51,084 nt of DNA from Roseburia sp. (lineage in GTDB: Bacteria; Bacillota; Clostridia; Lachnospirales; Lachnospiraceae). A program made the position numbers and the translations under genes. The DNA is taken from positions 1-51,084 of the forward strand of contig JAMPFC010000008.1 in the NCBI GenBank assembly GCA_023664685.1. The letters are read 5' to 3'. Below, one piece after another: positions 1 to 51,084 of this stretch. Every line of letters begins with the position of its first letter. The stretch's first letter is position 1. The notes under the pieces are model-generated. The model did no database searches. It saw nothing but the letters and a program-made list of their open reading frames with translations, and was not told the DNA's origin.

Positions 1-2
1 TA

Positions 3-269
3 GTGAAAGATATAGAAACAATTAAAAATTTTATTGCAGAAGACAATGCCGATAAGGCATTGGAAACAGTGCAGGAGATTTATAAGCAGTTTGAGAATAT
101 ACAGCAGTTTCCTTATATTGGCGCAGACCTGTCTAAACGTGTGAGTTTTAAGACGGATTATAAATATGTGGTGTGGAATGATTATATTGTGCTATATAAG
201 ATTGCTAAAGAAGTAGTTGAGATTTATCGGGTAGTAAACCGCTATCAGGATATTACGAAGATATTCTAA
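3..269 (+). CDS. RelE/ParE-family toxin, 5' end outside window
   Basis: The 88 readable residues match the C-terminal two thirds of a RelE/ParE-type toxin of a type II toxin-antitoxin pair. The helical part (KALETVQEIYKQFENI) is followed by the family-typical FPYIG turn and beta strands KTDYKYVVWNDYIVLYKI and VEIYRVVNRYQD. Family members usually start with about 10-15 more residues (a strand plus 'A..DL..I'), so the GTG at position 3 is probably internal and the true start lies before the window. The antitoxin is expected upstream and cannot be seen. ParE members poison gyrase and RelE members cleave mRNA; the sequence here does not separate them. No terminator is visible behind it. Confidence 0.7.
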   Translation: MKDIETIKNFIAEDNADKALETVQEIYKQFENIQQFPYIGADLSKRVSFKTDYKYVVWNDYIVLYKIAKEVVEIYRVVNRYQDITKIF

Positions 270-355
270 AATAATTTAGTTTTCGATAGAACTAGTGGAC
301 TTGCAAATATGCAATTCTTTGTGGTATAGCCTTTAACAGAAGAACAAAGAAACTA

Positions 356-385
356 TTTACAATCCGGGTAAGAAAGGTGTATAAT
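356..385 (+). promoter_or_regulatory. SigA-type promoter of serS
   Basis: TTTACA and TATAAT are separated by 18 bp, 45 nt ahead of the serS start. The 160-nt gap before serS is too short for a normal T-box leader and I see no T-box sequence in it. Confidence 0.6.
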
Positions 386-429
386 GAATCCAATTTATGT
401 AATATTTTATAGCTATGGAGGAAAGAGGC

Positions 430-1716
430 ATGTTAGATATCAAATTTTTGCGTGAGAATCCGGATATCGTAAAGGAAAATATTAAAAATAAATTTCAGGA
501 TAAAAAACTTCCGCTTGTCGATGAGGTGATCGAACTGGACAAGCAGAGCAGGGCAACACAGCAGGAGGCGGACAGTCTCCGGGCAAACAGGAAGAAGATT
601 TCAAAAAATATCGGCGGTTTGATGGCACAGGGAAAAAAGGAAGAAGCCGAGGCGTTGAAAGCGGAAGTGGCAAAGAGTGCGGAAAGACTGGCGGAACTGG
701 AGAAGATGGAAGGTGAATTGTCGGAAAAGATTCGTGAGATCATGTTGACGATTCCGAATATCATTGATCCAAGTGTTCCGATCGGAAAAGATGACAGTGA
801 GAATGTTGAGATTGAGAAATTTGGGGAGCCGGTCGTGCCGGATTATGAGATTCCATACCACACCGAGATCATGGAACAGTTTGACGGAATTGATCTGGAT
901 GCTGCGAGAGACGTGGCGGGAAATGGTTTCTATTATCTGATGGGCGATGTGGCGAGGCTTCATTCAGCGGTTATTTCGTATGCCCGTGATTTTATGATCG
1001 AGAGAGGGTTTACTTATTGTGTGCCGCCATTTATGATCCGCAGTAATGTCGTGACCGGCGTTATGAGTTTTGATGAGATGGATGCCATGATGTATAAGAT
1101 CGAGGGAGAGGATCTGTATCTGATCGGAACGAGTGAGCATTCCATGATCGGTAAGTTTATTGATAAGATTCTTCCGGAGGAGAAGCTGCCGCAGACTTTG
1201 ACTAGTTATTCGCCTTGTTTCCGAAAGGAAAAAGGGGCGCATGGGTTAGAGGAGCGCGGTGTGTACCGGATTCATCAGTTTGAGAAGCAGGAAATGATCG
1301 TCGTCTGCAAGCCGGAGGAGAGTAAGATCTGGTTTGAAAAATTGTGGCAGAATACAGTGGATCTGTTCCGCTCACTGGATATTCCGGTTCGCACGCTTGA
1401 GTGCTGTTCGGGAGATCTGGCTGATCTGAAAGTGAAATCGATCGATGTGGAGGCGTGGTCGCCAAGGCAGAAGAAATATTTTGAGGTGGGGAGTTGTTCC
1501 AATCTCGGAGATGCACAGGCAAGACGGTTAAAGATCCGTGTCACGGGCAAAGACGGAAAGTATTTTGCACATACGCTGAATAATACGGTGGTAGCGCCAC
1601 CGCGGATGTTGATCGCATTTCTTGAAAATAATCTGAATGCGGACGGGTCGGTCAATATCCCGAAAGCATTGCAGCCATACATGGGTGGAAAGGAAAAAAT
1701 TGAAAAATCGAACTAA
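430..1716 (+). CDS. serS: Serine-tRNA ligase (SerRS)
   Basis: Cytosolic class II aminoacyl-tRNA synthetase that charges tRNA-Ser (and tRNA-Sec) with serine. The start is the ATG at 430 because GGAGG lies just upstream and the protein then begins with the classic MLDIKFLRENPD; an in-frame ATG at 415 lies ahead of the ribosome binding site. Residues about 30-100 form the long antiparallel coiled-coil tRNA-binding arm. Motif 2 is near residue 263 (FRKEKGAHG...RIHQFEK) and motif 3 near residue 350 (FEVGSCSNLGDAQARR). The usual serine-pocket TAE reads TSE (LIGTSEHSM) and the usual VSSCSN reads VGSCSN, so this is a sequence-divergent SerRS. Length of 428 residues is normal. Confidence 0.95.
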   Translation: MLDIKFLRENPDIVKENIKNKFQDKKLPLVDEVIELDKQSRATQQEADSLRANRKKISKNIGGLMAQGKKEEAEALKAEVAKSAERLAELEKMEGELSEKIREIMLTIPNIIDPSVPIGKDDSENVEIEKFGEPVVPDYEIPYHTEIMEQFDGIDLDAARDVAGNGFYYLMGDVARLHSAVISYARDFMIERGFTYCVPPFMIRSNVVTGVMSFDEMDAMMYKIEGEDLYLIGTSEHSMIGKFIDKILPEEKLPQTLTSYSPCFRKEKGAHGLEERGVYRIHQFEKQEMIVVCKPEESKIWFEKLWQNTVDLFRSLDIPVRTLECCSGDLADLKVKSIDVEAWSPRQKKYFEVGSCSNLGDAQARRLKIRVTGKDGKYFAHTLNNTVVAPPRMLIAFLENNLNADGSVNIPKALQPYMGGKEKIEKSN

Positions 1717-1800
1717 TGTAAAAATATCGTATGTCTTTGATAAGAAGAGGAAAAGCGGGACTGGCATTTGCGTCAGCGAGGGCAGAACTGGCATATGTCT

Positions 1801-1835
1801 GCCCGGTGGCTTTCCCGGGCTGCCGGCGTTTTTCA
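1801..1835 (+). terminator. Probable intrinsic terminator after serS
   Basis: GCCCGG and CCGGGC form a 6-bp GC stem with an 8-nt loop, followed 8 nt later by a run of Ts. The stem is short and the T-run is offset, so this is tentative. Confidence 0.4.
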
Positions 1836-1891
1836 GGAGATCAAATTCCTGTATGGCGGTCATGTGCCGGATGAGGACGGAAAATAGTGGA

Positions 1892-2386
1892 ATGGAAAAT
1901 ATGATCCATATGCTGAACCGATTTGAAAAGTGGTTTCAGAATGAGCTTCCGTCGAAAATTTCCCCGCTTGAGGCTGATGTGGTGAGGTGTTACTGGCAGG
2001 AATTTGCCGCTGAGGTCATACTGGCGGATGGCCGATCTCCCGATGTGGCTGCTTTTCTCATCCATGATGGGCATTATCTCTTTTTTAATACTGGAGAGAT
2101 TCAGATTTATGAGGGTGACGATTCTGGGAAGCGGTTCAAACGATGGCCGACCTGTCAGGAGAGAAAGAGACTTGATGTAGAATTAGGGATTTCAGAAGCA
2201 GAGGCACAGAGTACCTATTTCAAATGTCGAAAAATTTCAAAACGTGGTATTTTTCTGATCGTTCCAGATCAAATTCAGACAATAAATCCAAAAACATTTA
2301 TCACAAAAAAAGAATATAAAAAATGGATCAAAACTTTTTTGCAGTCAGCACAGGCAGCAGTTGTGATCCGGTACAGGGAGGGATGA
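1892..2386 (+). CDS. PP2C-like protein (degenerate) next to a Ser/Thr kinase
   Basis: No confident family match. The region AAEVILADGRS...AFLIHDGHYLFFNTGEIQIYEGD has the strand pattern of a PP2C phosphatase (the 'L..DG.....N.GDSR.Y' part), and KRGIFLIVPDQIQ sits where PP2Cs have the 'FLLCSDGL' strand. The metal-binding aspartates are not there, so catalytic activity is doubtful. The stop codon lies 1 nt before the GTG of the kinase gene, which fits the common phosphatase/kinase pairing. The start is uncertain: in-frame ATGs at 1853, 1862, 1871 and 1892 are possible, none with an ideal ribosome binding site. PP2C relationship is inference. Confidence 0.5.
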   Translation: MENMIHMLNRFEKWFQNELPSKISPLEADVVRCYWQEFAAEVILADGRSPDVAAFLIHDGHYLFFNTGEIQIYEGDDSGKRFKRWPTCQERKRLDVELGISEAEAQSTYFKCRKISKRGIFLIVPDQIQTINPKTFITKKEYKKWIKTFLQSAQAAVVIRYREG

Positions 2387-2387
2387 A

Positions 2388-3209
2388 GTGGAAAAATATA
2401 GATTGTTGAGAGAGATTGGTCGTGGCGGCACCTCCAAAGTATATCTTGGCGTAGAGAGAAAGACCGGGAGGAAATATGCCATAAAAATCTATGAGGACAA
2501 AGGTGCGTTTGAGCGGGCATGCGGTGAGCATTCGATTTTGCAAATGCTTCATTTTCCGGCGATACCTGAATTTAAAGAAAATTTATATAAAGAAGGAAAA
2601 GGGTTTATCGTGATGGAGTATGTGCCGGGGATCACGTTAAAAGAGAGGATACAGAGAGAGGGGATGCTTGCAGAGGATCAGGTGGCAGAGTGGAGTATTA
2701 AAATCTGTGAAGTGTTGTCTTACCTTCATGGGAGAACGCCTCCGGTCATATACCGTGACCTGAAACCGGCCAATATTATTTTGAGTCCGTCTTCCGGGAT
2801 CAAGTTGATTGATTTTGGAGCGGCGGCACCGTGCATAAAAAGAATTTCGGATCAGAAAAATCTGCCCGGCGCAGAACCGATTGGCACGATCGGCTATGCG
2901 GCACCGGAACAGGCTGACAGAGAGGGGCGCATTGATACAAGGGCAGATGTGTATGCGCTCGGAGCCACGATGCACCATATGCTCACCGGGATTCCGCCTT
3001 ATAAGAACCCGGGGCAGTTTGAGCCGGTAAGGACATATAATAAAAAAATATCCGCAAGGATGGAAGAGATCGTGTGTAAATGTCTGGAAAAAATTCCGGA
3101 TAAGAGATATCGGTTTTGTGAGGAGATAAAAAGAGACCTGAAAGTTACAGATTCCAAAAGAAAAAAACAGGGAAGGCTGTATGATTTCAGGTCAGAGATT
3201 TTGTATTAG
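2388..3209 (+). CDS. Soluble serine/threonine protein kinase
   Basis: Hanks-type protein kinase that phosphorylates Ser/Thr of unknown target proteins. Visible elements: glycine-rich loop GRGGTSKVYL (11-20), ATP-binding lysine K33 (AIKIY), a candidate alpha-C glutamate near E47, catalytic loop YRDLKPAN with D124, and DFG at 142-144, followed by an APE-like segment (YAAPEQ). The protein is only 273 residues and ends soon after the kinase fold: no transmembrane helix and no PASTA repeats, unlike PrkC/PknB. The GTG start is supported by GGGAGGG upstream and begins MEKYRLLREIG. It lies directly behind the PP2C-like gene, so the two are probably co-transcribed. Confidence 0.9.
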   Translation: MEKYRLLREIGRGGTSKVYLGVERKTGRKYAIKIYEDKGAFERACGEHSILQMLHFPAIPEFKENLYKEGKGFIVMEYVPGITLKERIQREGMLAEDQVAEWSIKICEVLSYLHGRTPPVIYRDLKPANIILSPSSGIKLIDFGAAAPCIKRISDQKNLPGAEPIGTIGYAAPEQADREGRIDTRADVYALGATMHHMLTGIPPYKNPGQFEPVRTYNKKISARMEEIVCKCLEKIPDKRYRFCEEIKRDLKVTDSKRKKQGRLYDFRSEILY

Positions 3210-3216
3210 CGTTAAG

Positions 3217-3408
3217 CTAGTTTCCTTTGCTACTGAGAGGGTTGGATTCGTGTTCCCAGAACAGATTGTTGTCAGGAGAAGGGAGATCTTCTTCGTTGTA
3301 TCGTGAGTTTTGTCGTATCTGTGCCGCTCTTTGTTCGGAAACCCCATCCAGACTGTTTTTGTTTTCTGCCCGGTCGACAGCGTTTTGCTTCTTTTCCGTT
3401 TCTTTCAT
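3217..3408 (-). CDS. Small hydrophilic hypothetical protein
   Basis: A 63-residue, highly charged and asparagine-rich reading frame (begins MKETEKKQNAVDRAENK) with no membrane segment and no family I recognise. GAGGTAATG lies upstream of the start, a plausible though not ideal ribosome binding site. It converges on the kinase gene. Its composition looks like a disordered peptide and it could also be a chance frame. Confidence 0.4.
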   Translation of the reverse strand: MKETEKKQNAVDRAENKNSLDGVSEQRAAQIRQNSRYNEEDLPSPDNNLFWEHESNPLSSKGN

Positions 3409-3492
3409 GATTGTTCATTACCTCGTTTCGGATTCATTTTGTGGATAGTATTTACAAACAGCGGAGAACTTATTCTGCGGTTTTAGAAAACT

Positions 3493-3521
3493 TTGTTTTT
3501 TATATAAAGGTATGCTACAAT
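3493..3521 (+). promoter_or_regulatory. SigA-type promoter of the HAD phosphatase gene
   Basis: TTGTTT, 17 bp, TACAAT, about 68 nt before the ATG at 3589. Confidence 0.5.
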
Positions 3522-3588
3522 AGTCTCAGCAAAGCTGAGCCATTGCACAGAAAGCAGTCGTATATGCAGCGAAAGGAAGCGAAAACGT

Positions 3589-4239
3589 ATGAAAAAATAT
3601 GACACGGTGATTTTTGACTTGGATGGTACTCTGTTAAATACATTGGAGGATCTGCATGATTGTGTAAATGTGGTCATGAGACAGTTTGGATGGGAGGAAC
3701 ACAGTCTGGAACAGATTCGCCGGTTTGTGGGAAACGGAATCGGTAAACTGATGGAGCGCTCCGTTCCGGATGGCAGAGAAAATGAGAGATTTGAAGAAGC
3801 CTTTTCCGAATTTAAAAGTTATTATACGTCGCATTGTCAGATTAAGACAAGACCCTATGATGGAGTGATCGAGCTGCTCGCATATCTGAAAGAAAAGGGA
3901 TACCGCATCGCTATCGTTTCCAATAAAAATGATGCGGCGGTAAAGGAATTGAATCAAATTTATTTTGCCCATTATACGGGGGCGGCAATCGGAGACCGGG
4001 AGGGGGCGAGGAGAAAGCCAGCTCCGGATTCTGTGTTTACCGCTCTTTCCGAACTTGGAAGCTGCAAAGAAAGGGCGGTCTACATCGGAGATTCCGAGGT
4101 GGATTATGAGACTGCCGCAAACAGCGGCATTGACTGCATTCTGGTTAGTTGGGGGTTTCGTGACAGAGAACTTTTGGAAAGTTTTGAGGGGGCTTTGGTC
4201 GTTGATCATTGTGAGGAAATCTGCCGATATCTGGGTTAG
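3589..4239 (+). CDS. HAD-family hydrolase, phosphoglycolate phosphatase-like
   Basis: Cytosolic haloacid dehalogenase-superfamily phosphatase. Motif I is FDLDGTLLNT with the nucleophile D10 and acid D12; motif II is IVSNKND; motif III lysine is in RKPAPDSV; motif IV is YIGDSEVDYETAANSG. A helical cap of the C1 type lies between motifs I and II. This arrangement and the 216-residue length fit the Gph/PpaX subgroup (phosphoglycolate phosphatase or pyrophosphatase), but substrate cannot be read from sequence. AAGGAAG precedes the start. It ends 24 nt from the convergent ferritin-like gene. Confidence 0.9.
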   Translation: MKKYDTVIFDLDGTLLNTLEDLHDCVNVVMRQFGWEEHSLEQIRRFVGNGIGKLMERSVPDGRENERFEEAFSEFKSYYTSHCQIKTRPYDGVIELLAYLKEKGYRIAIVSNKNDAAVKELNQIYFAHYTGAAIGDREGARRKPAPDSVFTALSELGSCKERAVYIGDSEVDYETAANSGIDCILVSWGFRDRELLESFEGALVVDHCEEICRYLG

Positions 4240-4263
4240 TGCGGTTGAACCGGCATGGTGTTT

Positions 4264-4986
4264 TTAGGTGTTTGAAATGTCAATGGACTGTTTCAGGTAT
4301 CCGAGGGAGTCGCGAAGCAGCCGCCAGAAGGTATATCCGCCTGAACGGAAAACATCAGTCATGGCAAACCAGACAACCGTCACCGTCGTTTCCATCAAAA
4401 TGATCCGTAATAAATTTTCAAGAGGAGACATTTTTAATTTGTTCAGGGTGCAGGATTGAAATATAATATGTCGGAGTTCATCGTGGAGCATCTGCCGGCA
4501 GATTTTTTTCAATACGGGCGAATCCGTACATTCTGCCAGAGCGCTGTAATAAGACAGAGCAATCATTTCTGCTGTCACCAGTACAACGACCTCACCTTTT
4601 AGTCCGCCTAATTTTCGGAGATTCCGGAAAATCTGATCGAGCGCGGAAGTTTTACGTGCCGGAATTTCATAATAGTCCATATATTTTTTCAAATAAGCAG
4701 AATGTTGATTTTCTTCGCGGATAAACCATTTCATCGCTTCCATATAATCCGGGTCATGATTTTTTGCCGCATAACGTCTCACACAGTCCAACAGATGAAT
4801 ACCATCCGAAGCCTCACCTTTTTGAAAATTCTGGATCGAGGGAAAAATAAGTGCTTTCTCCGTTTCATTTAATTCTATTTCCTCTGAAAAATCAATCTGT
4901 AGACGTTTCTCATGATTGACCATAAAATAAGAAACCCAGTCAAATTTTTTGTAATTTCCCAAGTGTAAATCCGATAACCGGAACAT
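4264..4986 (-). CDS. Ferritin-like diiron protein
   Basis: A helical 240-residue protein with a complete carboxylate-bridged diiron signature: E58, E92-x2-H95 (EENQH), E140 (TAEMIAL) and E170-x2-H173 (DELRH). This pattern defines ferritin-like oxidoreductases, but the surrounding sequence does not match ferritin, rubrerythrin or ribonucleotide reductase R2 well, and the substrate is unknown. No signal peptide. GAGAGGAC precedes the start and a clear SigA-type promoter lies about 40 nt upstream on the minus strand. Confidence 0.75.
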   Translation of the reverse strand: MFRLSDLHLGNYKKFDWVSYFMVNHEKRLQIDFSEEIELNETEKALIFPSIQNFQKGEASDGIHLLDCVRRYAAKNHDPDYMEAMKWFIREENQHSAYLKKYMDYYEIPARKTSALDQIFRNLRKLGGLKGEVVVLVTAEMIALSYYSALAECTDSPVLKKICRQMLHDELRHIIFQSCTLNKLKMSPLENLLRIILMETTVTVVWFAMTDVFRSGGYTFWRLLRDSLGYLKQSIDISNT

Positions 4987-5027
4987 TGCATTTGTCCTCT
5001 CTTTCGTTGGAATTTTGTATTGTTTTT

Positions 5028-5056
5028 AGTATATAACAGAAGAGGGGAAAAAGCAA
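5028..5056 (-). promoter_or_regulatory. SigA-type promoter of the ferritin-like gene
   Basis: Read on the minus strand: TTGCTT, 17 bp, TATACT, ending 42 nt before the ATG. Confidence 0.65.
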
Positions 5057-5062
5057 TAGGGG

Positions 5063-5238
5063 GCAGGTTCCGTATTTTAAGAAAGAAAGTTTCTCCGGCA
5101 TGGAGCGCTTGCGCTATGTAAATACGCAGTAGTAAGGGCACATAGAAGTGCCAAAATATGCACTTCTATGTGCCTCTTACTAGCGCATTTACAACTCCAT
5201 TCAGAGAAACTTTCTTTTTTAAAATACTGTAAACCTGC
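5063..5238. repeat. Long hairpin 1 of the array
   Basis: A roughly 176-nt imperfect palindrome. The tip is a perfect 15-bp stem (GGCACATAGAAGTGC with its complement) around an 8-nt loop. Further out, matching arm blocks are AGTAAG/CTTACT, TGTAAAT/ATTTACA, ATGGAG/CTCCAT, AGAAAGTTTCTC/GAGAAACTTTCT, GTATTTTAA/TTAAAATAC and GCAGGTT/AACCTGC. Confidence 0.85.
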
Positions 5239-5246
5239 AAAGGTGT
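5222..5246 (+). repeat. Linker repeat copy 1
   Basis: 25-nt unit beginning AAATACTG and ending CCTGCAAAGGTGT; differs from the copy at 5373-5397 at two positions. Confidence 0.85.
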
Positions 5247-5371
5247 AACGGAGGAAGATTTACTCACATGGGCACTCGCGTTATTTAAGTACGTAGTGGC
5301 ATGGATGTTGAAACTACCAACATCTCATCCCAACGTACTTAAAACCCATGTTCATAAAATCTTCCTTTGTT
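5247..5371. repeat. Long hairpin 2 of the array
   Basis: Arm blocks: AACGGAGGAAG/CTTCCTTTGTT (with G-U pairs), GATTT/AAATC, ACATGGG/CCCATGT, TTAAGTACGT/ACGTACTTAA and the tip GATGTTG/CAACATC. Sequence unrelated to hairpin 1. Confidence 0.85.
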
Positions 5372-5372
5372 G

Positions 5373-5397
5373 AAATACTGCAAGCCTGCAAAGGTGT
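5373..5397 (+). repeat. Linker repeat copy 2
   Basis: Second copy of the 25-nt linker, 151 nt after the first. Confidence 0.85.
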
Positions 5398-5453
5398 GTT
5401 GGGTGGGAGAAGAGATGTTTTGGTATAGGTACAGAGACTTGGCGTATCGTTTG

Positions 5454-5500
5454 CCGTATCTTAGTAAAACCATGCCCGACCCGGTTTTACCAAGATACGG
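5454..5500. repeat. Core of long hairpin 3
   Basis: CCGTATCTT-A-GTAAAACC pairs with GGTTTTAC-C-AAGATACGG around an 11-nt loop, 18 paired positions with one mismatch. Weaker pairing continues outward to about 5409-5523. It lies just behind the stop of the minus-strand gene and may help end or stabilise that transcript. Confidence 0.8.
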
Positions 5501-5521
5501 AACCGATAACCAATCCCTCTC

Positions 5522-6481
5522 TTAATACCTCGTATAAACCCGGAATCCATCAGATGCCAGTGAGGAAGCGGTTATCTTGCGATCCCAATGGACAGACGAG
5601 TTGTAATTGCCCTCCACGACGGTAATATAACTTGCCTGTTTTGTGAGTACGACGACAGAGTGCGAGTTGCCGATTCGGATATTGTCCCCTACTTTGATCT
5701 GGTCAAAAGAGGAATGTGTCTGATACGATTTTTCCGTTCCGAATATGGTATCGCTCAGTTTTGCCGCAAAACCATAGCATCCATATCCATTACCAAAGCG
5801 TGGGGAGTAATAGTAGTAGCTGTTGGTCAGCGGCATACCCTCCGGATAGGTGCTGCGTAGGGAATTTAGGATGTTGTAAGCGGTTTCCTCTGTCACTGTG
5901 CCGGATGTGGATGGAGCTGCGGTTTCCGATGGGAGTGGTGTCTGTGAAGTTTCCGGTTTTTGCGAGACGATTGGGCGTTGCGATATCACCGGACGCTGGG
6001 TGGTTGTCGGCCATTGCACCGCTGTCGGTCTTTGCGTTACTGCGGGAAATTGTGACGCAGTTGGTCTTTGGGTAGTCGCAGGCGGTTGTGTTATTGCTGG
6101 CCGTTGTGTCGTTGCCGGGGCTGATGTTATGGCGGGGGTATTTGCCGAAGTCCCATTGGAGCCAGTCTCTTTCTTTACGGTTACTTTACAGACAAATTTT
6201 TTCGACCTTATTTTTGCTGTGATTTTGGCGGTTCCTGTTTTTTTGGCAGTTACTTTTCCGTTTTTATTTACTGTTGCCACTTTTTTGTTGGATGATTTCC
6301 ATGTGACTTTACCGGAGATGCCTTTTACTTTTAGTTTGTAACAGGTTCCTTTGGATACCGTGAGTTTCTTTTTGCTGATCTTAGCAGATGCAGCATTGCT
6401 GTCAGTTCCGGGCATCAAAGATGCGATAAGCGAAAAAGCAAGTACTCCTGTTGTGAATCTTCTTTTTGTTTGTATATTCAT
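5522..6481 (-). CDS. Secreted Ig-like (BIG2) protein with C-terminal CHAP-like cysteine domain
   Basis: Begins at the ATG at 6481 (AAAGGAATGATCACA upstream) with a Sec signal peptide, residues 1 to about 30, ending near NAASA. Next comes one bacterial Ig-like group 2 domain (about 33-102; typical VTWKSSNKKVATVN...G.VTAKKTG). A Pro/Thr linker of about ten hexapeptides of the form [T/S]-Q-x-P-x-x (TQRPAI, SQFPAV) follows. The last 110 residues (NGYGCYGFAAKLSD, GDNIRIGNSHSVVVL, EGNYNSSVHW) look like a CHAP/NlpC-type amidase or peptidase with a candidate Cys/His pair. Likely acts on or at the cell wall. No sortase signal or lipobox. The exact enzyme activity is inference. Confidence 0.8.
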   Translation of the reverse strand: MNIQTKRRFTTGVLAFSLIASLMPGTDSNAASAKISKKKLTVSKGTCYKLKVKGISGKVTWKSSNKKVATVNKNGKVTAKKTGTAKITAKIRSKKFVCKVTVKKETGSNGTSANTPAITSAPATTQRPAITQPPATTQRPTASQFPAVTQRPTAVQWPTTTQRPVISQRPIVSQKPETSQTPLPSETAAPSTSGTVTEETAYNILNSLRSTYPEGMPLTNSYYYYSPRFGNGYGCYGFAAKLSDTIFGTEKSYQTHSSFDQIKVGDNIRIGNSHSVVVLTKQASYITVVEGNYNSSVHWDRKITASSLASDGFRVYTRY

Positions 6482-6539
6482 TGTGATCATTCCTTTCTGT
6501 TTGCGCTGAACAAGTCGTGTATTTCCTGTTCGCCAGCCC

Positions 6540-6548
6540 ATTATAGCA
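6540..6548 (-). promoter_or_regulatory. Extended -10 promoter of the Ig-like/CHAP-like gene
   Basis: On the minus strand TGCTATAAT (TG-n-TATAAT), 60 nt before the start; the -35 box is poor, as is common for extended -10 promoters. Confidence 0.5.
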
Positions 6549-6614
6549 TAAAAAATTACAAAAGTGTTACGAATTTGTTAATTGCATAATATTACCAGAA
6601 GTTTTTGCTGCTTC

Positions 6615-6643
6615 TTGCGCTTCTGAAATACCTGTGTTATGAT
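6615..6643 (+). promoter_or_regulatory. SigA-type promoter in front of ylmH
   Basis: TTGCGC, 17 bp, TATGAT. It diverges from the minus-strand promoter at 6540 and would start transcription close to 6650. Confidence 0.6.
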
Positions 6644-6687
6644 TAAAAATATCATAGCTTTGCCGGGGTATGTGGCGGAGGAAGGAC

Positions 6688-6786
6688 ATGGAGTTGCCGG
6701 AGATCATAGAAAAGTTTTTAATGGAATATCTGGAATATCATGGGAAAATCAGCGACAATACGAAGAGAAAACGGGAGGAAAGATGA
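6688..6786 (+). CDS. 32-residue peptide coupled to ylmH
   Basis: ATG at 6688 with an excellent ribosome binding site (GGAGGAAGGAC) opens a 32-codon frame, and its TGA overlaps the ylmH ATG as ATGA. The peptide (EKFLMEYLEYHGKISDNT...) resembles the first helix of tyrosine recombinases such as XerD ('FL.YLE...G.SDNT'), so it may be the stump of a decayed recombinase gene. It could also be a leader peptide that couples translation into ylmH. Both readings are inference. Confidence 0.5.
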   Translation: MELPEIIEKFLMEYLEYHGKISDNTKRKREER

Positions 6787-7526
6787 AACAGAGATTTACA
6801 GACCTTGCAAATACTTGCTATCAGAAGGGGCATTATACCTTTTCACACTTCTTGTCGCCTGCTGAGATTGACGAGTTTTATCAAATTCAGAATGAAATTG
6901 CCTTTGTGCCTTATAAATTGTATGGCGGGAGTGCCTATTCGGAGCGGCAGATTCTCCGGTTTGGGGATGAAGAGATGTTAGGCTATGACGAACCGTTTCC
7001 GGTCAGTTGTATCCATTGCCGCCCGGCTGCTCCGAAGTTTGCAGAAAAAACCGGACACAGGGATATTCTTGGAGCACTGATGAATCTCGGGATCGAGCGT
7101 GATGTGATCGGAGATATCTGGCTCAAGGAGAAAGAGAGTTACTTCTTTTGCATGGAGAGTATGAAGGATTACATCTGCGATAATCTTACCAAAGTCCGTC
7201 ATACAAATGTGGTCTGCGAGGAGATTCACGAACTTCCGGAAGAATTTAAGCCGGAATTGAAAAGGGAAGAATATATTATTGCCTCGGAGAGATGCGATGC
7301 ATTGGTGGCAAAGATTTATAATCTTTCCCGGGGAAAATGCATCCCGTTGTTTCGCGAAAAGAAAGTCTTTGTAAACAGCAGGCAGTATGAAAATAATAGC
7401 GGAATATTAAAAGACGGTGATGTAGTCAGCGTGAGGGGACATGGAAAATTTATATACCGGGGCGTCAGCCGGGAGACGAAAAAAGGGAGACTTACGGTAT
7501 CAATAGAAAAATACGCCCAGAACTGA
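6783..7526 (+). CDS. ylmH: YlmH-type S4-domain RNA-binding protein
   Basis: RNA-binding protein of the YlmH family, linked in Gram-positive bacteria to ribosome-associated rescue and to cell-division gene clusters. The start at 6783 follows GGGAGGAAAG; an in-frame ATG at 6639 lies upstream but has no ribosome binding site. The N-terminal domain carries FSHFLSPAEIDEF and the typical GY...ERQILRFG segment. The C-terminal S4 domain runs from about residue 170 (LKREEYIIASERCDALVAKIYNLSR) to GDVVSVRGHGKF. Length 247 is normal. It lies apart from sepF/ylmG/divIVA, its usual neighbours. Confidence 0.85.
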   Translation: MKQRFTDLANTCYQKGHYTFSHFLSPAEIDEFYQIQNEIAFVPYKLYGGSAYSERQILRFGDEEMLGYDEPFPVSCIHCRPAAPKFAEKTGHRDILGALMNLGIERDVIGDIWLKEKESYFFCMESMKDYICDNLTKVRHTNVVCEEIHELPEEFKPELKREEYIIASERCDALVAKIYNLSRGKCIPLFREKKVFVNSRQYENNSGILKDGDVVSVRGHGKFIYRGVSRETKKGRLTVSIEKYAQN

Positions 7527-7548
7527 TCATGGGCAAATGGAGAAAGAG

Positions 7549-8373
7549 ATGGAGCAGAAAGAAAAGATAAGAAGGATCGTCATGCTTGCTCTGGCGGGCG
7601 TGATGGTTTTGATCCTGATATTTGGAAAAAATGAAAACCAGCCGGAAGAAAATTCTACAAACGTAGAAAAAGTGCCGCAAACCACAGCAACAAATACGGG
7701 GACGGCGATTTTGACAGCACCAGAGCCGACAGAGAATCCGGAGGACAATGTCTATTCGTTTTTACAAGGGCCGAAGTCATGGAAGGAGAGGCGTCCGTGG
7801 TCTGGAAAATGGGGGAAGGAATATCATGATGGTTCTTCATTTGGAGCTTTTGGATGCGGTTTTTGCTGCATGGCAAATATTTATTCTACAACGACAGAAT
7901 ACAAATGCTCTCCGCTTGATATTTATGAGTATTCCAAAAAGAAAACATTATATGGCGGGGGCGGGGCGATCTCATGGCAGTTGATGCGAAAAACGATGAC
8001 AGACATCGGGTTTTCGGTCGAACTCGGCGAAAAGCCATCGACGTATGCTCAGTTCCGTGAAACAGCCAGCCAGTCACAGGCTTTGCTTGTGCTCGTTTCC
8101 AGTTACGATGATGATTCGTATTGGAAAAATACGCCGGGGCATTATGTGACGCTGTTTTTATATGATGATGGCGTGCAGGATGCATTTCTTACAGACTCGG
8201 GTGATCCGAAGCATAACCGCCAGAGGATTCCCCTTAAGACAATATACAAGGCATTGAAGACAAGCAGTGATTTCCAGTATATGTCTGTTTTATCATATGA
8301 TGAGAAACAGGATAACTGGAAGCATAAAGAAATCAATGGTACATGGGTAAGGCCTGAATCTGGTGTGGATTGA
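7549..8373 (+). CDS. Membrane-anchored C39-like cysteine peptidase
   Basis: An N-terminal transmembrane helix (about 9-25, VMLALAGVMVLILIF) is followed by a 45-residue Thr/Pro/Glu-rich spacer and an extracellular papain-like domain of the C39_2 type. FGAFGCGFCCMAN carries the candidate nucleophile (C103, at the place of the 'GCGPT' cysteine), PGHYVTLF the histidine, and DSGDP an acidic third residue. No ABC transporter is nearby, so it is not a bacteriocin-processing exporter. Start chosen at 7549, where GGAGAAAGAG gives correct spacing; an in-frame ATG at 7537 lacks one. A copy of the TTCTAC-N4-GTAGAA palindrome encodes residues 35-40. Confidence 0.75.
   Translation: MEQKEKIRRIVMLALAGVMVLILIFGKNENQPEENSTNVEKVPQTTATNTGTAILTAPEPTENPEDNVYSFLQGPKSWKERRPWSGKWGKEYHDGSSFGAFGCGFCCMANIYSTTTEYKCSPLDIYEYSKKKTLYGGGGAISWQLMRKTMTDIGFSVELGEKPSTYAQFRETASQSQALLVLVSSYDDDSYWKNTPGHYVTLFLYDDGVQDAFLTDSGDPKHNRQRIPLKTIYKALKTSSDFQYMSVLSYDEKQDNWKHKEINGTWVRPESGVD
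7653..7668. repeat. Dispersed palindrome TTCTAC-N4-GTAGAA
   Basis: TTCTACAAACGTAGAA inside the peptidase gene; one of at least ten CTAC-N4-GTAG sites in the window. Confidence 0.7.
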
Positions 8374-8390
8374 GGTTTTAAAAATAAAGA

Positions 8391-8419
8391 TTGATACTTG
8401 AATGGGAGTATAGTATAAT
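8391..8419 (+). promoter_or_regulatory. Strong promoter of the small toxin mRNA
   Basis: TTGATA, 17 bp, consensus TATAAT; transcription would begin near 8426, leaving an 80-nt leader that contains a TCGTAT/ATACGA hairpin at 8461-8476. Confidence 0.75.
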
Positions 8420-8424
8420 ATAGT

Positions 8425-8457
8425 AAAGGTGTATTTAAACGGTAGCGGTTCGTCTCT
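8425..8457. repeat. Left inverted repeat of the type I toxin module
   Basis: AAAGGTGTA...GCGGTTCGTCTCT; its imperfect inverted copy is at 8691-8721. As a result the sense and antisense RNAs would begin with nearly the same sequence. Confidence 0.7.
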
Positions 8458-8504
8458 CACTCGTATTTACATACGAAACTTCCTGCAATTTGGGGGTGTT
8501 GCCT

Positions 8505-8660
8505 ATGGGAAAATACAGGAGAGGAAATCACTTTGAGATGGTTGAACTAATCTTGAAAATTGCTGGCATAATAGTATCTGCAATAGGTACTGTTGTAAAA
8601 GCGATTGATTTAATAGATAAATTTAAGCATCAAAAAAGCAACCGCCGCACGCCAAAGTAG
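8505..8660 (+). CDS. Small hydrophobic peptide, probable type I toxin
   Basis: A 51-residue peptide with a single hydrophobic helix (about 14-38, VELILKIAGIIVSAIGTV...) and a basic tail ending KHQKSNRRTPK. The ribosome binding site is GGGGGTG. The layout is that of type I toxin-antitoxin loci such as txpA/ratA or fst/par: consensus promoter, structured leader, tiny membrane peptide whose last codons lie inside a bidirectional terminator, and a convergent promoter for an antisense RNA. Toxicity would come from membrane insertion. The architecture is seen directly; toxic function and family are inference. Confidence 0.7.
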   Translation: MGKYRRGNHFEMVELILKIAGIIVSAIGTVVKAIDLIDKFKHQKSNRRTPK

Positions 8661-8674
8661 TGGTTGCTTTTTTT
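8632..8674. terminator. Bidirectional terminator of the toxin module
   Basis: AGCAACCGC pairs with GTGGTTGCT, flanked by an A-run (8632-8637) and a T-run (8668-8674), so it can stop RNA polymerase from both sides. The toxin stop codon lies at the 3' end of the loop, overlapping the base of the right arm by one base. Confidence 0.85.
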
Positions 8675-8690
8675 GATAGTAACTGATAAC

Positions 8691-8721
8691 AGAGGCGAAC
8701 CGTTGCTATAGGTACACCTTT
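8691..8721. repeat. Right inverted repeat of the type I toxin module
   Basis: AGAGGCGAACCGTTGC...TACACCTTT, the inverted partner of 8425-8457. Confidence 0.7.
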
Positions 8722-8732
8722 TGCTAACAAAT

Positions 8733-8761
8733 ATTATAGCATATCAAAAATCATTTGTAAA
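8733..8761 (-). promoter_or_regulatory. Promoter of the antisense RNA
   Basis: On the minus strand: TTTACA, 17 bp, TATAAT, facing the toxin gene. Confidence 0.7.
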
Positions 8762-8790
8762 TAAAATTATATCAATTTTATGGAAAAATG

Positions 8791-8819
8791 TTGAAAGGAT
8801 AATGAGGAGATTGTATAAT
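8791..8819 (+). promoter_or_regulatory. SigA-type promoter of dtd and the genes behind it
   Basis: TTGAAA, 17 bp, TATAAT, 44 nt before the dtd ATG. Confidence 0.65.
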
Positions 8820-8863
8820 CATAGAAACACCATGTTATATTTTCTACGGAAAGGACAGATACG

Positions 8864-9319
8864 ATGAAATTTGTGATTCAGCGGGTAGCGCATGCTTCGG
8901 TGACGATCGACGGAGAGACAAAAGGAAAGATCAGAACAGGATTTTTAGTTCTTATTGGAATCGGAAAAGGGGACGATGAGAGCATTGCGGATAAGCTTGT
9001 CCGCAAACTGGTCGGTATGCGCATTTTTGAGGATGAAAATGGAAAGACAAATCTGGGGCTTAAGGATGTGAATGGGGAACTACTCCTTATTTCACAATTT
9101 ACGTTGTATGCGGACTGCCGGAAAGGAAACCGTCCTTCTTTTACAGAAGCCGGGGCGCCAGAGGAGGCAGAGCGTTTGTATGAATATATCATTGCCCGCT
9201 GCAAAGAGGAAATTCCGGTTGTGGAGACCGGAGAGTTTGGGGCAGATATGAAGGTGGAACTTATGAATGATGGGCCATTTACGGTCATACTGGACAGTGA
9301 GGAGGTTTGTGGGAAGTGA
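8864..9319 (+). CDS. dtd: D-aminoacyl-tRNA deacylase
   Basis: Cytosolic homodimer that removes D-amino acids (and glycine mischarged on tRNA-Ala) from tRNA, a proofreading step in translation. Both active-site signatures are intact: [17 protein letters not shown] from residue 77 and NDGPFTV at 135-141, with the Gly-Pro pair that gives chiral selectivity. Length 151 is standard. AAAGGAC precedes the start. Its TGA overlaps the GTG of the lipoprotein gene as GTGA, so the two are translationally coupled. Confidence 0.95.
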
Positions 9320-10788
9320 GGAAAAACAGTTTTGGCGCATGGGGAGTGATTATGGCAGTATCGTTGGCTGTCGGTCTGTTATCCGGCTGTGGCGGCGAAT
9401 ATGACACGTCATTTCATGGTGGGACAGAGAATGTCTCTGGCGCAGCAATCCATGTTACGGGACAGGCGGTATCTGGTCAAGCAGTAGATAGTCAGCCGGT
9501 CTCTGGTTCTCCGGTTTCAGCCAGAGAGGAAAATACAGAACAATATCGTTTTTGCAATAAAACGCATCTGTATTACTGTGATTATGATGAAGGCGATTCT
9601 TTTCTGGTAGAGCGTAGTTTGGAGGATTCCTCTGAGCGGAAAATATTTATTAAAAATTTTGAGAAAGTTTGTTATGTGGACGATAACTGGGTGTATTATG
9701 TGAAATGGGAAAAAGCAGACGCAGATGATGAGAAACGGTATAGTTATGACCAGTTGTGGCGGGCGCCGATCCACGAAAAAGAGGGTGAGAGAACACTGGC
9801 TGAAAAAGAGGGAGAACGGATCTTTACGGAAAAATCCGGAATAGGTGACAGCACGTACGATTATTCATGGCAAAATTTTTATTGTGACGGGCGTTATATA
9901 TTGTATATTACAACAGATAATTATACTCTGAAAGAATATGATTTAAAGAAGCGAGAGTACATAAAGCCATCCGGGAGAAAGAGTCTGGGGATCGCGAGCA
10001 TCGGTACGATCTGGGGAAAGACAGGAATTGTCAGTTTTAGTACAAATGGCGAGGGGATGTATCGTTTGGATCTGGATACCGGAGAGCTGGGCCGGATCAC
10101 GGATTCACGGGTATTTGAAGAAAACGTAGTGGGGACAGAAGATGATGTGTTTTATCAGGAAGGTTTTGATGAAACCTATGCGGTATGGCAGTATCATATA
10201 GAGGATGGCAGCAAACAGAAAATCCTTGTGCCGGAACAGTTGAAAGAGAAATTGGAAGAAGAACAGCTGATGGATTTTTCCAAAGGGAAAGAACATTCGT
10301 ATTATGTGTCGGAGATGTTTATCCGGAACAACAGTCTGTACTATCAGGTATCTTTGTCGTGGATGGAGGGCGAGACGGAATATCAGGATTATGCGATATT
10401 CCGTGTGGGACTAGATAAAACGGACGAGCTTATTTATGAAAAAGGGCTTTCAGAAGTGTTAAAAAATCCAGCGGAAAACCAAAAAGCATTTCACAAGGAA
10501 AGTTGGGTTCCCGGTGGCGCTCCGGAGAGCGAGAATATCATTTACCGAAGCCGCGGGGGAGTGGTAATGATGACAGAGGAGAGTGCGTATTGTGTTCTTT
10601 ATAATCCGCAGGAGGGCAAAAACCGGCTGGGGTGCTATGACTTTGACAGTGGGCAGATGAAATACATTACAAAAAAGGATGTAGAGTTTGAGCCGATGAT
10701 GTGCCGGTATGGAGATGTATTATTTGCCGGGGGATACCAATGGGGGATTTTTCGTTTCCTTCCAAATAATGAGGAATTATCACTATGA
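9316..10788 (+). CDS. Lipoprotein with probable beta-propeller domain
   Basis: Exported lipoprotein of unknown function. The signal sequence ([16 protein letters not shown]) ends in a clear lipobox LSGC with the lipidated cysteine near residue 25. A low-complexity stretch of VSGQAV/VSGSPV repeats follows. The main body has recurring strands of the type '[19 protein letters not shown]', '[16 protein letters not shown]' and '[16 protein letters not shown]', which suggest a TolB/DUF5050-like propeller. GTG at 9316 is the best start (AGGAGG 10 nt upstream); a TTG at 9307 is too close to it. The stop overlaps the recQ-like ATG as ATGA. Confidence 0.7.
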
Positions 10789-12374
10789 GACAATTATTAA
10801 AACAATACTTTGGTTACGATGATTTTCGTCCGGGGCAGGAAAAACTCATCACAGAAATCCTTTCTGGCAGGGATGTGCTTGGGAGCATGCCGGCTGGTGC
10901 CGGAAAATCAATCTGCTATCAGCTTCCGGCGTTGAAATTTGAAGGAGTTACGCTTGTGGTCTCCCCGCTGACCGAGGCGGCGAAAGAACAGGCAGTTGCG
11001 TTAAATGAGCAAGGGGTTCATGCGGCTTATATCAATGATTCCCTGAGTGAAGAGCAGATTTGTATGGTGTATGAGAAGGCGGAGAAAGGAGTCTGCAAAA
11101 TTATTTATATTGAGCCGGAGAGGCTGGATACGGAAAGATTCCGGGAATTTGCAGAAAAGACAGACATTTCCCTTGTGGCTGTTGAGGAGGCTCATTGTGT
11201 TTCCCGGTGGGGACAGGATTTCCGGCGGGACTATCTGAATATTGCGGTATTTATGCAGAACATGCAGGAGGCAAAACGACGTCCGGTACTCTGCGCATTT
11301 ACTGTTGCAGCGACAAAAGAAGTCAGGGAAGATATCGTCCGTATGCTTGGCTTGCAAAGACCGGAGGTTCTCGTGACCGGGTTTGACCGGACAAATCTTT
11401 ATTTTTCGGTGAATCCGGTTGAGGACAAAAAGAAGGAGCTTTTGCAATATGTAAAGGAAAGGGACGGGCAGAGCGGTATCATTTACTGTAATACGGAGAA
11501 GCAGGTGGAGGAGGTCTATAAGCTTCTTTTGGAAAATGACATATTTGCAGCGGAGTACCATGCCGAAATGAATGATCGTGACAGAGAGGCGAGTCAGGAA
11601 GATTTTATCTGTGACAGGAAACGAGTTATCGCGGCGACCAATGCATTCGGAGGAGGAATCGACAAGCCGGATATCCGGTATGTCCTGCATTATAATATGC
11701 CGCAGAGCATCGAGGATTATTATGAGGAGGCAGGACGGGCCGGCATGGACGGTGCAGAGGCAGAGTGTATGCTGTTTTATTCTCCCGAAGATGTGGCTAT
11801 AAACCGTGCTTTGATCGAAAAGAAAGAGACCGGGCGGAAAATGGATGAGCGGGAGAGAAAACAGATTTTGGAGTATGACCGGAGAAAGCTTAGGGCGATG
11901 ACTTTTTATGGGACGACAAAAGACTGTCTCCGGCAGTATATCCTGAATTATCTCGGAGAGACTACAGAAGTAGAATGCAAAAAATGCGCAAACTGCAATG
12001 CGGATTTTGAGAGGCATGATGTGACGGGGATCGCGAAAAATATCGTAAACTGTGTGTATGAACTGCGGCGCTGTTTTGGAGTCAGTACGATCATTGGCGT
12101 CTTGCGGGGAAGTAAGAAAAAAGATATTTTGAACCGGGGATTTACTAGATTCCGGTCTTATGGGAAGCTGTCGGCGTATCCGGAAGCTACGATCCGGCAG
12201 GTCATCGACGCTATGGTTCAGGAGGAGCTTTTACTCCAGACGCCCGATAAATATCCGGTACTCCGACTTGGCCCGGATTATGCGAGACTGAATGATCCGG
12301 ATTTTGGAATCTATATTAAGAGTGAGGCAAGAAAGAAATGGGTTCGGAAGAACCGAAACGACTCGTCAAAATAA
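10785..12374 (+). CDS. RecQ-like DNA helicase with altered motifs
   Basis: Superfamily 2 helicase: FRPGQ box (residue 14), Walker A MPAGAGKS (35-42), the aromatic-rich SRWGQDFRRDY loop, helicase C domain with FGGGIDKPDIRYVLHYN, and a RecQ zinc site (C...ECKKCANC). A winged-helix follows; there is no HRDC domain. Three signature residues differ from canonical RecQ: the Walker A threonine of 'PTGxGKS' is alanine, the DEAH box reads EEAH (134-137), and motif VI 'GRAGRDG' reads GRAGMDG (M321). These may weaken ATPase activity, so this may be a specialised paralogue. Translationally coupled to the upstream lipoprotein, an unusual partner. Confidence 0.85.
   Translation: MRQLLKQYFGYDDFRPGQEKLITEILSGRDVLGSMPAGAGKSICYQLPALKFEGVTLVVSPLTEAAKEQAVALNEQGVHAAYINDSLSEEQICMVYEKAEKGVCKIIYIEPERLDTERFREFAEKTDISLVAVEEAHCVSRWGQDFRRDYLNIAVFMQNMQEAKRRPVLCAFTVAATKEVREDIVRMLGLQRPEVLVTGFDRTNLYFSVNPVEDKKKELLQYVKERDGQSGIIYCNTEKQVEEVYKLLLENDIFAAEYHAEMNDRDREASQEDFICDRKRVIAATNAFGGGIDKPDIRYVLHYNMPQSIEDYYEEAGRAGMDGAEAECMLFYSPEDVAINRALIEKKETGRKMDERERKQILEYDRRKLRAMTFYGTTKDCLRQYILNYLGETTEVECKKCANCNADFERHDVTGIAKNIVNCVYELRRCFGVSTIIGVLRGSKKKDILNRGFTRFRSYGKLSAYPEATIRQVIDAMVQEELLLQTPDKYPVLRLGPDYARLNDPDFGIYIKSEARKKWVRKNRNDSSK
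11962..11973. repeat. Dispersed palindrome CTAC-N4-GTAG
   Basis: CTACAGAAGTAG within the RecQ-like gene, followed by AA as in most copies. Confidence 0.5.
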
Positions 12375-12388
12375 GGTTGTAGCTGAAT

Positions 12389-12417
12389 TTGACAGAACCC
12401 TGCCCTCATGCTATAAT
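12389..12417 (+). promoter_or_regulatory. Consensus promoter of the riboflavin operon
   Basis: TTGACA, 17 bp, TATAAT: a perfect SigA promoter in front of the FMN riboswitch. Confidence 0.85.
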
Positions 12418-12432
12418 ACTATGCAATAACAC

Positions 12433-12561
12433 AATCTTCAGGGCGAGGTGCAATTCCTCACCGGCGGTAAAGCCCGCGACCGGTATATGGCGGAGGTTCC
12501 ATATACTGCTGATTTGGTGAAATTCCAAAGCCGACAGTATAGTCTGGATGAGAGAAGATCG
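12433..12561 (+). ncRNA. FMN riboswitch (RFN element)
   Basis: All conserved RFN blocks are present in order: AGGGCGAGGTGCAATTCC, CACCGGCGGTAAAGCCCGCGA, GATTTGGTGAAATTCCAAAGCCGACAGTATAGTCTGGATGAGAGAA (each shown as parts), closed by ATCTTC/GAAGAT at the ends. FMN binding is expected to favour the terminator that follows and shut off ribD-ribE-ribBA-ribH. Confidence 0.97.
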
Positions 12562-12591
12562 GATTGATTTTTTTGTATGATTTGATTTTAT

Positions 12592-12620
12592 GACCCCGGG
12601 GATCGTTTCTGGGGTCTTTT
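12592..12620 (+). terminator. Intrinsic terminator of the FMN riboswitch
   Basis: GACCCC/GGGGTC stem followed by TTTT, 30 nt behind the aptamer; the expression platform of the riboswitch. Confidence 0.75.
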
Positions 12621-12622
12621 CA

Positions 12623-12667
12623 TTTCCGAACCTGATGGTGGGCTGTGTTGTGGCAAAGGATAGAAAG
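12623..12667 (+). pseudogene. Displaced partial copy of the ribD 5' coding region
   Basis: These 45 nt match ribD 12747-12791 at 38 positions (84%), 124 nt upstream of it, and still encode FPNLMVGCVVAKDRK against SPNPMVGCVVVKDGK in RibD. It lies in the leader between the riboswitch terminator and the ribD ribosome binding site and is not in frame with a usable start. It looks like a relic of a partial tandem duplication. Confidence 0.8.
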
Positions 12668-12680
12668 CAAGGAGAACGTT

Positions 12681-13793
12681 ATGGATCAGCACGAAATGTA
12701 TATGAAGCACGCGCTTGCGCTTGCGGAGTCCGCGATGGGGCATACTTCCCCGAACCCGATGGTAGGCTGTGTTGTGGTAAAAGATGGAAAGATCGTGGCG
12801 GAGGGATGCCACGAACGGTATGGGGAATTTCATGCGGAGAGAAATGCGCTGACAAGATGTACCGAAGATGTGAGCGGCGCTGCGATGTACGTTACACTGG
12901 AACCATGCTGCCACACCGGAAAGACGCCGCCTTGTACCGATATCATCATCGAAAGAAAAATCGGCAAAGTATATGTCGGGGCGATGGATCCCAATCCGAA
13001 AGTAGCCGGAAATGGTGTGCGGATACTTAAGGAGCATGGGATCGAGGTAGAGACCGGCATACTAGAGGAGGACTGTCTCCGCTTAAATGAAATTTTCTTT
13101 TATTATATCTGTACCGGCATTCCATTTGTTGCGATGAAATATGCGATGACGCTGGATGGAAAGATCGCCTGCTTTACCGGAGATTCAAAATGGGTGACAG
13201 GAGAAAAAGCGAGGGAACATGTACATGTCCTGCGCAAAAAATATTCTGCGATCATGGCGGGGGTAGATACGGTCATCGCAGATGATCCGATGTTAAACTG
13301 CCGCATCGAGGAGGGCGTAGATCCCGTTCGAGTTATTTGTGACTCCCATCTCAGGCTTCCGCCGGAGAGCCGGCTTGTAAAAAGTGCAGATCGGATACGG
13401 ACGATCGTGGCTTATGCCGAGGGCGCAGATGAGGATGCAAAGAAAAGATTAGAGACTACGGGCGTAGAATTATTAAAAATAGAAAATGAAGAACAGGTTT
13501 CTCTGCCCCGGCTCTTTGAGGAATTGGGGAAAAGAAAGATTGACAGCGTTCTCGTGGAGGGCGGCGGAACACTTCATGGTTCTCTTCTTGCTTCGGGATG
13601 CGTGAACCGGGTGTATGCCTACATTGCCCCTAAGCTTGTCGGGGGATGCGAGGCGAAGTCGCCGGTCGGGGGGAGAGGAATCGAGCGGATGGCAGATGCC
13701 AAAGGGCTTTCTGACATAGAAATCCTTTCTCTGGGGGAGGATATATGTATGACAGGCAGGATGGAGGCGCAGGGATGTTTACGGGAATCATAG
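12681..13793 (+). CDS. ribD: Bifunctional pyrimidine deaminase/reductase RibD
   Basis: Second and third steps of riboflavin synthesis from GTP: deaminates 2,5-diamino-6-ribosylamino-pyrimidinone phosphate and reduces the sugar with NADPH. The zinc deaminase domain shows HAE (H51, E53) and PCCHTGKTPPC (C76, C85). The reductase domain starts near residue 148 (MKYAMTLDGKIA) with the VEGGGTLHGSLL nucleotide-binding segment. The ATG at 12681 follows AAGGAGAACGTT; an in-frame ATG at 12645 has none. Length 370 is normal. It is the first gene of the riboswitch-controlled operon and overlaps ribE. CTAC-N4-GTAG occurs at 13456-13467. Confidence 0.95.
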   Translation: MDQHEMYMKHALALAESAMGHTSPNPMVGCVVVKDGKIVAEGCHERYGEFHAERNALTRCTEDVSGAAMYVTLEPCCHTGKTPPCTDIIIERKIGKVYVGAMDPNPKVAGNGVRILKEHGIEVETGILEEDCLRLNEIFFYYICTGIPFVAMKYAMTLDGKIACFTGDSKWVTGEKAREHVHVLRKKYSAIMAGVDTVIADDPMLNCRIEEGVDPVRVICDSHLRLPPESRLVKSADRIRTIVAYAEGADEDAKKRLETTGVELLKIENEEQVSLPRLFEELGKRKIDSVLVEGGGTLHGSLLASGCVNRVYAYIAPKLVGGCEAKSPVGGRGIERMADAKGLSDIEILSLGEDICMTGRMEAQGCLRES

Positions 13794-14431
13794 AAGAGAT
13801 CGGAACGATCGATTCTGTCCGGAAGGGCAGCCAGTCGGCGGTGCTTGGGATTCGGTGCAGCAAAGTACTTGAGGGTACGAAAACCGGGGACAGTATTGCA
13901 GTCAACGGCGTCTGCCTGACTGTGACAGGAATGAGTGGAAGCGGATATACAGCCGATGTCATGGCGGAGACGATGGCACGAAGTTCGCTCGGACAGCTTT
14001 CAAGGGGAGACCGGGTAAATCTGGAGCGGGCGATGGCTGCGGACGGAAGATTTGGCGGCCATATGGTGGCGGGCCACATTGACGGAACCGGAACCATAAA
14101 GGACATACGGAGGGACGAGACCGCAGTCTGGTATACGATCGGAGCCGGCGGGCATATTTTACGATATGTGGTAGAAAAAGGTTCGATTGCAATCGATGGC
14201 ATCAGCCTGACCGTAGCAGGTGTGACGGATTCGGAGCTGACCGTTTCTGTTATTCCGCATACGCAGGGCCAGACCAATCTGTCAGACCGGAGAGCCGGGG
14301 ATACCGTGAATCTGGAATGTGACGTCGTCGGGAAATATATTGAAAAATTGTGTATGCCAGATAAAAATTCTACGAATGTAGAAAATCATAAACTTTCCGA
14401 GGAGTTTTTGATGGAAAACGGATTTTTATAA
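13775..14431 (+). CDS. ribE: Riboflavin synthase alpha chain
   Basis: Homotrimeric enzyme that dismutates two 6,7-dimethyl-8-ribityllumazines into riboflavin and the pyrimidine precursor. Two tandem lumazine-binding barrels are visible: [10 protein letters not shown] at the N-terminus and GHIDGTGTI at the start of the second. The start at 13775 follows GGAGG inside the end of ribD, so translation is coupled. The C-terminus has an unusual insert ([12 protein letters not shown]) before [10 protein letters not shown]; it is encoded around a TTCTAC-N4-GTAGAA palindrome, suggesting that the palindrome was added to the gene. Confidence 0.95.
14368..14383. repeat. Dispersed palindrome TTCTAC-N4-GTAGAA
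   Basis: TTCTACGAATGTAGAA in the 3' part of ribE; the encoded NSTNVE also occurs in the C39-like peptidase at the 7653 copy. Confidence 0.7.
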
Positions 14432-14474
14432 ATTCTTATTTATTGCTTATAAAAAGCGGCGAATGGAGGTAACA

Positions 14475-15689
14475 ATGGCTGACAAAGAACAGTTTGGGAA
14501 ATTAGAACAGGCATTACAGGATCTTCGCGATGGAAAACTGATCCTTGTGATCGATGATCCGGAGCGGGAAAATGAGGGCGACCTGATCTGTGCGGCAGAA
14601 CATGCAAGCCCGGAAAATGTAAATATTATGGCGAGTCTTGCTAAGGGCTTGATCTGTATGCCAATGAGTAAAGAAATGTGTGAGAGGCTCGGACTGTCCC
14701 AGATGGTGGAGGTAAACACTGACAATCATGCGACTGCATTTACGGTATCGATCGACCATGTCGAGACGACGACAGGGATTTCTGCGTTCGAGCGGTCATT
14801 TACAGCGATGCAGACCGTTGAGGATGATGCAAAGCCAGAGGATTTCCGCAGGCCGGGGCATATGTTTCCGTTAGAGGCACGAGAGGGGGGCGTACTCAAA
14901 CGTGCCGGACATACAGAGGCCACAGTAGACCTGATGAAACTTGCCGGGCTGAAAGAATGCGGTCTGTGCTGCGAGATCATGCGGGAAGATGGGACGATGA
15001 TGAGGACGACGGAACTTCTCGAATTTGCAAAAGAGCATGGTTTTACGGTGATCACGGTCGAAGAAATCATACGTAAGAGATTGGAAAAAGAAAGTCTTGT
15101 GGAAAAAGAGGCAGAGGCAAAGCTTCCGACAAAATATGGAAATTTTACGATGCACGGCTATGAAAATAAATTGAATGGAGAACACCATGTAGCACTCACG
15201 ATGGGGGATGTATCGGATGGAAAGCCGGTGCTGTGCCGGGTTCATTCGGAGTGCCTGACCGGTGATGTATTTGGATCAAACCGGTGTGACTGCGGGGAAC
15301 AGCTCGAGAGTGCTATGAAGATGATCGCCAAAGAGGGGCGGGGCATTCTCCTCTATATGCGTCAGGAGGGACGCGGTATCGGCCTGATCAACAAATTAAA
15401 GGCATATGAGCTTCAGGAACAGGGATATGACACGGTAGAGGCAAATATCAAACTCGGGTTTGCCCCTGACCTGCGCGAGTATGGAATCGGTGCGCAGATC
15501 CTTTATGACCTCGGGGTGAAAAAACTGAGGCTTCTCACGAACAACCCGACGAAGATCGCGGGCTTAAGCGGTTATGGGATCAGTATCGAGGAGCGTGTGC
15601 CAATCCAGATTGAGCCGAGGCGAGAAGATTTTAAATATCTTCTCACCAAGCAGGAAAAGATGCAGCATATGACAAATTATAAAAAGTAA
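14475..15689 (+). CDS. ribBA: Bifunctional DHBP synthase / GTP cyclohydrolase II
   Basis: Supplies both riboflavin precursors. The N-terminal half (1-200) is 3,4-dihydroxy-2-butanone-4-phosphate synthase, with [11 protein letters not shown] carrying the magnesium-binding acidic residues and RAGHTEAT near residue 140. The C-terminal half is GTP cyclohydrolase II, with the zinc cysteines in [19 protein letters not shown] and the catalytic RQEGRGIGL. Both active sites look complete. The start at 14475 is set by GGAGGT. A 43-nt gap separates it from ribE. Length 404 matches the family. Confidence 0.95.
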
Positions 15690-15744
15690 ATCAAAGTTAA
15701 ATTCAGAGTAAATGCGCCGGAGGGCAGCAGAATGGAGGAAGAGT

Positions 15745-16209
15745 ATGAGAGTATTAGAAGGAAAAGTAGTTGGAAATGGCATGAAGGTTGGTATTGTGGC
15801 AGCGAGGTTTAACGAATTTATCGTATCGAAGCTGATTGACGGTGCCGAGGATGCCTTAAAGCGGCATGATGTGGACACAGAAAATAATGTGGATCTTGCA
15901 TGGGTGCCGGGGTCGTTTGAGATTCCGGTTGTTGCACAGAAAATGGCAGAGAGCGGAAAGTACGATGCGGTGATCTGTCTCGGTGCAGTGATCAAAGGCT
16001 CCACCTCCCATTATGATTATGTGTGCGCCGAGGTGAGCAAGGGAGTAGCGGCAGTGGGCCTCAAAACCGGAGTGCCGACGATATTTGGCATCCTCACTAC
16101 GGACAACATCGAGCAGGCGATTGAGCGTGCCGGGACAAAAGCGGGAAATAAGGGTTACGATGCGGCAACGTCAGCGATCGAGATGGTAAATCTTATGAAG
16201 GAGTTTTAA
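15745..16209 (+). CDS. ribH: 6,7-dimethyl-8-ribityllumazine synthase
   Basis: Condenses DHBP with the ribitylamino-pyrimidine to form lumazine; assembles into a 60-mer shell in many bacteria. Conserved sites visible: [32 protein letters not shown] with the catalytic histidine, and [17 protein letters not shown]. Length 154 is standard. GGAGGAAGAGT precedes the ATG at 15745. Last gene of the rib operon. Confidence 0.95.
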
Positions 16210-16252
16210 AGCTGCTCCGGAAGAGGGAAAAAGATGATTGGAGAGATCAAAG

Positions 16253-16858
16253 ATGATGACCATATTATATCCGCTTTATGGAAATTTATATGTAAATATG
16301 ACAAACCGCTGTCCCTGCGCCTGTACGTTCTGTCTCCGGAATAATGGGGACGAACTGAATGGCTCCGGAAATCTGTGGCTTGACAGGGAGCCATCTGTCG
16401 AAGAGGTGAAAAAGGAATTTGACCGCTTCCCGCCGGAGAGTTATCAGGATCTTGTGTTCTGCGGTTACGGAGAGCCGACGGAACGCCTCGAAGATGTTTT
16501 AGAGGTCGCACAGTTTGTCAAAGAAAAGTTTGGCAAGAAAATCCGCATCAATACAAACGGTCTGGCAGACCTCATTCACGGAAAAGACGTGGCTTCGATG
16601 TTTGCCGGAAAGATCGACGAGGTATCGATCAGCTTGAATACGCCGGATCCGGAGGAGTATTTGAATTTGACGAGAAGCCGGTTTGGCAAGGGGTCGTTTG
16701 AGGCGATGCTTAAATTTGCAAAGGACGTGAAGGCTTATGTACCGAAAGTCACGATGACAACGGTGGCGACTACGATTTCCAAAGAGCAGGAGGAGGAGTG
16801 CAGAAAAATCTGTGAAGGGATCGGAGTTACGTACCGGATCCGTGCTTTTGAGGGGTAG
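16253..16858 (+). CDS. Small radical SAM protein (TatD-associated type)
   Basis: Binds a [4Fe-4S] cluster through C-x3-C-x2-C (CPCACTFC, where the 1st, 5th and 8th residues fit) and S-adenosylmethionine. The start LYPLYGNLYVNMTNRC, the FCGYGEPTERL and INTNGLADLI segments and the length of 201 residues match the small radical SAM family usually linked to tatD; no tatD is present here. It lacks a C-terminal auxiliary cluster domain. Substrate unknown. The ATG at 16253 follows GGAGAG. Possibly still on the rib transcript, as no terminator separates them. Confidence 0.8.
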   Translation: MMTILYPLYGNLYVNMTNRCPCACTFCLRNNGDELNGSGNLWLDREPSVEEVKKEFDRFPPESYQDLVFCGYGEPTERLEDVLEVAQFVKEKFGKKIRINTNGLADLIHGKDVASMFAGKIDEVSISLNTPDPEEYLNLTRSRFGKGSFEAMLKFAKDVKAYVPKVTMTTVATTISKEQEEECRKICEGIGVTYRIRAFEG

Positions 16859-16884
16859 TCATGTGTCGAAGAAAGGGAGGAAGA

Positions 16885-17292
16885 ATGGAAACAGCCACAA
16901 GACGTTTTGTGCGTCCGGAACATATGAACCATCACCAGAGCTTGTATGCGGGGTATATATCCGAGTGGATCACGGAGGCGGCTTTTGTCGCTGTGGCAAA
17001 ACTGCTTGGCCGCACAGATCATGTGGTGCTTGCGGGGATCAATGAGATACGTGTGGTAAAGCCGGTGCGAAGCGGTACGGTTCTGGAATTGCAGTATGAA
17101 GTGAAAAAATACGGGACTACAAGTGTAGAATTTTTCGTAACGGGAAGTGACCTGCTGACCGGTGGCAAACATTTTTATGGATCAGTAGTCTTTGTGACGG
17201 TAGACGACGAGGGGAATAAAACACCGCATGGACTAGACGATACCAAGTCGTTTCGCATAGGATGCAGAAAAGAGGGATGCAATGGAAATTAA
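16885..17292 (+). CDS. Hotdog-fold acyl-CoA thioesterase
   Basis: Hydrolyses acyl-CoA to free acid and CoA. The single hotdog domain shows MNHHQSLYAGYISEWITEAAF (helix and active-site region), then strands HVVLAGINEIRVVKPV and GTVLELQYEVKKYGTTSVEFFV. Length 135 fits the 4HBT/BACH-like acyl-CoA thioesterases. The acidic catalytic residue sits within EWITEA. The start at 16885 follows GGGAGGAAGA. The gene overlaps the MoxR gene by 11 nt. Substrate chain length cannot be read. CTACAAGTGTAG occurs at 17117. Confidence 0.8.
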   Translation: METATRRFVRPEHMNHHQSLYAGYISEWITEAAFVAVAKLLGRTDHVVLAGINEIRVVKPVRSGTVLELQYEVKKYGTTSVEFFVTGSDLLTGGKHFYGSVVFVTVDDEGNKTPHGLDDTKSFRIGCRKEGCNGN

Positions 17293-18241
17293 GGAAATAC
17301 AAAAAAAGACACAGGAAATCTGTGACAATATGGAAAAGGTGATCGTGGGAAAACGGGATGTGATCGAATATGTGCTTGCGGCATTTCTCGCAGGGGGACA
17401 TGTGCTTTTGGAGGATGTTCCCGGAACCGGGAAAACGATGTTGGCGAAAAGCCTTGCTGCGTCTTTCGGGATGAAGTTTAAGCGGGTACAGTTTACGCCG
17501 GATCTGCTTCCCTCTGATGTGACAGGAATTTATTATTTTAACCAAAAAACAGGTGAGTTTGAGTTCCGGCCCGGCGGGGTGTTCAGCAATATCCTGCTTG
17601 CAGATGAGATCAACCGCGCCACGCCGAGGACGCAGTCCAGCCTTTTAGAGTGTATGGAGGAAAAACAGGTTACAGTCGATGGAGAGACGATGCCGGCGGG
17701 AAATCCGTTTTTTGTCATAGCGACCCAGAACCCGGTTGAAACCAGTGGAACATTTCCATTGCCCGAGGCGGAACTTGACCGCTTCATGATGAAACTTTCG
17801 ATGGGATACCCGGATGAAGCCAGTGAGAGGGAGATTTTGTCCCGTTTTACAGAGAATGGTGAGGTGCTTGACACGCTTACTGCGGTATGCGGCAGTGAGG
17901 AATTTTTGGATATGCAGAAATCCTGTGAAAAGGTGACGGTACACGAACTGATCCTCCAGTATGTGCTTGACATTGCAAGGCGGAGCCGGGAGGAACGCAA
18001 CATCGCAATGGGAGTGAGTCCGCGTGGCGCGATCGCACTTGTAAAGACAGCCAGATGTTATGCTGCCATTCGCGGAAAGAATTTCGTCACACCGGAGATG
18101 ATCAAGCGGCTTGCTCCGGCAGTTTTTGCTCACCGTTTGATCTTAGCTGATTCTTTTGGTTCAAGGAAACTGCCGCAGGAGTATATTGAGGACATACTTG
18201 GTGAAATAAAAGCACCGACGGAGGATGCATTTGGATCATGA
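17282..18241 (+). CDS. MoxR-family AAA+ ATPase
   Basis: Chaperone-type ATPase that usually acts with VWA or DUF58 proteins to mature or activate partner complexes. Walker A is VPGTGKTM (GTGKT at 48-52), Walker B is LLADEINR (about 105-112), sensor 1 is FFVIATQNP and the arginine-rich SPRGAIALVKTAR lies in the lid domain. Length 319 is typical. Begins inside the thioesterase gene and ends overlapping the DUF58 gene as ATGA, so it is the first of a coupled three-gene set. Confidence 0.95.
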   Translation: MEIKEIQKKTQEICDNMEKVIVGKRDVIEYVLAAFLAGGHVLLEDVPGTGKTMLAKSLAASFGMKFKRVQFTPDLLPSDVTGIYYFNQKTGEFEFRPGGVFSNILLADEINRATPRTQSSLLECMEEKQVTVDGETMPAGNPFFVIATQNPVETSGTFPLPEAELDRFMMKLSMGYPDEASEREILSRFTENGEVLDTLTAVCGSEEFLDMQKSCEKVTVHELILQYVLDIARRSREERNIAMGVSPRGAIALVKTARCYAAIRGKNFVTPEMIKRLAPAVFAHRLILADSFGSRKLPQEYIEDILGEIKAPTEDAFGS

Positions 18242-19356
18242 TAGTGATGATATTTGCAGCCATTCTGGTTACGTTGATCTGTTTTGGCGTGACCGTCATA
18301 ATGGGAATCAAATATGAGCGTAGATGGATGAAGAATCTCAGCGTCGATGTGTCGTTTTCGGAGGAACAGGCGGGAGAGGGGGATTCTCTCTGGCTTTATG
18401 AGACCATAACGAATGAAAAGGACATGATTTTACCGGCATTGTGTGTGAAATTTAAAACATCCCGCTATTTGAAATTTGAAGATATGGACGGTGGCTCTGT
18501 GTCGGATTACTTTTACCGGAATGATGTAATCAGTGTCAGGGGCTTTGAACAGGTGCGCCGGAAGTTGAAACTGACCTGTACCAGAAGAGGTGAGTATTCC
18601 ATCGACGAGGTGGAGTTTGTGGGAAATGATTATTTTCTCCGGCGCAAATATATCGAGAAAAAAGAGGTCGATGCAAAGCTGACTGTCTACCCTTCCCTAG
18701 TCAGCGTAGAGAGGATTTTACCGATATTCCAGAAAAGTTATGGTGAAATGTCGACAAACAGCCCTTTATTTGAAGATCCGTTTGAATATATTGGTGTGAG
18801 GGATTATATGCCGGGAGATACGATGAACCGGATCAACTGGAAAGCTTCGGCAAAGACCGGGAAATGGCAGGTCAGGACGAGTGCCTACACAGCGTCCGAA
18901 CCGGCAGTTATTTTGTTGAATCTGGAATCACCGGGGACATTTACGAATCATGCGGCGATGGAGGAAAATATCCGGATCGCCTGTTCCCTGATCGGTTATC
19001 TGGATGCGGAAGGGTTTGCGACCACGCTCATAACAAATGGGACAGAGCGGGGATGCCTGAGTGGAAATGGAAGAGAGCATATCGCACGGGTGAGGGCGCA
19101 TCTTTCCATGATTTCGTACGATACGCTGAATTGCACCGGTGCAGAAATGCTCCGGAAAGAAAGCCAGACACTCCGCATCAATGACCATGTGTTTTTCCTG
19201 TCTGCGGCCGGAAAGGATAAAATACGGGAGGAACTTATAAAAATCACGGAACGCGGAATTTCCTTCACATGGGTTGCTCCGGTATTTGGTGGGGAAGATG
19301 ATATGGGAGAACTTCCGCCGGTATTGGAGAAATGTATTTTCCGGTGGAAGGGTTGA
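18238..19356 (+). CDS. DUF58 membrane protein
   Basis: Standard partner of MoxR ATPases. One N-terminal transmembrane helix (IVMIFAAILVTLICFGVTVIM), then a beta-rich region, then the DUF58 signature EDPFEYIGVRDYMPGDTMNRINWKAS (split here as EYIGVRDYMPGD and NRINWKAS) near residue 185-205, followed by a VWA-like fold (EPAVILLNLESPG). The usual metal site of VWA domains is not evident. Function is thought to lie in cell-envelope assembly or stress, without a defined reaction. Confidence 0.9.
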   Translation: MIVMIFAAILVTLICFGVTVIMGIKYERRWMKNLSVDVSFSEEQAGEGDSLWLYETITNEKDMILPALCVKFKTSRYLKFEDMDGGSVSDYFYRNDVISVRGFEQVRRKLKLTCTRRGEYSIDEVEFVGNDYFLRRKYIEKKEVDAKLTVYPSLVSVERILPIFQKSYGEMSTNSPLFEDPFEYIGVRDYMPGDTMNRINWKASAKTGKWQVRTSAYTASEPAVILLNLESPGTFTNHAAMEENIRIACSLIGYLDAEGFATTLITNGTERGCLSGNGREHIARVRAHLSMISYDTLNCTGAEMLRKESQTLRINDHVFFLSAAGKDKIREELIKITERGISFTWVAPVFGGEDDMGELPPVLEKCIFRWKG

Positions 19357-19433
19357 TATTAGCTCGGATGAATGGCGGGGTAGGGGAAATCAGCACTGCC
19401 GGAAAATTTATGTTCGGAGATAAGGAGGAGAGT

Positions 19434-20552
19434 ATGGATTACAGGCACCGGTATCAGATCATCGTATTTCTTTATCATTACCTGTGTGCGGTTTGCTTTC
19501 TTGTGGTCAGTGCGCTTGCTGCCGACAGTACGGTAAGAGCGTATCTTATCTTTGTGATCGCAATGGCGCTCTGCTATTTTATCGCCAATTTTAAACTGGG
19601 GCATAAAAAGAAAACGGAAAAAGACCCAGACCGGGAGAAGCACTGCCATATGACAGTGTTTGGTGCAGTGTTAGCGGTGGCTGCTTTTTTTCAGGCAGAT
19701 GATTTTATGGAGGAAAAGGGCTTGGCGTTTGTTTTGGGCGAACTGCTTTTCTTTGTGCTGATTCTGGGAATTACCGCTGTGTATATTTATGCAGATTATT
19801 TCCGGGAAAAGTATTTGACGATGTATGCGAATCCGTGCGTGGGAAAAGAAACGATTCGCCGGTTTGAAAAAAATACCGGTTATGCGCTCAAGCGTGTATT
19901 TATCGCATGGGGGTTAGGAATGCTGCTGTTGTTTTTGGTCGTCTCCTCAATATCGACTACAGATGTAGAACGAACTTCCCAAAGACAGCAGACAGAAGAA
20001 CCAGTCAGAAAGGCAAAAACGGATAAATTAAAAAAGGAACGCCAGCAAGACATTGAAAAAAAGGAAAAGGAAGAACGAAGTCCGTTTCAGGAAATGCTTC
20101 TTCGCATCCTCATGCTTGTGATGCAGGTGTTTCTCGGACTGCTCTTTATCGTTGGTGTTGCGACCGTTCTCTTTTTCCTGTTAAAAAAATTTTTTGCGAT
20201 CCGTCTGCCGCAGTTTAGCCGGGTGGAAAAGAGCAGGGTGAGGCAGACGGTGGGAACCGATGAATATATTCCGTTACGTCCTGTCCTCCGGCGCAAAGAG
20301 GAATTTCCGGGAGATCCAAACGGAAAGATCCGGAGAAGCTTCACCCGTTATATGAAAAAGAAATCCGGCGGGCAGGTGGATGTAAGCCTTACGCCGGAGG
20401 AGATGGCAGAGGCGTATCTGGCCGGGGAGGGTGGAAATGTAACAGAGGAGGAGCGTGGAATCGTGGAACTGTACGAGAAGGCGAGGTACAGCGGAGAGAG
20501 CTGCTCGGAAGAGGAAGCGGAGAGAATGAGAAGTTCGACAATTCATACTTGA
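19434..20552 (+). CDS. Multi-pass membrane protein of the MoxR/DUF58 operon
   Basis: Five hydrophobic helices in residues 1-210 (for example FLYHYLCAVCFLVVSAL, LLLFLVVSSIS), a very basic and acidic linker at about 215-250 (KTDKLKKERQQDIEKKEKEE), one more helix (MQVFLGLLFIVGVATVLFFLL) and a cytoplasmic tail with EEMAEAYLAG...EERGIVELYEKARYSG. The tail pattern is like DUF4129 proteins that follow MoxR-DUF58 genes, but the transglutaminase domain often fused there is absent. The start at 19434 is set by AAGGAGGAGAGT; the in-frame ATGs at 19332 and 19368 have no ribosome binding site. Confidence 0.75.
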   Translation: MDYRHRYQIIVFLYHYLCAVCFLVVSALAADSTVRAYLIFVIAMALCYFIANFKLGHKKKTEKDPDREKHCHMTVFGAVLAVAAFFQADDFMEEKGLAFVLGELLFFVLILGITAVYIYADYFREKYLTMYANPCVGKETIRRFEKNTGYALKRVFIAWGLGMLLLFLVVSSISTTDVERTSQRQQTEEPVRKAKTDKLKKERQQDIEKKEKEERSPFQEMLLRILMLVMQVFLGLLFIVGVATVLFFLLKKFFAIRLPQFSRVEKSRVRQTVGTDEYIPLRPVLRRKEEFPGDPNGKIRRSFTRYMKKKSGGQVDVSLTPEEMAEAYLAGEGGNVTEEERGIVELYEKARYSGESCSEEEAERMRSSTIHT

Positions 20553-20577
20553 AATTCCGGAGAGTGTGTGCTAAGAT
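20549..20577 (+). promoter_or_regulatory. SigA-type promoter of the first MATE gene
   Basis: TTGAAA, 17 bp, TAAGAT. The -35 box overlaps the stop codon of the upstream gene. Confidence 0.6.
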
Positions 20578-20579
20578 AA

Positions 20580-20637
20580 GGACACGATCAAATAAATACC
20601 AAACAAGTCCATCCTTTGCCGCCGGGTAAAGGGTTTC
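20580..20637 (+). promoter_or_regulatory. Structured leader, candidate riboswitch aptamer
   Basis: The RNA would begin at about 20583 and can form GGAC/GTCC (20580-20583 with 20607-20610; if transcription starts at 20583 this pairing is partial) and a hairpin CCTTT/AAAGG with the loop GCCGCCGGGT (20613-20632), directly ahead of a long terminator and a MATE exporter gene. Guanidine-IV (mepA) riboswitches occur in this context in Clostridia, so that class is the first to test. I cannot confirm the consensus from sequence alone. Confidence 0.5.
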
Positions 20638-20695
20638 AGACATCAGATTTCATATCGTCAGGCCATAGAAGATATGAATGCTGATGTCTTTTTTT
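20638..20695 (+). terminator. Attenuator terminator in front of the first MATE gene
   Basis: AGACATCAG pairs with CTGATGTCT, with inner pairs ATTTCATAT/ATATGAAT, followed by seven Ts and 14 nt later by the ATG. Its position between promoter and gene implies conditional readthrough. Confidence 0.85.
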
Positions 20696-20708
20696 GAGGA
20701 GAAAGAAA

Positions 20709-22019
20709 ATGAAAAATGCGGAATATATGAAAAATTTCATAAAATATTCTTCCCTGAATGTAATGGGGATGCTTGGCCTGTCCTGTTATATCCTTGCCGA
20801 TACATTTTTTGTGGCAAAGGGACTCGGTGCAGATGGGCTTGCCGCCCTGAATCTTGCGATTCCGGTATACAGTTTTGTACACGGAACCGGCTTGATGCTT
20901 GGTATGGGAGGTGCGTCGTGGTATTCGATCTTAAGGGGACAGGGAAAGAAGAGGGAAGGAAATGTTGTGTTCACACACACGATGTTTCTGGTCATTTTTG
21001 CGGCGATGTTGTTTTGCAGTATCGGGATATTCTGTCCGGAGGGACTGACCCGGCTCTTAGGGGCGGAGGGAGCAGTTTTTGGGATGAGTTGTATTTATTT
21101 AAAGGTCATTCTTCTTTTTGCACCGCTTTTTCTGCTCAATGATGTTTTGTTATGTTTTGTTCGGAATGACGGAGCGCCGCAGCTTGCAATGGCGGCGATG
21201 CTGACAGGAAGTTTTTCCAATATTTTATTGGATTATGTATTTATTTTTCCTCTGGGGCTAGGGATTTTTGGCGCAGTACTTGCCACGGGGCTTGCGCCGG
21301 TCATCAGTATGCTTGTGTTGTCACCCTTTTTTATACGGAAAAAGAATCATTTTCACTTTCGGAGTTCAAATAAAAGCTTCTACAAATGTAGAACAATAGC
21401 GGCGATAGGACTTTCCGCTCTGGTTACAGAAGTATCTTCCGGGTTGGTGATCATTTTGTTTAACCGAATCATACTGGAGCTTGAGGGGAATCTGGGAGTG
21501 GCGGCTTATGGTGTGATCGCTAATTTGTCTCTTGTGGTGCTGTCTGTCTATACCGGAATTGCGCAGGGGATTCAGCCGCTTTTGAGCCGTTATCATGGAT
21601 TGGGGAAAAATGAGGGTGTGCGGACGGTTCTCCGATATGCGGTGAGAGCGGCAGTTCTTTTGTCAGTACTTCTGTATGTATGCATTTTCTTTCAAGCGGA
21701 TCAGATTGCAAGGATATTTAACCGGGAAGAGGAGCCGGCATTGCAGTCGATTGCAGTCTATGGCATGAAAATTTATTTTACTGCCTGCTTTTTTGCCGCA
21801 ATAAATATTATTTTTTCGGTCTATTATGCGGCGGTAAAGTGCGCAAAAACCGCAGGATTTATTTCAATCCTGCGGGGGCTTGTTCTTATTGTGCCGATGG
21901 CATTTCTTCTAGCGGCTGTCTGGGATATGACCGGACTTTGGCTTGCCTTTCCGCTGACGGAAATGCTCGTGATGGCAATCGCCTTGTGGATGTACCGGAA
22001 ATACCGCAAGAAAATTTAG
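20709..22019 (+). CDS. MATE-family multidrug/cation antiporter (first copy)
   Basis: Twelve-helix exporter that uses a sodium or proton gradient to expel organic cations or drugs. The N-lobe begins FIKYSSLNVMGMLGLSCYILADTFFVAKGLG, with typical repeats such as GLAALNLAIPVYSF and LGIFGAVLATGLAPV, and a C-lobe copy after residue 230 (GLSALVTEVSSGLVIILFNRI). Length 436 is normal. The start at 20709 is set by GAGGAGAAAG just after the attenuator. The 3' end overlaps the convergent lysA by 4 nt, and a terminator for lysA lies within its codons. Confidence 0.9.
   Translation: MKNAEYMKNFIKYSSLNVMGMLGLSCYILADTFFVAKGLGADGLAALNLAIPVYSFVHGTGLMLGMGGASWYSILRGQGKKREGNVVFTHTMFLVIFAAMLFCSIGIFCPEGLTRLLGAEGAVFGMSCIYLKVILLFAPLFLLNDVLLCFVRNDGAPQLAMAAMLTGSFSNILLDYVFIFPLGLGIFGAVLATGLAPVISMLVLSPFFIRKKNHFHFRSSNKSFYKCRTIAAIGLSALVTEVSSGLVIILFNRIILELEGNLGVAAYGVIANLSLVVLSVYTGIAQGIQPLLSRYHGLGKNEGVRTVLRYAVRAAVLLSVLLYVCIFFQADQIARIFNREEEPALQSIAVYGMKIYFTACFFAAINIIFSVYYAAVKCAKTAGFISILRGLVLIVPMAFLLAAVWDMTGLWLAFPLTEMLVMAIALWMYRKYRKKI
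21378..21393. repeat. Dispersed palindrome TTCTAC-N4-GTAGAA
   Basis: TTCTACAAATGTAGAA, 7-bp arms, inside the first MATE gene. Confidence 0.7.
21845..21875 (-). terminator. Intrinsic terminator for lysA inside the MATE gene
   Basis: Perfect 10-bp stem CCGCAGGATT/AATCCTGCGG with a 6-nt loop; on the minus strand it is followed by TTTTT. It lies 140 nt behind the lysA stop and is fully inside the opposite gene. Confidence 0.75.
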
Positions 22020-23281
22020 TAACGTATATCCTTCAGGATATCACAGAAATCAAATGTGGAGAAATAATCCTGCGGGGTTTCTCCGCGCCGGATCATCTGG
22101 ACGCTGCCATCCTCTTTCAAAAGAAGCTCCGGTGATTTGAGTTTTCCATTGTAGTTATATCCCATCGCATAGCCATGCGCCCCGGTATCATGGATCACGA
22201 GATAGTCTCCAATGTCGATCTTTGGCAGCATGCGGTCTACAGCAAATTTATCGTTATTTTCACAGAGGGAACCGGTCACATCGTATTTGTGGCTGCATGG
22301 TTCATTTTCTTTGCCGAGTACCGTGATGTGGTGGTAGGCACCGTATATCGCCGGCCGCATGAGATCGCAGGCGCATGTATTGACGCCGATGTATTCTTTA
22401 TAAATGTGTTTCTGGTGGATGCATTTTGTGACAAGCTGTCCATAAGGCCCAAGCATGAAACGTCCCAATTCGGTAAAGATCGCTACGTCGCCAAGACCGG
22501 CGGGAACAAGTATCTTTTCAAATTGTTTGCGGACGCCCTCGCCGATTATTTTTATATTGTTTGGTTCTTTGTCCGGAGTATACGGGATCCCGATTCCGCC
22601 GGACAGGTTGATAAATTTGATGCCAGCTCCGGTTTTTTCCTTTAGTTCGACAGCAAGTTCAAATAGGATACCGGCCAGTGTCGGGTAGTATTCATTGGAC
22701 ACAGTATTGCTTGCAATAAAAGCGTGAAGCCCAAAGTTTTTTGCACCAAGTTTCATCAGTTTTTTGTATCCGTCGATGAGCTGTTCTTTTGTAAATCCGT
22801 ATTTGGCATCGCCGGGGTTGTCCATGATATCTGTGCCAAGTTCAAACGTTCCGCCCGGATTGTAACGGCAGCAGATCGTCTCCGGAATGCCGATGTGTTC
22901 AGCGAGAAAATCAATGTGCGTGTAGTCGTCCAGATTGATGTAAGCGCCGAGTTCACTAGCCTTTTTATATTCCTCAACAGGTGTCACATTCGACGAGAAC
23001 ATGATGTCCTCCTTTTGAAATCCTGTCGCTTCTGAGAGCATAAGCTCTGTGAGGGAGGAGCAGTCGACACCGCATCCTTCTTCTTGCAGCAGTTTTAGGA
23101 TAAATGGATTTGGCATAGCTTTTACAGCAAAATACTCGCGGTAGCCCTTATTCCACGAGAAGGCATCCTTCAAAGCACGTGCATTTTCACGGATGGCTTT
23201 TTCATCATAAATATGAAAAGGCGTCGGATAAGTTTTTTCTATTTCTTTCACCTGCGCTAAGGTGATCATTGGTTTTTTCAT
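22016..23281 (-). CDS. lysA: Diaminopimelate decarboxylase (divergent form)
   Basis: PLP enzyme of the alanine-racemase fold that makes L-lysine from meso-diaminopimelate. The PLP lysine is K54 in YFAVKAMPNP; NLSGGIGIPY carries the phosphate-binding glycines; ELGRFMLGPYG and TGSLCENNDKF (the usual GPxCESxD segment) carry substrate contacts from the second subunit. At 421 residues it is of normal length, but the sequence departs from the textbook LysA and resembles the clostridial variant, so a related decarboxylase cannot be excluded. AGGAGG precedes the start. It has its own consensus promoter. Confidence 0.85.
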   Translation of the reverse strand: MKKPMITLAQVKEIEKTYPTPFHIYDEKAIRENARALKDAFSWNKGYREYFAVKAMPNPFILKLLQEEGCGVDCSSLTELMLSEATGFQKEDIMFSSNVTPVEEYKKASELGAYINLDDYTHIDFLAEHIGIPETICCRYNPGGTFELGTDIMDNPGDAKYGFTKEQLIDGYKKLMKLGAKNFGLHAFIASNTVSNEYYPTLAGILFELAVELKEKTGAGIKFINLSGGIGIPYTPDKEPNNIKIIGEGVRKQFEKILVPAGLGDVAIFTELGRFMLGPYGQLVTKCIHQKHIYKEYIGVNTCACDLMRPAIYGAYHHITVLGKENEPCSHKYDVTGSLCENNDKFAVDRMLPKIDIGDYLVIHDTGAHGYAMGYNYNGKLKSPELLLKEDGSVQMIRRGETPQDYFSTFDFCDILKDIRY

Positions 23282-23317
23282 TCAAATTTCCTCCTATGCT
23301 TTGACTTGTACATAAGT

Positions 23318-23346
23318 AGTATAATGATATTTTTTGCATCTGTCAA
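23318..23346 (-). promoter_or_regulatory. Consensus promoter of lysA
   Basis: On the minus strand: TTGACA, 17 bp, TATACT, ending 37 nt before the ATG. Confidence 0.8.
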
Positions 23347-23438
23347 TCCGTGAATCCTGTTTTTGTGCGGAAGACTGCTTGTTTTCTTGTAAAGCTGCTG
23401 TCGTTAAAAAATAATTCCCGTGATCTGGAGAATTGTAC

Positions 23439-23467
23439 TTGACTTAAGTCCGAAATCGGATTATAAA
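23439..23467 (+). promoter_or_regulatory. Promoter of the second MATE gene with overlapping palindromes
   Basis: TTGACT, 17 bp, TATAAA. GACTTAAGTC (23441-23450) covers the -35 box and TCCGAAATCGGA (23449-23460) fills the spacer; both are perfect inverted repeats and could be repressor or MerR-type activator sites. Confidence 0.65.
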
Positions 23468-23520
23468 AACAATATGAAAGAGTTTATGGAGAAAATATAA
23501 AAATTGATCTGGAGGGAAAA

Positions 23521-24849
23521 ATGAGGATTCAGTTGTCAGAACATTTTACGTATAAAAAATTATTGCGTTTTGTATTTCCATCGATCGTGATGATGATTTT
23601 TACATCGATCTACGGAGTGGTGGATGGCCTGTTTGTGTCCAATTATGTGGGAAAAACTTCGTTTGCGGCGGTAAACCTGATCATGCCGCTCATCATGATC
23701 TTAAGTGCGCTCGGATTTATGATGGGAACCGGAGGAAGTGCCATCGTTGCCAAAACGATGGGAGAGGGAAAAAAGGAAAAAGCAAATGCGTATTTTTCCA
23801 TGATGGTCGGCGTGGCGGTCTGCGGAGGCATTTTACTTAGTACACTCGGGTTTCTCTTTATCCGTCCGATCGCTGTCTGGCTCGGGGCAGAGGGGAAAAT
23901 GCTCGGAGAGTGTGTGCTGTATGGCAGGATCAGTATGATTTCGCTGACTGCATTTATGCTGCAAAATGTGTTCCAGAGTTTTTTTGTGGCGGCGGAAAAA
24001 CCGCATATGGGACTTGGCGTGACGGTAGCCGCAGGATGTACCAATATGTTTCTGGACTTCCTTTTTGTAGGCGTATTCAGGTGGGGAGTGGCAGGTGCGG
24101 CAGGAGCTACGATGGTGAGCGAAATGATCGCCGGCGTCCTTCCACTGATCTATTTTGCCAGAAAAAACAGCAGCCTGCTGAGACTGAAATGGGCGAGATG
24201 GGAGTGGAGGATCATTTTGAAAGCATGCACAAATGGTTCTTCCGAGTTGATGACAACGCTTTCTACATCTGTAGTAAATATGCTCTACAATTTTCAGCTT
24301 ATGCGTTTTGCCGGAGAAAATGGAATAGCGGCTTATGGCGTGATCATGTACGTAAACCTTGTTTTTATTGCCACGTATCTTGGGTATTCCATCGGCAGTG
24401 CGCCGATCGTCGGGTTTCATTATGGAGCTGAGGGGCATGACGAATTAAAAAATTTGTTTCAGAAGAGTTTAAAACTGATCGCTGCATGGGGCGCTGCGCT
24501 TGTGGCACTGGCGTTTGTTTTGTCCGGCACGCTTGCCGGAATATTTGTCGGATATGATGCGGAATTATTCGCTATGACAGTCCGCGGCTTCCGCCTGTAT
24601 GCGGTTTCTTTCCTGATCTGTGGCATAAATATTTATGGTTCTGCCTTTTTTACTGCTTTGAATAATGGTGTTATTTCCGCTGCGATCTCGTTCTTGCGGA
24701 CACTGGTATTCCAATTTGCGGCTGTCCTAATTTTGCCTGAGTTTCTTGGAATTGACGGAATCTGGCTTGCAATCGTTGCAGCAGAGTTACTCGCTATGGC
24801 AGTGACCGTTTTGTTCTTTGTCAAAAAGAGGAGGGTTTACCACTATTGA
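23521..24849 (+). CDS. MATE-family multidrug/cation antiporter (second copy)
   Basis: Twelve-helix exporter, 442 residues, not closely similar to the first copy. Typical N-lobe MATE features are VFPSIVMMIFTSIYGVVDGLFVSNYVG (shown in part), GFMMGTGGSAIVAKTMGEG and AAEKPHMGLGVTVAAG; the C-lobe repeats the fold after residue 235 (GSSELMTTLSTSVVNMLYN). This type resembles the MepA/DinF-like branch. AGGGAAAA precedes the ATG. It is a single gene behind the palindrome-bearing promoter, diverging from lysA. Confidence 0.9.
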   Translation: MRIQLSEHFTYKKLLRFVFPSIVMMIFTSIYGVVDGLFVSNYVGKTSFAAVNLIMPLIMILSALGFMMGTGGSAIVAKTMGEGKKEKANAYFSMMVGVAVCGGILLSTLGFLFIRPIAVWLGAEGKMLGECVLYGRISMISLTAFMLQNVFQSFFVAAEKPHMGLGVTVAAGCTNMFLDFLFVGVFRWGVAGAAGATMVSEMIAGVLPLIYFARKNSSLLRLKWARWEWRIILKACTNGSSELMTTLSTSVVNMLYNFQLMRFAGENGIAAYGVIMYVNLVFIATYLGYSIGSAPIVGFHYGAEGHDELKNLFQKSLKLIAAWGAALVALAFVLSGTLAGIFVGYDAELFAMTVRGFRLYAVSFLICGINIYGSAFFTALNNGVISAAISFLRTLVFQFAAVLILPEFLGIDGIWLAIVAAELLAMAVTVLFFVKKRRVYHY

Positions 24850-24856
24850 AATTTTT

Positions 24857-24887
24857 TGAAACATTTTTATGAAAAACTCTGTCTAAT
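24857..24887 (+). promoter_or_regulatory. ECF-type promoter in front of the ECF sigma gene
   Basis: TGAAAC, 17 bp, TGTCTAAT: the -35 box is that of SigW-like ECF sigma factors, and the position fits self-activation. Confidence 0.6.
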
Positions 24888-24924
24888 GTATGGAAACGCA
24901 AAAGAGACAGGAGGTGACGAAGCG

Positions 24925-25500
24925 TTGAAGAAACTTGTAAAACGGGCGCAGCGTGGGGATGCCGATGCTTTTGTACAGCTTATGGAAGAAAACCGTCAGA
25001 GTATGTACAAGACAGCAATCTGCTATGTAAAGAATCCAGAAGATGCGGCGGATGTTATTCAGGATACGATACTGACTGCATTTGAAAAAATCGGAGATTT
25101 GCGGGAAGCGGCTTATTTTCGGACTTGGCTGATGCGGATTTTGATCAATAAGTGCAAAGATTTTCTGGATGAGCGCAGTTGGGAGATGGCATTTGAAAAT
25201 GTTCCGGAGAGGGAAGATGGCGGAGAAAATAACAGCAATCCGATGTTGGAACATATGATTTATGAAGAACTTCTCCAGTCAGTAGAGGAAAAATACCGGG
25301 ATATCCTTGTCCTGTATTATGTGGAGGGATTTGCGACAAAGGACATCGCGGAAGTTCTTGGCATGAAAGATGCGACAGTGCGCACGAGGCTGAGGCGCGG
25401 CAGGGAAAAGCTTGTCCGTGCTTATGAAAGGCAGGCAGAGCGAAAAGGAAGAAGGGTGGACTGTGACAGCATGGGAAAGCCGATATTGATGAAAGGATAG
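24925..25500 (+). CDS. ECF-family RNA polymerase sigma factor
   Basis: Sigma-70 family group 4 factor. Region 2 spans about 10-80 (GDADAFVQLMEENRQSMYKTA, DAADVIQDTILTAF, YFRTWLMRILINKCKDF) and region 4 about 108-165 (LQSVEEKYRDILVLYYVEGF, DIAEVLGMKDATVRTRLRRGREKL). The TTG at 24925 is the best start because GGAGGTGA lies 7 nt upstream and the predicted transcript start lies only about 30 nt earlier; it gives 191 residues. The anti-sigma gene follows 3 nt behind it. Confidence 0.9.
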   Translation: MKKLVKRAQRGDADAFVQLMEENRQSMYKTAICYVKNPEDAADVIQDTILTAFEKIGDLREAAYFRTWLMRILINKCKDFLDERSWEMAFENVPEREDGGENNSNPMLEHMIYEELLQSVEEKYRDILVLYYVEGFATKDIAEVLGMKDATVRTRLRRGREKLVRAYERQAERKGRRVDCDSMGKPILMKG

Positions 25501-25503
25501 GAG

Positions 25504-26703
25504 ATGATGGTCATGACAGATAAAAAGGTAAAAAAATTATTTGAACAGGAACTTGAGATTCCGGAGGTTGTGTCGGATAAAATGCGGGAAGCGTATCAGC
25601 AGATCGGGGCGGATATGGAAAAGGCAGATCAGATTGCCAGAGGACGCCATGTGGGTGGTCATGCGGCAAAGCGGTATTTAAAAGCGGCTTCAATCATGTT
25701 ATGTTTTCTGGTTGCCGCGACAACAGTCAGTGCAGCCGCAGGTGGTGGGTTTCAAAAACTTTCAAAGCTGTTTGGCGGTGATGTACAGCAGATCCAGCAT
25801 TCGACGATAAAGCCGGAAGTTTCGACAGCGAAAAATTCATTTAAGAACCTGAAAGTTTCTGTGGAACAGGTGACAGGATCGGAAAAACTTACTTATGTGC
25901 TTTTAAAACTCAAACGAACCGATGGAAAAACTTTTGATAAGGATAAGAAATACAGTTTTAAAGGTGTTCGTATGATAGGAGAAAACGATCAGGAAAGGGG
26001 TGTTACTGATAGTGGTGCTGAGACATATATTTTGATTCAGGGTGGAGAAGATGAGGGTGATGAATATGATATCACAACCCAGAGTCATTTTATAGATCCG
26101 GGTATTATGGTTGAAAATAAAGGGACGGATGAAATTTATCTGGCAGTGGCGTATGCTTATGAACGTACCCATGATGGGAAGAACTATTACCATAGGGGAG
26201 AGAAATGTACTCTTCTTTTGGGGAATCTCTGCCAGAAAGGAGAAGACGGTGAGGATCATACGATCATGAAAGGGGAGGTGGAGACGGAGTTTGTATTAGA
26301 TTATGGAAAGTGTCCAGAAAAGATTGTGGAGCTGAATCAAAAAATCCAACTTCCTAAATGTGGAAGTGATACAAACTATCTTTCGGCTGGGATTTTGAAA
26401 CGTGTTACCATTACACCATATTATATCCAGTATGAGAGAGAGATGTCTGAAAAAGAGACGGAAGCCCCTACATGGGAGCAGATTTATGTGGAAATGGAAG
26501 ACGGGAAAATGGTCGGCTATCCAACGGAAAAAGACCGATTTGAGGCAGATGAAAACGACGGTATGGGTGGGTTCGGAGACGGAATACGATATGGCGAAAG
26601 TAAGAAAATGCAGATGAAAGATTCTCTTTTGTTCCATGAACTGATCGATGTAGAGCATGTGAAGGCGGTCTGGTTTGGAAAGACGCGGATTGAGGTTGAA
26701 TAG
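25504..26703 (+). CDS. Anti-sigma factor with DUF4179-like extracellular part
   Basis: Residues 1-58 form a cytoplasmic segment (KKLFEQELEIPEVVSDKMREAY), residues about 60-78 one transmembrane helix (AASIMLCFLVAATTVSAAA), and the remaining 320 residues an extracellular beta-rich domain. This is the layout of DUF4179 anti-sigma proteins that hold an ECF sigma factor at the membrane. It directly follows the sigma gene. ATGs at 25504, 25507 and 25513 are possible; AAAGGATAGGAG fits 25504. The signal sensed is unknown. Confidence 0.8.
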   Translation: MMVMTDKKVKKLFEQELEIPEVVSDKMREAYQQIGADMEKADQIARGRHVGGHAAKRYLKAASIMLCFLVAATTVSAAAGGGFQKLSKLFGGDVQQIQHSTIKPEVSTAKNSFKNLKVSVEQVTGSEKLTYVLLKLKRTDGKTFDKDKKYSFKGVRMIGENDQERGVTDSGAETYILIQGGEDEGDEYDITTQSHFIDPGIMVENKGTDEIYLAVAYAYERTHDGKNYYHRGEKCTLLLGNLCQKGEDGEDHTIMKGEVETEFVLDYGKCPEKIVELNQKIQLPKCGSDTNYLSAGILKRVTITPYYIQYEREMSEKETEAPTWEQIYVEMEDGKMVGYPTEKDRFEADENDGMGGFGDGIRYGESKKMQMKDSLLFHELIDVEHVKAVWFGKTRIEVE

Positions 26704-26741
26704 AGTTCTTTTCTTGACAAAAATTTATATCCAAATTGGAA

Positions 26742-26778
26742 GGAGAGCCTTGAATTTTGTTTCAGGGTTCTCTCTTTG
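26742..26778 (+). terminator. Probable terminator of the sigma/anti-sigma operon
   Basis: GAGAGCC-TTGAA pairs with TTCA-GGGTTCTC around a T-rich loop, followed by TCTTT. The T-run is weak. Confidence 0.5.
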
Positions 26779-26837
26779 TCGATTCTGAAACAAATATTAT
26801 TTGGTAAATATTATTTTTATCTTATCCTCCAAAATAC

Positions 26838-26865
26838 TTGACTTATCTACATCAAATAGTATAAT
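26838..26865 (+). promoter_or_regulatory. SigA-type promoter of the Rpn-like relic
   Basis: TTGACT, 16 bp, TATAAT, 20 nt before the TTG start. Confidence 0.6.
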
Positions 26866-26884
26866 AAAGTTAGGAAGTGGATAT

Positions 26885-27481
26885 TTGGGAAAAAAGAATG
26901 TTGTATGGAATGATTACATATCACAGAAAGAACGGTTTGCCGATTTTTTTAACGGTACCATGTTTCAGGGGGAGGAGATTGTCTGTCCGGAGGCGCTCAC
27001 TGACATGGATTCCAAGCTGTGGCGCAGAAGTCAGGAGAAAGACAGTTATCATGAATATGTAAGGGACAATGTGAAGATGTGGGAATATATGGGGATGAGA
27101 TATATTCTTAGTCTGGAGCCGGAAGAATCGCCCCATTTCGCTCTGCCGGAAGATGCTTATGATGTGGTGGCTGCCTACAGCGGAAGTCAGGAACTGGAGA
27201 TTCACAAAGAGGATTGTGGAACAGGAGAGGAGGGATTCGACATGTGTCTTGCAATTCAGGAAATGATCGAAGATGGAAGCTTGGAAGGGATGAGAGAAGG
27301 CAGAGAGGAAGGAAGAAGCAAAGGATGGCGGGATGGAATCCGTGCCATGAATGAACTGATACATTGCTTGGTAGCAGAAGGGAGGACAGAAGATCTGCTT
27401 CTCTCTTCGCAGGATGCGGCATTCCAGAAGAAACTTATGGAGGAGTATGGAATTTGTAAATCAGGAACAACGTTGTATTAG
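26885..27481 (+). pseudogene. Rpn/PD-(D/E)XK transposase-type nuclease, internally deleted
   Basis: The first 40 residues (GKKNVVWNDYISQKERFADFFNGTMFQG, split as ERFADFFNGTMFQG here) match the start of Rpn-type recombination-promoting nucleases common in Lachnospiraceae, and the end has their glycine/arginine-rich coil (EGMREGREEGRSKGWRDG) and terminal helix. The central nuclease part with the PD-(D/E)XK core is mostly missing: about 200 residues remain against roughly 300 in intact members. The TTG at 26885 follows AGGAAGTGG. Promoter and start are intact, so a truncated product may be made. Deletion size is inferred from family memory. Confidence 0.65.
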
Positions 27482-27509
27482 AAACTCATGTTTTGTGAAA
27501 TACCACGAT

Positions 27510-27881
27510 ATGTTGCAAGCATTTTTACCAAATGTTCCAGTATTCTATTTTAAGATTGGAAATGAACTACCTGAAGAATATACGGAATCAGAGAGTAGGA
27601 AAAGTCTTATGGGTGCAAATGCAAAAGCTAAGGCGAATGCTGCTACTGCAATACCAGAGCTGATCCAGATCGCATCTAATCCGGCTTTTGAAGAAAACCG
27701 CAAGGAAAAACACAATCAAAATGCTAAATATGGTTGGTACAGGTATGATGTTCGTTTTGCTCTCCCGGTTTATGAAGAAAACATACTCGTCAGATACAAC
27801 ATTTTCCATGCTCGGCTTTTGGTCAACCACGCCGGAAATGGAAGGAAATATTTATATGACATTCTGGCAATAAAGAAATGA
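27510..27881 (+). pseudogene. Fragment of a phage/ICE polyvalent-protein nuclease domain
   Basis: The frame encodes NAKAKANAATAIPELIQIAS...NAKYGWYRYDVRFALPVYEEN...YNIFHARLLVNHAGNGRKYLYDI (shown in parts), which matches the C-terminal barnase/EndoU-like domain found at the end of very large proteins of Lachnospiraceae mobile elements. No proper start or ribosome binding site is present and the rest of the large protein is missing, so it is read as a leftover of a mobile element. Some intact short versions may act as toxins; that is not supported here. Confidence 0.55.
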
Positions 27882-27959
27882 GCAAGCCGTAACAAGATGT
27901 ACGGTGAAAACCCATTTCTCATTATCAATAATAAACCGTTTCTTCTGTTCTGTCAAGTC

Positions 27960-28050
27960 CTGATTTCGCTTTGTTTTCGCAAGATGCGGTGTTCCAGTAT
28001 TCTATAAACTTCTTCTTAATAGAATACGGAACTTGTAAAGCAATCCCCCC
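27960..28050 (+). pseudogene. Second relic of an Rpn-type gene 3' end
   Basis: SQDAVFQYSINFFLIEYGTCK is readable here and parallels SQDAAFQKKLMEEYGICK at the end of the upstream relic; DNA identity is obvious around TCGCARGATGCGG and GARTAYGGAAYTTGTAAA. The remaining gap to 28176 holds no other feature that I can support. Confidence 0.6.
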
Positions 28051-28176
28051 TAAAATTTACTCCTTGAAAAAAAACTTTCGTTCGATTATAATTTTATTTT
28101 GGATGGGTTTTCATGCCCATATTCAAGAAAGAAGAATCAAGCGAATGTTTTTTTTATTTTGGAAAGGATGTAACGG

Positions 28177-30105
28177 ATGGATCAGTACGATGGAAGCCAG
28201 ATCGTGGTATTGGAAGGACTGGAGGCGGTCAGAAAGCGCCCCGGTATGTATATAGGGAGTACGGGGACAAGAGGTCTTCATCATCTCATATGGGAAATAC
28301 TTGACAATGGGATTGACGAGCATCTTGCCGGATTCTGCTCAGAAATACATATCACACTTACGAAAGATGGAGGCGTCTCCGTGCAGGACAACGGACGCGG
28401 TGTGCCGGTGGATATCCACCCGACGCAAAAGATTCCGACCGTGAGGGTGGTATATACGATACTTCATGCCGGCGGAAAATTCAACAACAGTGTCTATAAA
28501 GTTTCCGGCGGACTCCACGGGGTAGGGGCTTCGGTGGTCAATGCACTCTCAAAAAGCATGATCGTCGAGGTGAAAAAAGACGGTAAGATTTACCGCGACG
28601 AATATAAAAATGGTGGAAAGCCTGTTGTCAAACTGGAAAAAGGCCTCCTTCCTGTGGCCGGAAAGTGCAATAAAAGCGACACGGGGACAACGGTGACGTT
28701 TTATCCGGATGACAACATTTTTGAGACCGTTGAATTTAAGCCAGAGACGATCCGCAAAAAATTAAAAGAAATCGCTTATCTAAATAAAAACCTGAAGATC
28801 GTATTTACCGATGAGCACACAGGCGAGACCGTCACATTTCAGGAGGAATTTGGAATCCAGAGTTATATCGGGTATATCAACCGTGACGTTACGCCCTTGC
28901 ACAAAGATGTCATTTATATCGAAGGAAGCAGCGGCGATATCGAGGTAGAAGTCGCTTTCCAGTATGTAGGTACATTTACTGAGCAGATCAATTCATACTG
29001 CAACCGTATCAATGTGACAGACGGTGGAACATTAGTGACCGGTTTTAAGATGGCGCTGACCCGTGTCATGAACCAGTACGCAAGAGAGCTTGGGTTTTTG
29101 AAAAATAACGAAGAAAATTATGATGGAAAGGATATTCGGAACGGTCTGGTGGCAATCGTCTCCATCAAACACCCGGATCCGCAGTTTGAGAGCCAGACGA
29201 AAAATAAACTGGGAAATACCGATGCCAAAACAGCGGTGGACGATGTGTTCAGTCAAGAGGTGCAGAGGTATTTTGATAAAAATGTCGAGGTGTTGAAAAC
29301 AATCCTTGAAAACATCCGCAGATCATATAAGGCGAGGACAGCGAGTGATAAGGCAAGAAAATCAGTATTAAAGGAACTGATGAATGTCGATACAAAAAGC
29401 AAGCTCGCCGCCTGCTCCTCAAAGAAACCGAAAGAATGTGAAATTTATATCGTCGAGGGAGATTCGGCGGGCGGTACGGTAAAGACAGCCAGAAACCGGA
29501 GGACTCAGGCAGTGCTTCCGTTGCGTGGAAAAATCCTCAACGTGGAAAAAGCGCCGCTTGAAAAAATCCTGTTAAATAATGAGATCAAATCCATGATCGC
29601 CTCGTTCGGGTGCGGGATTGGGGATAATTTTGACATTACGAAACTGCGCTATGACAAGATCATCATACTGACCGATGCCGATGTCGACGGGGCGCATATC
29701 AGCACACTTCTTCTGACGTTCTTTTACCGGTTCATGCCGGAGTTGATTTATCAGGGGAAGGTTTACCGCGGTCTGCCGCCACTTTACAAGGTAGACTATG
29801 AAGATACAGAAAAGAAGAAAAAAGTAAAAAAGAGCGAATATCTGTTTAACGATTTTGAACTGGACAAGTTCCGTAAGACAGGGAAAAAGATAAATGCCCT
29901 GCAGCGTTATAAGGGCCTCGGAGAGATGGACGACGTTCAGCTCTGGGAGACAACGCTGGATCCGGACAGCCGGATTCTCGCACAGGTATCCATCAGTGAT
30001 ACCGTGGAAGCGGACGAGGTGACGGATATTCTCATGGGAAGCAATGTGCCGCCGAGAAGACAGTTTATCATGGAAGAAGCAAGATATGCCAATATTGATA
30101 TCTAA
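28177..30105 (+). CDS. Type IIA DNA topoisomerase subunit B (ParE/GyrB paralogue)
   Basis: ATPase subunit of a gyrase/topoisomerase IV heterotetramer. The GHKL ATPase shows EILDNGIDEH (Asn and Glu for magnesium-ATP), DNGRGVPVDIHP and GGLHGVGASVVNAL; the transducer follows, with QTKNKLGN near residue 345; the TOPRIM domain has EGDSAGGT (about 426) and DADVDGAHI (about 498). The usual SAGGSAKQGRDR reads SAGGTVKTARNR, marking a branch distinct from the housekeeping GyrB. Length 642. Its partner subunit starts 19 nt behind, as expected for a parE-parC pair. Which name applies cannot be settled here. Confidence 0.85.
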   Translation: MDQYDGSQIVVLEGLEAVRKRPGMYIGSTGTRGLHHLIWEILDNGIDEHLAGFCSEIHITLTKDGGVSVQDNGRGVPVDIHPTQKIPTVRVVYTILHAGGKFNNSVYKVSGGLHGVGASVVNALSKSMIVEVKKDGKIYRDEYKNGGKPVVKLEKGLLPVAGKCNKSDTGTTVTFYPDDNIFETVEFKPETIRKKLKEIAYLNKNLKIVFTDEHTGETVTFQEEFGIQSYIGYINRDVTPLHKDVIYIEGSSGDIEVEVAFQYVGTFTEQINSYCNRINVTDGGTLVTGFKMALTRVMNQYARELGFLKNNEENYDGKDIRNGLVAIVSIKHPDPQFESQTKNKLGNTDAKTAVDDVFSQEVQRYFDKNVEVLKTILENIRRSYKARTASDKARKSVLKELMNVDTKSKLAACSSKKPKECEIYIVEGDSAGGTVKTARNRRTQAVLPLRGKILNVEKAPLEKILLNNEIKSMIASFGCGIGDNFDITKLRYDKIIILTDADVDGAHISTLLLTFFYRFMPELIYQGKVYRGLPPLYKVDYEDTEKKKKVKKSEYLFNDFELDKFRKTGKKINALQRYKGLGEMDDVQLWETTLDPDSRILAQVSISDTVEADEVTDILMGSNVPPRRQFIMEEARYANIDI

Positions 30106-30124
30106 TAGATAGTGGAGGAAATGT

Positions 30125-32377
30125 ATGAGCCAGCCAAAAGAAAATATAATCCAGTTGGATTTTTCAGAGGAGATGAAGAACTCGTACCGTGACTATGCGG
30201 TGAGTGTCATCGTATCCCGCGCCCTGCCGGATGTCCGGGACGGACTGAAACCTGTGCAGAGGAGAATTTTATATGCGATGAAGGAACTAGGGCTTTCGCC
30301 GGACAAGCCGCATCGAAAGAGCGCGCGTATCGTCGGTGATACGATGGGTAAGTACCACCCGCACGGTGACAGTTCGATTTATGACGCCCTCGTCCACATG
30401 ACCGAGGACTACTCCCTGAATGCCCCGCTTGTGGATGGCCACGGAAATTTTGGCTCCATCGACGGAGATGGAGCGGCGGCGATGCGTTATACGGAAGCAA
30501 GGCTTTCCACTGCGGCGATGACCATGCTCGAAAATCTGGAAAAGGGCCTTGTAGAATTTGGCCCGAACTTTGATGAGAGCGAAAAAGAACCGCTTGTGCT
30601 TCCGGCGATGCTTCCCAATCTTTTGATCAATGGAACGACAGGGATCGCTGTCGGCATGGCGACCAATATCCCTCCGCACAATCCGGGCGAAGTGATCGAT
30701 GCGGTGATCGCCTGCATGGATCGGCCGGGCATTTCCATACAGAAATTGATGGATTATGTGCCGGCGCCGGATTTCCCGACCGGCGGAATCATTATAAATG
30801 CCTCGGAGCTTCCGTCTATTTATGAGAATGGGGAGGGAAGGATCCGGCTTCGCGCCAGAACAGAATTGGAAAAGGGCGAAAACGGACGGACAAATATTGT
30901 CATCACCGAAATTCCCTACACGATATCGGGAAATAAAACAAAACTTGTGGAAAATCTTTCTTCCCTTATCAAAGACAAAGTGTTTGAAGAAATCCACGAT
31001 GTCAGGGACGAGTCCTCCAAAGAGGGAATCCGCATCGTCATCGAGGTAAAAAAGGATCGGGATATCGAAAATCTTCTGAACGGACTTTATAAAAAAACCC
31101 AGATGGAAGACACGTATGGCGTCAACCTTCTTGCCATCACGAACGGACAGCCGAAGCAGTTCAACCTGAAAACGGTCATTGAGGAATTTATTCTTTTTCA
31201 GGAGGATCTTTACACAAAAGAATACCGCTTTTTGCTGGAAAAAGCGAAAAAGCGTCTGGAGATCGTCGAGGGACTGATGAAGGCGACGGATGCGATTGAC
31301 CTCATCATTGAAATCCTGCGCGGCAGCTCCTCAGTAAAACAGGCGAAAGCATGTCTGATCGAAGGGATCACCGAGGGGATCAATTTTAAGAGTGCGCAGT
31401 CCAAAAAGCAGGCGGCGACGCTTTTGTTTACGGAGGCACAGGCAGACGCTATCCTTGCGATGCCGCTCAGTAAGCTGATCGGACTGGAGATTTTGAAACT
31501 CCATGAGGAAAATGATGCCCTGTTGGCCCACATTGCCGAATATGAAAAAGTTCTTTCTAATGTAAAAGAATTATATAAGGTCATCAAGGCAAGGCTCAGG
31601 GAGTACAAAAAGCAGTTTGCCAGAGAGCGCCGGACAAAACTGAACGACGTGGTGGCAAAGGCATATGTCGAGGAAGTAAAGATTGAAGATATTTACGTCT
31701 GCATCGACCGCTTTGGATACACAAAGTCAATGGACGAAGCGGCATTTTTACGGGCGACGGACGAGGCAAAAAGCGAATATCCTCATATCATAAAAATGAA
31801 AAATACGGACAGGATCTGTCTGTTTACGAATAAAGGAAACATGCATCAGGTCAAGGCGGACAAGCTGCCGCGGTGCAAGATCCGGGACAAGGGAACACTG
31901 ATCCATAATCTGTGTAAGATGGCGAATGACGAAGATGCCATCCTCTATACCGCTTTCGAGGAATTATTTGAATCCATGCTTTTATTTTCTACAAAAAGCG
32001 GGTATGTTAAGCTTGTATCGGGCGTGGAGTTTGACACAAACCGCAGTCAGGTGGCGGCGACAAAATTAGATGAAGGGGACGAGGTGACAGGCGTCGCCGC
32101 ATTGAGTGCCTCCGATGTACTCAGCGGGACAGCGAAAGTGATCCTTCTGACCGAAAAAGGTCTCTCGCTTGGCTTTCCGGTCAGTGAGGTCAGTGAGTTT
32201 AAAAAGACGAGCCGGGGCGTGAAGGGTATTGCATTGGAAAAGGGAGACAGCGTAGTTTTCTCTACTGTCGTAGACCAAAATGCAGAAACATTTGAATACA
32301 ATGGAAAGACGTTGAATGCAAGGCGTGTCAGAAACCGCAAGCGTGCTGCAAAGGGGCAGAAAGCAACTCTCTCATAG
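30125..32377 (+). CDS. Type IIA DNA topoisomerase subunit A (ParC/GyrA paralogue)
   Basis: DNA breakage-reunion subunit. The catalytic tyrosine is Y122 in AMRYTEARL; the quinolone-resistance region reads [19 protein letters not shown], with the Ser and acidic-site positions occupied by S and D-A; the coiled-coil gate follows residue 350. The C-terminal beta-pinwheel is present, but the GyrA box (QRRGGKG) is replaced by KKTSRGVKG, which argues against true gyrase wrapping and for a topoisomerase IV-like role. Length 750. AGTGGAGG precedes the ATG. Confidence 0.85.
32272..32283. repeat. Dispersed palindrome CTAC-N4-GTAG
   Basis: CTACTGTCGTAG in the 3' end of the topoisomerase A gene. Confidence 0.5.
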
Positions 32378-32407
32378 AACGAATCACAAAAAATTTTGTT
32401 TTGCCTG

Positions 32408-32435
32408 TTAATCCATTGGTCAAATTGTCCGATAC
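32408..32435 (+). promoter_or_regulatory. SigD (sigma-28) promoter of the flgM operon
   Basis: TTAA, 16 bp, TCCGATAC, close to the TAAA-N15-GCCGATAT consensus; starts the late flagellar operon. Confidence 0.65.
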
Positions 32436-32493
32436 ATATTGTAAGAAACGCAAAGAGAGTTTTATTATTTTTATTTTTTAGGTGGTGAATGTT

Positions 32494-32763
32494 ATGAAGA
32501 TTGATGCATATATGCAGGTGAACCAGATTTATCAGGCGAGCAAGCCGAGAGCTGCTTCCAAATCTCCCAAAGGCGATGAGAGCGACAAATTAGAGATCTC
32601 CAGTCTTGGTAAAGATTATCAGGTGGCAAGAAAAGCTTCTTCTGAGGCTTCTGATGTCAGAGAGGATAAAGTAAAAGACATTATGGAGAGAATGAAAGCC
32701 GGCACATATAATGTATCTTTGGAAGATGTTGCAGAAAATCTTGCAGAGCGTCTGCTCGGCTGA
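32494..32763 (+). CDS. flgM: Anti-sigma-28 factor FlgM
   Basis: Holds the flagellar sigma factor inactive until the hook is finished and FlgM is exported. The 89-residue protein is disordered and polar at the N-terminus (QASKPRAASKSPKGDESDKLE) and has the sigma-binding helices at the C-terminus (REDKVKDIMERMKAGTYNVS, DVAENLAERLLG). The family signature 'D.V..IK..I..G.Y.V....VA..L' is clear. The ATG at 32494 follows AGGTGGTG. It lies behind a SigD-type promoter, giving negative feedback. Confidence 0.9.
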   Translation: MKIDAYMQVNQIYQASKPRAASKSPKGDESDKLEISSLGKDYQVARKASSEASDVREDKVKDIMERMKAGTYNVSLEDVAENLAERLLG

Positions 32764-32782
32764 TCGTTAGGAGGATGCCCTT

Positions 32783-33298
32783 TTGGCAAGTTTGATAGAA
32801 GAACTGATCGATACGCTCGACAGGGAGGATCGGCTTTATGCGGATCTGATTCCGATTCAAGAGGAGAAAATTCGGGCGATCGTGGCAAATGATCTGGATG
32901 CACTCCGGCGCTTGTCAAATGATGAGCAGAACCTCGTCGATGAGGTGGGAAGCCTTGAGAAAAAGCGTGTGCGGGTGATCAATGATGTTGCAACTGTTCT
33001 AGGTAAGGTTTCCGGAACGATGAATCTCGAGCAGATCATCCAGACGCTGAAGAGCCAGCCCAAAGAACAGAAACAACTTCAAGAACTGCATGACAGGCTG
33101 CGACGGACCGTGGCGAGACTGCAGGAACTCAATATCCAGAATAAAAAATTATTAAATGAAGCGTTAAAAATGGTAGAATATAATATGAATGTGATAAGAA
33201 GTACACGGATGTCTTCGGGAAGCAGTAATTACTCGAGCAGTGCCGCGCAGGTTGATATGACCGATCTGGGAGCGGGAACGTTCGATGCAAAGCAGTAG
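32783..33298 (+). CDS. flgN: FlgN-type chaperone for hook-filament proteins
   Basis: Cytosolic export chaperone for FlgK and FlgL. Almost entirely helical with heptad patterns (LIEELIDTLDREDRLYADLI, NLVDEVGSLEKKRVRVIND, ARLQELNIQNKKLLNEALKM) and the FlgN-typical 'L..E...Y..LI.....K...I...D...L'. TTG at 32783 is the start, with AGGAGG upstream; no ATG fits. Length 171. It is followed by a 200-nt interval of hairpins and then flgK, its client. Confidence 0.85.
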   Translation: MASLIEELIDTLDREDRLYADLIPIQEEKIRAIVANDLDALRRLSNDEQNLVDEVGSLEKKRVRVINDVATVLGKVSGTMNLEQIIQTLKSQPKEQKQLQELHDRLRRTVARLQELNIQNKKLLNEALKMVEYNMNVIRSTRMSSGSSNYSSSAAQVDMTDLGAGTFDAKQ

Positions 33299-33477
33299 AA
33301 GATTTTACTGCCCCTATCCTGTGTGCTTCTACTGCGTTTAACGGAGGACAATGTGAGAAATTGCATTGATATGCCAATTTCTCACATGGCAATTTGTTTC
33401 TAAGCGAAAGCAAATTGCTCTGATCCGACACGAGAAACTCTTCGAGATTTCTCGTGCGGTTCTTCGCGATAAATCGC
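33292..33477. repeat. Cascade of five hairpins between flgN and flgK
   Basis: H1 33292-33335 (GCAGTAGAAG/CTTCTACTGC, includes the flgN stop), H2 33351-33387 (ATGTGAGAAATTG/CCAATTTCTCACAT), H3 33389-33418 (GCAATTTG/CAAATTGC), H4 33429-33456 (CACGAGAAA/TTTCTCGTG with inner CTC/GAG), H5 33466-33477 (GCGAT/ATCGC). None has a T-run. No gene lies here. Confidence 0.8.
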
Positions 33478-33507
33478 TCAGAAAAGAGGAAATACGGAGG
33501 AAATGTT

Positions 33508-35325
33508 ATGGGAAACTTATTTGCCAGTTTTAGTACCGGTGTATCGGGACTACATTCAGCACAAACCTCATTGAATACAGCGGCGCATAACCTTGCAAAT
33601 GCGACGACGCCCGGCCACACAAGGCAGCAGGCTGTTGTGACGGATTCGTTTTATTCCACAAGATTTGGAGCTTATGGAAATCGTATGCAGATCGGATATG
33701 GAACGGATGTCGTGCAGATCCGCCAGATCCGCAATACATTTCTCGACGACCAGTACAGGCTGCAGACCGGCCGCCAGAGTTTTTATGAGGCACAGTATGA
33801 TGCGGTGAGCGAAATGGAGACCCTGTTTGGGGAACTTGAAGCAGAAGAGTTTATTGATTCGATGACCAGCCTGTGGGAGAAGCTGCAGGAACTTGCCAAA
33901 TCTCCGGATGATATCGTAAGGAGAACAGAACTTGTGTCGGTATCGACACAGTTTATCGAGCGTGCGCAGGTGCTTCAAGATCAGTTGAAAGCTTACCAGA
34001 CAAATATGAATGACGAGATCAGGAGCCAAGTAGAGCGGGTGAATGAAATCGTTTCCGAAGTTTCGGACTGCAATATGCTGATCCGGAGATACGAGGCAAC
34101 CGGCGAGCGGGCGAATGATTACCGCGACCAGAGAAATCTTTTGCTTGATGAACTCAGTTCGATCATAAAATTTGAGACCTCGGAAGAAAGGGATGGTACG
34201 GTATCGATTTTTGCCGAAGGCGCCTTTTTACTCACCGGGGATTCACAGGTTCGTCTCGATGTGGCATATGAGAGCGAGGACTCCAAACTTTTGAAACCGG
34301 TGTGGGCATATGGCGTAGACTTTTTCCGCCGGGGCGAGCTGTTTTATTCTTCTGAGACAGAGACGGACGTCGGTTCGCTCAAAGGACTTTTGGTGGCGAG
34401 AGGGCCGAAGGCTGCAGATTATACCGACATGCCGGTAAAACCAGTAGAAGAAGATTTTATTGATAAATTCGGAACGCTTGATGAGCGGGCATATACCAAT
34501 GCGATGGAAGCCTATGATGAACAGGTAGAGTATTATAACCAGAATGTAGACCCATCCGTTATCATGAGGGTTCAGGCAGAATTTGACCAGTTGATCCGGG
34601 GCATTGCGATGATGATCAATGACACGATCTGTCCGGATAAGGAGCTTACGCTGTCGGATGGCACCAAACTGCGGATTCTGGATACCGATATCGCTCCGAT
34701 CGGAGATGACGCGGACAAGACGATGGGAACAGAACTCTTTGTGAGAAGAAATACACCGCGTTATACCGAGACAGAACTTGTCGATGAGTTTGGAAATGCA
34801 TTACTTGATGCAGATGGGAATCCGCTTGTGGATGCGAAAGGGAAGCCGCTTAAAGTATATGTCTATAATGAAGAAGATCCCTCTGACCGCTATACACAAT
34901 ATACGATAGATCAGCTTGAGGTAAATACAGAACTTCTCAGGGATCCTTCCAAACTTCCGCTGAATGAAAATCCAAATACAGGACACGTAGGCGGATTCAG
35001 CCAGAAGATGTGTGACAAGATTCTGGAAAAATGGGGTCAGGAATTTTCGACACTGGATCCAAATGCAATGACAAGATATAATTTTACGGATTACTATAAA
35101 AATCTTGTGGATCAGTTTTCGACAGAAGGATATATATGGCGTGGAATTATTGAGAACCAGATCATTACAGTTAATTCGATCGAGGGCGAGAGACAGAATG
35201 TGATGGGAGTTTCGACCGAGGAGGAACTTGCCGATCTGATCAAATTTCAGAAATGCTTTGACGCTTCGTCGAGATATATCACTGTCGTCGATGAGATGAT
35301 CGAGCATCTGATAACCAGCTTATAA
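33508..35325 (+). CDS. flgK: Flagellar hook-associated protein 1 (first FlgK)
   Basis: Forms the junction ring between hook and filament. The N-terminal rod/hook signature is FSTGVSGLHSAQTSLNTAAHNLANATTPGHTRQ (shown as SGLHSAQTSLNTAAHNLANA), the D1 helices follow with NDYRDQRNLLLDELSSI near residue 210, and the C-terminus ends ELADLIKFQKCFDASSRYITVVDEM, the usual axial-protein helix. The ATG at 33508 follows GGAGG; an in-frame ATG at 33454 would read through hairpin DNA. Length 605. Confidence 0.9.
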   Translation: MGNLFASFSTGVSGLHSAQTSLNTAAHNLANATTPGHTRQQAVVTDSFYSTRFGAYGNRMQIGYGTDVVQIRQIRNTFLDDQYRLQTGRQSFYEAQYDAVSEMETLFGELEAEEFIDSMTSLWEKLQELAKSPDDIVRRTELVSVSTQFIERAQVLQDQLKAYQTNMNDEIRSQVERVNEIVSEVSDCNMLIRRYEATGERANDYRDQRNLLLDELSSIIKFETSEERDGTVSIFAEGAFLLTGDSQVRLDVAYESEDSKLLKPVWAYGVDFFRRGELFYSSETETDVGSLKGLLVARGPKAADYTDMPVKPVEEDFIDKFGTLDERAYTNAMEAYDEQVEYYNQNVDPSVIMRVQAEFDQLIRGIAMMINDTICPDKELTLSDGTKLRILDTDIAPIGDDADKTMGTELFVRRNTPRYTETELVDEFGNALLDADGNPLVDAKGKPLKVYVYNEEDPSDRYTQYTIDQLEVNTELLRDPSKLPLNENPNTGHVGGFSQKMCDKILEKWGQEFSTLDPNAMTRYNFTDYYKNLVDQFSTEGYIWRGIIENQIITVNSIEGERQNVMGVSTEEELADLIKFQKCFDASSRYITVVDEMIEHLITSL

Positions 35326-35350
35326 AAACGAGAGAAATGGAGGAAATGGG

Positions 35351-37216
35351 ATGTCTACTTTTCAGGGATTTGATATTGCAAAATCGGGTATGATGACATA
35401 TAACGCCTCAATGCAGACGGCGGCGCATAACCTTGCCAACATCGGGACGCCGGGGTATTCGCGTCAGGTGGTAAAGACCTCGGCGCAGACGAGAAATGTA
35501 AGTTCCATAAAAGTGGTAGGAGCCGGTGTACACGCACTGGAGATCCAAAGACTGCATGATGAGTACTATGATACAAAATATCAGAGTGCAAGTGCAAAAT
35601 ACAATAAATATACGACGCATACAAAATATCTTCTCGAGGTACAAAGATACCTGTATACAAAAAACGATGATGATGGCGGAATCACAACTGCATTTGACCG
35701 GTTTTGTAAGTGTCTGACTGGAACGACGACAGAGGCGGGGGATGAGACGAGAAGAGAAGAAATCCTCACATACGCAGATACATTTACAAGCTTTATACAG
35801 GAAAATGCGACCAATCTTGCGGGCATCCAGAAGGATGCGAACGAAGAGATCAAATCCTGCATCACCCAGATCAATGCGATCGCAGAAAAGATTTCCTTTG
35901 TCACAAGACAGATCAACACATTGGAAGCGTACGGAAATCCGGCAAACGACCTGAGAGACCAGAGAAATGTGCTGTTAGACGAATTATCAGAATTTTGCAA
36001 TGTCGAGACGTTAGAGAGAGAACCGGCGGACGGTGTCGGTCTGACACAGTTTTATGTCTATGTCAATGGCGGGGTTCTTGTTGACACATATGACGTCAAT
36101 CCGCTGCAGGTGACGATGACAGATACGAAAAAGAGCATCAATGACATTGACGGGCTTTATAACATCCAGTGGACAGACGGAACCCGCTTTAACCCATACA
36201 GCTCGAGCCTTGGCGGCAAGCTGCAGGCGCTTTTTGAAGTGCGGGATGGAAATAACACCACGACACTCAGCGGAAAAGCGGCGGCGATCGAAGATGGAAA
36301 AGACGGAAATCCGATCGTAACGATGACGGGTGCCAACATCAATGATGTGCAGCTTCTCAATATTCCGGCAGAGGATGGGGAGATCACGATCGGAAGTACG
36401 ACATATACGTACAAGGAATTTGAAGTAGAAGTATCGGAGAAAGGCGAATTTACTTACAAATTTACCCTCAAAAACAATATGACGACCAAACAGGCGACTG
36501 CATTAACTGCTGCTGTTGGCAGAGGTGTGAATATGATCGTCGGTGATAGTATAAATTATAAAGGGATCCCTTATTATATGGCTCAGCTCAATGAATTTGT
36601 GAGAACGTATGCGCAGAGTTTTAATGACGTCCACAAAGAAGGGTATGATAAGTACGAGAATCTGGGGATCGATGTATTTAATGCAAAAGTACCGGCGACC
36701 GGAGACAATTATATTTTCACCTCGAAAGGCGAGGGAGGATATGATGCATCCTTTTCTTCTGTTGCCAAACAGGAGGCGAACGGAAGTTATACCGGAAGCT
36801 ATTATTATATGACAGCGATGAATGTCTGCATCACCGATGCGGTAGTGAAAGATTCGGGGCTGCTTGCCTTTAATGGGCCGGACAGCATACTGGCAGAATC
36901 ACAGAACCTCAATCTCCAGAGGTTAGCAAACTTAAAAGATGCCTCTAAGATGTTCTTGCATGGGGCGCCGGATTCGTTTCTCCAGTCCCTTACCGCAGAT
37001 GTCGGCGTCGACTGTGAGAAAGCGATCTTACTGGAGTCCGGACAAAAAGACATCAGAGACTCCGTGGATCTGCAGAGACAGGCACTTTCGGGGGCGGATG
37101 AGGATGAGGAGACACACGACCTGATCACATACCAGCAGATGTTATTTAACCAGTATAAGGTGCTTTCTGTAATGAACCAAGTTCTGGATAAGCTGATCAA
37201 CCAGACAGCTGTATAA
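35351..37216 (+). CDS. flgK: Flagellar hook-associated protein 1 (second FlgK)
   Basis: A second, diverged FlgK of 621 residues directly behind the first. N-terminus: FDIAKSGMMTYNASMQTAAHNLANIGTPGYSRQ (core TAAHNLANIGTPGYSRQ); D1: NPANDLRDQRNVLLDELSEF; C-terminus: ITYQQMLFNQYKVLSVMNQVLDKL. The two differ throughout the variable middle domain. Tandem flgK genes are seen in other motile Lachnospiraceae; they may form a mixed junction or serve different filaments. GGAGGAAATGGG precedes the start. Confidence 0.9.
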   Translation: MSTFQGFDIAKSGMMTYNASMQTAAHNLANIGTPGYSRQVVKTSAQTRNVSSIKVVGAGVHALEIQRLHDEYYDTKYQSASAKYNKYTTHTKYLLEVQRYLYTKNDDDGGITTAFDRFCKCLTGTTTEAGDETRREEILTYADTFTSFIQENATNLAGIQKDANEEIKSCITQINAIAEKISFVTRQINTLEAYGNPANDLRDQRNVLLDELSEFCNVETLEREPADGVGLTQFYVYVNGGVLVDTYDVNPLQVTMTDTKKSINDIDGLYNIQWTDGTRFNPYSSSLGGKLQALFEVRDGNNTTTLSGKAAAIEDGKDGNPIVTMTGANINDVQLLNIPAEDGEITIGSTTYTYKEFEVEVSEKGEFTYKFTLKNNMTTKQATALTAAVGRGVNMIVGDSINYKGIPYYMAQLNEFVRTYAQSFNDVHKEGYDKYENLGIDVFNAKVPATGDNYIFTSKGEGGYDASFSSVAKQEANGSYTGSYYYMTAMNVCITDAVVKDSGLLAFNGPDSILAESQNLNLQRLANLKDASKMFLHGAPDSFLQSLTADVGVDCEKAILLESGQKDIRDSVDLQRQALSGADEDEETHDLITYQQMLFNQYKVLSVMNQVLDKLINQTAV

Positions 37217-37237
37217 TGTAAATGGAGGTTACGTACT

Positions 37238-38722
37238 ATGAGAGTGACAAATAATATGATGCGGAACAATGCGATGCTTCACATTTCAAAAAATAAGATC
37301 GCATACAATAAGTATTTTGACCAGTTTTCATCGGAAAAGAAGATACAGCGTCCGTCGGATAACCCGACGATTGCAGTCCGTGCCCTGAAATTCCGCACGA
37401 CGCTCGTTGAGATCCAGCAGTATACCGCAAACTGCAATGAGGCGAAAAGCTGGATGGATGCCACCGAAGAGCCGATGGAGAATGTCGATAAGATTTTGCA
37501 GTTCATGCTTGAATATGTAACCGAGGCGGCAAACGACCCGAACAATGCGGACGACCGGAAAACGATCGCAGACCAGCTCCGTGAGCAGGCAGGGTTTATC
37601 TATGAGCAGAATGCAAATAAAGACTATGCCGGACGCTATCTCTATACCGGCTACCGGACAGACGTCCCGCTGTTGTTCAAAGAAGATCAGAACGACACGA
37701 CCTATACGATTACGGAAAATTTGGATATCAATGACATTCAGAGATACTCTTATGTATATGGCGGAGCGACTTTTGATGAGAGCAAGTCGGCGTCCGATTA
37801 TGCCAATGAGGCATCGGAATTTCTTGAGACACACAGGATCTTCCTGTCATATAAAAATTGTGATCAGGAGGATGTAACGCTCACGTATACGGATAAAGAT
37901 GGGAACAGCCAGACCATCACAGCGGTTACAAAAAGCATTCCGGACAATATGACTTATAATGAGCAGTATCAACCGGGCGATGGCGAGGTTTATTTTGTGC
38001 CGGAGACGGGAGAACTGGTATTTGGCGAGGGGATTTATGATTCCGTGCGTGCCGGTTCGGATCTTTCCGTACAGTTTCGTAAGACGGACTTTTCCAAAAA
38101 TGATATCCGTCCGGAACACTATTTTAACTGCAAGGCTGTCAATAATGTCACAGGGGTTACAAAAAATTATGACAAAGTGGATGAGCAGCAGATCAATTAT
38201 CAGGTGAATTTCAGCCAGACATTGACAGTAAACACGCTTGCCTGTGATACTTTCAGCACTTCGGTCGGAAGAGCAGTGGATGATATTTACAATGTGATCA
38301 ACGACTTAGAGATCATGGAGAGAAACCGTGAAGCGGTGCAGAAGCGGATCGATGACTGTGATGTAAATGACAAGGAGACACTTGCGGATCTTCAGGAGCT
38401 TTACGACCAGATCGACACGCAGATCGTGCTGCAAAATACCGTTCTCACCAATTCATACTCCCATGCGATCACCGTTTTCCAGAAAGCGCAGAACCAGTTG
38501 AATGTATCGAAGGCAGAGCATGGTGCGAGATACAACCGACTGGATATGACGATCAATGAACTGGATGTTTTGGAGGATGATACAGATGATGCAAAATCTG
38601 AGAATGAAAATATAGATCTCGAGGAGGCATACGTAAATTATACGGAGGCAGATCTTCTCTATCAGATTTCTTTACAGGCAACTTCAAAGGTTCTGGGGAC
38701 GTCGCTGCTTGACTTTATTTAA
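37238..38722 (+). CDS. flgL: Flagellar hook-associated protein 3 (FlgL)
   Basis: Second junction ring protein under the filament, related to flagellin. N-terminus MRVTNNMMRNNAMLHISKNK with SSEKKIQRPSDNPTIAVRAL is diagnostic; the C-terminal helix includes ARYNRLDMTINELDVLEDD and VNYTEADLLYQISLQATSKVLGTSLLDFI. At 494 residues it is longer than the usual 300, because of an extra beta-rich middle domain (about 150-330). GGAGG precedes the start. Confidence 0.9.
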   Translation: MRVTNNMMRNNAMLHISKNKIAYNKYFDQFSSEKKIQRPSDNPTIAVRALKFRTTLVEIQQYTANCNEAKSWMDATEEPMENVDKILQFMLEYVTEAANDPNNADDRKTIADQLREQAGFIYEQNANKDYAGRYLYTGYRTDVPLLFKEDQNDTTYTITENLDINDIQRYSYVYGGATFDESKSASDYANEASEFLETHRIFLSYKNCDQEDVTLTYTDKDGNSQTITAVTKSIPDNMTYNEQYQPGDGEVYFVPETGELVFGEGIYDSVRAGSDLSVQFRKTDFSKNDIRPEHYFNCKAVNNVTGVTKNYDKVDEQQINYQVNFSQTLTVNTLACDTFSTSVGRAVDDIYNVINDLEIMERNREAVQKRIDDCDVNDKETLADLQELYDQIDTQIVLQNTVLTNSYSHAITVFQKAQNQLNVSKAEHGARYNRLDMTINELDVLEDDTDDAKSENENIDLEEAYVNYTEADLLYQISLQATSKVLGTSLLDFI

Positions 38723-38754
38723 ATTTTGACCAAACATACGGAGGAGGGGTAACG

Positions 38755-39210
38755 ATGTTAGTAAAAACGAAATATTTCGGGGAAATTGAACTGACCGAAG
38801 AAAAAATCATCACGCTTGACAGAGGCCTGATGGGATTTGAAGAATATAAACGATATACGATCCTCTACGACTGCGAAAAAGAGGGCGGTACAAACATCAT
38901 GTGGTTCCAGAGCGTAGACGATCAGGGGCTTGTGCTGCCGATGATCAATCCGTTGATCGTAAAAGAGGATTATAATCCGGTGGTTGAGGACGAACTGCTT
39001 GCCCAGATCGGCGAGATCACAGAAGAGAACCTTGTGATTCTTTTGACAATGACGGTGCCGGAAAATATCGAGGAGATGTCGGTCAACCTGAAAGCTCCCA
39101 TCATCATCAATGCGGATACGAGAAAGGGCGTCCAGATCATCGTAGAGAATCAGGATTACGAAGTGAAATACAAAGTATATGATGTCCTCAAAAAGAAAAA
39201 GGAGGCATGA
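38755..39210 (+). CDS. fliW: Flagellar assembly factor FliW
   Basis: Binds flagellin and, when free, inactivates CsrA, so flagellin is translated only as fast as it is exported. Signature stretches: [40 protein letters not shown] and the C-terminal [25 protein letters not shown] (core LKAPIIIN). Length 151 is typical. GGAGGAGGGGT precedes the start. csrA begins 4 nt behind its stop, the standard FliW-CsrA pair. Confidence 0.95.
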
Positions 39211-39214
39211 TCTT

Positions 39215-39433
39215 ATGTTAGCACTGGCGAGAAAAGTAAATGAATCGATCGTGATCAATGACGACATCGAGGTTACGATACTCGAAATAAAGGGCGATCA
39301 GGTCAAGGTCGGGATCAGCGCTCCGAAGTCGATTCCGGTATACCGCAAAGAGCTGTATGTACAGATGCAGGAGGCAAATAAAGAGGCTGTGGAGACAGCG
39401 GATCCGACAGCGATTTCAGAATTGCTCAAATAA
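39215..39433 (+). CDS. csrA: Carbon storage regulator CsrA
   Basis: RNA-binding dimer that blocks translation at GGA motifs; in Bacillus its target is flagellin m[23 protein letters not shown] and the [17 protein letters not shown] strand are canonical, including the RNA-binding arginine in VYR.E. Length 72. The ATG at 39215 follows AAGGAGG. Two matching sites are visible in the flagellin leader at 43.5 kb. Confidence 0.95.
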
Positions 39434-39437
39434 AGTC

Positions 39438-39479
39438 AAAAAAGTTAGCTCTAAATTTTTTTCGGGGTTAACTTTTTTT
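39438..39479 (+). terminator. Intrinsic terminator after csrA
   Basis: AAAAAAGTTAGCTC pairs with GGGGTTAACTTTTTT; its T-rich arm contains the -35 box of the next SigD promoter. Confidence 0.8.
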
Positions 39480-39495
39480 GCCGATATGCCGATAT
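39468..39495 (+). promoter_or_regulatory. SigD (sigma-28) promoter of flaG-fliD
   Basis: TTAA, 16 bp, GCCGATAT. The -10 sequence is duplicated (a second GCCGATAT at 39480-39487), and the promoter is built into the terminator before it. Confidence 0.7.
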
Positions 39496-39547
39496 TTTTC
39501 TTAGAAAGGTTGAAGTATGCACAGGATACACATGGAGGTGTTTAAAA

Positions 39548-39988
39548 ATGGAACTTGAAACGATATCAAATGTTAATTCAAATTACGGTACGGCGGAGAC
39601 AGTGAAGGTGTCTGCACCGAAGCACAGCGAGCAGAGTGCAGAGGGGGCAAACCTGACTGGCTCAATGACAAATGCAGTAGCATCAACGTCACAGCCGGCA
39701 CCAGCCGAGGGCAAAGGAAATGCTGAGCAGCAGGGAGGCGGTCAGCAGCAGAAAAAAGAGCATGTTCCGAGTGAAGCTACCATTGATGACGCTGTTAAGA
39801 AAGCAAATCTCAGAATGGAGCACACACGCTGCGAGTATGCTTATCACAAGAAGACAAATCGTGTTTCGATTAAAGTCATAAATGCTGATACGGATGAAGT
39901 CATCCGTGAGATCCCGCCGGAAAAATCCCTTGACATGCTCCAGAAGATGTGGGAGATGGCAGGTATTCTCGTAGACGAGAAGAGATAA
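39548..39988 (+). CDS. flaG: FlaG family flagellar protein
   Basis: Small protein that influences filament length. The N-terminal 75 residues are polar and low complexity (AEQQGGGQQQKKEH); the conserved part is NLRMEHTRCEYAYHKKTNRVSIKVINADTDEVIREIPPEKSLDMLQKMWEMAG (core EVIREIPPEKSLDML). Length 146. GGAGGTG precedes the ATG. Placed before fliD as in most Firmicutes. Confidence 0.9.
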   Translation: MELETISNVNSNYGTAETVKVSAPKHSEQSAEGANLTGSMTNAVASTSQPAPAEGKGNAEQQGGGQQQKKEHVPSEATIDDAVKKANLRMEHTRCEYAYHKKTNRVSIKVINADTDEVIREIPPEKSLDMLQKMWEMAGILVDEKR

Positions 39989-40016
39989 TGTGATTTAGGA
40001 ATAGGAGGATTGTAGT

Positions 40017-42302
40017 ATGGGTATTCGAATGAGCGGTCTTATGTCCGGTCTGGATACAGAGGCGATCGTTGGTGCGCTGATGTCTGCACAGAGTCTTAAA
40101 AAGACAAAGGTAGAGCGGTCGAAGACAAAACTTGAGTGGACCCAGACCAAATGGGCTGACTTAAATACAAAATTAAAGAAACTTTACAATGAGCAAGTAA
40201 CAAAGATGCAGCTTCAGTCTTCGTACAAGGCGAAGAAGGCGACCGTTTCTGACCCATCCAAGGTCAATGTAAAAGCAGGGACAAGTGCGGTAAACGGAAG
40301 TTATTCGCTCGAAGTGAAAAACATTGCGACGACGCAGTACTTGACTGGCGCCAAGATCAATGCTTCTTCGGGAACGGATAAGCTTGTCGATGTGGATCCG
40401 TCTCTTTTGAACAAAGAGGTTACGGTGACAAATGGCGATAAAACTGTGAAGTTTGAGATCGGTGCAGATATGACGATCAATGATTTCACAAAGCAGCTCC
40501 GGAATGCAGGGCTGAACGCAAGCTATGATACGACGCAGAAGCGTTTCTTCATCAGCAGTAAGGACAGCGGACTTAAAAATGCGTTTTCGATCACGACAAC
40601 TGCTGTTTCGGATGATGAGGTGGCAGGGCGTCAGGCGTTGAGGGATGCAGTAGGTTATAACAGTATGACTGCTGACAATAAAAAGATCATCGACAGTGCG
40701 ATGGAGACCCTTAAGACATCCGGCGTCGGTACGGATGAGTACAACACTGCGTTAGACAACATCGCCAAAGCGGTTCATGATACGAAGTCAAAAGCCAGTA
40801 CACAGGCTGCCACTACATATGTAAAGGCAAAACTGTATGCTGAGAATTATGACTCGTATAAAACGCAGGCAGAAGATACTCTCAAATCAAATTATTATAA
40901 TGAAGACGGTACAGTAAAAGAAGAACTTGCCGAGAAATATGGCAATGAATACGATATTCTCACGCAGGAAGACAAAGATAAGCTGAGTGCCGAAAAAGGT
41001 ATTTCGTCAAAAGAGGATTACATCGCGGCCGGTGTGCAGAAGGACTATGATGACGCAGTGGCAAAGAAAGCAGACAGCGATACGACGAGTTATGTAAATA
41101 CTCAGATCAGTTCTGACGATGCAGTAAAGGCTCAGATCAAAACAGCAGCTTTTGACGGAGTGGATGAAACGACGATCGGACAGCTTGACGAAATCGCACT
41201 CCAGAAATATTATAAGACGGCAGGCTCGGAAACTCCTGTGATCAATTCTTTTGAAGGGACGAAGAGTTTCACGGATGAAGAAGAGAGTATCAAGAACAGC
41301 ATTTCGGCGGCGGTCAGCGGATATGCAGGAATTACGGACCGCAACAGTTCGCTTTCACAGTCTGCACTGACAGGGCTTGGTCTGGCAGACATCACAATGT
41401 CAGCAGACGGAAAAGTACTTGTAAATGGCGGAGCAAATGATAAGAGCAACACTTCGATTCCAGAGGGAATGGCTCTAATCGCGGCATCCGACAGTGAAGT
41501 GATCTTAAACGGTGCCAAGCTTACTTCTTCGACCTCTACCGTTTCAGCGAACGGACTGGATCTTGAACTGGTTGGTCTGACGAAAGAGGATGAACCGATT
41601 ACGTTCTCGGTTACGACGGATGTGGATGGCGTTTATAATTCCGTGAAGAATTTCCTCAAGGAATACAATGCGATCATGAAGGAGATGAACGAGCTTTACA
41701 ATGCGGATTCCGCAAAAGGATATGAGCCTCTCACCAGTGAGCAGAAAGAGGCGATGACCGATGAAGATGTTAAGCTCTGGGAAGATAAGATCAAAAATTC
41801 CCTTCTCCGCAGGGATTCAACCTTGAATGGGATCATACAGGGAATGCGTTCGGCGATGACGAGTCAGGTTCAGTACAATGGCAAGAGTTATTCTCTGGCA
41901 AGTTTTGGTATCATGACCTCGACGGATTATACAGAGGGCGGTCTGTTCCATATATATGGAGACACGGATGACGCCACGTATGCCGATAAGGATGATAAGC
42001 TGAAAAAAGCTCTCGAGCAGGATCCGGATGCGGTAGTGAATGTGCTTTCTAGTGTGTTTACGAACCTCCGCAAGACGATGATGGATAAGATGGCGGGTTC
42101 CAAGACAAGCAGTGCTCTCACGTTCTATGAGGATATCAAGATGAAAGATGACCTGAAGGCTTATGAAAAGGACATCAAGGCTTGGGAGACGAAGCTTGCG
42201 TCGATGGAAGATGCTTATTATAAGAAGTTTACTGCGATGGAGAAGGCAATGGCTAAGTTACAGTCACAGCAGAGCAATCTTTCTGCTCTGTTTGGGAACT
42301 AA
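40017..42302 (+). CDS. fliD: Filament cap protein FliD
   Basis: Caps the growing filament and helps flagellin fold into place. The N-terminus MGIRMSGLMSGLDTEAIVGALM is typical, as are the D2 segments (SYSLEVKNIATTQYLTG) and the C-terminal coiled coil (DIKAWETKLASMEDAYYKKF, AMAKLQSQQSNLSALFGN). At 761 residues it is longer than average; the extra length is an alanine/lysine/aspartate-rich helical insertion at about residues 195-430. AGGAGGATTG precedes the ATG. Confidence 0.95.
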   Translation: MGIRMSGLMSGLDTEAIVGALMSAQSLKKTKVERSKTKLEWTQTKWADLNTKLKKLYNEQVTKMQLQSSYKAKKATVSDPSKVNVKAGTSAVNGSYSLEVKNIATTQYLTGAKINASSGTDKLVDVDPSLLNKEVTVTNGDKTVKFEIGADMTINDFTKQLRNAGLNASYDTTQKRFFISSKDSGLKNAFSITTTAVSDDEVAGRQALRDAVGYNSMTADNKKIIDSAMETLKTSGVGTDEYNTALDNIAKAVHDTKSKASTQAATTYVKAKLYAENYDSYKTQAEDTLKSNYYNEDGTVKEELAEKYGNEYDILTQEDKDKLSAEKGISSKEDYIAAGVQKDYDDAVAKKADSDTTSYVNTQISSDDAVKAQIKTAAFDGVDETTIGQLDEIALQKYYKTAGSETPVINSFEGTKSFTDEEESIKNSISAAVSGYAGITDRNSSLSQSALTGLGLADITMSADGKVLVNGGANDKSNTSIPEGMALIAASDSEVILNGAKLTSSTSTVSANGLDLELVGLTKEDEPITFSVTTDVDGVYNSVKNFLKEYNAIMKEMNELYNADSAKGYEPLTSEQKEAMTDEDVKLWEDKIKNSLLRRDSTLNGIIQGMRSAMTSQVQYNGKSYSLASFGIMTSTDYTEGGLFHIYGDTDDATYADKDDKLKKALEQDPDAVVNVLSSVFTNLRKTMMDKMAGSKTSSALTFYEDIKMKDDLKAYEKDIKAWETKLASMEDAYYKKFTAMEKAMAKLQSQQSNLSALFGN

Positions 42303-42331
42303 TTTCGGAAAGATTTGAATATGACATCAGT

Positions 42332-42370
42332 TAGCTGGCATAAGGGACTTATGTTTCCCTGTGCCGGCTA
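42332..42370 (+). promoter_or_regulatory. Stem-loop between fliD and fliS
   Basis: TAGCTGGCA pairs with TGCCGGCTA and inner AGGG with CCCT; no T-run follows, so it is more likely a stability or processing element than a terminator. Confidence 0.6.
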
Positions 42371-42390
42371 TACTTGGAAATGGAGGAAAT

Positions 42391-42771
42391 ATGGATTCAA
42401 ATGCGATCAATGCCTATCAGCAGAATGCCATTATGACAGCATCACCGGCGGAACTGACCCTGATGCTGTATGAAGGGGCAATCAAATTCTGTAATATCGG
42501 GATTATGGCGATTGAAAATAAAGAAATCGAAAAAGCGAATACGAATCTAAAAAAGGCGCAGAATATCATCTCAGAACTCCGGGCATCACTGGACCGCAAG
42601 TATCCGGTCTGGGAAGATTTTGAGCGGGTATATGAGTATATTTACCGCAGGCTCGTGGAGGGAAATATGAAAAAGGACACGGAGATCGTGGAGGATGCGC
42701 TCAAATATATTCGTGAGATGCGGGATACATGGAAAGAAGTGATGAGGCTGAACCGGCCAGAAAACTTGTGA
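42391..42771 (+). CDS. fliS: Flagellin export chaperone FliS
   Basis: Keeps flagellin monomeric in the cytosol. NAYQQNAIMTASPAELTLMLYEGAIKFCN (core TASPAELTLMLYEGAIKF) is the family hallmark, with helices containing NTNLKKAQNIISELRASLD and WKEVMR. The ATG at 42391 follows GGAGGAAAT; an in-frame ATG at 42361 does not. Length 126. Confidence 0.95.
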   Translation: MDSNAINAYQQNAIMTASPAELTLMLYEGAIKFCNIGIMAIENKEIEKANTNLKKAQNIISELRASLDRKYPVWEDFERVYEYIYRRLVEGNMKKDTEIVEDALKYIREMRDTWKEVMRLNRPENL

Positions 42772-42821
42772 TCGTGCAACCCCCGGGCGGATAATTTGAT
42801 TGATAGAATGGATGTGAGTGG

Positions 42822-43316
42822 ATGGACAAACAAAACCAGAACAGTGTTTATGTGAGGATGATGGCAGATACCCTAAAACGAAAAAAAGAAATCCTTACAT
42901 TTTTGTATGACAAGACAAAAGAACAGGAGCTTTTACTCAAGGATGAGGAAATGGATGAGGAGAAGTTTCAGGCTACGATCGATGAAAAGGGCAAAAAGAT
43001 TGATGAGTTAAATGAACTTGATGAGGGCTTTGATGCGCTCTTTAAGTATGTGGAAAAGGAAATTAAGGCAAACCGGAATGACTATAAAGAGGACATCCTG
43101 CTCATGCAGAAGCTGATCGGGGAGGTGTCGGAGCTTGGTATCCAGATCCAAGCGCTTGAGCATCAAAACAGCGGGCATTTTAAGATCTATCTGGCGAACC
43201 AACGGAACATGATCCGCGAGTTCCATGTTAACAATAAGACGACGTCCAGTTATTATCAGAACATGGCAAATGTGCATAAACCGGATCAGTCGTACTTCTT
43301 CAATGAGACAAAATAA
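42822..43316 (+). CDS. FliT/FlgN-like flagellar chaperone
   Basis: A 164-residue, fully helical and charged protein (MADTLKRKKEILTFLYDKTKEQELLL, KKIDELNELDEGFDALFKYV). Position behind fliS and size fit FliT, the chaperone of FliD, but sequence conservation is too low to be certain; FlgN-like is also possible. The ribosome binding site (GTGAGTGG) is weak. Confidence 0.65.
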   Translation: MDKQNQNSVYVRMMADTLKRKKEILTFLYDKTKEQELLLKDEEMDEEKFQATIDEKGKKIDELNELDEGFDALFKYVEKEIKANRNDYKEDILLMQKLIGEVSELGIQIQALEHQNSGHFKIYLANQRNMIREFHVNNKTTSSYYQNMANVHKPDQSYFFNETK

Positions 43317-43353
43317 CGGATTTTGAAAAAAGTGAAATTTTTTAAAAAAAGGG

Positions 43354-43380
43354 TTAAGTTTTGTTGAATGACTCCGATAT
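43354..43380 (+). promoter_or_regulatory. SigD (sigma-28) promoter of flagellin
   Basis: TTAA, 15 bp, TCCGATAT; transcription would start near 43387 and give a 150-nt leader. Confidence 0.8.
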
Positions 43381-43409
43381 ATATAATGTCAGAAAGAAAA
43401 TGATAGTAA

Positions 43410-43467
43410 CTAAAGCGGGTGGTGAGGATTTCTGCCGGGCCCGCAGGAACATTCACCACTGCTTTAG
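43410..43467 (+). promoter_or_regulatory. Long leader hairpin of flagellin mRNA
   Basis: CTAAAGC(g)GGTGGTGA pairs with TCACCACTGCTTTAG; an inner CTGC/GCAG stem is possible. It begins about 23 nt after the predicted transcript start and may stabilise the mRNA. Confidence 0.7.
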
Positions 43468-43496
43468 ATATTATAAAACTTTTAAATTAAAAAATA

Positions 43497-43529
43497 ATCG
43501 GCATGGATGCCGATAAAAATTCAAGGAGG
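43497..43529 (+). promoter_or_regulatory. Two CsrA-type binding sites in the flagellin leader
   Basis: Site 1: a perfect 8-bp hairpin ATCGGCAT-GG-ATGCCGAT (43497-43514) presents CATGGATG, matching the CsrA pattern CA-N-GGA-N-G. Site 2: CAAGGAGG (43522-43529) matches the same pattern and is the ribosome binding site itself. In Bacillus subtilis hag, CsrA uses the same paired arrangement. Confidence 0.75.
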
Positions 43530-43537
43530 AATGAATT

Positions 43538-44356
43538 ATGATAGTACAGCACAATATTACATCAATGAACGCCAACAGACAGTTGGGAATCGTAGGGAAC
43601 AACCTTACAAAAGCTACAGAGAAACTTTCCAGTGGTTACAGAGTAAACCGTGCAGCAGATGATGCAGCAGGACTTGCAATTTCTGAGAAAATGAGAGCTC
43701 AGGTTCGTGGCTTGCAGAGAGCTTCTGACAATGCTCAGGATGGTATTTCTCTGATCCAGACAGCTGAGGGTGCTATGGAGCAGCAGCATGCAATCCTTCA
43801 GAGAACTCGTGAGTTGGTTGTTCAGGCTGGTAACACCGGAGTTCTGGAGTCCACAGCAGAGGACGATTATCAGAAGATTCAGGATGAGATCGATGCACTG
43901 AAAGGTGAGTACGAGAGAATCAATACTGATACAGAGTTCAACAAGAAGAAACTGTTAGATGGTAGTTACACAAACCAGTGGCTGCAGATTGGTGCTAACG
44001 ATGGTCAGGGTATCACAGTTAACATCGCATCCCATGCTTGGACTGATGTAGATGTAACAGGTGGAGCAGCAGGTGGAAAGAGTGCAACTCTGATTCAGAC
44101 AGTTGACACGATGCTTCAGACCGTTTCTACAATCCGAAGCGCTTTGGGTGCTATCCAGAACCGTCTTGAGTATACCGTTAAGGTTGATGACAACACCGCT
44201 GAGAACATGCAGGCAGCTGAGTCTCGTATCCGTGATACAGATATGGCTGACGAAATGACAAGATTCTCCAAAGAGAGCATCTTGCAGCAGGCAGCTACAT
44301 CAATGCTTGCTCAGGCAAATCAGGCAAATCAGGGAGTGCTTTCACTTCTCCAGTAA
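43538..44356 (+). CDS. fliC: Flagellin
   Basis: Filament subunit. N-terminal D0/D1: MIVQHNITSMNANRQLG and ATEKLSSGYRVNRAADDAAGLAISEKMR; C-terminal D1/D0: NMQAAESRIRDTDMADEM, SILQQAATSMLAQANQANQGVLSLLQ. At 272 residues it has almost no variable D2/D3 domain. Codon choice is strongly biased compared with neighbours, as in very highly expressed genes. AGGAGG gives the start at 43538. Control: SigD promoter, leader hairpin, CsrA sites. The genes behind it may modify this protein. Confidence 0.97.
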   Translation: MIVQHNITSMNANRQLGIVGNNLTKATEKLSSGYRVNRAADDAAGLAISEKMRAQVRGLQRASDNAQDGISLIQTAEGAMEQQHAILQRTRELVVQAGNTGVLESTAEDDYQKIQDEIDALKGEYERINTDTEFNKKKLLDGSYTNQWLQIGANDGQGITVNIASHAWTDVDVTGGAAGGKSATLIQTVDTMLQTVSTIRSALGAIQNRLEYTVKVDDNTAENMQAAESRIRDTDMADEMTRFSKESILQQAATSMLAQANQANQGVLSLLQ

Positions 44357-44404
44357 TCGCTCTGAGTGCATGAGAACATGGAAAAGTTGTACAATGCATA
44401 ATAG

Positions 44405-44440
44405 AAAGGATATCCCGGTATCTATCGGGGTATCCTTTTT
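44405..44440 (+). terminator. Intrinsic terminator after flagellin
   Basis: AAAGGATATCCC pairs with GGGGTATCCTTT and is followed by Ts. No separate promoter is obvious between it and the first licD-like gene, so some readthrough may feed the downstream operon. Confidence 0.85.
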
Positions 44441-44482
44441 CTCGTATAAAGAATGGAACGAATGGAACAAATGGAGGGTGTC

Positions 44483-46828
44483 ATGGAATTTCAGGATTCT
44501 TATTTTGAAGATGAAGTGCGGGAGGGATTTTTCATCCCGGGTATGATGAAACGCTCATGGGCGGCGCAGCTAGAAGTCTTGAACGATATCAGGAAAGTGT
44601 GTGACAGACATAATCTTTCTTATTTTGCCGAGTGGGGGACGATGATCGGTGCGGTGCGTCATGGCGGCATCATTCCGTGGGATGATGATATTGATATCTG
44701 CATGAAGCGGAAAGATTTTGAGACGTTTTTTGAGATTGCTGAAAAGGAGCTGCCGGAGGGCTACTGGCTGATGAACTATCGGACGCACGATATCAATAAT
44801 ATGGTGTTGAGGGTGATAAATTATCCAATTTCACTCTTACAGGAGAAGGATCTGCCCCGCTTTCACGGATACCCATATTCCTCGGGGGTTGATATATTTG
44901 CGATGGATTTTCTTCCGCGGGATAAGGAAGGGCAGAAGGCATTATGGGATCTGCTCTATCTGGTTGGACAGTTGAATCATCACATTGAGATTGGGGAGAC
45001 GGAGTCAGAAGAATTTTTGTATGCCCTTCATGGAATGGAAAAAATCTGTGGTGTTACCTTTGAGAAGGAACGGGCATTAAAGAGGCAGCTTGTGGGAGCA
45101 CTTGAGCGGGTGGCGTCCCGCTTTCTAGAAGAAGACTGCGAGGAACTGACGGAGATTTCTTATTATTTAAATTCGGATTCCTATCATTTTCCGAAATCCT
45201 ACTATGCCCAAACGATTGAACTTCCGTTTGAGAATACCCATATTACGGTGCCGATTGGATATGACCCTCTGCTCAAGAAGAAATATGGGGATTATATGAG
45301 GCCAGCCAAGATATTTGATACCCATGATTATCCGGGGTATAAGTCAGCGCAGGATGAAATTCGGGAACGGATGAAGATTGAACCCTTTGAGTATAAGTTT
45401 TCAAAGGCAGAACTGGAGGAGGCAGAGGCAGGGCGGACAAAAAAGGAAACCCTGCGGCAGAACGTGGAGGCGTTCCTGCCATTATTTGAGGAGGCGCATG
45501 GCGAGATTCGGAGGATGTTAAAAGAGGGAGAGTTCTCTCTCGTGACGGGAATCCTCGGAGAATGCCAGAATGCGGCGATTCAGCTCGGTACGATGATCGA
45601 GGAAGCGCAGGGAGAGGGACATGCGACCGTGGGAATCCTTGAGCAGTATTGTGAGACGATCTTCCGGCTGCATCAGATGTTAAGCGGGGAAGAAGCTGTT
45701 GGCACGGATGAGGGAATTACAGCTTGCGTCGGGGAACTGCAGGCGTTTGAGGGACGTCTGGCGGAAAGCATAAAGAACGATATCAAAGAGAGAAAAGAAG
45801 TTGTGTTTGTGCCATACAAAACTTCGCTCTGGGGGGCGATGGAGAGTGTATGGAAGGCGGCGATGGAGGATGAGGAGACAGACGTCTATGTGATTCCGAC
45901 ACCGTATTATTATAAAGATGATTTTGGAAAGGTCAAGAAGGACGAACCGCATTATGAGACCGATTATCCGGAGGGGGTTACGGTTACGTCCTATGAAGAA
46001 TATAATTTTGAGGCGCACCATCCGGACATGGTCGTGATCCAGTATCCGTATGATGAATACAGCTATGGCTTGACGGTTCATCCGTTCTTTTATGCAAAGA
46101 ACCTGAAAAAATATACGGATCAGCTTGTGTATATTCCTCCATTCTTGGTGGATGAGATTGTAGAAGGGGACGAGCGCGGCCGCGCGACGCTGCGGTATTT
46201 TTGTGATACACCGGGAGTCGCTTATGCCGATACGGTGATCGTGCAGTCTGAGCAGATGAAGGAAGTGTATGTGGAGCTTCTGACGGAATTTGCGGGAGAG
46301 GAGACAAAGGAAATGTGGGAAAATAAAATATTAGGCTTAGGTTCTCCGGAGCATGACAAAAAGAGAAAGGATTTATCCGCCGAGACAGCTTCCAAAGAAC
46401 TTCCGGAGGATTGGAGCCAGAAGATCTGGCGGCCAGACGGAAGCCGCAAAAAGATCATTCTCTATTATGTGAGTGCGAGCCTGTTATTTAGTGACGGTGA
46501 TCTGGTGACAAGTAAGATGAAAGAAGTATTTGACTTGTTTGAGGGGAAGCAGGACGAGCTTGTGATGTGGTGGCGGCCGGATCCCAAGGCAAGGGAAATT
46601 CTGCGGAAGACGAAACCGGGCGTGTGGCAAAAATACCGGCAGCTTTTAGAAGAATACAAAAATGCCGGATGGGGGATCTGTGATGATTCTACAGAGTTAG
46701 AACGTGCAGTCCGTTTTTGCGACGCCTATTATGGAGACGGTAGTAGAATCGCCAATATGTGCCGGGTTCAGAAGAAGTTCATCATGCTGCAAAATGCAAC
46801 AGTGCAAAATGCACTGGCACAGAAATGA
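44483..46828 (+). CDS. LicD-family phosphotransferase fused to a GT-B/glycerophosphotransferase-like domain
   Basis: N-terminal LicD domain (about 20-270): YFAEWGTMIGAVRHGG followed by IPWDDDIDICM is the LicD nucleotidyltransferase-fold signature. LicD enzymes pass phosphocholine or a similar group from a CDP/CMP ester to a glycan. A helical linker (about 300-430) leads to a Rossmann-like domain (437-775) beginning EVVFVPYKTSLWGAMESVW, with VQSEQMKEVYVELL and, after residue 648, a second half (IILYYVSASLLFSDGDLV, MWWRPDPKAR) like CDP-glycerol glycerophosphotransferases or GT-B enzymes. The start at 44483 follows GGAGGGTG. First gene behind flagellin. Confidence 0.8.
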   Translation: MEFQDSYFEDEVREGFFIPGMMKRSWAAQLEVLNDIRKVCDRHNLSYFAEWGTMIGAVRHGGIIPWDDDIDICMKRKDFETFFEIAEKELPEGYWLMNYRTHDINNMVLRVINYPISLLQEKDLPRFHGYPYSSGVDIFAMDFLPRDKEGQKALWDLLYLVGQLNHHIEIGETESEEFLYALHGMEKICGVTFEKERALKRQLVGALERVASRFLEEDCEELTEISYYLNSDSYHFPKSYYAQTIELPFENTHITVPIGYDPLLKKKYGDYMRPAKIFDTHDYPGYKSAQDEIRERMKIEPFEYKFSKAELEEAEAGRTKKETLRQNVEAFLPLFEEAHGEIRRMLKEGEFSLVTGILGECQNAAIQLGTMIEEAQGEGHATVGILEQYCETIFRLHQMLSGEEAVGTDEGITACVGELQAFEGRLAESIKNDIKERKEVVFVPYKTSLWGAMESVWKAAMEDEETDVYVIPTPYYYKDDFGKVKKDEPHYETDYPEGVTVTSYEEYNFEAHHPDMVVIQYPYDEYSYGLTVHPFFYAKNLKKYTDQLVYIPPFLVDEIVEGDERGRATLRYFCDTPGVAYADTVIVQSEQMKEVYVELLTEFAGEETKEMWENKILGLGSPEHDKKRKDLSAETASKELPEDWSQKIWRPDGSRKKIILYYVSASLLFSDGDLVTSKMKEVFDLFEGKQDELVMWWRPDPKAREILRKTKPGVWQKYRQLLEEYKNAGWGICDDSTELERAVRFCDAYYGDGSRIANMCRVQKKFIMLQNATVQNALAQK

Positions 46829-46835
46829 GGTAGTT

Positions 46836-48752
46836 ATGGAGTTTCCAGATTCTTATTTTGAAGATGAGGTAAGAGAGGGGTTCTACATATGTAGTCTCAT
46901 GAAGCGTGCATGGGCGGCGCAGGCAGAGGTATTGGACGCAGTCCGGCGTATTTGTGAGACGCATCATATCCGCTATTTTGCAGAATGGGGAACTCTGCTT
47001 GGGGCGATACGCCACGGCGGAAGAGTTCCGTGGGATGATGATGTGGATATATGTATGCTCCGGGAGGATTACGACCGGTTTCGTGCAGTGGCAGATGATG
47101 AGCTTCCGGAAGGGTGCTGGTTTATGGACTATCAGTGGTCGGATGATTTTGACCATTTGATCGGAAGGATCATCAACTCCCGGGTTTTGGTCGTAGAGGG
47201 CGAAGCGTTGGAGAAATACCACGGTTTTCCTTATGTGGCGGGAATTGATATTTTTTGTCTGGATGATCTGCCGACAGACCCGGAGGAAGAGGAAGCCTAT
47301 TTTGAAACGGTACATTATCTGATCACGCTGATCAATGAGATTCGCTTGGACAAAGAGGGCATACGAAAGGCTGATCCGGTCGAATTAGAGAGCCATATCC
47401 GGCATATGGAGGAACTTTGTCATGTGTCGTTTGACCGGAGCAAGCCGGTAAAGCAGCAGCTGTATGCGCTTTTGGAAAAGAAAGTCGGGCCCAAATACGC
47501 CGGAACCGGGGCAGAGGAGATCACAAGTCTTCCGTGGTGGAAGAAGAACAGGCGATATCGTGTCCCGAAGGAATGTTATGCGGATGCGGTGGCGGTGCCA
47601 TTTGAAAATACCGAGATCATGGTTCCGGCAGGATATATGGAACTGCTTCGGAGGAAGTATGGCGGGAACTGGGTCATGCCGATTCGTGCCGGGAGTGCGC
47701 ACGAGTATCCATCTTATGAGGAACAGCAGGAATTTTTGCGGAAAGAAAATGCCGGACAGTTATTTGAGTATCCGTTTTCTAAAGAAGAGATTCAGGAAGC
47801 AGAGGCGGCAAGGCTGTCACAGCGACAAGCACATTTGTCTGAACAGTCGCTGAAGGAGAAAGTGATCGGGTTTCTCCCTCTTTTTCGGGAAGCACATGGA
47901 GAAATCCAGTCCTTACTTGAAAGCGGGGATGCAGAATCGGCGCTGGGGCTTCTGGGGGAGTGCCAGAATGTGGCGATCGAGATCGGGACGATGATCGAGG
48001 AGGAAGTGGGAGAGGGCTGTGCGACAGTTAGGGTGCTTGAGCAGTATTGTGAGAATATTTTTCTTTTGCACCAGAAGTTACAGGAAGCTGCAGACGAGCT
48101 GAATATTTCTTTGCAGGAATTGACTGCTTTTCCGGAACACCTTGCGGACAGTGCAAAAAAAGAATTGAAAGAGAAAAAAGAAGTGGTCTTTGTACCATAT
48201 AAGGCTTCCCTTTGGGGGGCGATGGAAAGTGTGTGGCAGGCGGCTTTGGCAGAGGAGGATACGCTTGCATTTGTCATTCCGGCGCCATATTATTATAAAG
48301 ATGCTTATGGAAAAGCGAAGTCGGAGGAACCGCACTATGAGACGGATTACCCAGATTATGTGACGGTTACATCGTATGAGGAATATAATTTTGAAAGTCA
48401 TCATCCGGATATGATCATCATCCAGTGTCCGTATGATGAATACAATTATGGATTTACGATCCATCCATTTTTCTATGCAAAGAATCTCAAGCAGTATACA
48501 GAGCAGCTCGTTTATATTCCGCCATTTGTGATGGATGAGATCGGGCCGGATGATGACCGGGCAAAGAAGATGTTGAAATCTTTTTGCAATATGCCGGGGG
48601 TTGTCCATGCCGATACGGTGATCGTGCAGTCTGAGCAGATGAAGGACGTGTATATTGAGTTGTTGAGCGAATTTGCCGGAGAGGATACCAGAACGGTCTG
48701 GGAGGAAAAGATACAGGGGATTGGCTCACCGTTATACGATGCCGCTAGATGA
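46836..48752 (+). CDS. Second LicD fusion, C-terminal half-domain missing
   Basis: Paralogue of the preceding gene: MEFPDSYFEDEVREGF against MEFQDSYFEDEVREGF, LicD core YFAEWGTLLGAIRHGG followed by VPWDDDVDICM, the same helical linker, and the first Rossmann half from residue 447 (EVVFVPYKASLWGAMESVW) to IVQSEQMKDVYIELL. It stops at residue 638 just where the second half of the C-terminal domain begins in the first gene (about residue 648 there), so the pair may act as one complex or this copy may be a LicD-only enzyme. GAGGTAGTT precedes the ATG, 7 nt behind the first gene. CTACATATGTAG occurs at 46883. Confidence 0.8.
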   Translation: MEFPDSYFEDEVREGFYICSLMKRAWAAQAEVLDAVRRICETHHIRYFAEWGTLLGAIRHGGRVPWDDDVDICMLREDYDRFRAVADDELPEGCWFMDYQWSDDFDHLIGRIINSRVLVVEGEALEKYHGFPYVAGIDIFCLDDLPTDPEEEEAYFETVHYLITLINEIRLDKEGIRKADPVELESHIRHMEELCHVSFDRSKPVKQQLYALLEKKVGPKYAGTGAEEITSLPWWKKNRRYRVPKECYADAVAVPFENTEIMVPAGYMELLRRKYGGNWVMPIRAGSAHEYPSYEEQQEFLRKENAGQLFEYPFSKEEIQEAEAARLSQRQAHLSEQSLKEKVIGFLPLFREAHGEIQSLLESGDAESALGLLGECQNVAIEIGTMIEEEVGEGCATVRVLEQYCENIFLLHQKLQEAADELNISLQELTAFPEHLADSAKKELKEKKEVVFVPYKASLWGAMESVWQAALAEEDTLAFVIPAPYYYKDAYGKAKSEEPHYETDYPDYVTVTSYEEYNFESHHPDMIIIQCPYDEYNYGFTIHPFFYAKNLKQYTEQLVYIPPFVMDEIGPDDDRAKKMLKSFCNMPGVVHADTVIVQSEQMKDVYIELLSEFAGEDTRTVWEEKIQGIGSPLYDAAR

Positions 48753-48778
48753 AGAAACCAGAGAGAGGAGTATCAGAG

Positions 48779-49897
48779 ATGAAACGAAATATTTTATTAA
48801 ATCCGGGGCCATCTACTACGACGGATACGGTAAAGATGGCGCAGGTCGTCCCGGACATATGCCCGCGTGAAAAAGAGTTTACTGAACTGATGGCAAATCT
48901 GCGCAGGGACTTGCTGCGTGTCGTCCATGCGTCTCCGGAGAAATATACGACTGTTTTATTTTGCGGTTCCGGCACGATCAATATGGATGTCTGCCTCAAT
49001 TCACTGCTGCCAGAGGATAAAAAAGTTTTGATCATCAATAATGGGGCGTACAGCTCCCGGGCGGTCGAGATTTGCGAATACTATGGACTGCCTCATATAA
49101 ATCTGAAATTTCCGGAGGATGAGCTGCCGGATCTGGTGCTGATCGAGCGGACTTTGAAAGAAAATCCGGATATTGCTCTCGTGCATACGACGCATAATGA
49201 GACCGGTACGGGAATCCTGAACCCGGTGCGGGAGATCGGGGAACTGGTTCACCGTTACGGTGCGGTATTTACGGTAGATACGACTTCGACACTGGCGATG
49301 TTGCCGATTGATATCGAGCGCGATCATATTGATTTTTGCATGGCTTCTGCCCAAAAGGGACTGATGGCGATGACCGGTTTATCCTTTATCATAGGAAACC
49401 GGTCGATGATCGAGGCGTCCAAAGAGTATCCCAAACGCTCGTATTACTGCAATCTTTATTTGCAGTATCATGTGTTTGAGACGACCGGCGAGATGCATTT
49501 TACGCCCCCGGTACAGACGGTCTATGCGACCGTGCAGGGCTTGAAGGAATATTTTGAAGAGGGCGAAGAAGAAAAGTGGGCGCGCCATACAAGGGTGTTT
49601 GAGGCGCTTCACAGAGGGCTTGACCGGCTTGGATTGAAAGACCTTATCCGGCGGGAATGGCAGGCGGGCTTGGTCGTTTCTGTGCTTTATCCGAAAGATG
49701 TAAACTGGGATTTTGAAAAAGTTCATGATTATTGCTATGAGCGCGGCTATACGATATACCCGGGGAAGATTTCCGATATGGATACATTCCGGCTGTGTGC
49801 GCTCGGGGCGATCGATGAGCAGGATATCGAGGACTTTTTTGTCGTTTTTGAACAGGCGTTGAGAGAGACCGGGGTGGCTGTGCCGGTCGTATATTAG
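48779..49897 (+). CDS. phnW: 2-aminoethylphosphonate-pyruvate transaminase-type enzyme
   Basis: PLP aminotransferase (class V). The start MKRNILLNPGPSTTTDTV and MAQVVPDICPREKEF are hallmarks of PhnW; the PLP lysine is K193 in SAQKGLMAM, and CGSGTINMDVCLNSLLP holds the phosphate-binding part. In degradation it turns AEP into phosphonoacetaldehyde; in biosynthetic clusters it runs in reverse to make AEP. With phosphonopyruvate decarboxylase alongside, the biosynthetic direction is inferred. The ATG at 48779 follows GAGAGGAG; an ATG at 48749 that overlaps the previous stop is less likely. Length 372. Confidence 0.9.
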   Translation: MKRNILLNPGPSTTTDTVKMAQVVPDICPREKEFTELMANLRRDLLRVVHASPEKYTTVLFCGSGTINMDVCLNSLLPEDKKVLIINNGAYSSRAVEICEYYGLPHINLKFPEDELPDLVLIERTLKENPDIALVHTTHNETGTGILNPVREIGELVHRYGAVFTVDTTSTLAMLPIDIERDHIDFCMASAQKGLMAMTGLSFIIGNRSMIEASKEYPKRSYYCNLYLQYHVFETTGEMHFTPPVQTVYATVQGLKEYFEEGEEEKWARHTRVFEALHRGLDRLGLKDLIRREWQAGLVVSVLYPKDVNWDFEKVHDYCYERGYTIYPGKISDMDTFRLCALGAIDEQDIEDFFVVFEQALRETGVAVPVVY

Positions 49898-49906
49898 GAG
49901 GAAATG

Positions 49907-50623
49907 ATGGAAATAGCAATTCTTATGGCGGCGGGTATGGGAACGAGGATGCGCCCGCTCACGGAGAAGATTCCCAAACCGTTGGTGCGTGTCAATGGCA
50001 CACCGATGATCGAGACGGTGATAAATGGCCTGCGGCGAAGAGGGGTAGACCGGATCTATGTTGTCGTTGGTTATCTGGGAGAGCAGTTTTCTTATCTGAC
50101 CGATCGATACGACAATATTGTAATCATTGAAAATAAAGAATACCAGACAGTGAATAATATTTCCTCTATTCATGCAGCAGGGGAGGTTCTGGGAAGCGCG
50201 GACTGCTTTATCTGTGAGGCAGATCTGGTTATTTCGGATGTGGGTATTTTCGGAGCTTCTCTTGAAAATTCTTGTTATTATGGGAAGATGGTTCCCGGGT
50301 ATTCGGATGACTGGGTGTTTGATCTGGAGGGAGATTATATTTCACGTGTGGGAAAAGGCGGGACAGACGCATGGAATATGGTCGGGATTTCGTATTTTAA
50401 AAAGGAAGATGCGGCGGTTTTGCGTGATGCGATCGAGCGGGCATATGAGAGCGGCGGTTATGCGGAGTTATTCTGGGACGAGGTCGTGGATGCGAATCTT
50501 GACAAACTGCGGCTGATGGTATATCCTGTAACGCAGGAGCAGATTGTGGAGATTGATTCCGTGGAGGAGCTGTGTGCGGTCGATCCCGGGTATCAATGTG
50601 ATATGGGGGAGGAAACGAAGTGA
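49907..50623 (+). CDS. Cytidylyltransferase, LicC/PntC-like
   Basis: Nucleotidyltransferase with the pyrophosphorylase signature AAGMGTRMRPLTEKIPKPLV (from residue 8), ICEADLVISD carrying the metal-binding acidic residues, and the LicC-typical SCYYGKMVPGYSDDWVFDL and WNMVGISYFKKEDA. LicC makes CDP-choline from phosphocholine; PntC makes CMP-AEP from AEP. Its place between an AEP transaminase and phosphonopyruvate decarboxylase favours AEP as substrate. The second ATG of ATGATG (49907) has the better spacing to AGGAGG. The TGA overlaps the next GTG as GTGA. Confidence 0.85.
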   Translation: MEIAILMAAGMGTRMRPLTEKIPKPLVRVNGTPMIETVINGLRRRGVDRIYVVVGYLGEQFSYLTDRYDNIVIIENKEYQTVNNISSIHAAGEVLGSADCFICEADLVISDVGIFGASLENSCYYGKMVPGYSDDWVFDLEGDYISRVGKGGTDAWNMVGISYFKKEDAAVLRDAIERAYESGGYAELFWDEVVDANLDKLRLMVYPVTQEQIVEIDSVEELCAVDPGYQCDMGEETK

Positions 50624-51084
50624 ACGTAGAAACTTTTTTAAACGTGATCGGCGCGGAATTTTATACAGGTGTTCCGGATTCACAGCTTAAGGCGCTTTGC
50701 GACTACCTGATGGATACGTATGGAATTGACGAAAAACACCATATCATCGGGGCAAATGAAGGAAACTGTACCGCACTGGCGGCGGGGTATCATCTGGCTA
50801 CCGGCAAGATTCCTCTTGTTTATCTGCAAAATTCGGGAGAGGGAAATATCATCAATCCGGCAGCCTCCCTTCTGAGCGATGAGGTGTATGCGATTCCGAT
50901 GATTTTTGTCATTGGCTGGCGCGGAGAGCCGGGGGTGAAAGATGAACCACAGCATAGCTATCAGGGAAAAGTGACGCTGAAATTGTTGGAAGATATGGAT
51001 ATTTCTTCCTTTGTCATGGATTTGGAAGTGACCGAGGAACGTCTGCGTGATGTTATGGCAGGGTTTAAAAAATGCATGGAACAT
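50620..51084 (+). CDS. Phosphonopyruvate decarboxylase, 3' end outside window
   Basis: Thiamine-diphosphate enzyme that converts phosphonopyruvate to phosphonoacetaldehyde and pulls the unfavourable PEP mutase reaction forward. The first 155 residues are visible: FYTGVPDSQLK, GANEGNCTALAAGYHLATG with the cofactor-activating glutamate, YLQNSGEGNIINPAASLL, and VIGWRGEPGVKDEPQHSYQG, all typical of Ppd. GTG start at 50620, coupled to the previous gene by a 4-nt overlap. PEP mutase is expected further downstream or nearby, outside the window. Confidence 0.9.
   Translation, partial: MNVETFLNVIGAEFYTGVPDSQLKALCDYLMDTYGIDEKHHIIGANEGNCTALAAGYHLATGKIPLVYLQNSGEGNIINPAASLLSDEVYAIPMIFVIGWRGEPGVKDEPQHSYQGKVTLKLLEDMDISSFVMDLEVTEERLRDVMAGFKKCMEH

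Follow-up and report, generated by a model that had tools for sequence, protein, structure and literature searches.

A flagellin-adjacent gene cluster with LicD fusions and predicted 2-aminoethylphosphonate synthesis in Roseburia sp.

The window (the whole stretch of Roseburia sp. DNA that was analysed, 51,084 nucleotides) corresponds to an entire contig (C120), on which two flgK-like genes, flgL, fliW, flaG, fliD, fliS and an FlgN-like gene lie upstream of a flagellin gene (43538..44356, + strand; 272 aa; PF00669 141 bits, PF00700 86 bits), whose product is the proposed acceptor of the modification discussed below. The series behind flagellin consists of two LicD fusions (LicD1 and LicD2), a PhnW/AepZ-type transaminase, a LicC/PntC-type nucleotidyltransferase and a partial phosphonopyruvate decarboxylase gene (ppd); the gene content and order given for this region in a preliminary description were confirmed, with all genes in place on the + strand. 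The short flagellin, singled out there as a point of interest, is evidence neither way. A sigma-28-like promoter motif 5' of flagellin (43353..43380, + strand) has counterparts of the same site type in two genomes of the genus (G038 and G005). As regards the terminator placed after flagellin by the preliminary description, a hairpin with a T run does occupy the gap before LicD1 (44408..44440, + strand), with a near-identical hairpin in G038, G006 and G005, but it was not listed by a generic terminator scan. Since this hairpin separates the two genes, and since the interval from flagellin to LicD1 showed no sigma-28-like site with a CCGAT core, their co-expression is only putative.

The PhnW/AepZ-type 2-aminoethylphosphonate transaminase (48779..49897, + strand; TIGR03301 465 bits, cut-off 361) and the nucleotidyltransferase are followed by ppd (50620..51084, + strand; PF02776), of which the N-terminal 155 codons are present before the contig ends. 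The rest of ppd, together with a cytidylyltransferase-PEP mutase fusion, was found on another contig of the same genome (C14; locus L004, minus strand), and although the two contigs overlap by only 8 bases, the ppd frame stays open across the junction. Hence pepM, which the preliminary description had suggested looking for just downstream, is present and directly follows once C14 is joined. As the joined order (flagellin-LicD1-LicD2-phnW-pntC-ppd-pepM) is contiguous on one contig in three other genomes of the genus (G038, G006 and G005), chance or a contig artefact was ruled out. The PepM translation (TIGR02320 406 bits, cut-off 320) contains EDKTGLKKNS, fitting the EDKXXXXXNS motif given for PEP mutases in passages of PMC6697681. 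The full-length ppd products of G038 and G006 score 447 and 450 bits against TIGR03297 (cut-off 312.5), and the C-terminal half of the split one in the window genome scores 281. With a PF01467 cytidylyltransferase domain fused to PepM and the PntC/LicC-type gene two genes upstream, the enzyme set of the 2-aminoethylphosphonate (AEP) pathway appears, as judged by sequence, to be complete.

The top PDB matches of the nucleotidyltransferase (49904..50623, + strand) are LicC (1jyk, 119 bits) and Treponema denticola PntC (6pd1, 52 bits). Its Glu105 occupies the position of the AEP-contacting Glu104 of T. denticola PntC (Asp105 in LicC), in agreement with the PntC-like character proposed earlier, and a second AEP-contact position (read by eye from the alignments) holds Asp, as in LicC. 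Glu is found in 26/26 PntC-type sequences scoring at least 276 bits (the window one included), the 25 relatives all deriving from stretches with pepM, most of which had been fetched for pepM. This Glu recurs in three long nucleotidyltransferases that have no pepM in their vicinity; it is therefore not diagnostic, and we dropped it as a proof of AEP use.

LicD1 (44483..46828, + strand; start at the ATG chosen by its ribosome-binding site, the longest open reading frame beginning at 44453) comprises a LicD domain, a helical linker and a GT-B-like (TagF/UDP-GlcNAc-2-epimerase-like) domain. In LicD2 (46836..48752, + strand; 638 aa) a LicD domain is combined with a GT-B-like domain that is reduced to its first half, a short form that is shared by G005, G006, G038 and G032. 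Both resemble LicD and fukutin-related phosphotransferases in matching PF04991 over its full length (profile 1-227 of 227; 105.8 bits for LicD1 and 109 bits for LicD2, cut-off 22.6) and in their WDDDxD-type motif, which aligns to human FKRP, a CDP-ribitol-using transferase (no other clear relative of known structure was found for the LicD half); they differ from them in their genomic tie to flagellin. To our knowledge, ordinary LicD proteins are devoid of a C-terminal GT-B-like half. The RPHP motif, which matters for TagF, is present at the equivalent place in 40/40 unfused relatives examined; LicD1 reads RPDP there, LicD2 is missing that half, and among 48 fusions one has RPHP, one has NPHP and seven are missing the stretch. 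PF04464 (TagF/CDP-glycerol glycerophosphotransferase) was matched neither by LicD1 and LicD2 nor by the C-terminal domain alone; an assignment of the C-terminal half as TagF was consequently dropped. An hhalign comparison of this half with three TagF-like domains gave a probability of 8.6 and an E-value of 0.0039, a PDB profile search returned nothing useful, and Pfam yielded no more than an E-value of 0.049, for a single unfused relative. In the structural model of LicD1 the LicD half was poor (pLDDT mostly 24-61, better at about 160-200) and was left out of the analysis. We infer that the altered GT-B-like half of LicD1 could serve in acceptor recognition or glycosyl transfer.

On these grounds we regard it as probable, if by no great measure, that the cluster is a dedicated flagellin-modification locus, in which AEP would be made, activated and placed on flagellin by LicD1 and/or LicD2. 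The sequences themselves show that the enzyme set is complete, that its order and its place behind flagellin are conserved, and that LicD1, LicD2 and the AEP enzymes are free of predicted membrane segments; the reactions, the donor used by the LicD proteins and flagellin as acceptor are our proposal. PepM, phosphonopyruvate decarboxylase and the PhnW-type transaminase would convert PEP to AEP, which PntC (and perhaps the PepM-fused cytidylyltransferase domain) would activate to CMP-AEP. LicD1 and/or LicD2 would then transfer the AEP group to flagellin, most likely to a sugar on it, in the cytoplasm and before export.

The link to flagellar genes, whose conservation the preliminary description had proposed to compare among relatives, is kept together with pepM in three relatives, and extends beyond them for the LicD fusions. 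Of the outcomes named there as refuting, two (a genome without pepM, and a flagellar link that is not conserved) were thus looked for and did not come about. Flagellin is present in 14 of the 25 other fetched stretches, and in 11 of them a LicD-GT-B fusion on the same strand begins 0-207 nt after it; G025 likewise has its AEP genes next to a flagellin-LicD-LicD unit. Within the genus, flagellin lies at most 5 kb from a GT-B-like domain on at least 13 of 26 contigs (in all 13 upstream and on the same strand), and the domain co-occurs with PepM (both in 12 genomes, domain only in 4, PepM only in 3, neither in 20; Fisher p 1.5e-4, in a test that ignores kinship). The GT-B-like domain was rejected as a general flagellin marker, flagellin being found in only 9 of the 40 stretches fetched for it (one per genome, from 90 family genomes having the domain); it is chiefly when fused to LicD that the domain goes with flagellin. 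A scan of a named genome collection recovered 6 loci, 3 of them with LicD fusions (these may overlap the genomes above). In the pepM tree the flagellin-linked sequences fall in three spots, but an AU test does not reject a single clade (p 0.418 with G025, 0.182 with G269 added), and several origins of flagellin-linked pepM were dropped as an interpretation.

Against a flagellin-modification locus stand the close kinship of the four full-cluster genomes, the finding of no separate glycosyltransferase gene in the window cluster or the scanned C14 genes, and the fact that 44 of the 46 AEP stretches of the family are without flagellin. The last of these also favours the view that the cluster puts AEP onto a surface polysaccharide or a teichoic acid precursor, which is the prediction made for most phosphonate clusters, with the flagellin neighbourhood being incidental. 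Further points in its favour are the ten neighbour proteins scanned, among which three are TagF-like membrane proteins, two are sulfatase-like (one of them scoring below cut-off) and others are of ABC-transporter and glycosyltransferase type, and the LicD of the Lic pathway, which according to passages of PMC6697681 works on cell-wall glycans. At least one multi-pass open reading frame occurs near pepM in 12 of the 18 flagellin-free AEP stretches checked (TagF-like membrane proteins being among those scanned), and in the four flagellin-linked stretches checked none was present, bar one antisense to phnW, which argues against a surface polymer. In 6 of the 18 (two of them short contigs) such a frame is missing, as in the flagellin-linked stretches, so the membrane contrast is only partial. 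As LicD fusions of this type also follow flagellin in several taxa, whether AEP genes are present or not, we consider the surface polymer unlikely, though still the strongest of the alternatives to AEP transfer onto flagellin.

A second alternative concerns the donor: LicD1 and LicD2 may use CDP-polyol, CDP-choline or a similar compound, or two different donors, with AEP serving one of them or going elsewhere. The likeness of the LicD half to FKRP and the unequal lengths of the two proteins are in keeping with it, as are the polyol-type cassettes found behind flagellin-LicD in two genomes: in G032 a similar flagellin-LicD1-LicD2 unit is followed by a cassette of IspD/TarI-like, polyol-dehydrogenase-like and epimerase genes, and G027 has a cassette of this type behind flagellin-LicD. 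However, relatives of the G032 cytidylyltransferase with at least 40% identity (over the whole or a part) were seen in 4 of 39 genus genomes (G032, G027, G007 in pieces and G008 in one piece), and in G000 the cytidylyltransferases that neighbour LicD are PntC and the domain fused to PepM, for which reasons we hold this second alternative to be improbable. G000, G005, G038 and G025 each have a single relative of the G032 enzyme at 25-28% identity, and G006 has one more at 33%. Because a polyol-type cassette stands behind a similar unit in G032, the donor looks exchangeable and these LicD proteins do not seem tied to AEP by their sequence. It is conceivable, in our estimate close to an even matter, that flagellin capping is modular: a catalytic LicD domain, fused to a TagF-like one that is without its own catalytic motif, would be paired with exchangeable donor cassettes (CMP-AEP in the window genome and G025, CDP-polyol type in G032 and G027), leading to differing phospho- or phosphono-groups on the flagella of related bacteria.

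That the product is instead a free, diffusible phosphonate with no conjugate we judge highly improbable, as the cluster has two LicD transferases and PntC, and as none of its scanned genes resembles a tailoring oxidase, a ligase or an exporter. What favours it is a match to the PEP phosphomutase chain 5x3d (presumably the Fom1 domain). In addition, PepM-cytidylyltransferase fusions also take part in small-molecule pathways, e.g. Fom1 in fosfomycin biosynthesis (passages of PMC6697681).

In C. difficile type A, the flagellin-modification genes sit beside flagellin, as do the putative modification genes of the window cluster. For this system (cd0240-cd0244) and for P. aeruginosa b-type (pa1088-pa1091), passages of PMC10714395 and PMC11833859 propose a cytidylyltransferase for a CDP-linked donor and a phosphotransferase that caps a flagellin sugar; the two are among the closest known counterparts of the proposed flagellin-modification cluster. 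Unlike the C. difficile type A genes, the window cluster has a complete de novo AEP pathway as donor genes, has LicD fusions (with a TagF-like half minus RPHP) in place of the TagF-like transferase, and is without GT2, phosphoserine-phosphatase-like and FkbM methyltransferase genes (no Pfam match among its genes and the scanned C14 genes). With the Pnt clusters of T. denticola, Atopobium rimae and Olsenella uli, predicted in passages of PMC6697681 to tailor cell-surface glycans or lipids, it shares Ppm, Ppd, AEP transaminase, PntC and LicD-like or glycosyltransferase genes, as well as nucleotidyltransferases fused to or near Ppm; it differs in lying behind flagellin in several genomes and in that a membrane component was not found. 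Passages of a Campylobacter genome paper describe a licABCD locus for phosphorylcholine on LOS or teichoic acids, and those of one flagellin island paper mention a tagD gene (PMC5109656). A phosphonate on flagella, held to be unusual in the preliminary description, does have a precedent: in 2022 C. difficile FliC was reported to bear 2-AEP, a small share of type A carrying it; in the same passages this species is reported as pepM-negative and the source of 2-AEP is left unexplained, the authors speculating on other bacteria (PMC8861647). Among the matches listed from the openly licensed literature (titles, starts of abstracts and some passages), none beyond that paper and a review citing it describes phosphonate, or pepM or LicD genes, in connection with flagellin; the chemistry thus has a precedent, and a dedicated flagellin-linked gene system was not found among these matches.

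If the proposed function is true, the cluster would be a genetic system dedicated to the decoration of flagella with phosphonate and would give a flagellar phosphonate, which has so far been detected by chemical means in a different bacterium, its genetic basis, making the question of the origin of flagellar 2-AEP testable with defined genes. It would further suggest that a swap of donor cassettes is able to redirect LicD proteins and, flagella being an immune target, would bear on how the flagella of related bacteria can differ in surface chemistry.

The late flagellar cluster, which forms the final portion of the window (51,084 bases, the entire contig C120 of the Roseburia draft G000, which totals 3.0 Mb in 131 contigs), comprises two flgK-like genes, flgL, fliW, flaG, fliD, fliS, a FlgN-like gene and, at its end, a flagellin of 272 residues. 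Located 3' of this flagellin, and on the same strand, we found the gene series read in the preliminary description: two LicD fusions (LicD1, 44483-46828; LicD2, 46836-48752), then a PhnW/AepZ-type transaminase (48779-49897) and a nucleotidyltransferase of LicC/PntC type (49904-50623), and lastly the 5' part of a phosphonopyruvate decarboxylase gene (ppd, from 50620), which the contig end truncates. Flagellin and LicD1 are separated by a hairpin with a T run, so that their co-transcription is no more than putative. The two consecutive FlgK-like genes (33454-35325 and 35351-37216) both match PF22638, and two large ORFs of the window (9307-10788, 493 aa; 25504-26703, 399 aa) have no Pfam match at E 0.001.

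The PEP mutase gene (pepM) sought just downstream was located on a second contig (C14, handle L004, 6,105 bases), which continues ppd, and is the single above-cut-off match of an own-genome search (406 bits against TIGR02320, cut-off 320; EDKXXXXXNS motif present). The minus strand of C14 carries first the C-terminal half of ppd and then an ORF that joins a cytidylyltransferase-like domain to PEP mutase; the contigs have 8 bases in common, and the ppd frame is open across the junction. Thin on these two grounds alone, the join is strengthened by three congeneric genomes (G038, G006 and G005), in which flagellin, LicD1, LicD2, phnW, pntC, full-length ppd (TIGR03297, cut-off 312.5: 447 bits in G038, 450 in G006) and cytidylyltransferase-pepM follow in this order on one contig each. 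The four genomes with the full cluster are close kin, and a tree-based test did not reject a single origin of the flagellin-linked pepM.

In all four, a protein of ~390 residues that looks Kelch/propeller-like (Pfam matches all below cut-off) is convergent to pepM (in G000 L004:2954-4117, plus strand); this protein or its fusion ORFs are also listed at L042:15432-16625, L057:7383-9905 and L060:9724-12264. One ORF of G076 holds a TagF-like domain together with a stretch resembling it, a joining which suggests that the two may act in one pathway; by eye, an ORF of G060 appears to be built likewise. A 343-residue protein (L004:1057-2088, minus strand; no Pfam match, GNAT-like by eye) also lies close to the cluster in G038, G005, G025 and G013.

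The link between LicD fusions and flagellin extends beyond these genomes. Among 25 retrieved stretches other than the window with a LicD domain and the GT-B-like/TagF-like C-terminal domain on one ORF (three being named records: uncultured Lachnospiraceae, Eubacteriales bacterium and Eubacterium sp.), 14 hold a flagellin, and in 11 the fusion starts 0-207 nt 3' of it on the same strand (ORF starts mechanically assigned), which, for the LicD fusions, bears out the neighbourhood conservation looked for. In the other three the fusion lies at 1.3 kb, at 4.1 kb, or has the flagellin 4.8 kb downstream; the 11 stretches lacking flagellin include several short contigs. Within the genus (39 genomes), the C-terminal domain occurs on 26 contigs; among the flagellin matches listed, at least 13 of these contigs have one within 5 kb of the domain, all 13 upstream and on the same strand. 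Domain and PepM co-occur (12 genomes with both, 4 with the domain only, 3 with PepM only, 20 with neither; Fisher p 1.5e-4, kinship not corrected).

Similar flagellin-LicD units appear, as far as function can be read from genes, to come with either a 2-aminoethylphosphonate (AEP) or a polyol-type cassette, which means that AEP is not prescribed by the LicD sequence. Contig C4 of G032 has, behind a flagellin-LicD1-LicD2 unit whose LicD1 is 55% identical to that of the window, an IspD/TarI-like cytidylyltransferase (below both cut-offs: IspD 161 bits against 181, ribitol-5-phosphate subfamily 137 against 166), a zinc dehydrogenase closest to galactitol-1-phosphate dehydrogenase (208 bits against a cut-off of 550) and a ribulose-phosphate epimerase; G027 has flagellin, a LicD fusion, epimerase, an IspD-type gene and dehydrogenase. 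Of the 39 genus genomes, four (G032, G027, G007 in pieces, G008 as one piece) showed whole or partial relatives of this cytidylyltransferase at 40% identity or more; one copy at 25-28% is all that G000, G005, G038 and G025 have, and G006 has a further one at 33%. At L045:4726-12918 and L058:7008-12764, flagellin-LicD loci include genes for an IspD/TarI-like cytidylyltransferase, a protein resembling polyol-phosphate dehydrogenases and a ribulose-phosphate epimerase; these loci are candidates for a CDP-polyol modification of flagellin.

Of 397 sampled family genomes, 46, among them G000, have PepM of the cluster's type, and only two of 46 pepM stretches from the other 45 genomes hold flagellin: G227 (a weak match, opposite strand, ~7 kb away) and G269, of another genus (L075:4919-18610), where two flagellins precede, in one run, an FkbM-type methyltransferase, a cytidylyltransferase-pepM gene, three LicD genes and a LicC fused to choline kinase, with phosphonate and phosphocholine genes adjoining each other close to flagellin. 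Among the first 20 pepM stretches 18 lack flagellin; by a simple hydropathy test, 12 of the 18 contain one or more multi-pass ORFs close to pepM and 6 contain none. Ten neighbouring proteins that were scanned included three membrane proteins (60KD_IMP plus TagF-like) and two sulfatase-like ones (one sub-cut-off). No membrane segment was predicted in LicD1, LicD2 or the AEP enzymes, and the four flagellin-linked stretches checked had no multi-pass ORF near pepM apart from one antisense to phnW. The absence of membrane segments would fit a cytoplasmic acceptor, e.g. flagellin prior to export.

The window nucleotidyltransferase is closest to Streptococcus pneumoniae LicC (119 bits) and next to Treponema denticola PntC (52 bits). 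Glu196 and Glu104 of PntC are described as close to the AEP amine, with Asp192 and Asp105 as LicC equivalents (PMC6697681); by alignment, with an inferred offset of the chain numbering, the Glu104 position is taken by Glu105 in the window protein and the Glu196 position by Asp. Glu occupies the former position in 26 of 26 PntC-type sequences scoring at least 276 bits (the window's, and 25 from stretches containing pepM) and in three long proteins with no pepM nearby, while three long LicC-like proteins, one with a choline kinase domain, have Tyr or Cys. This pattern is compatible with AEP as the substrate and is no proof of it.

In Clostridioides difficile type A, FliC GlcNAc is reported to be capped with N-methyl-phosphothreonine, with CDP-threonine as the proposed donor and CD0244 as the TagF-like transferase (PMC10714395); a small part of the modification carries 2-AEP, whose origin the study left open, C. 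difficile being described there as negative for pepM (PMC8861647). The G076 locus (L057:6908-12183: flagellin, GT2 with TPR, the TagF-like/propeller ORF and a PF01467 cytidylyltransferase-like gene) recalls that type A cluster. Oral anaerobes are known to carry Pnt clusters that include LicD-like genes (PMC6697681). Judged by its genes, the window locus joins features of type A-like flagellin modification with those of Pnt clusters, and CMP-AEP may be the LicD donor, with flagellin or its glycan as the putative acceptor.
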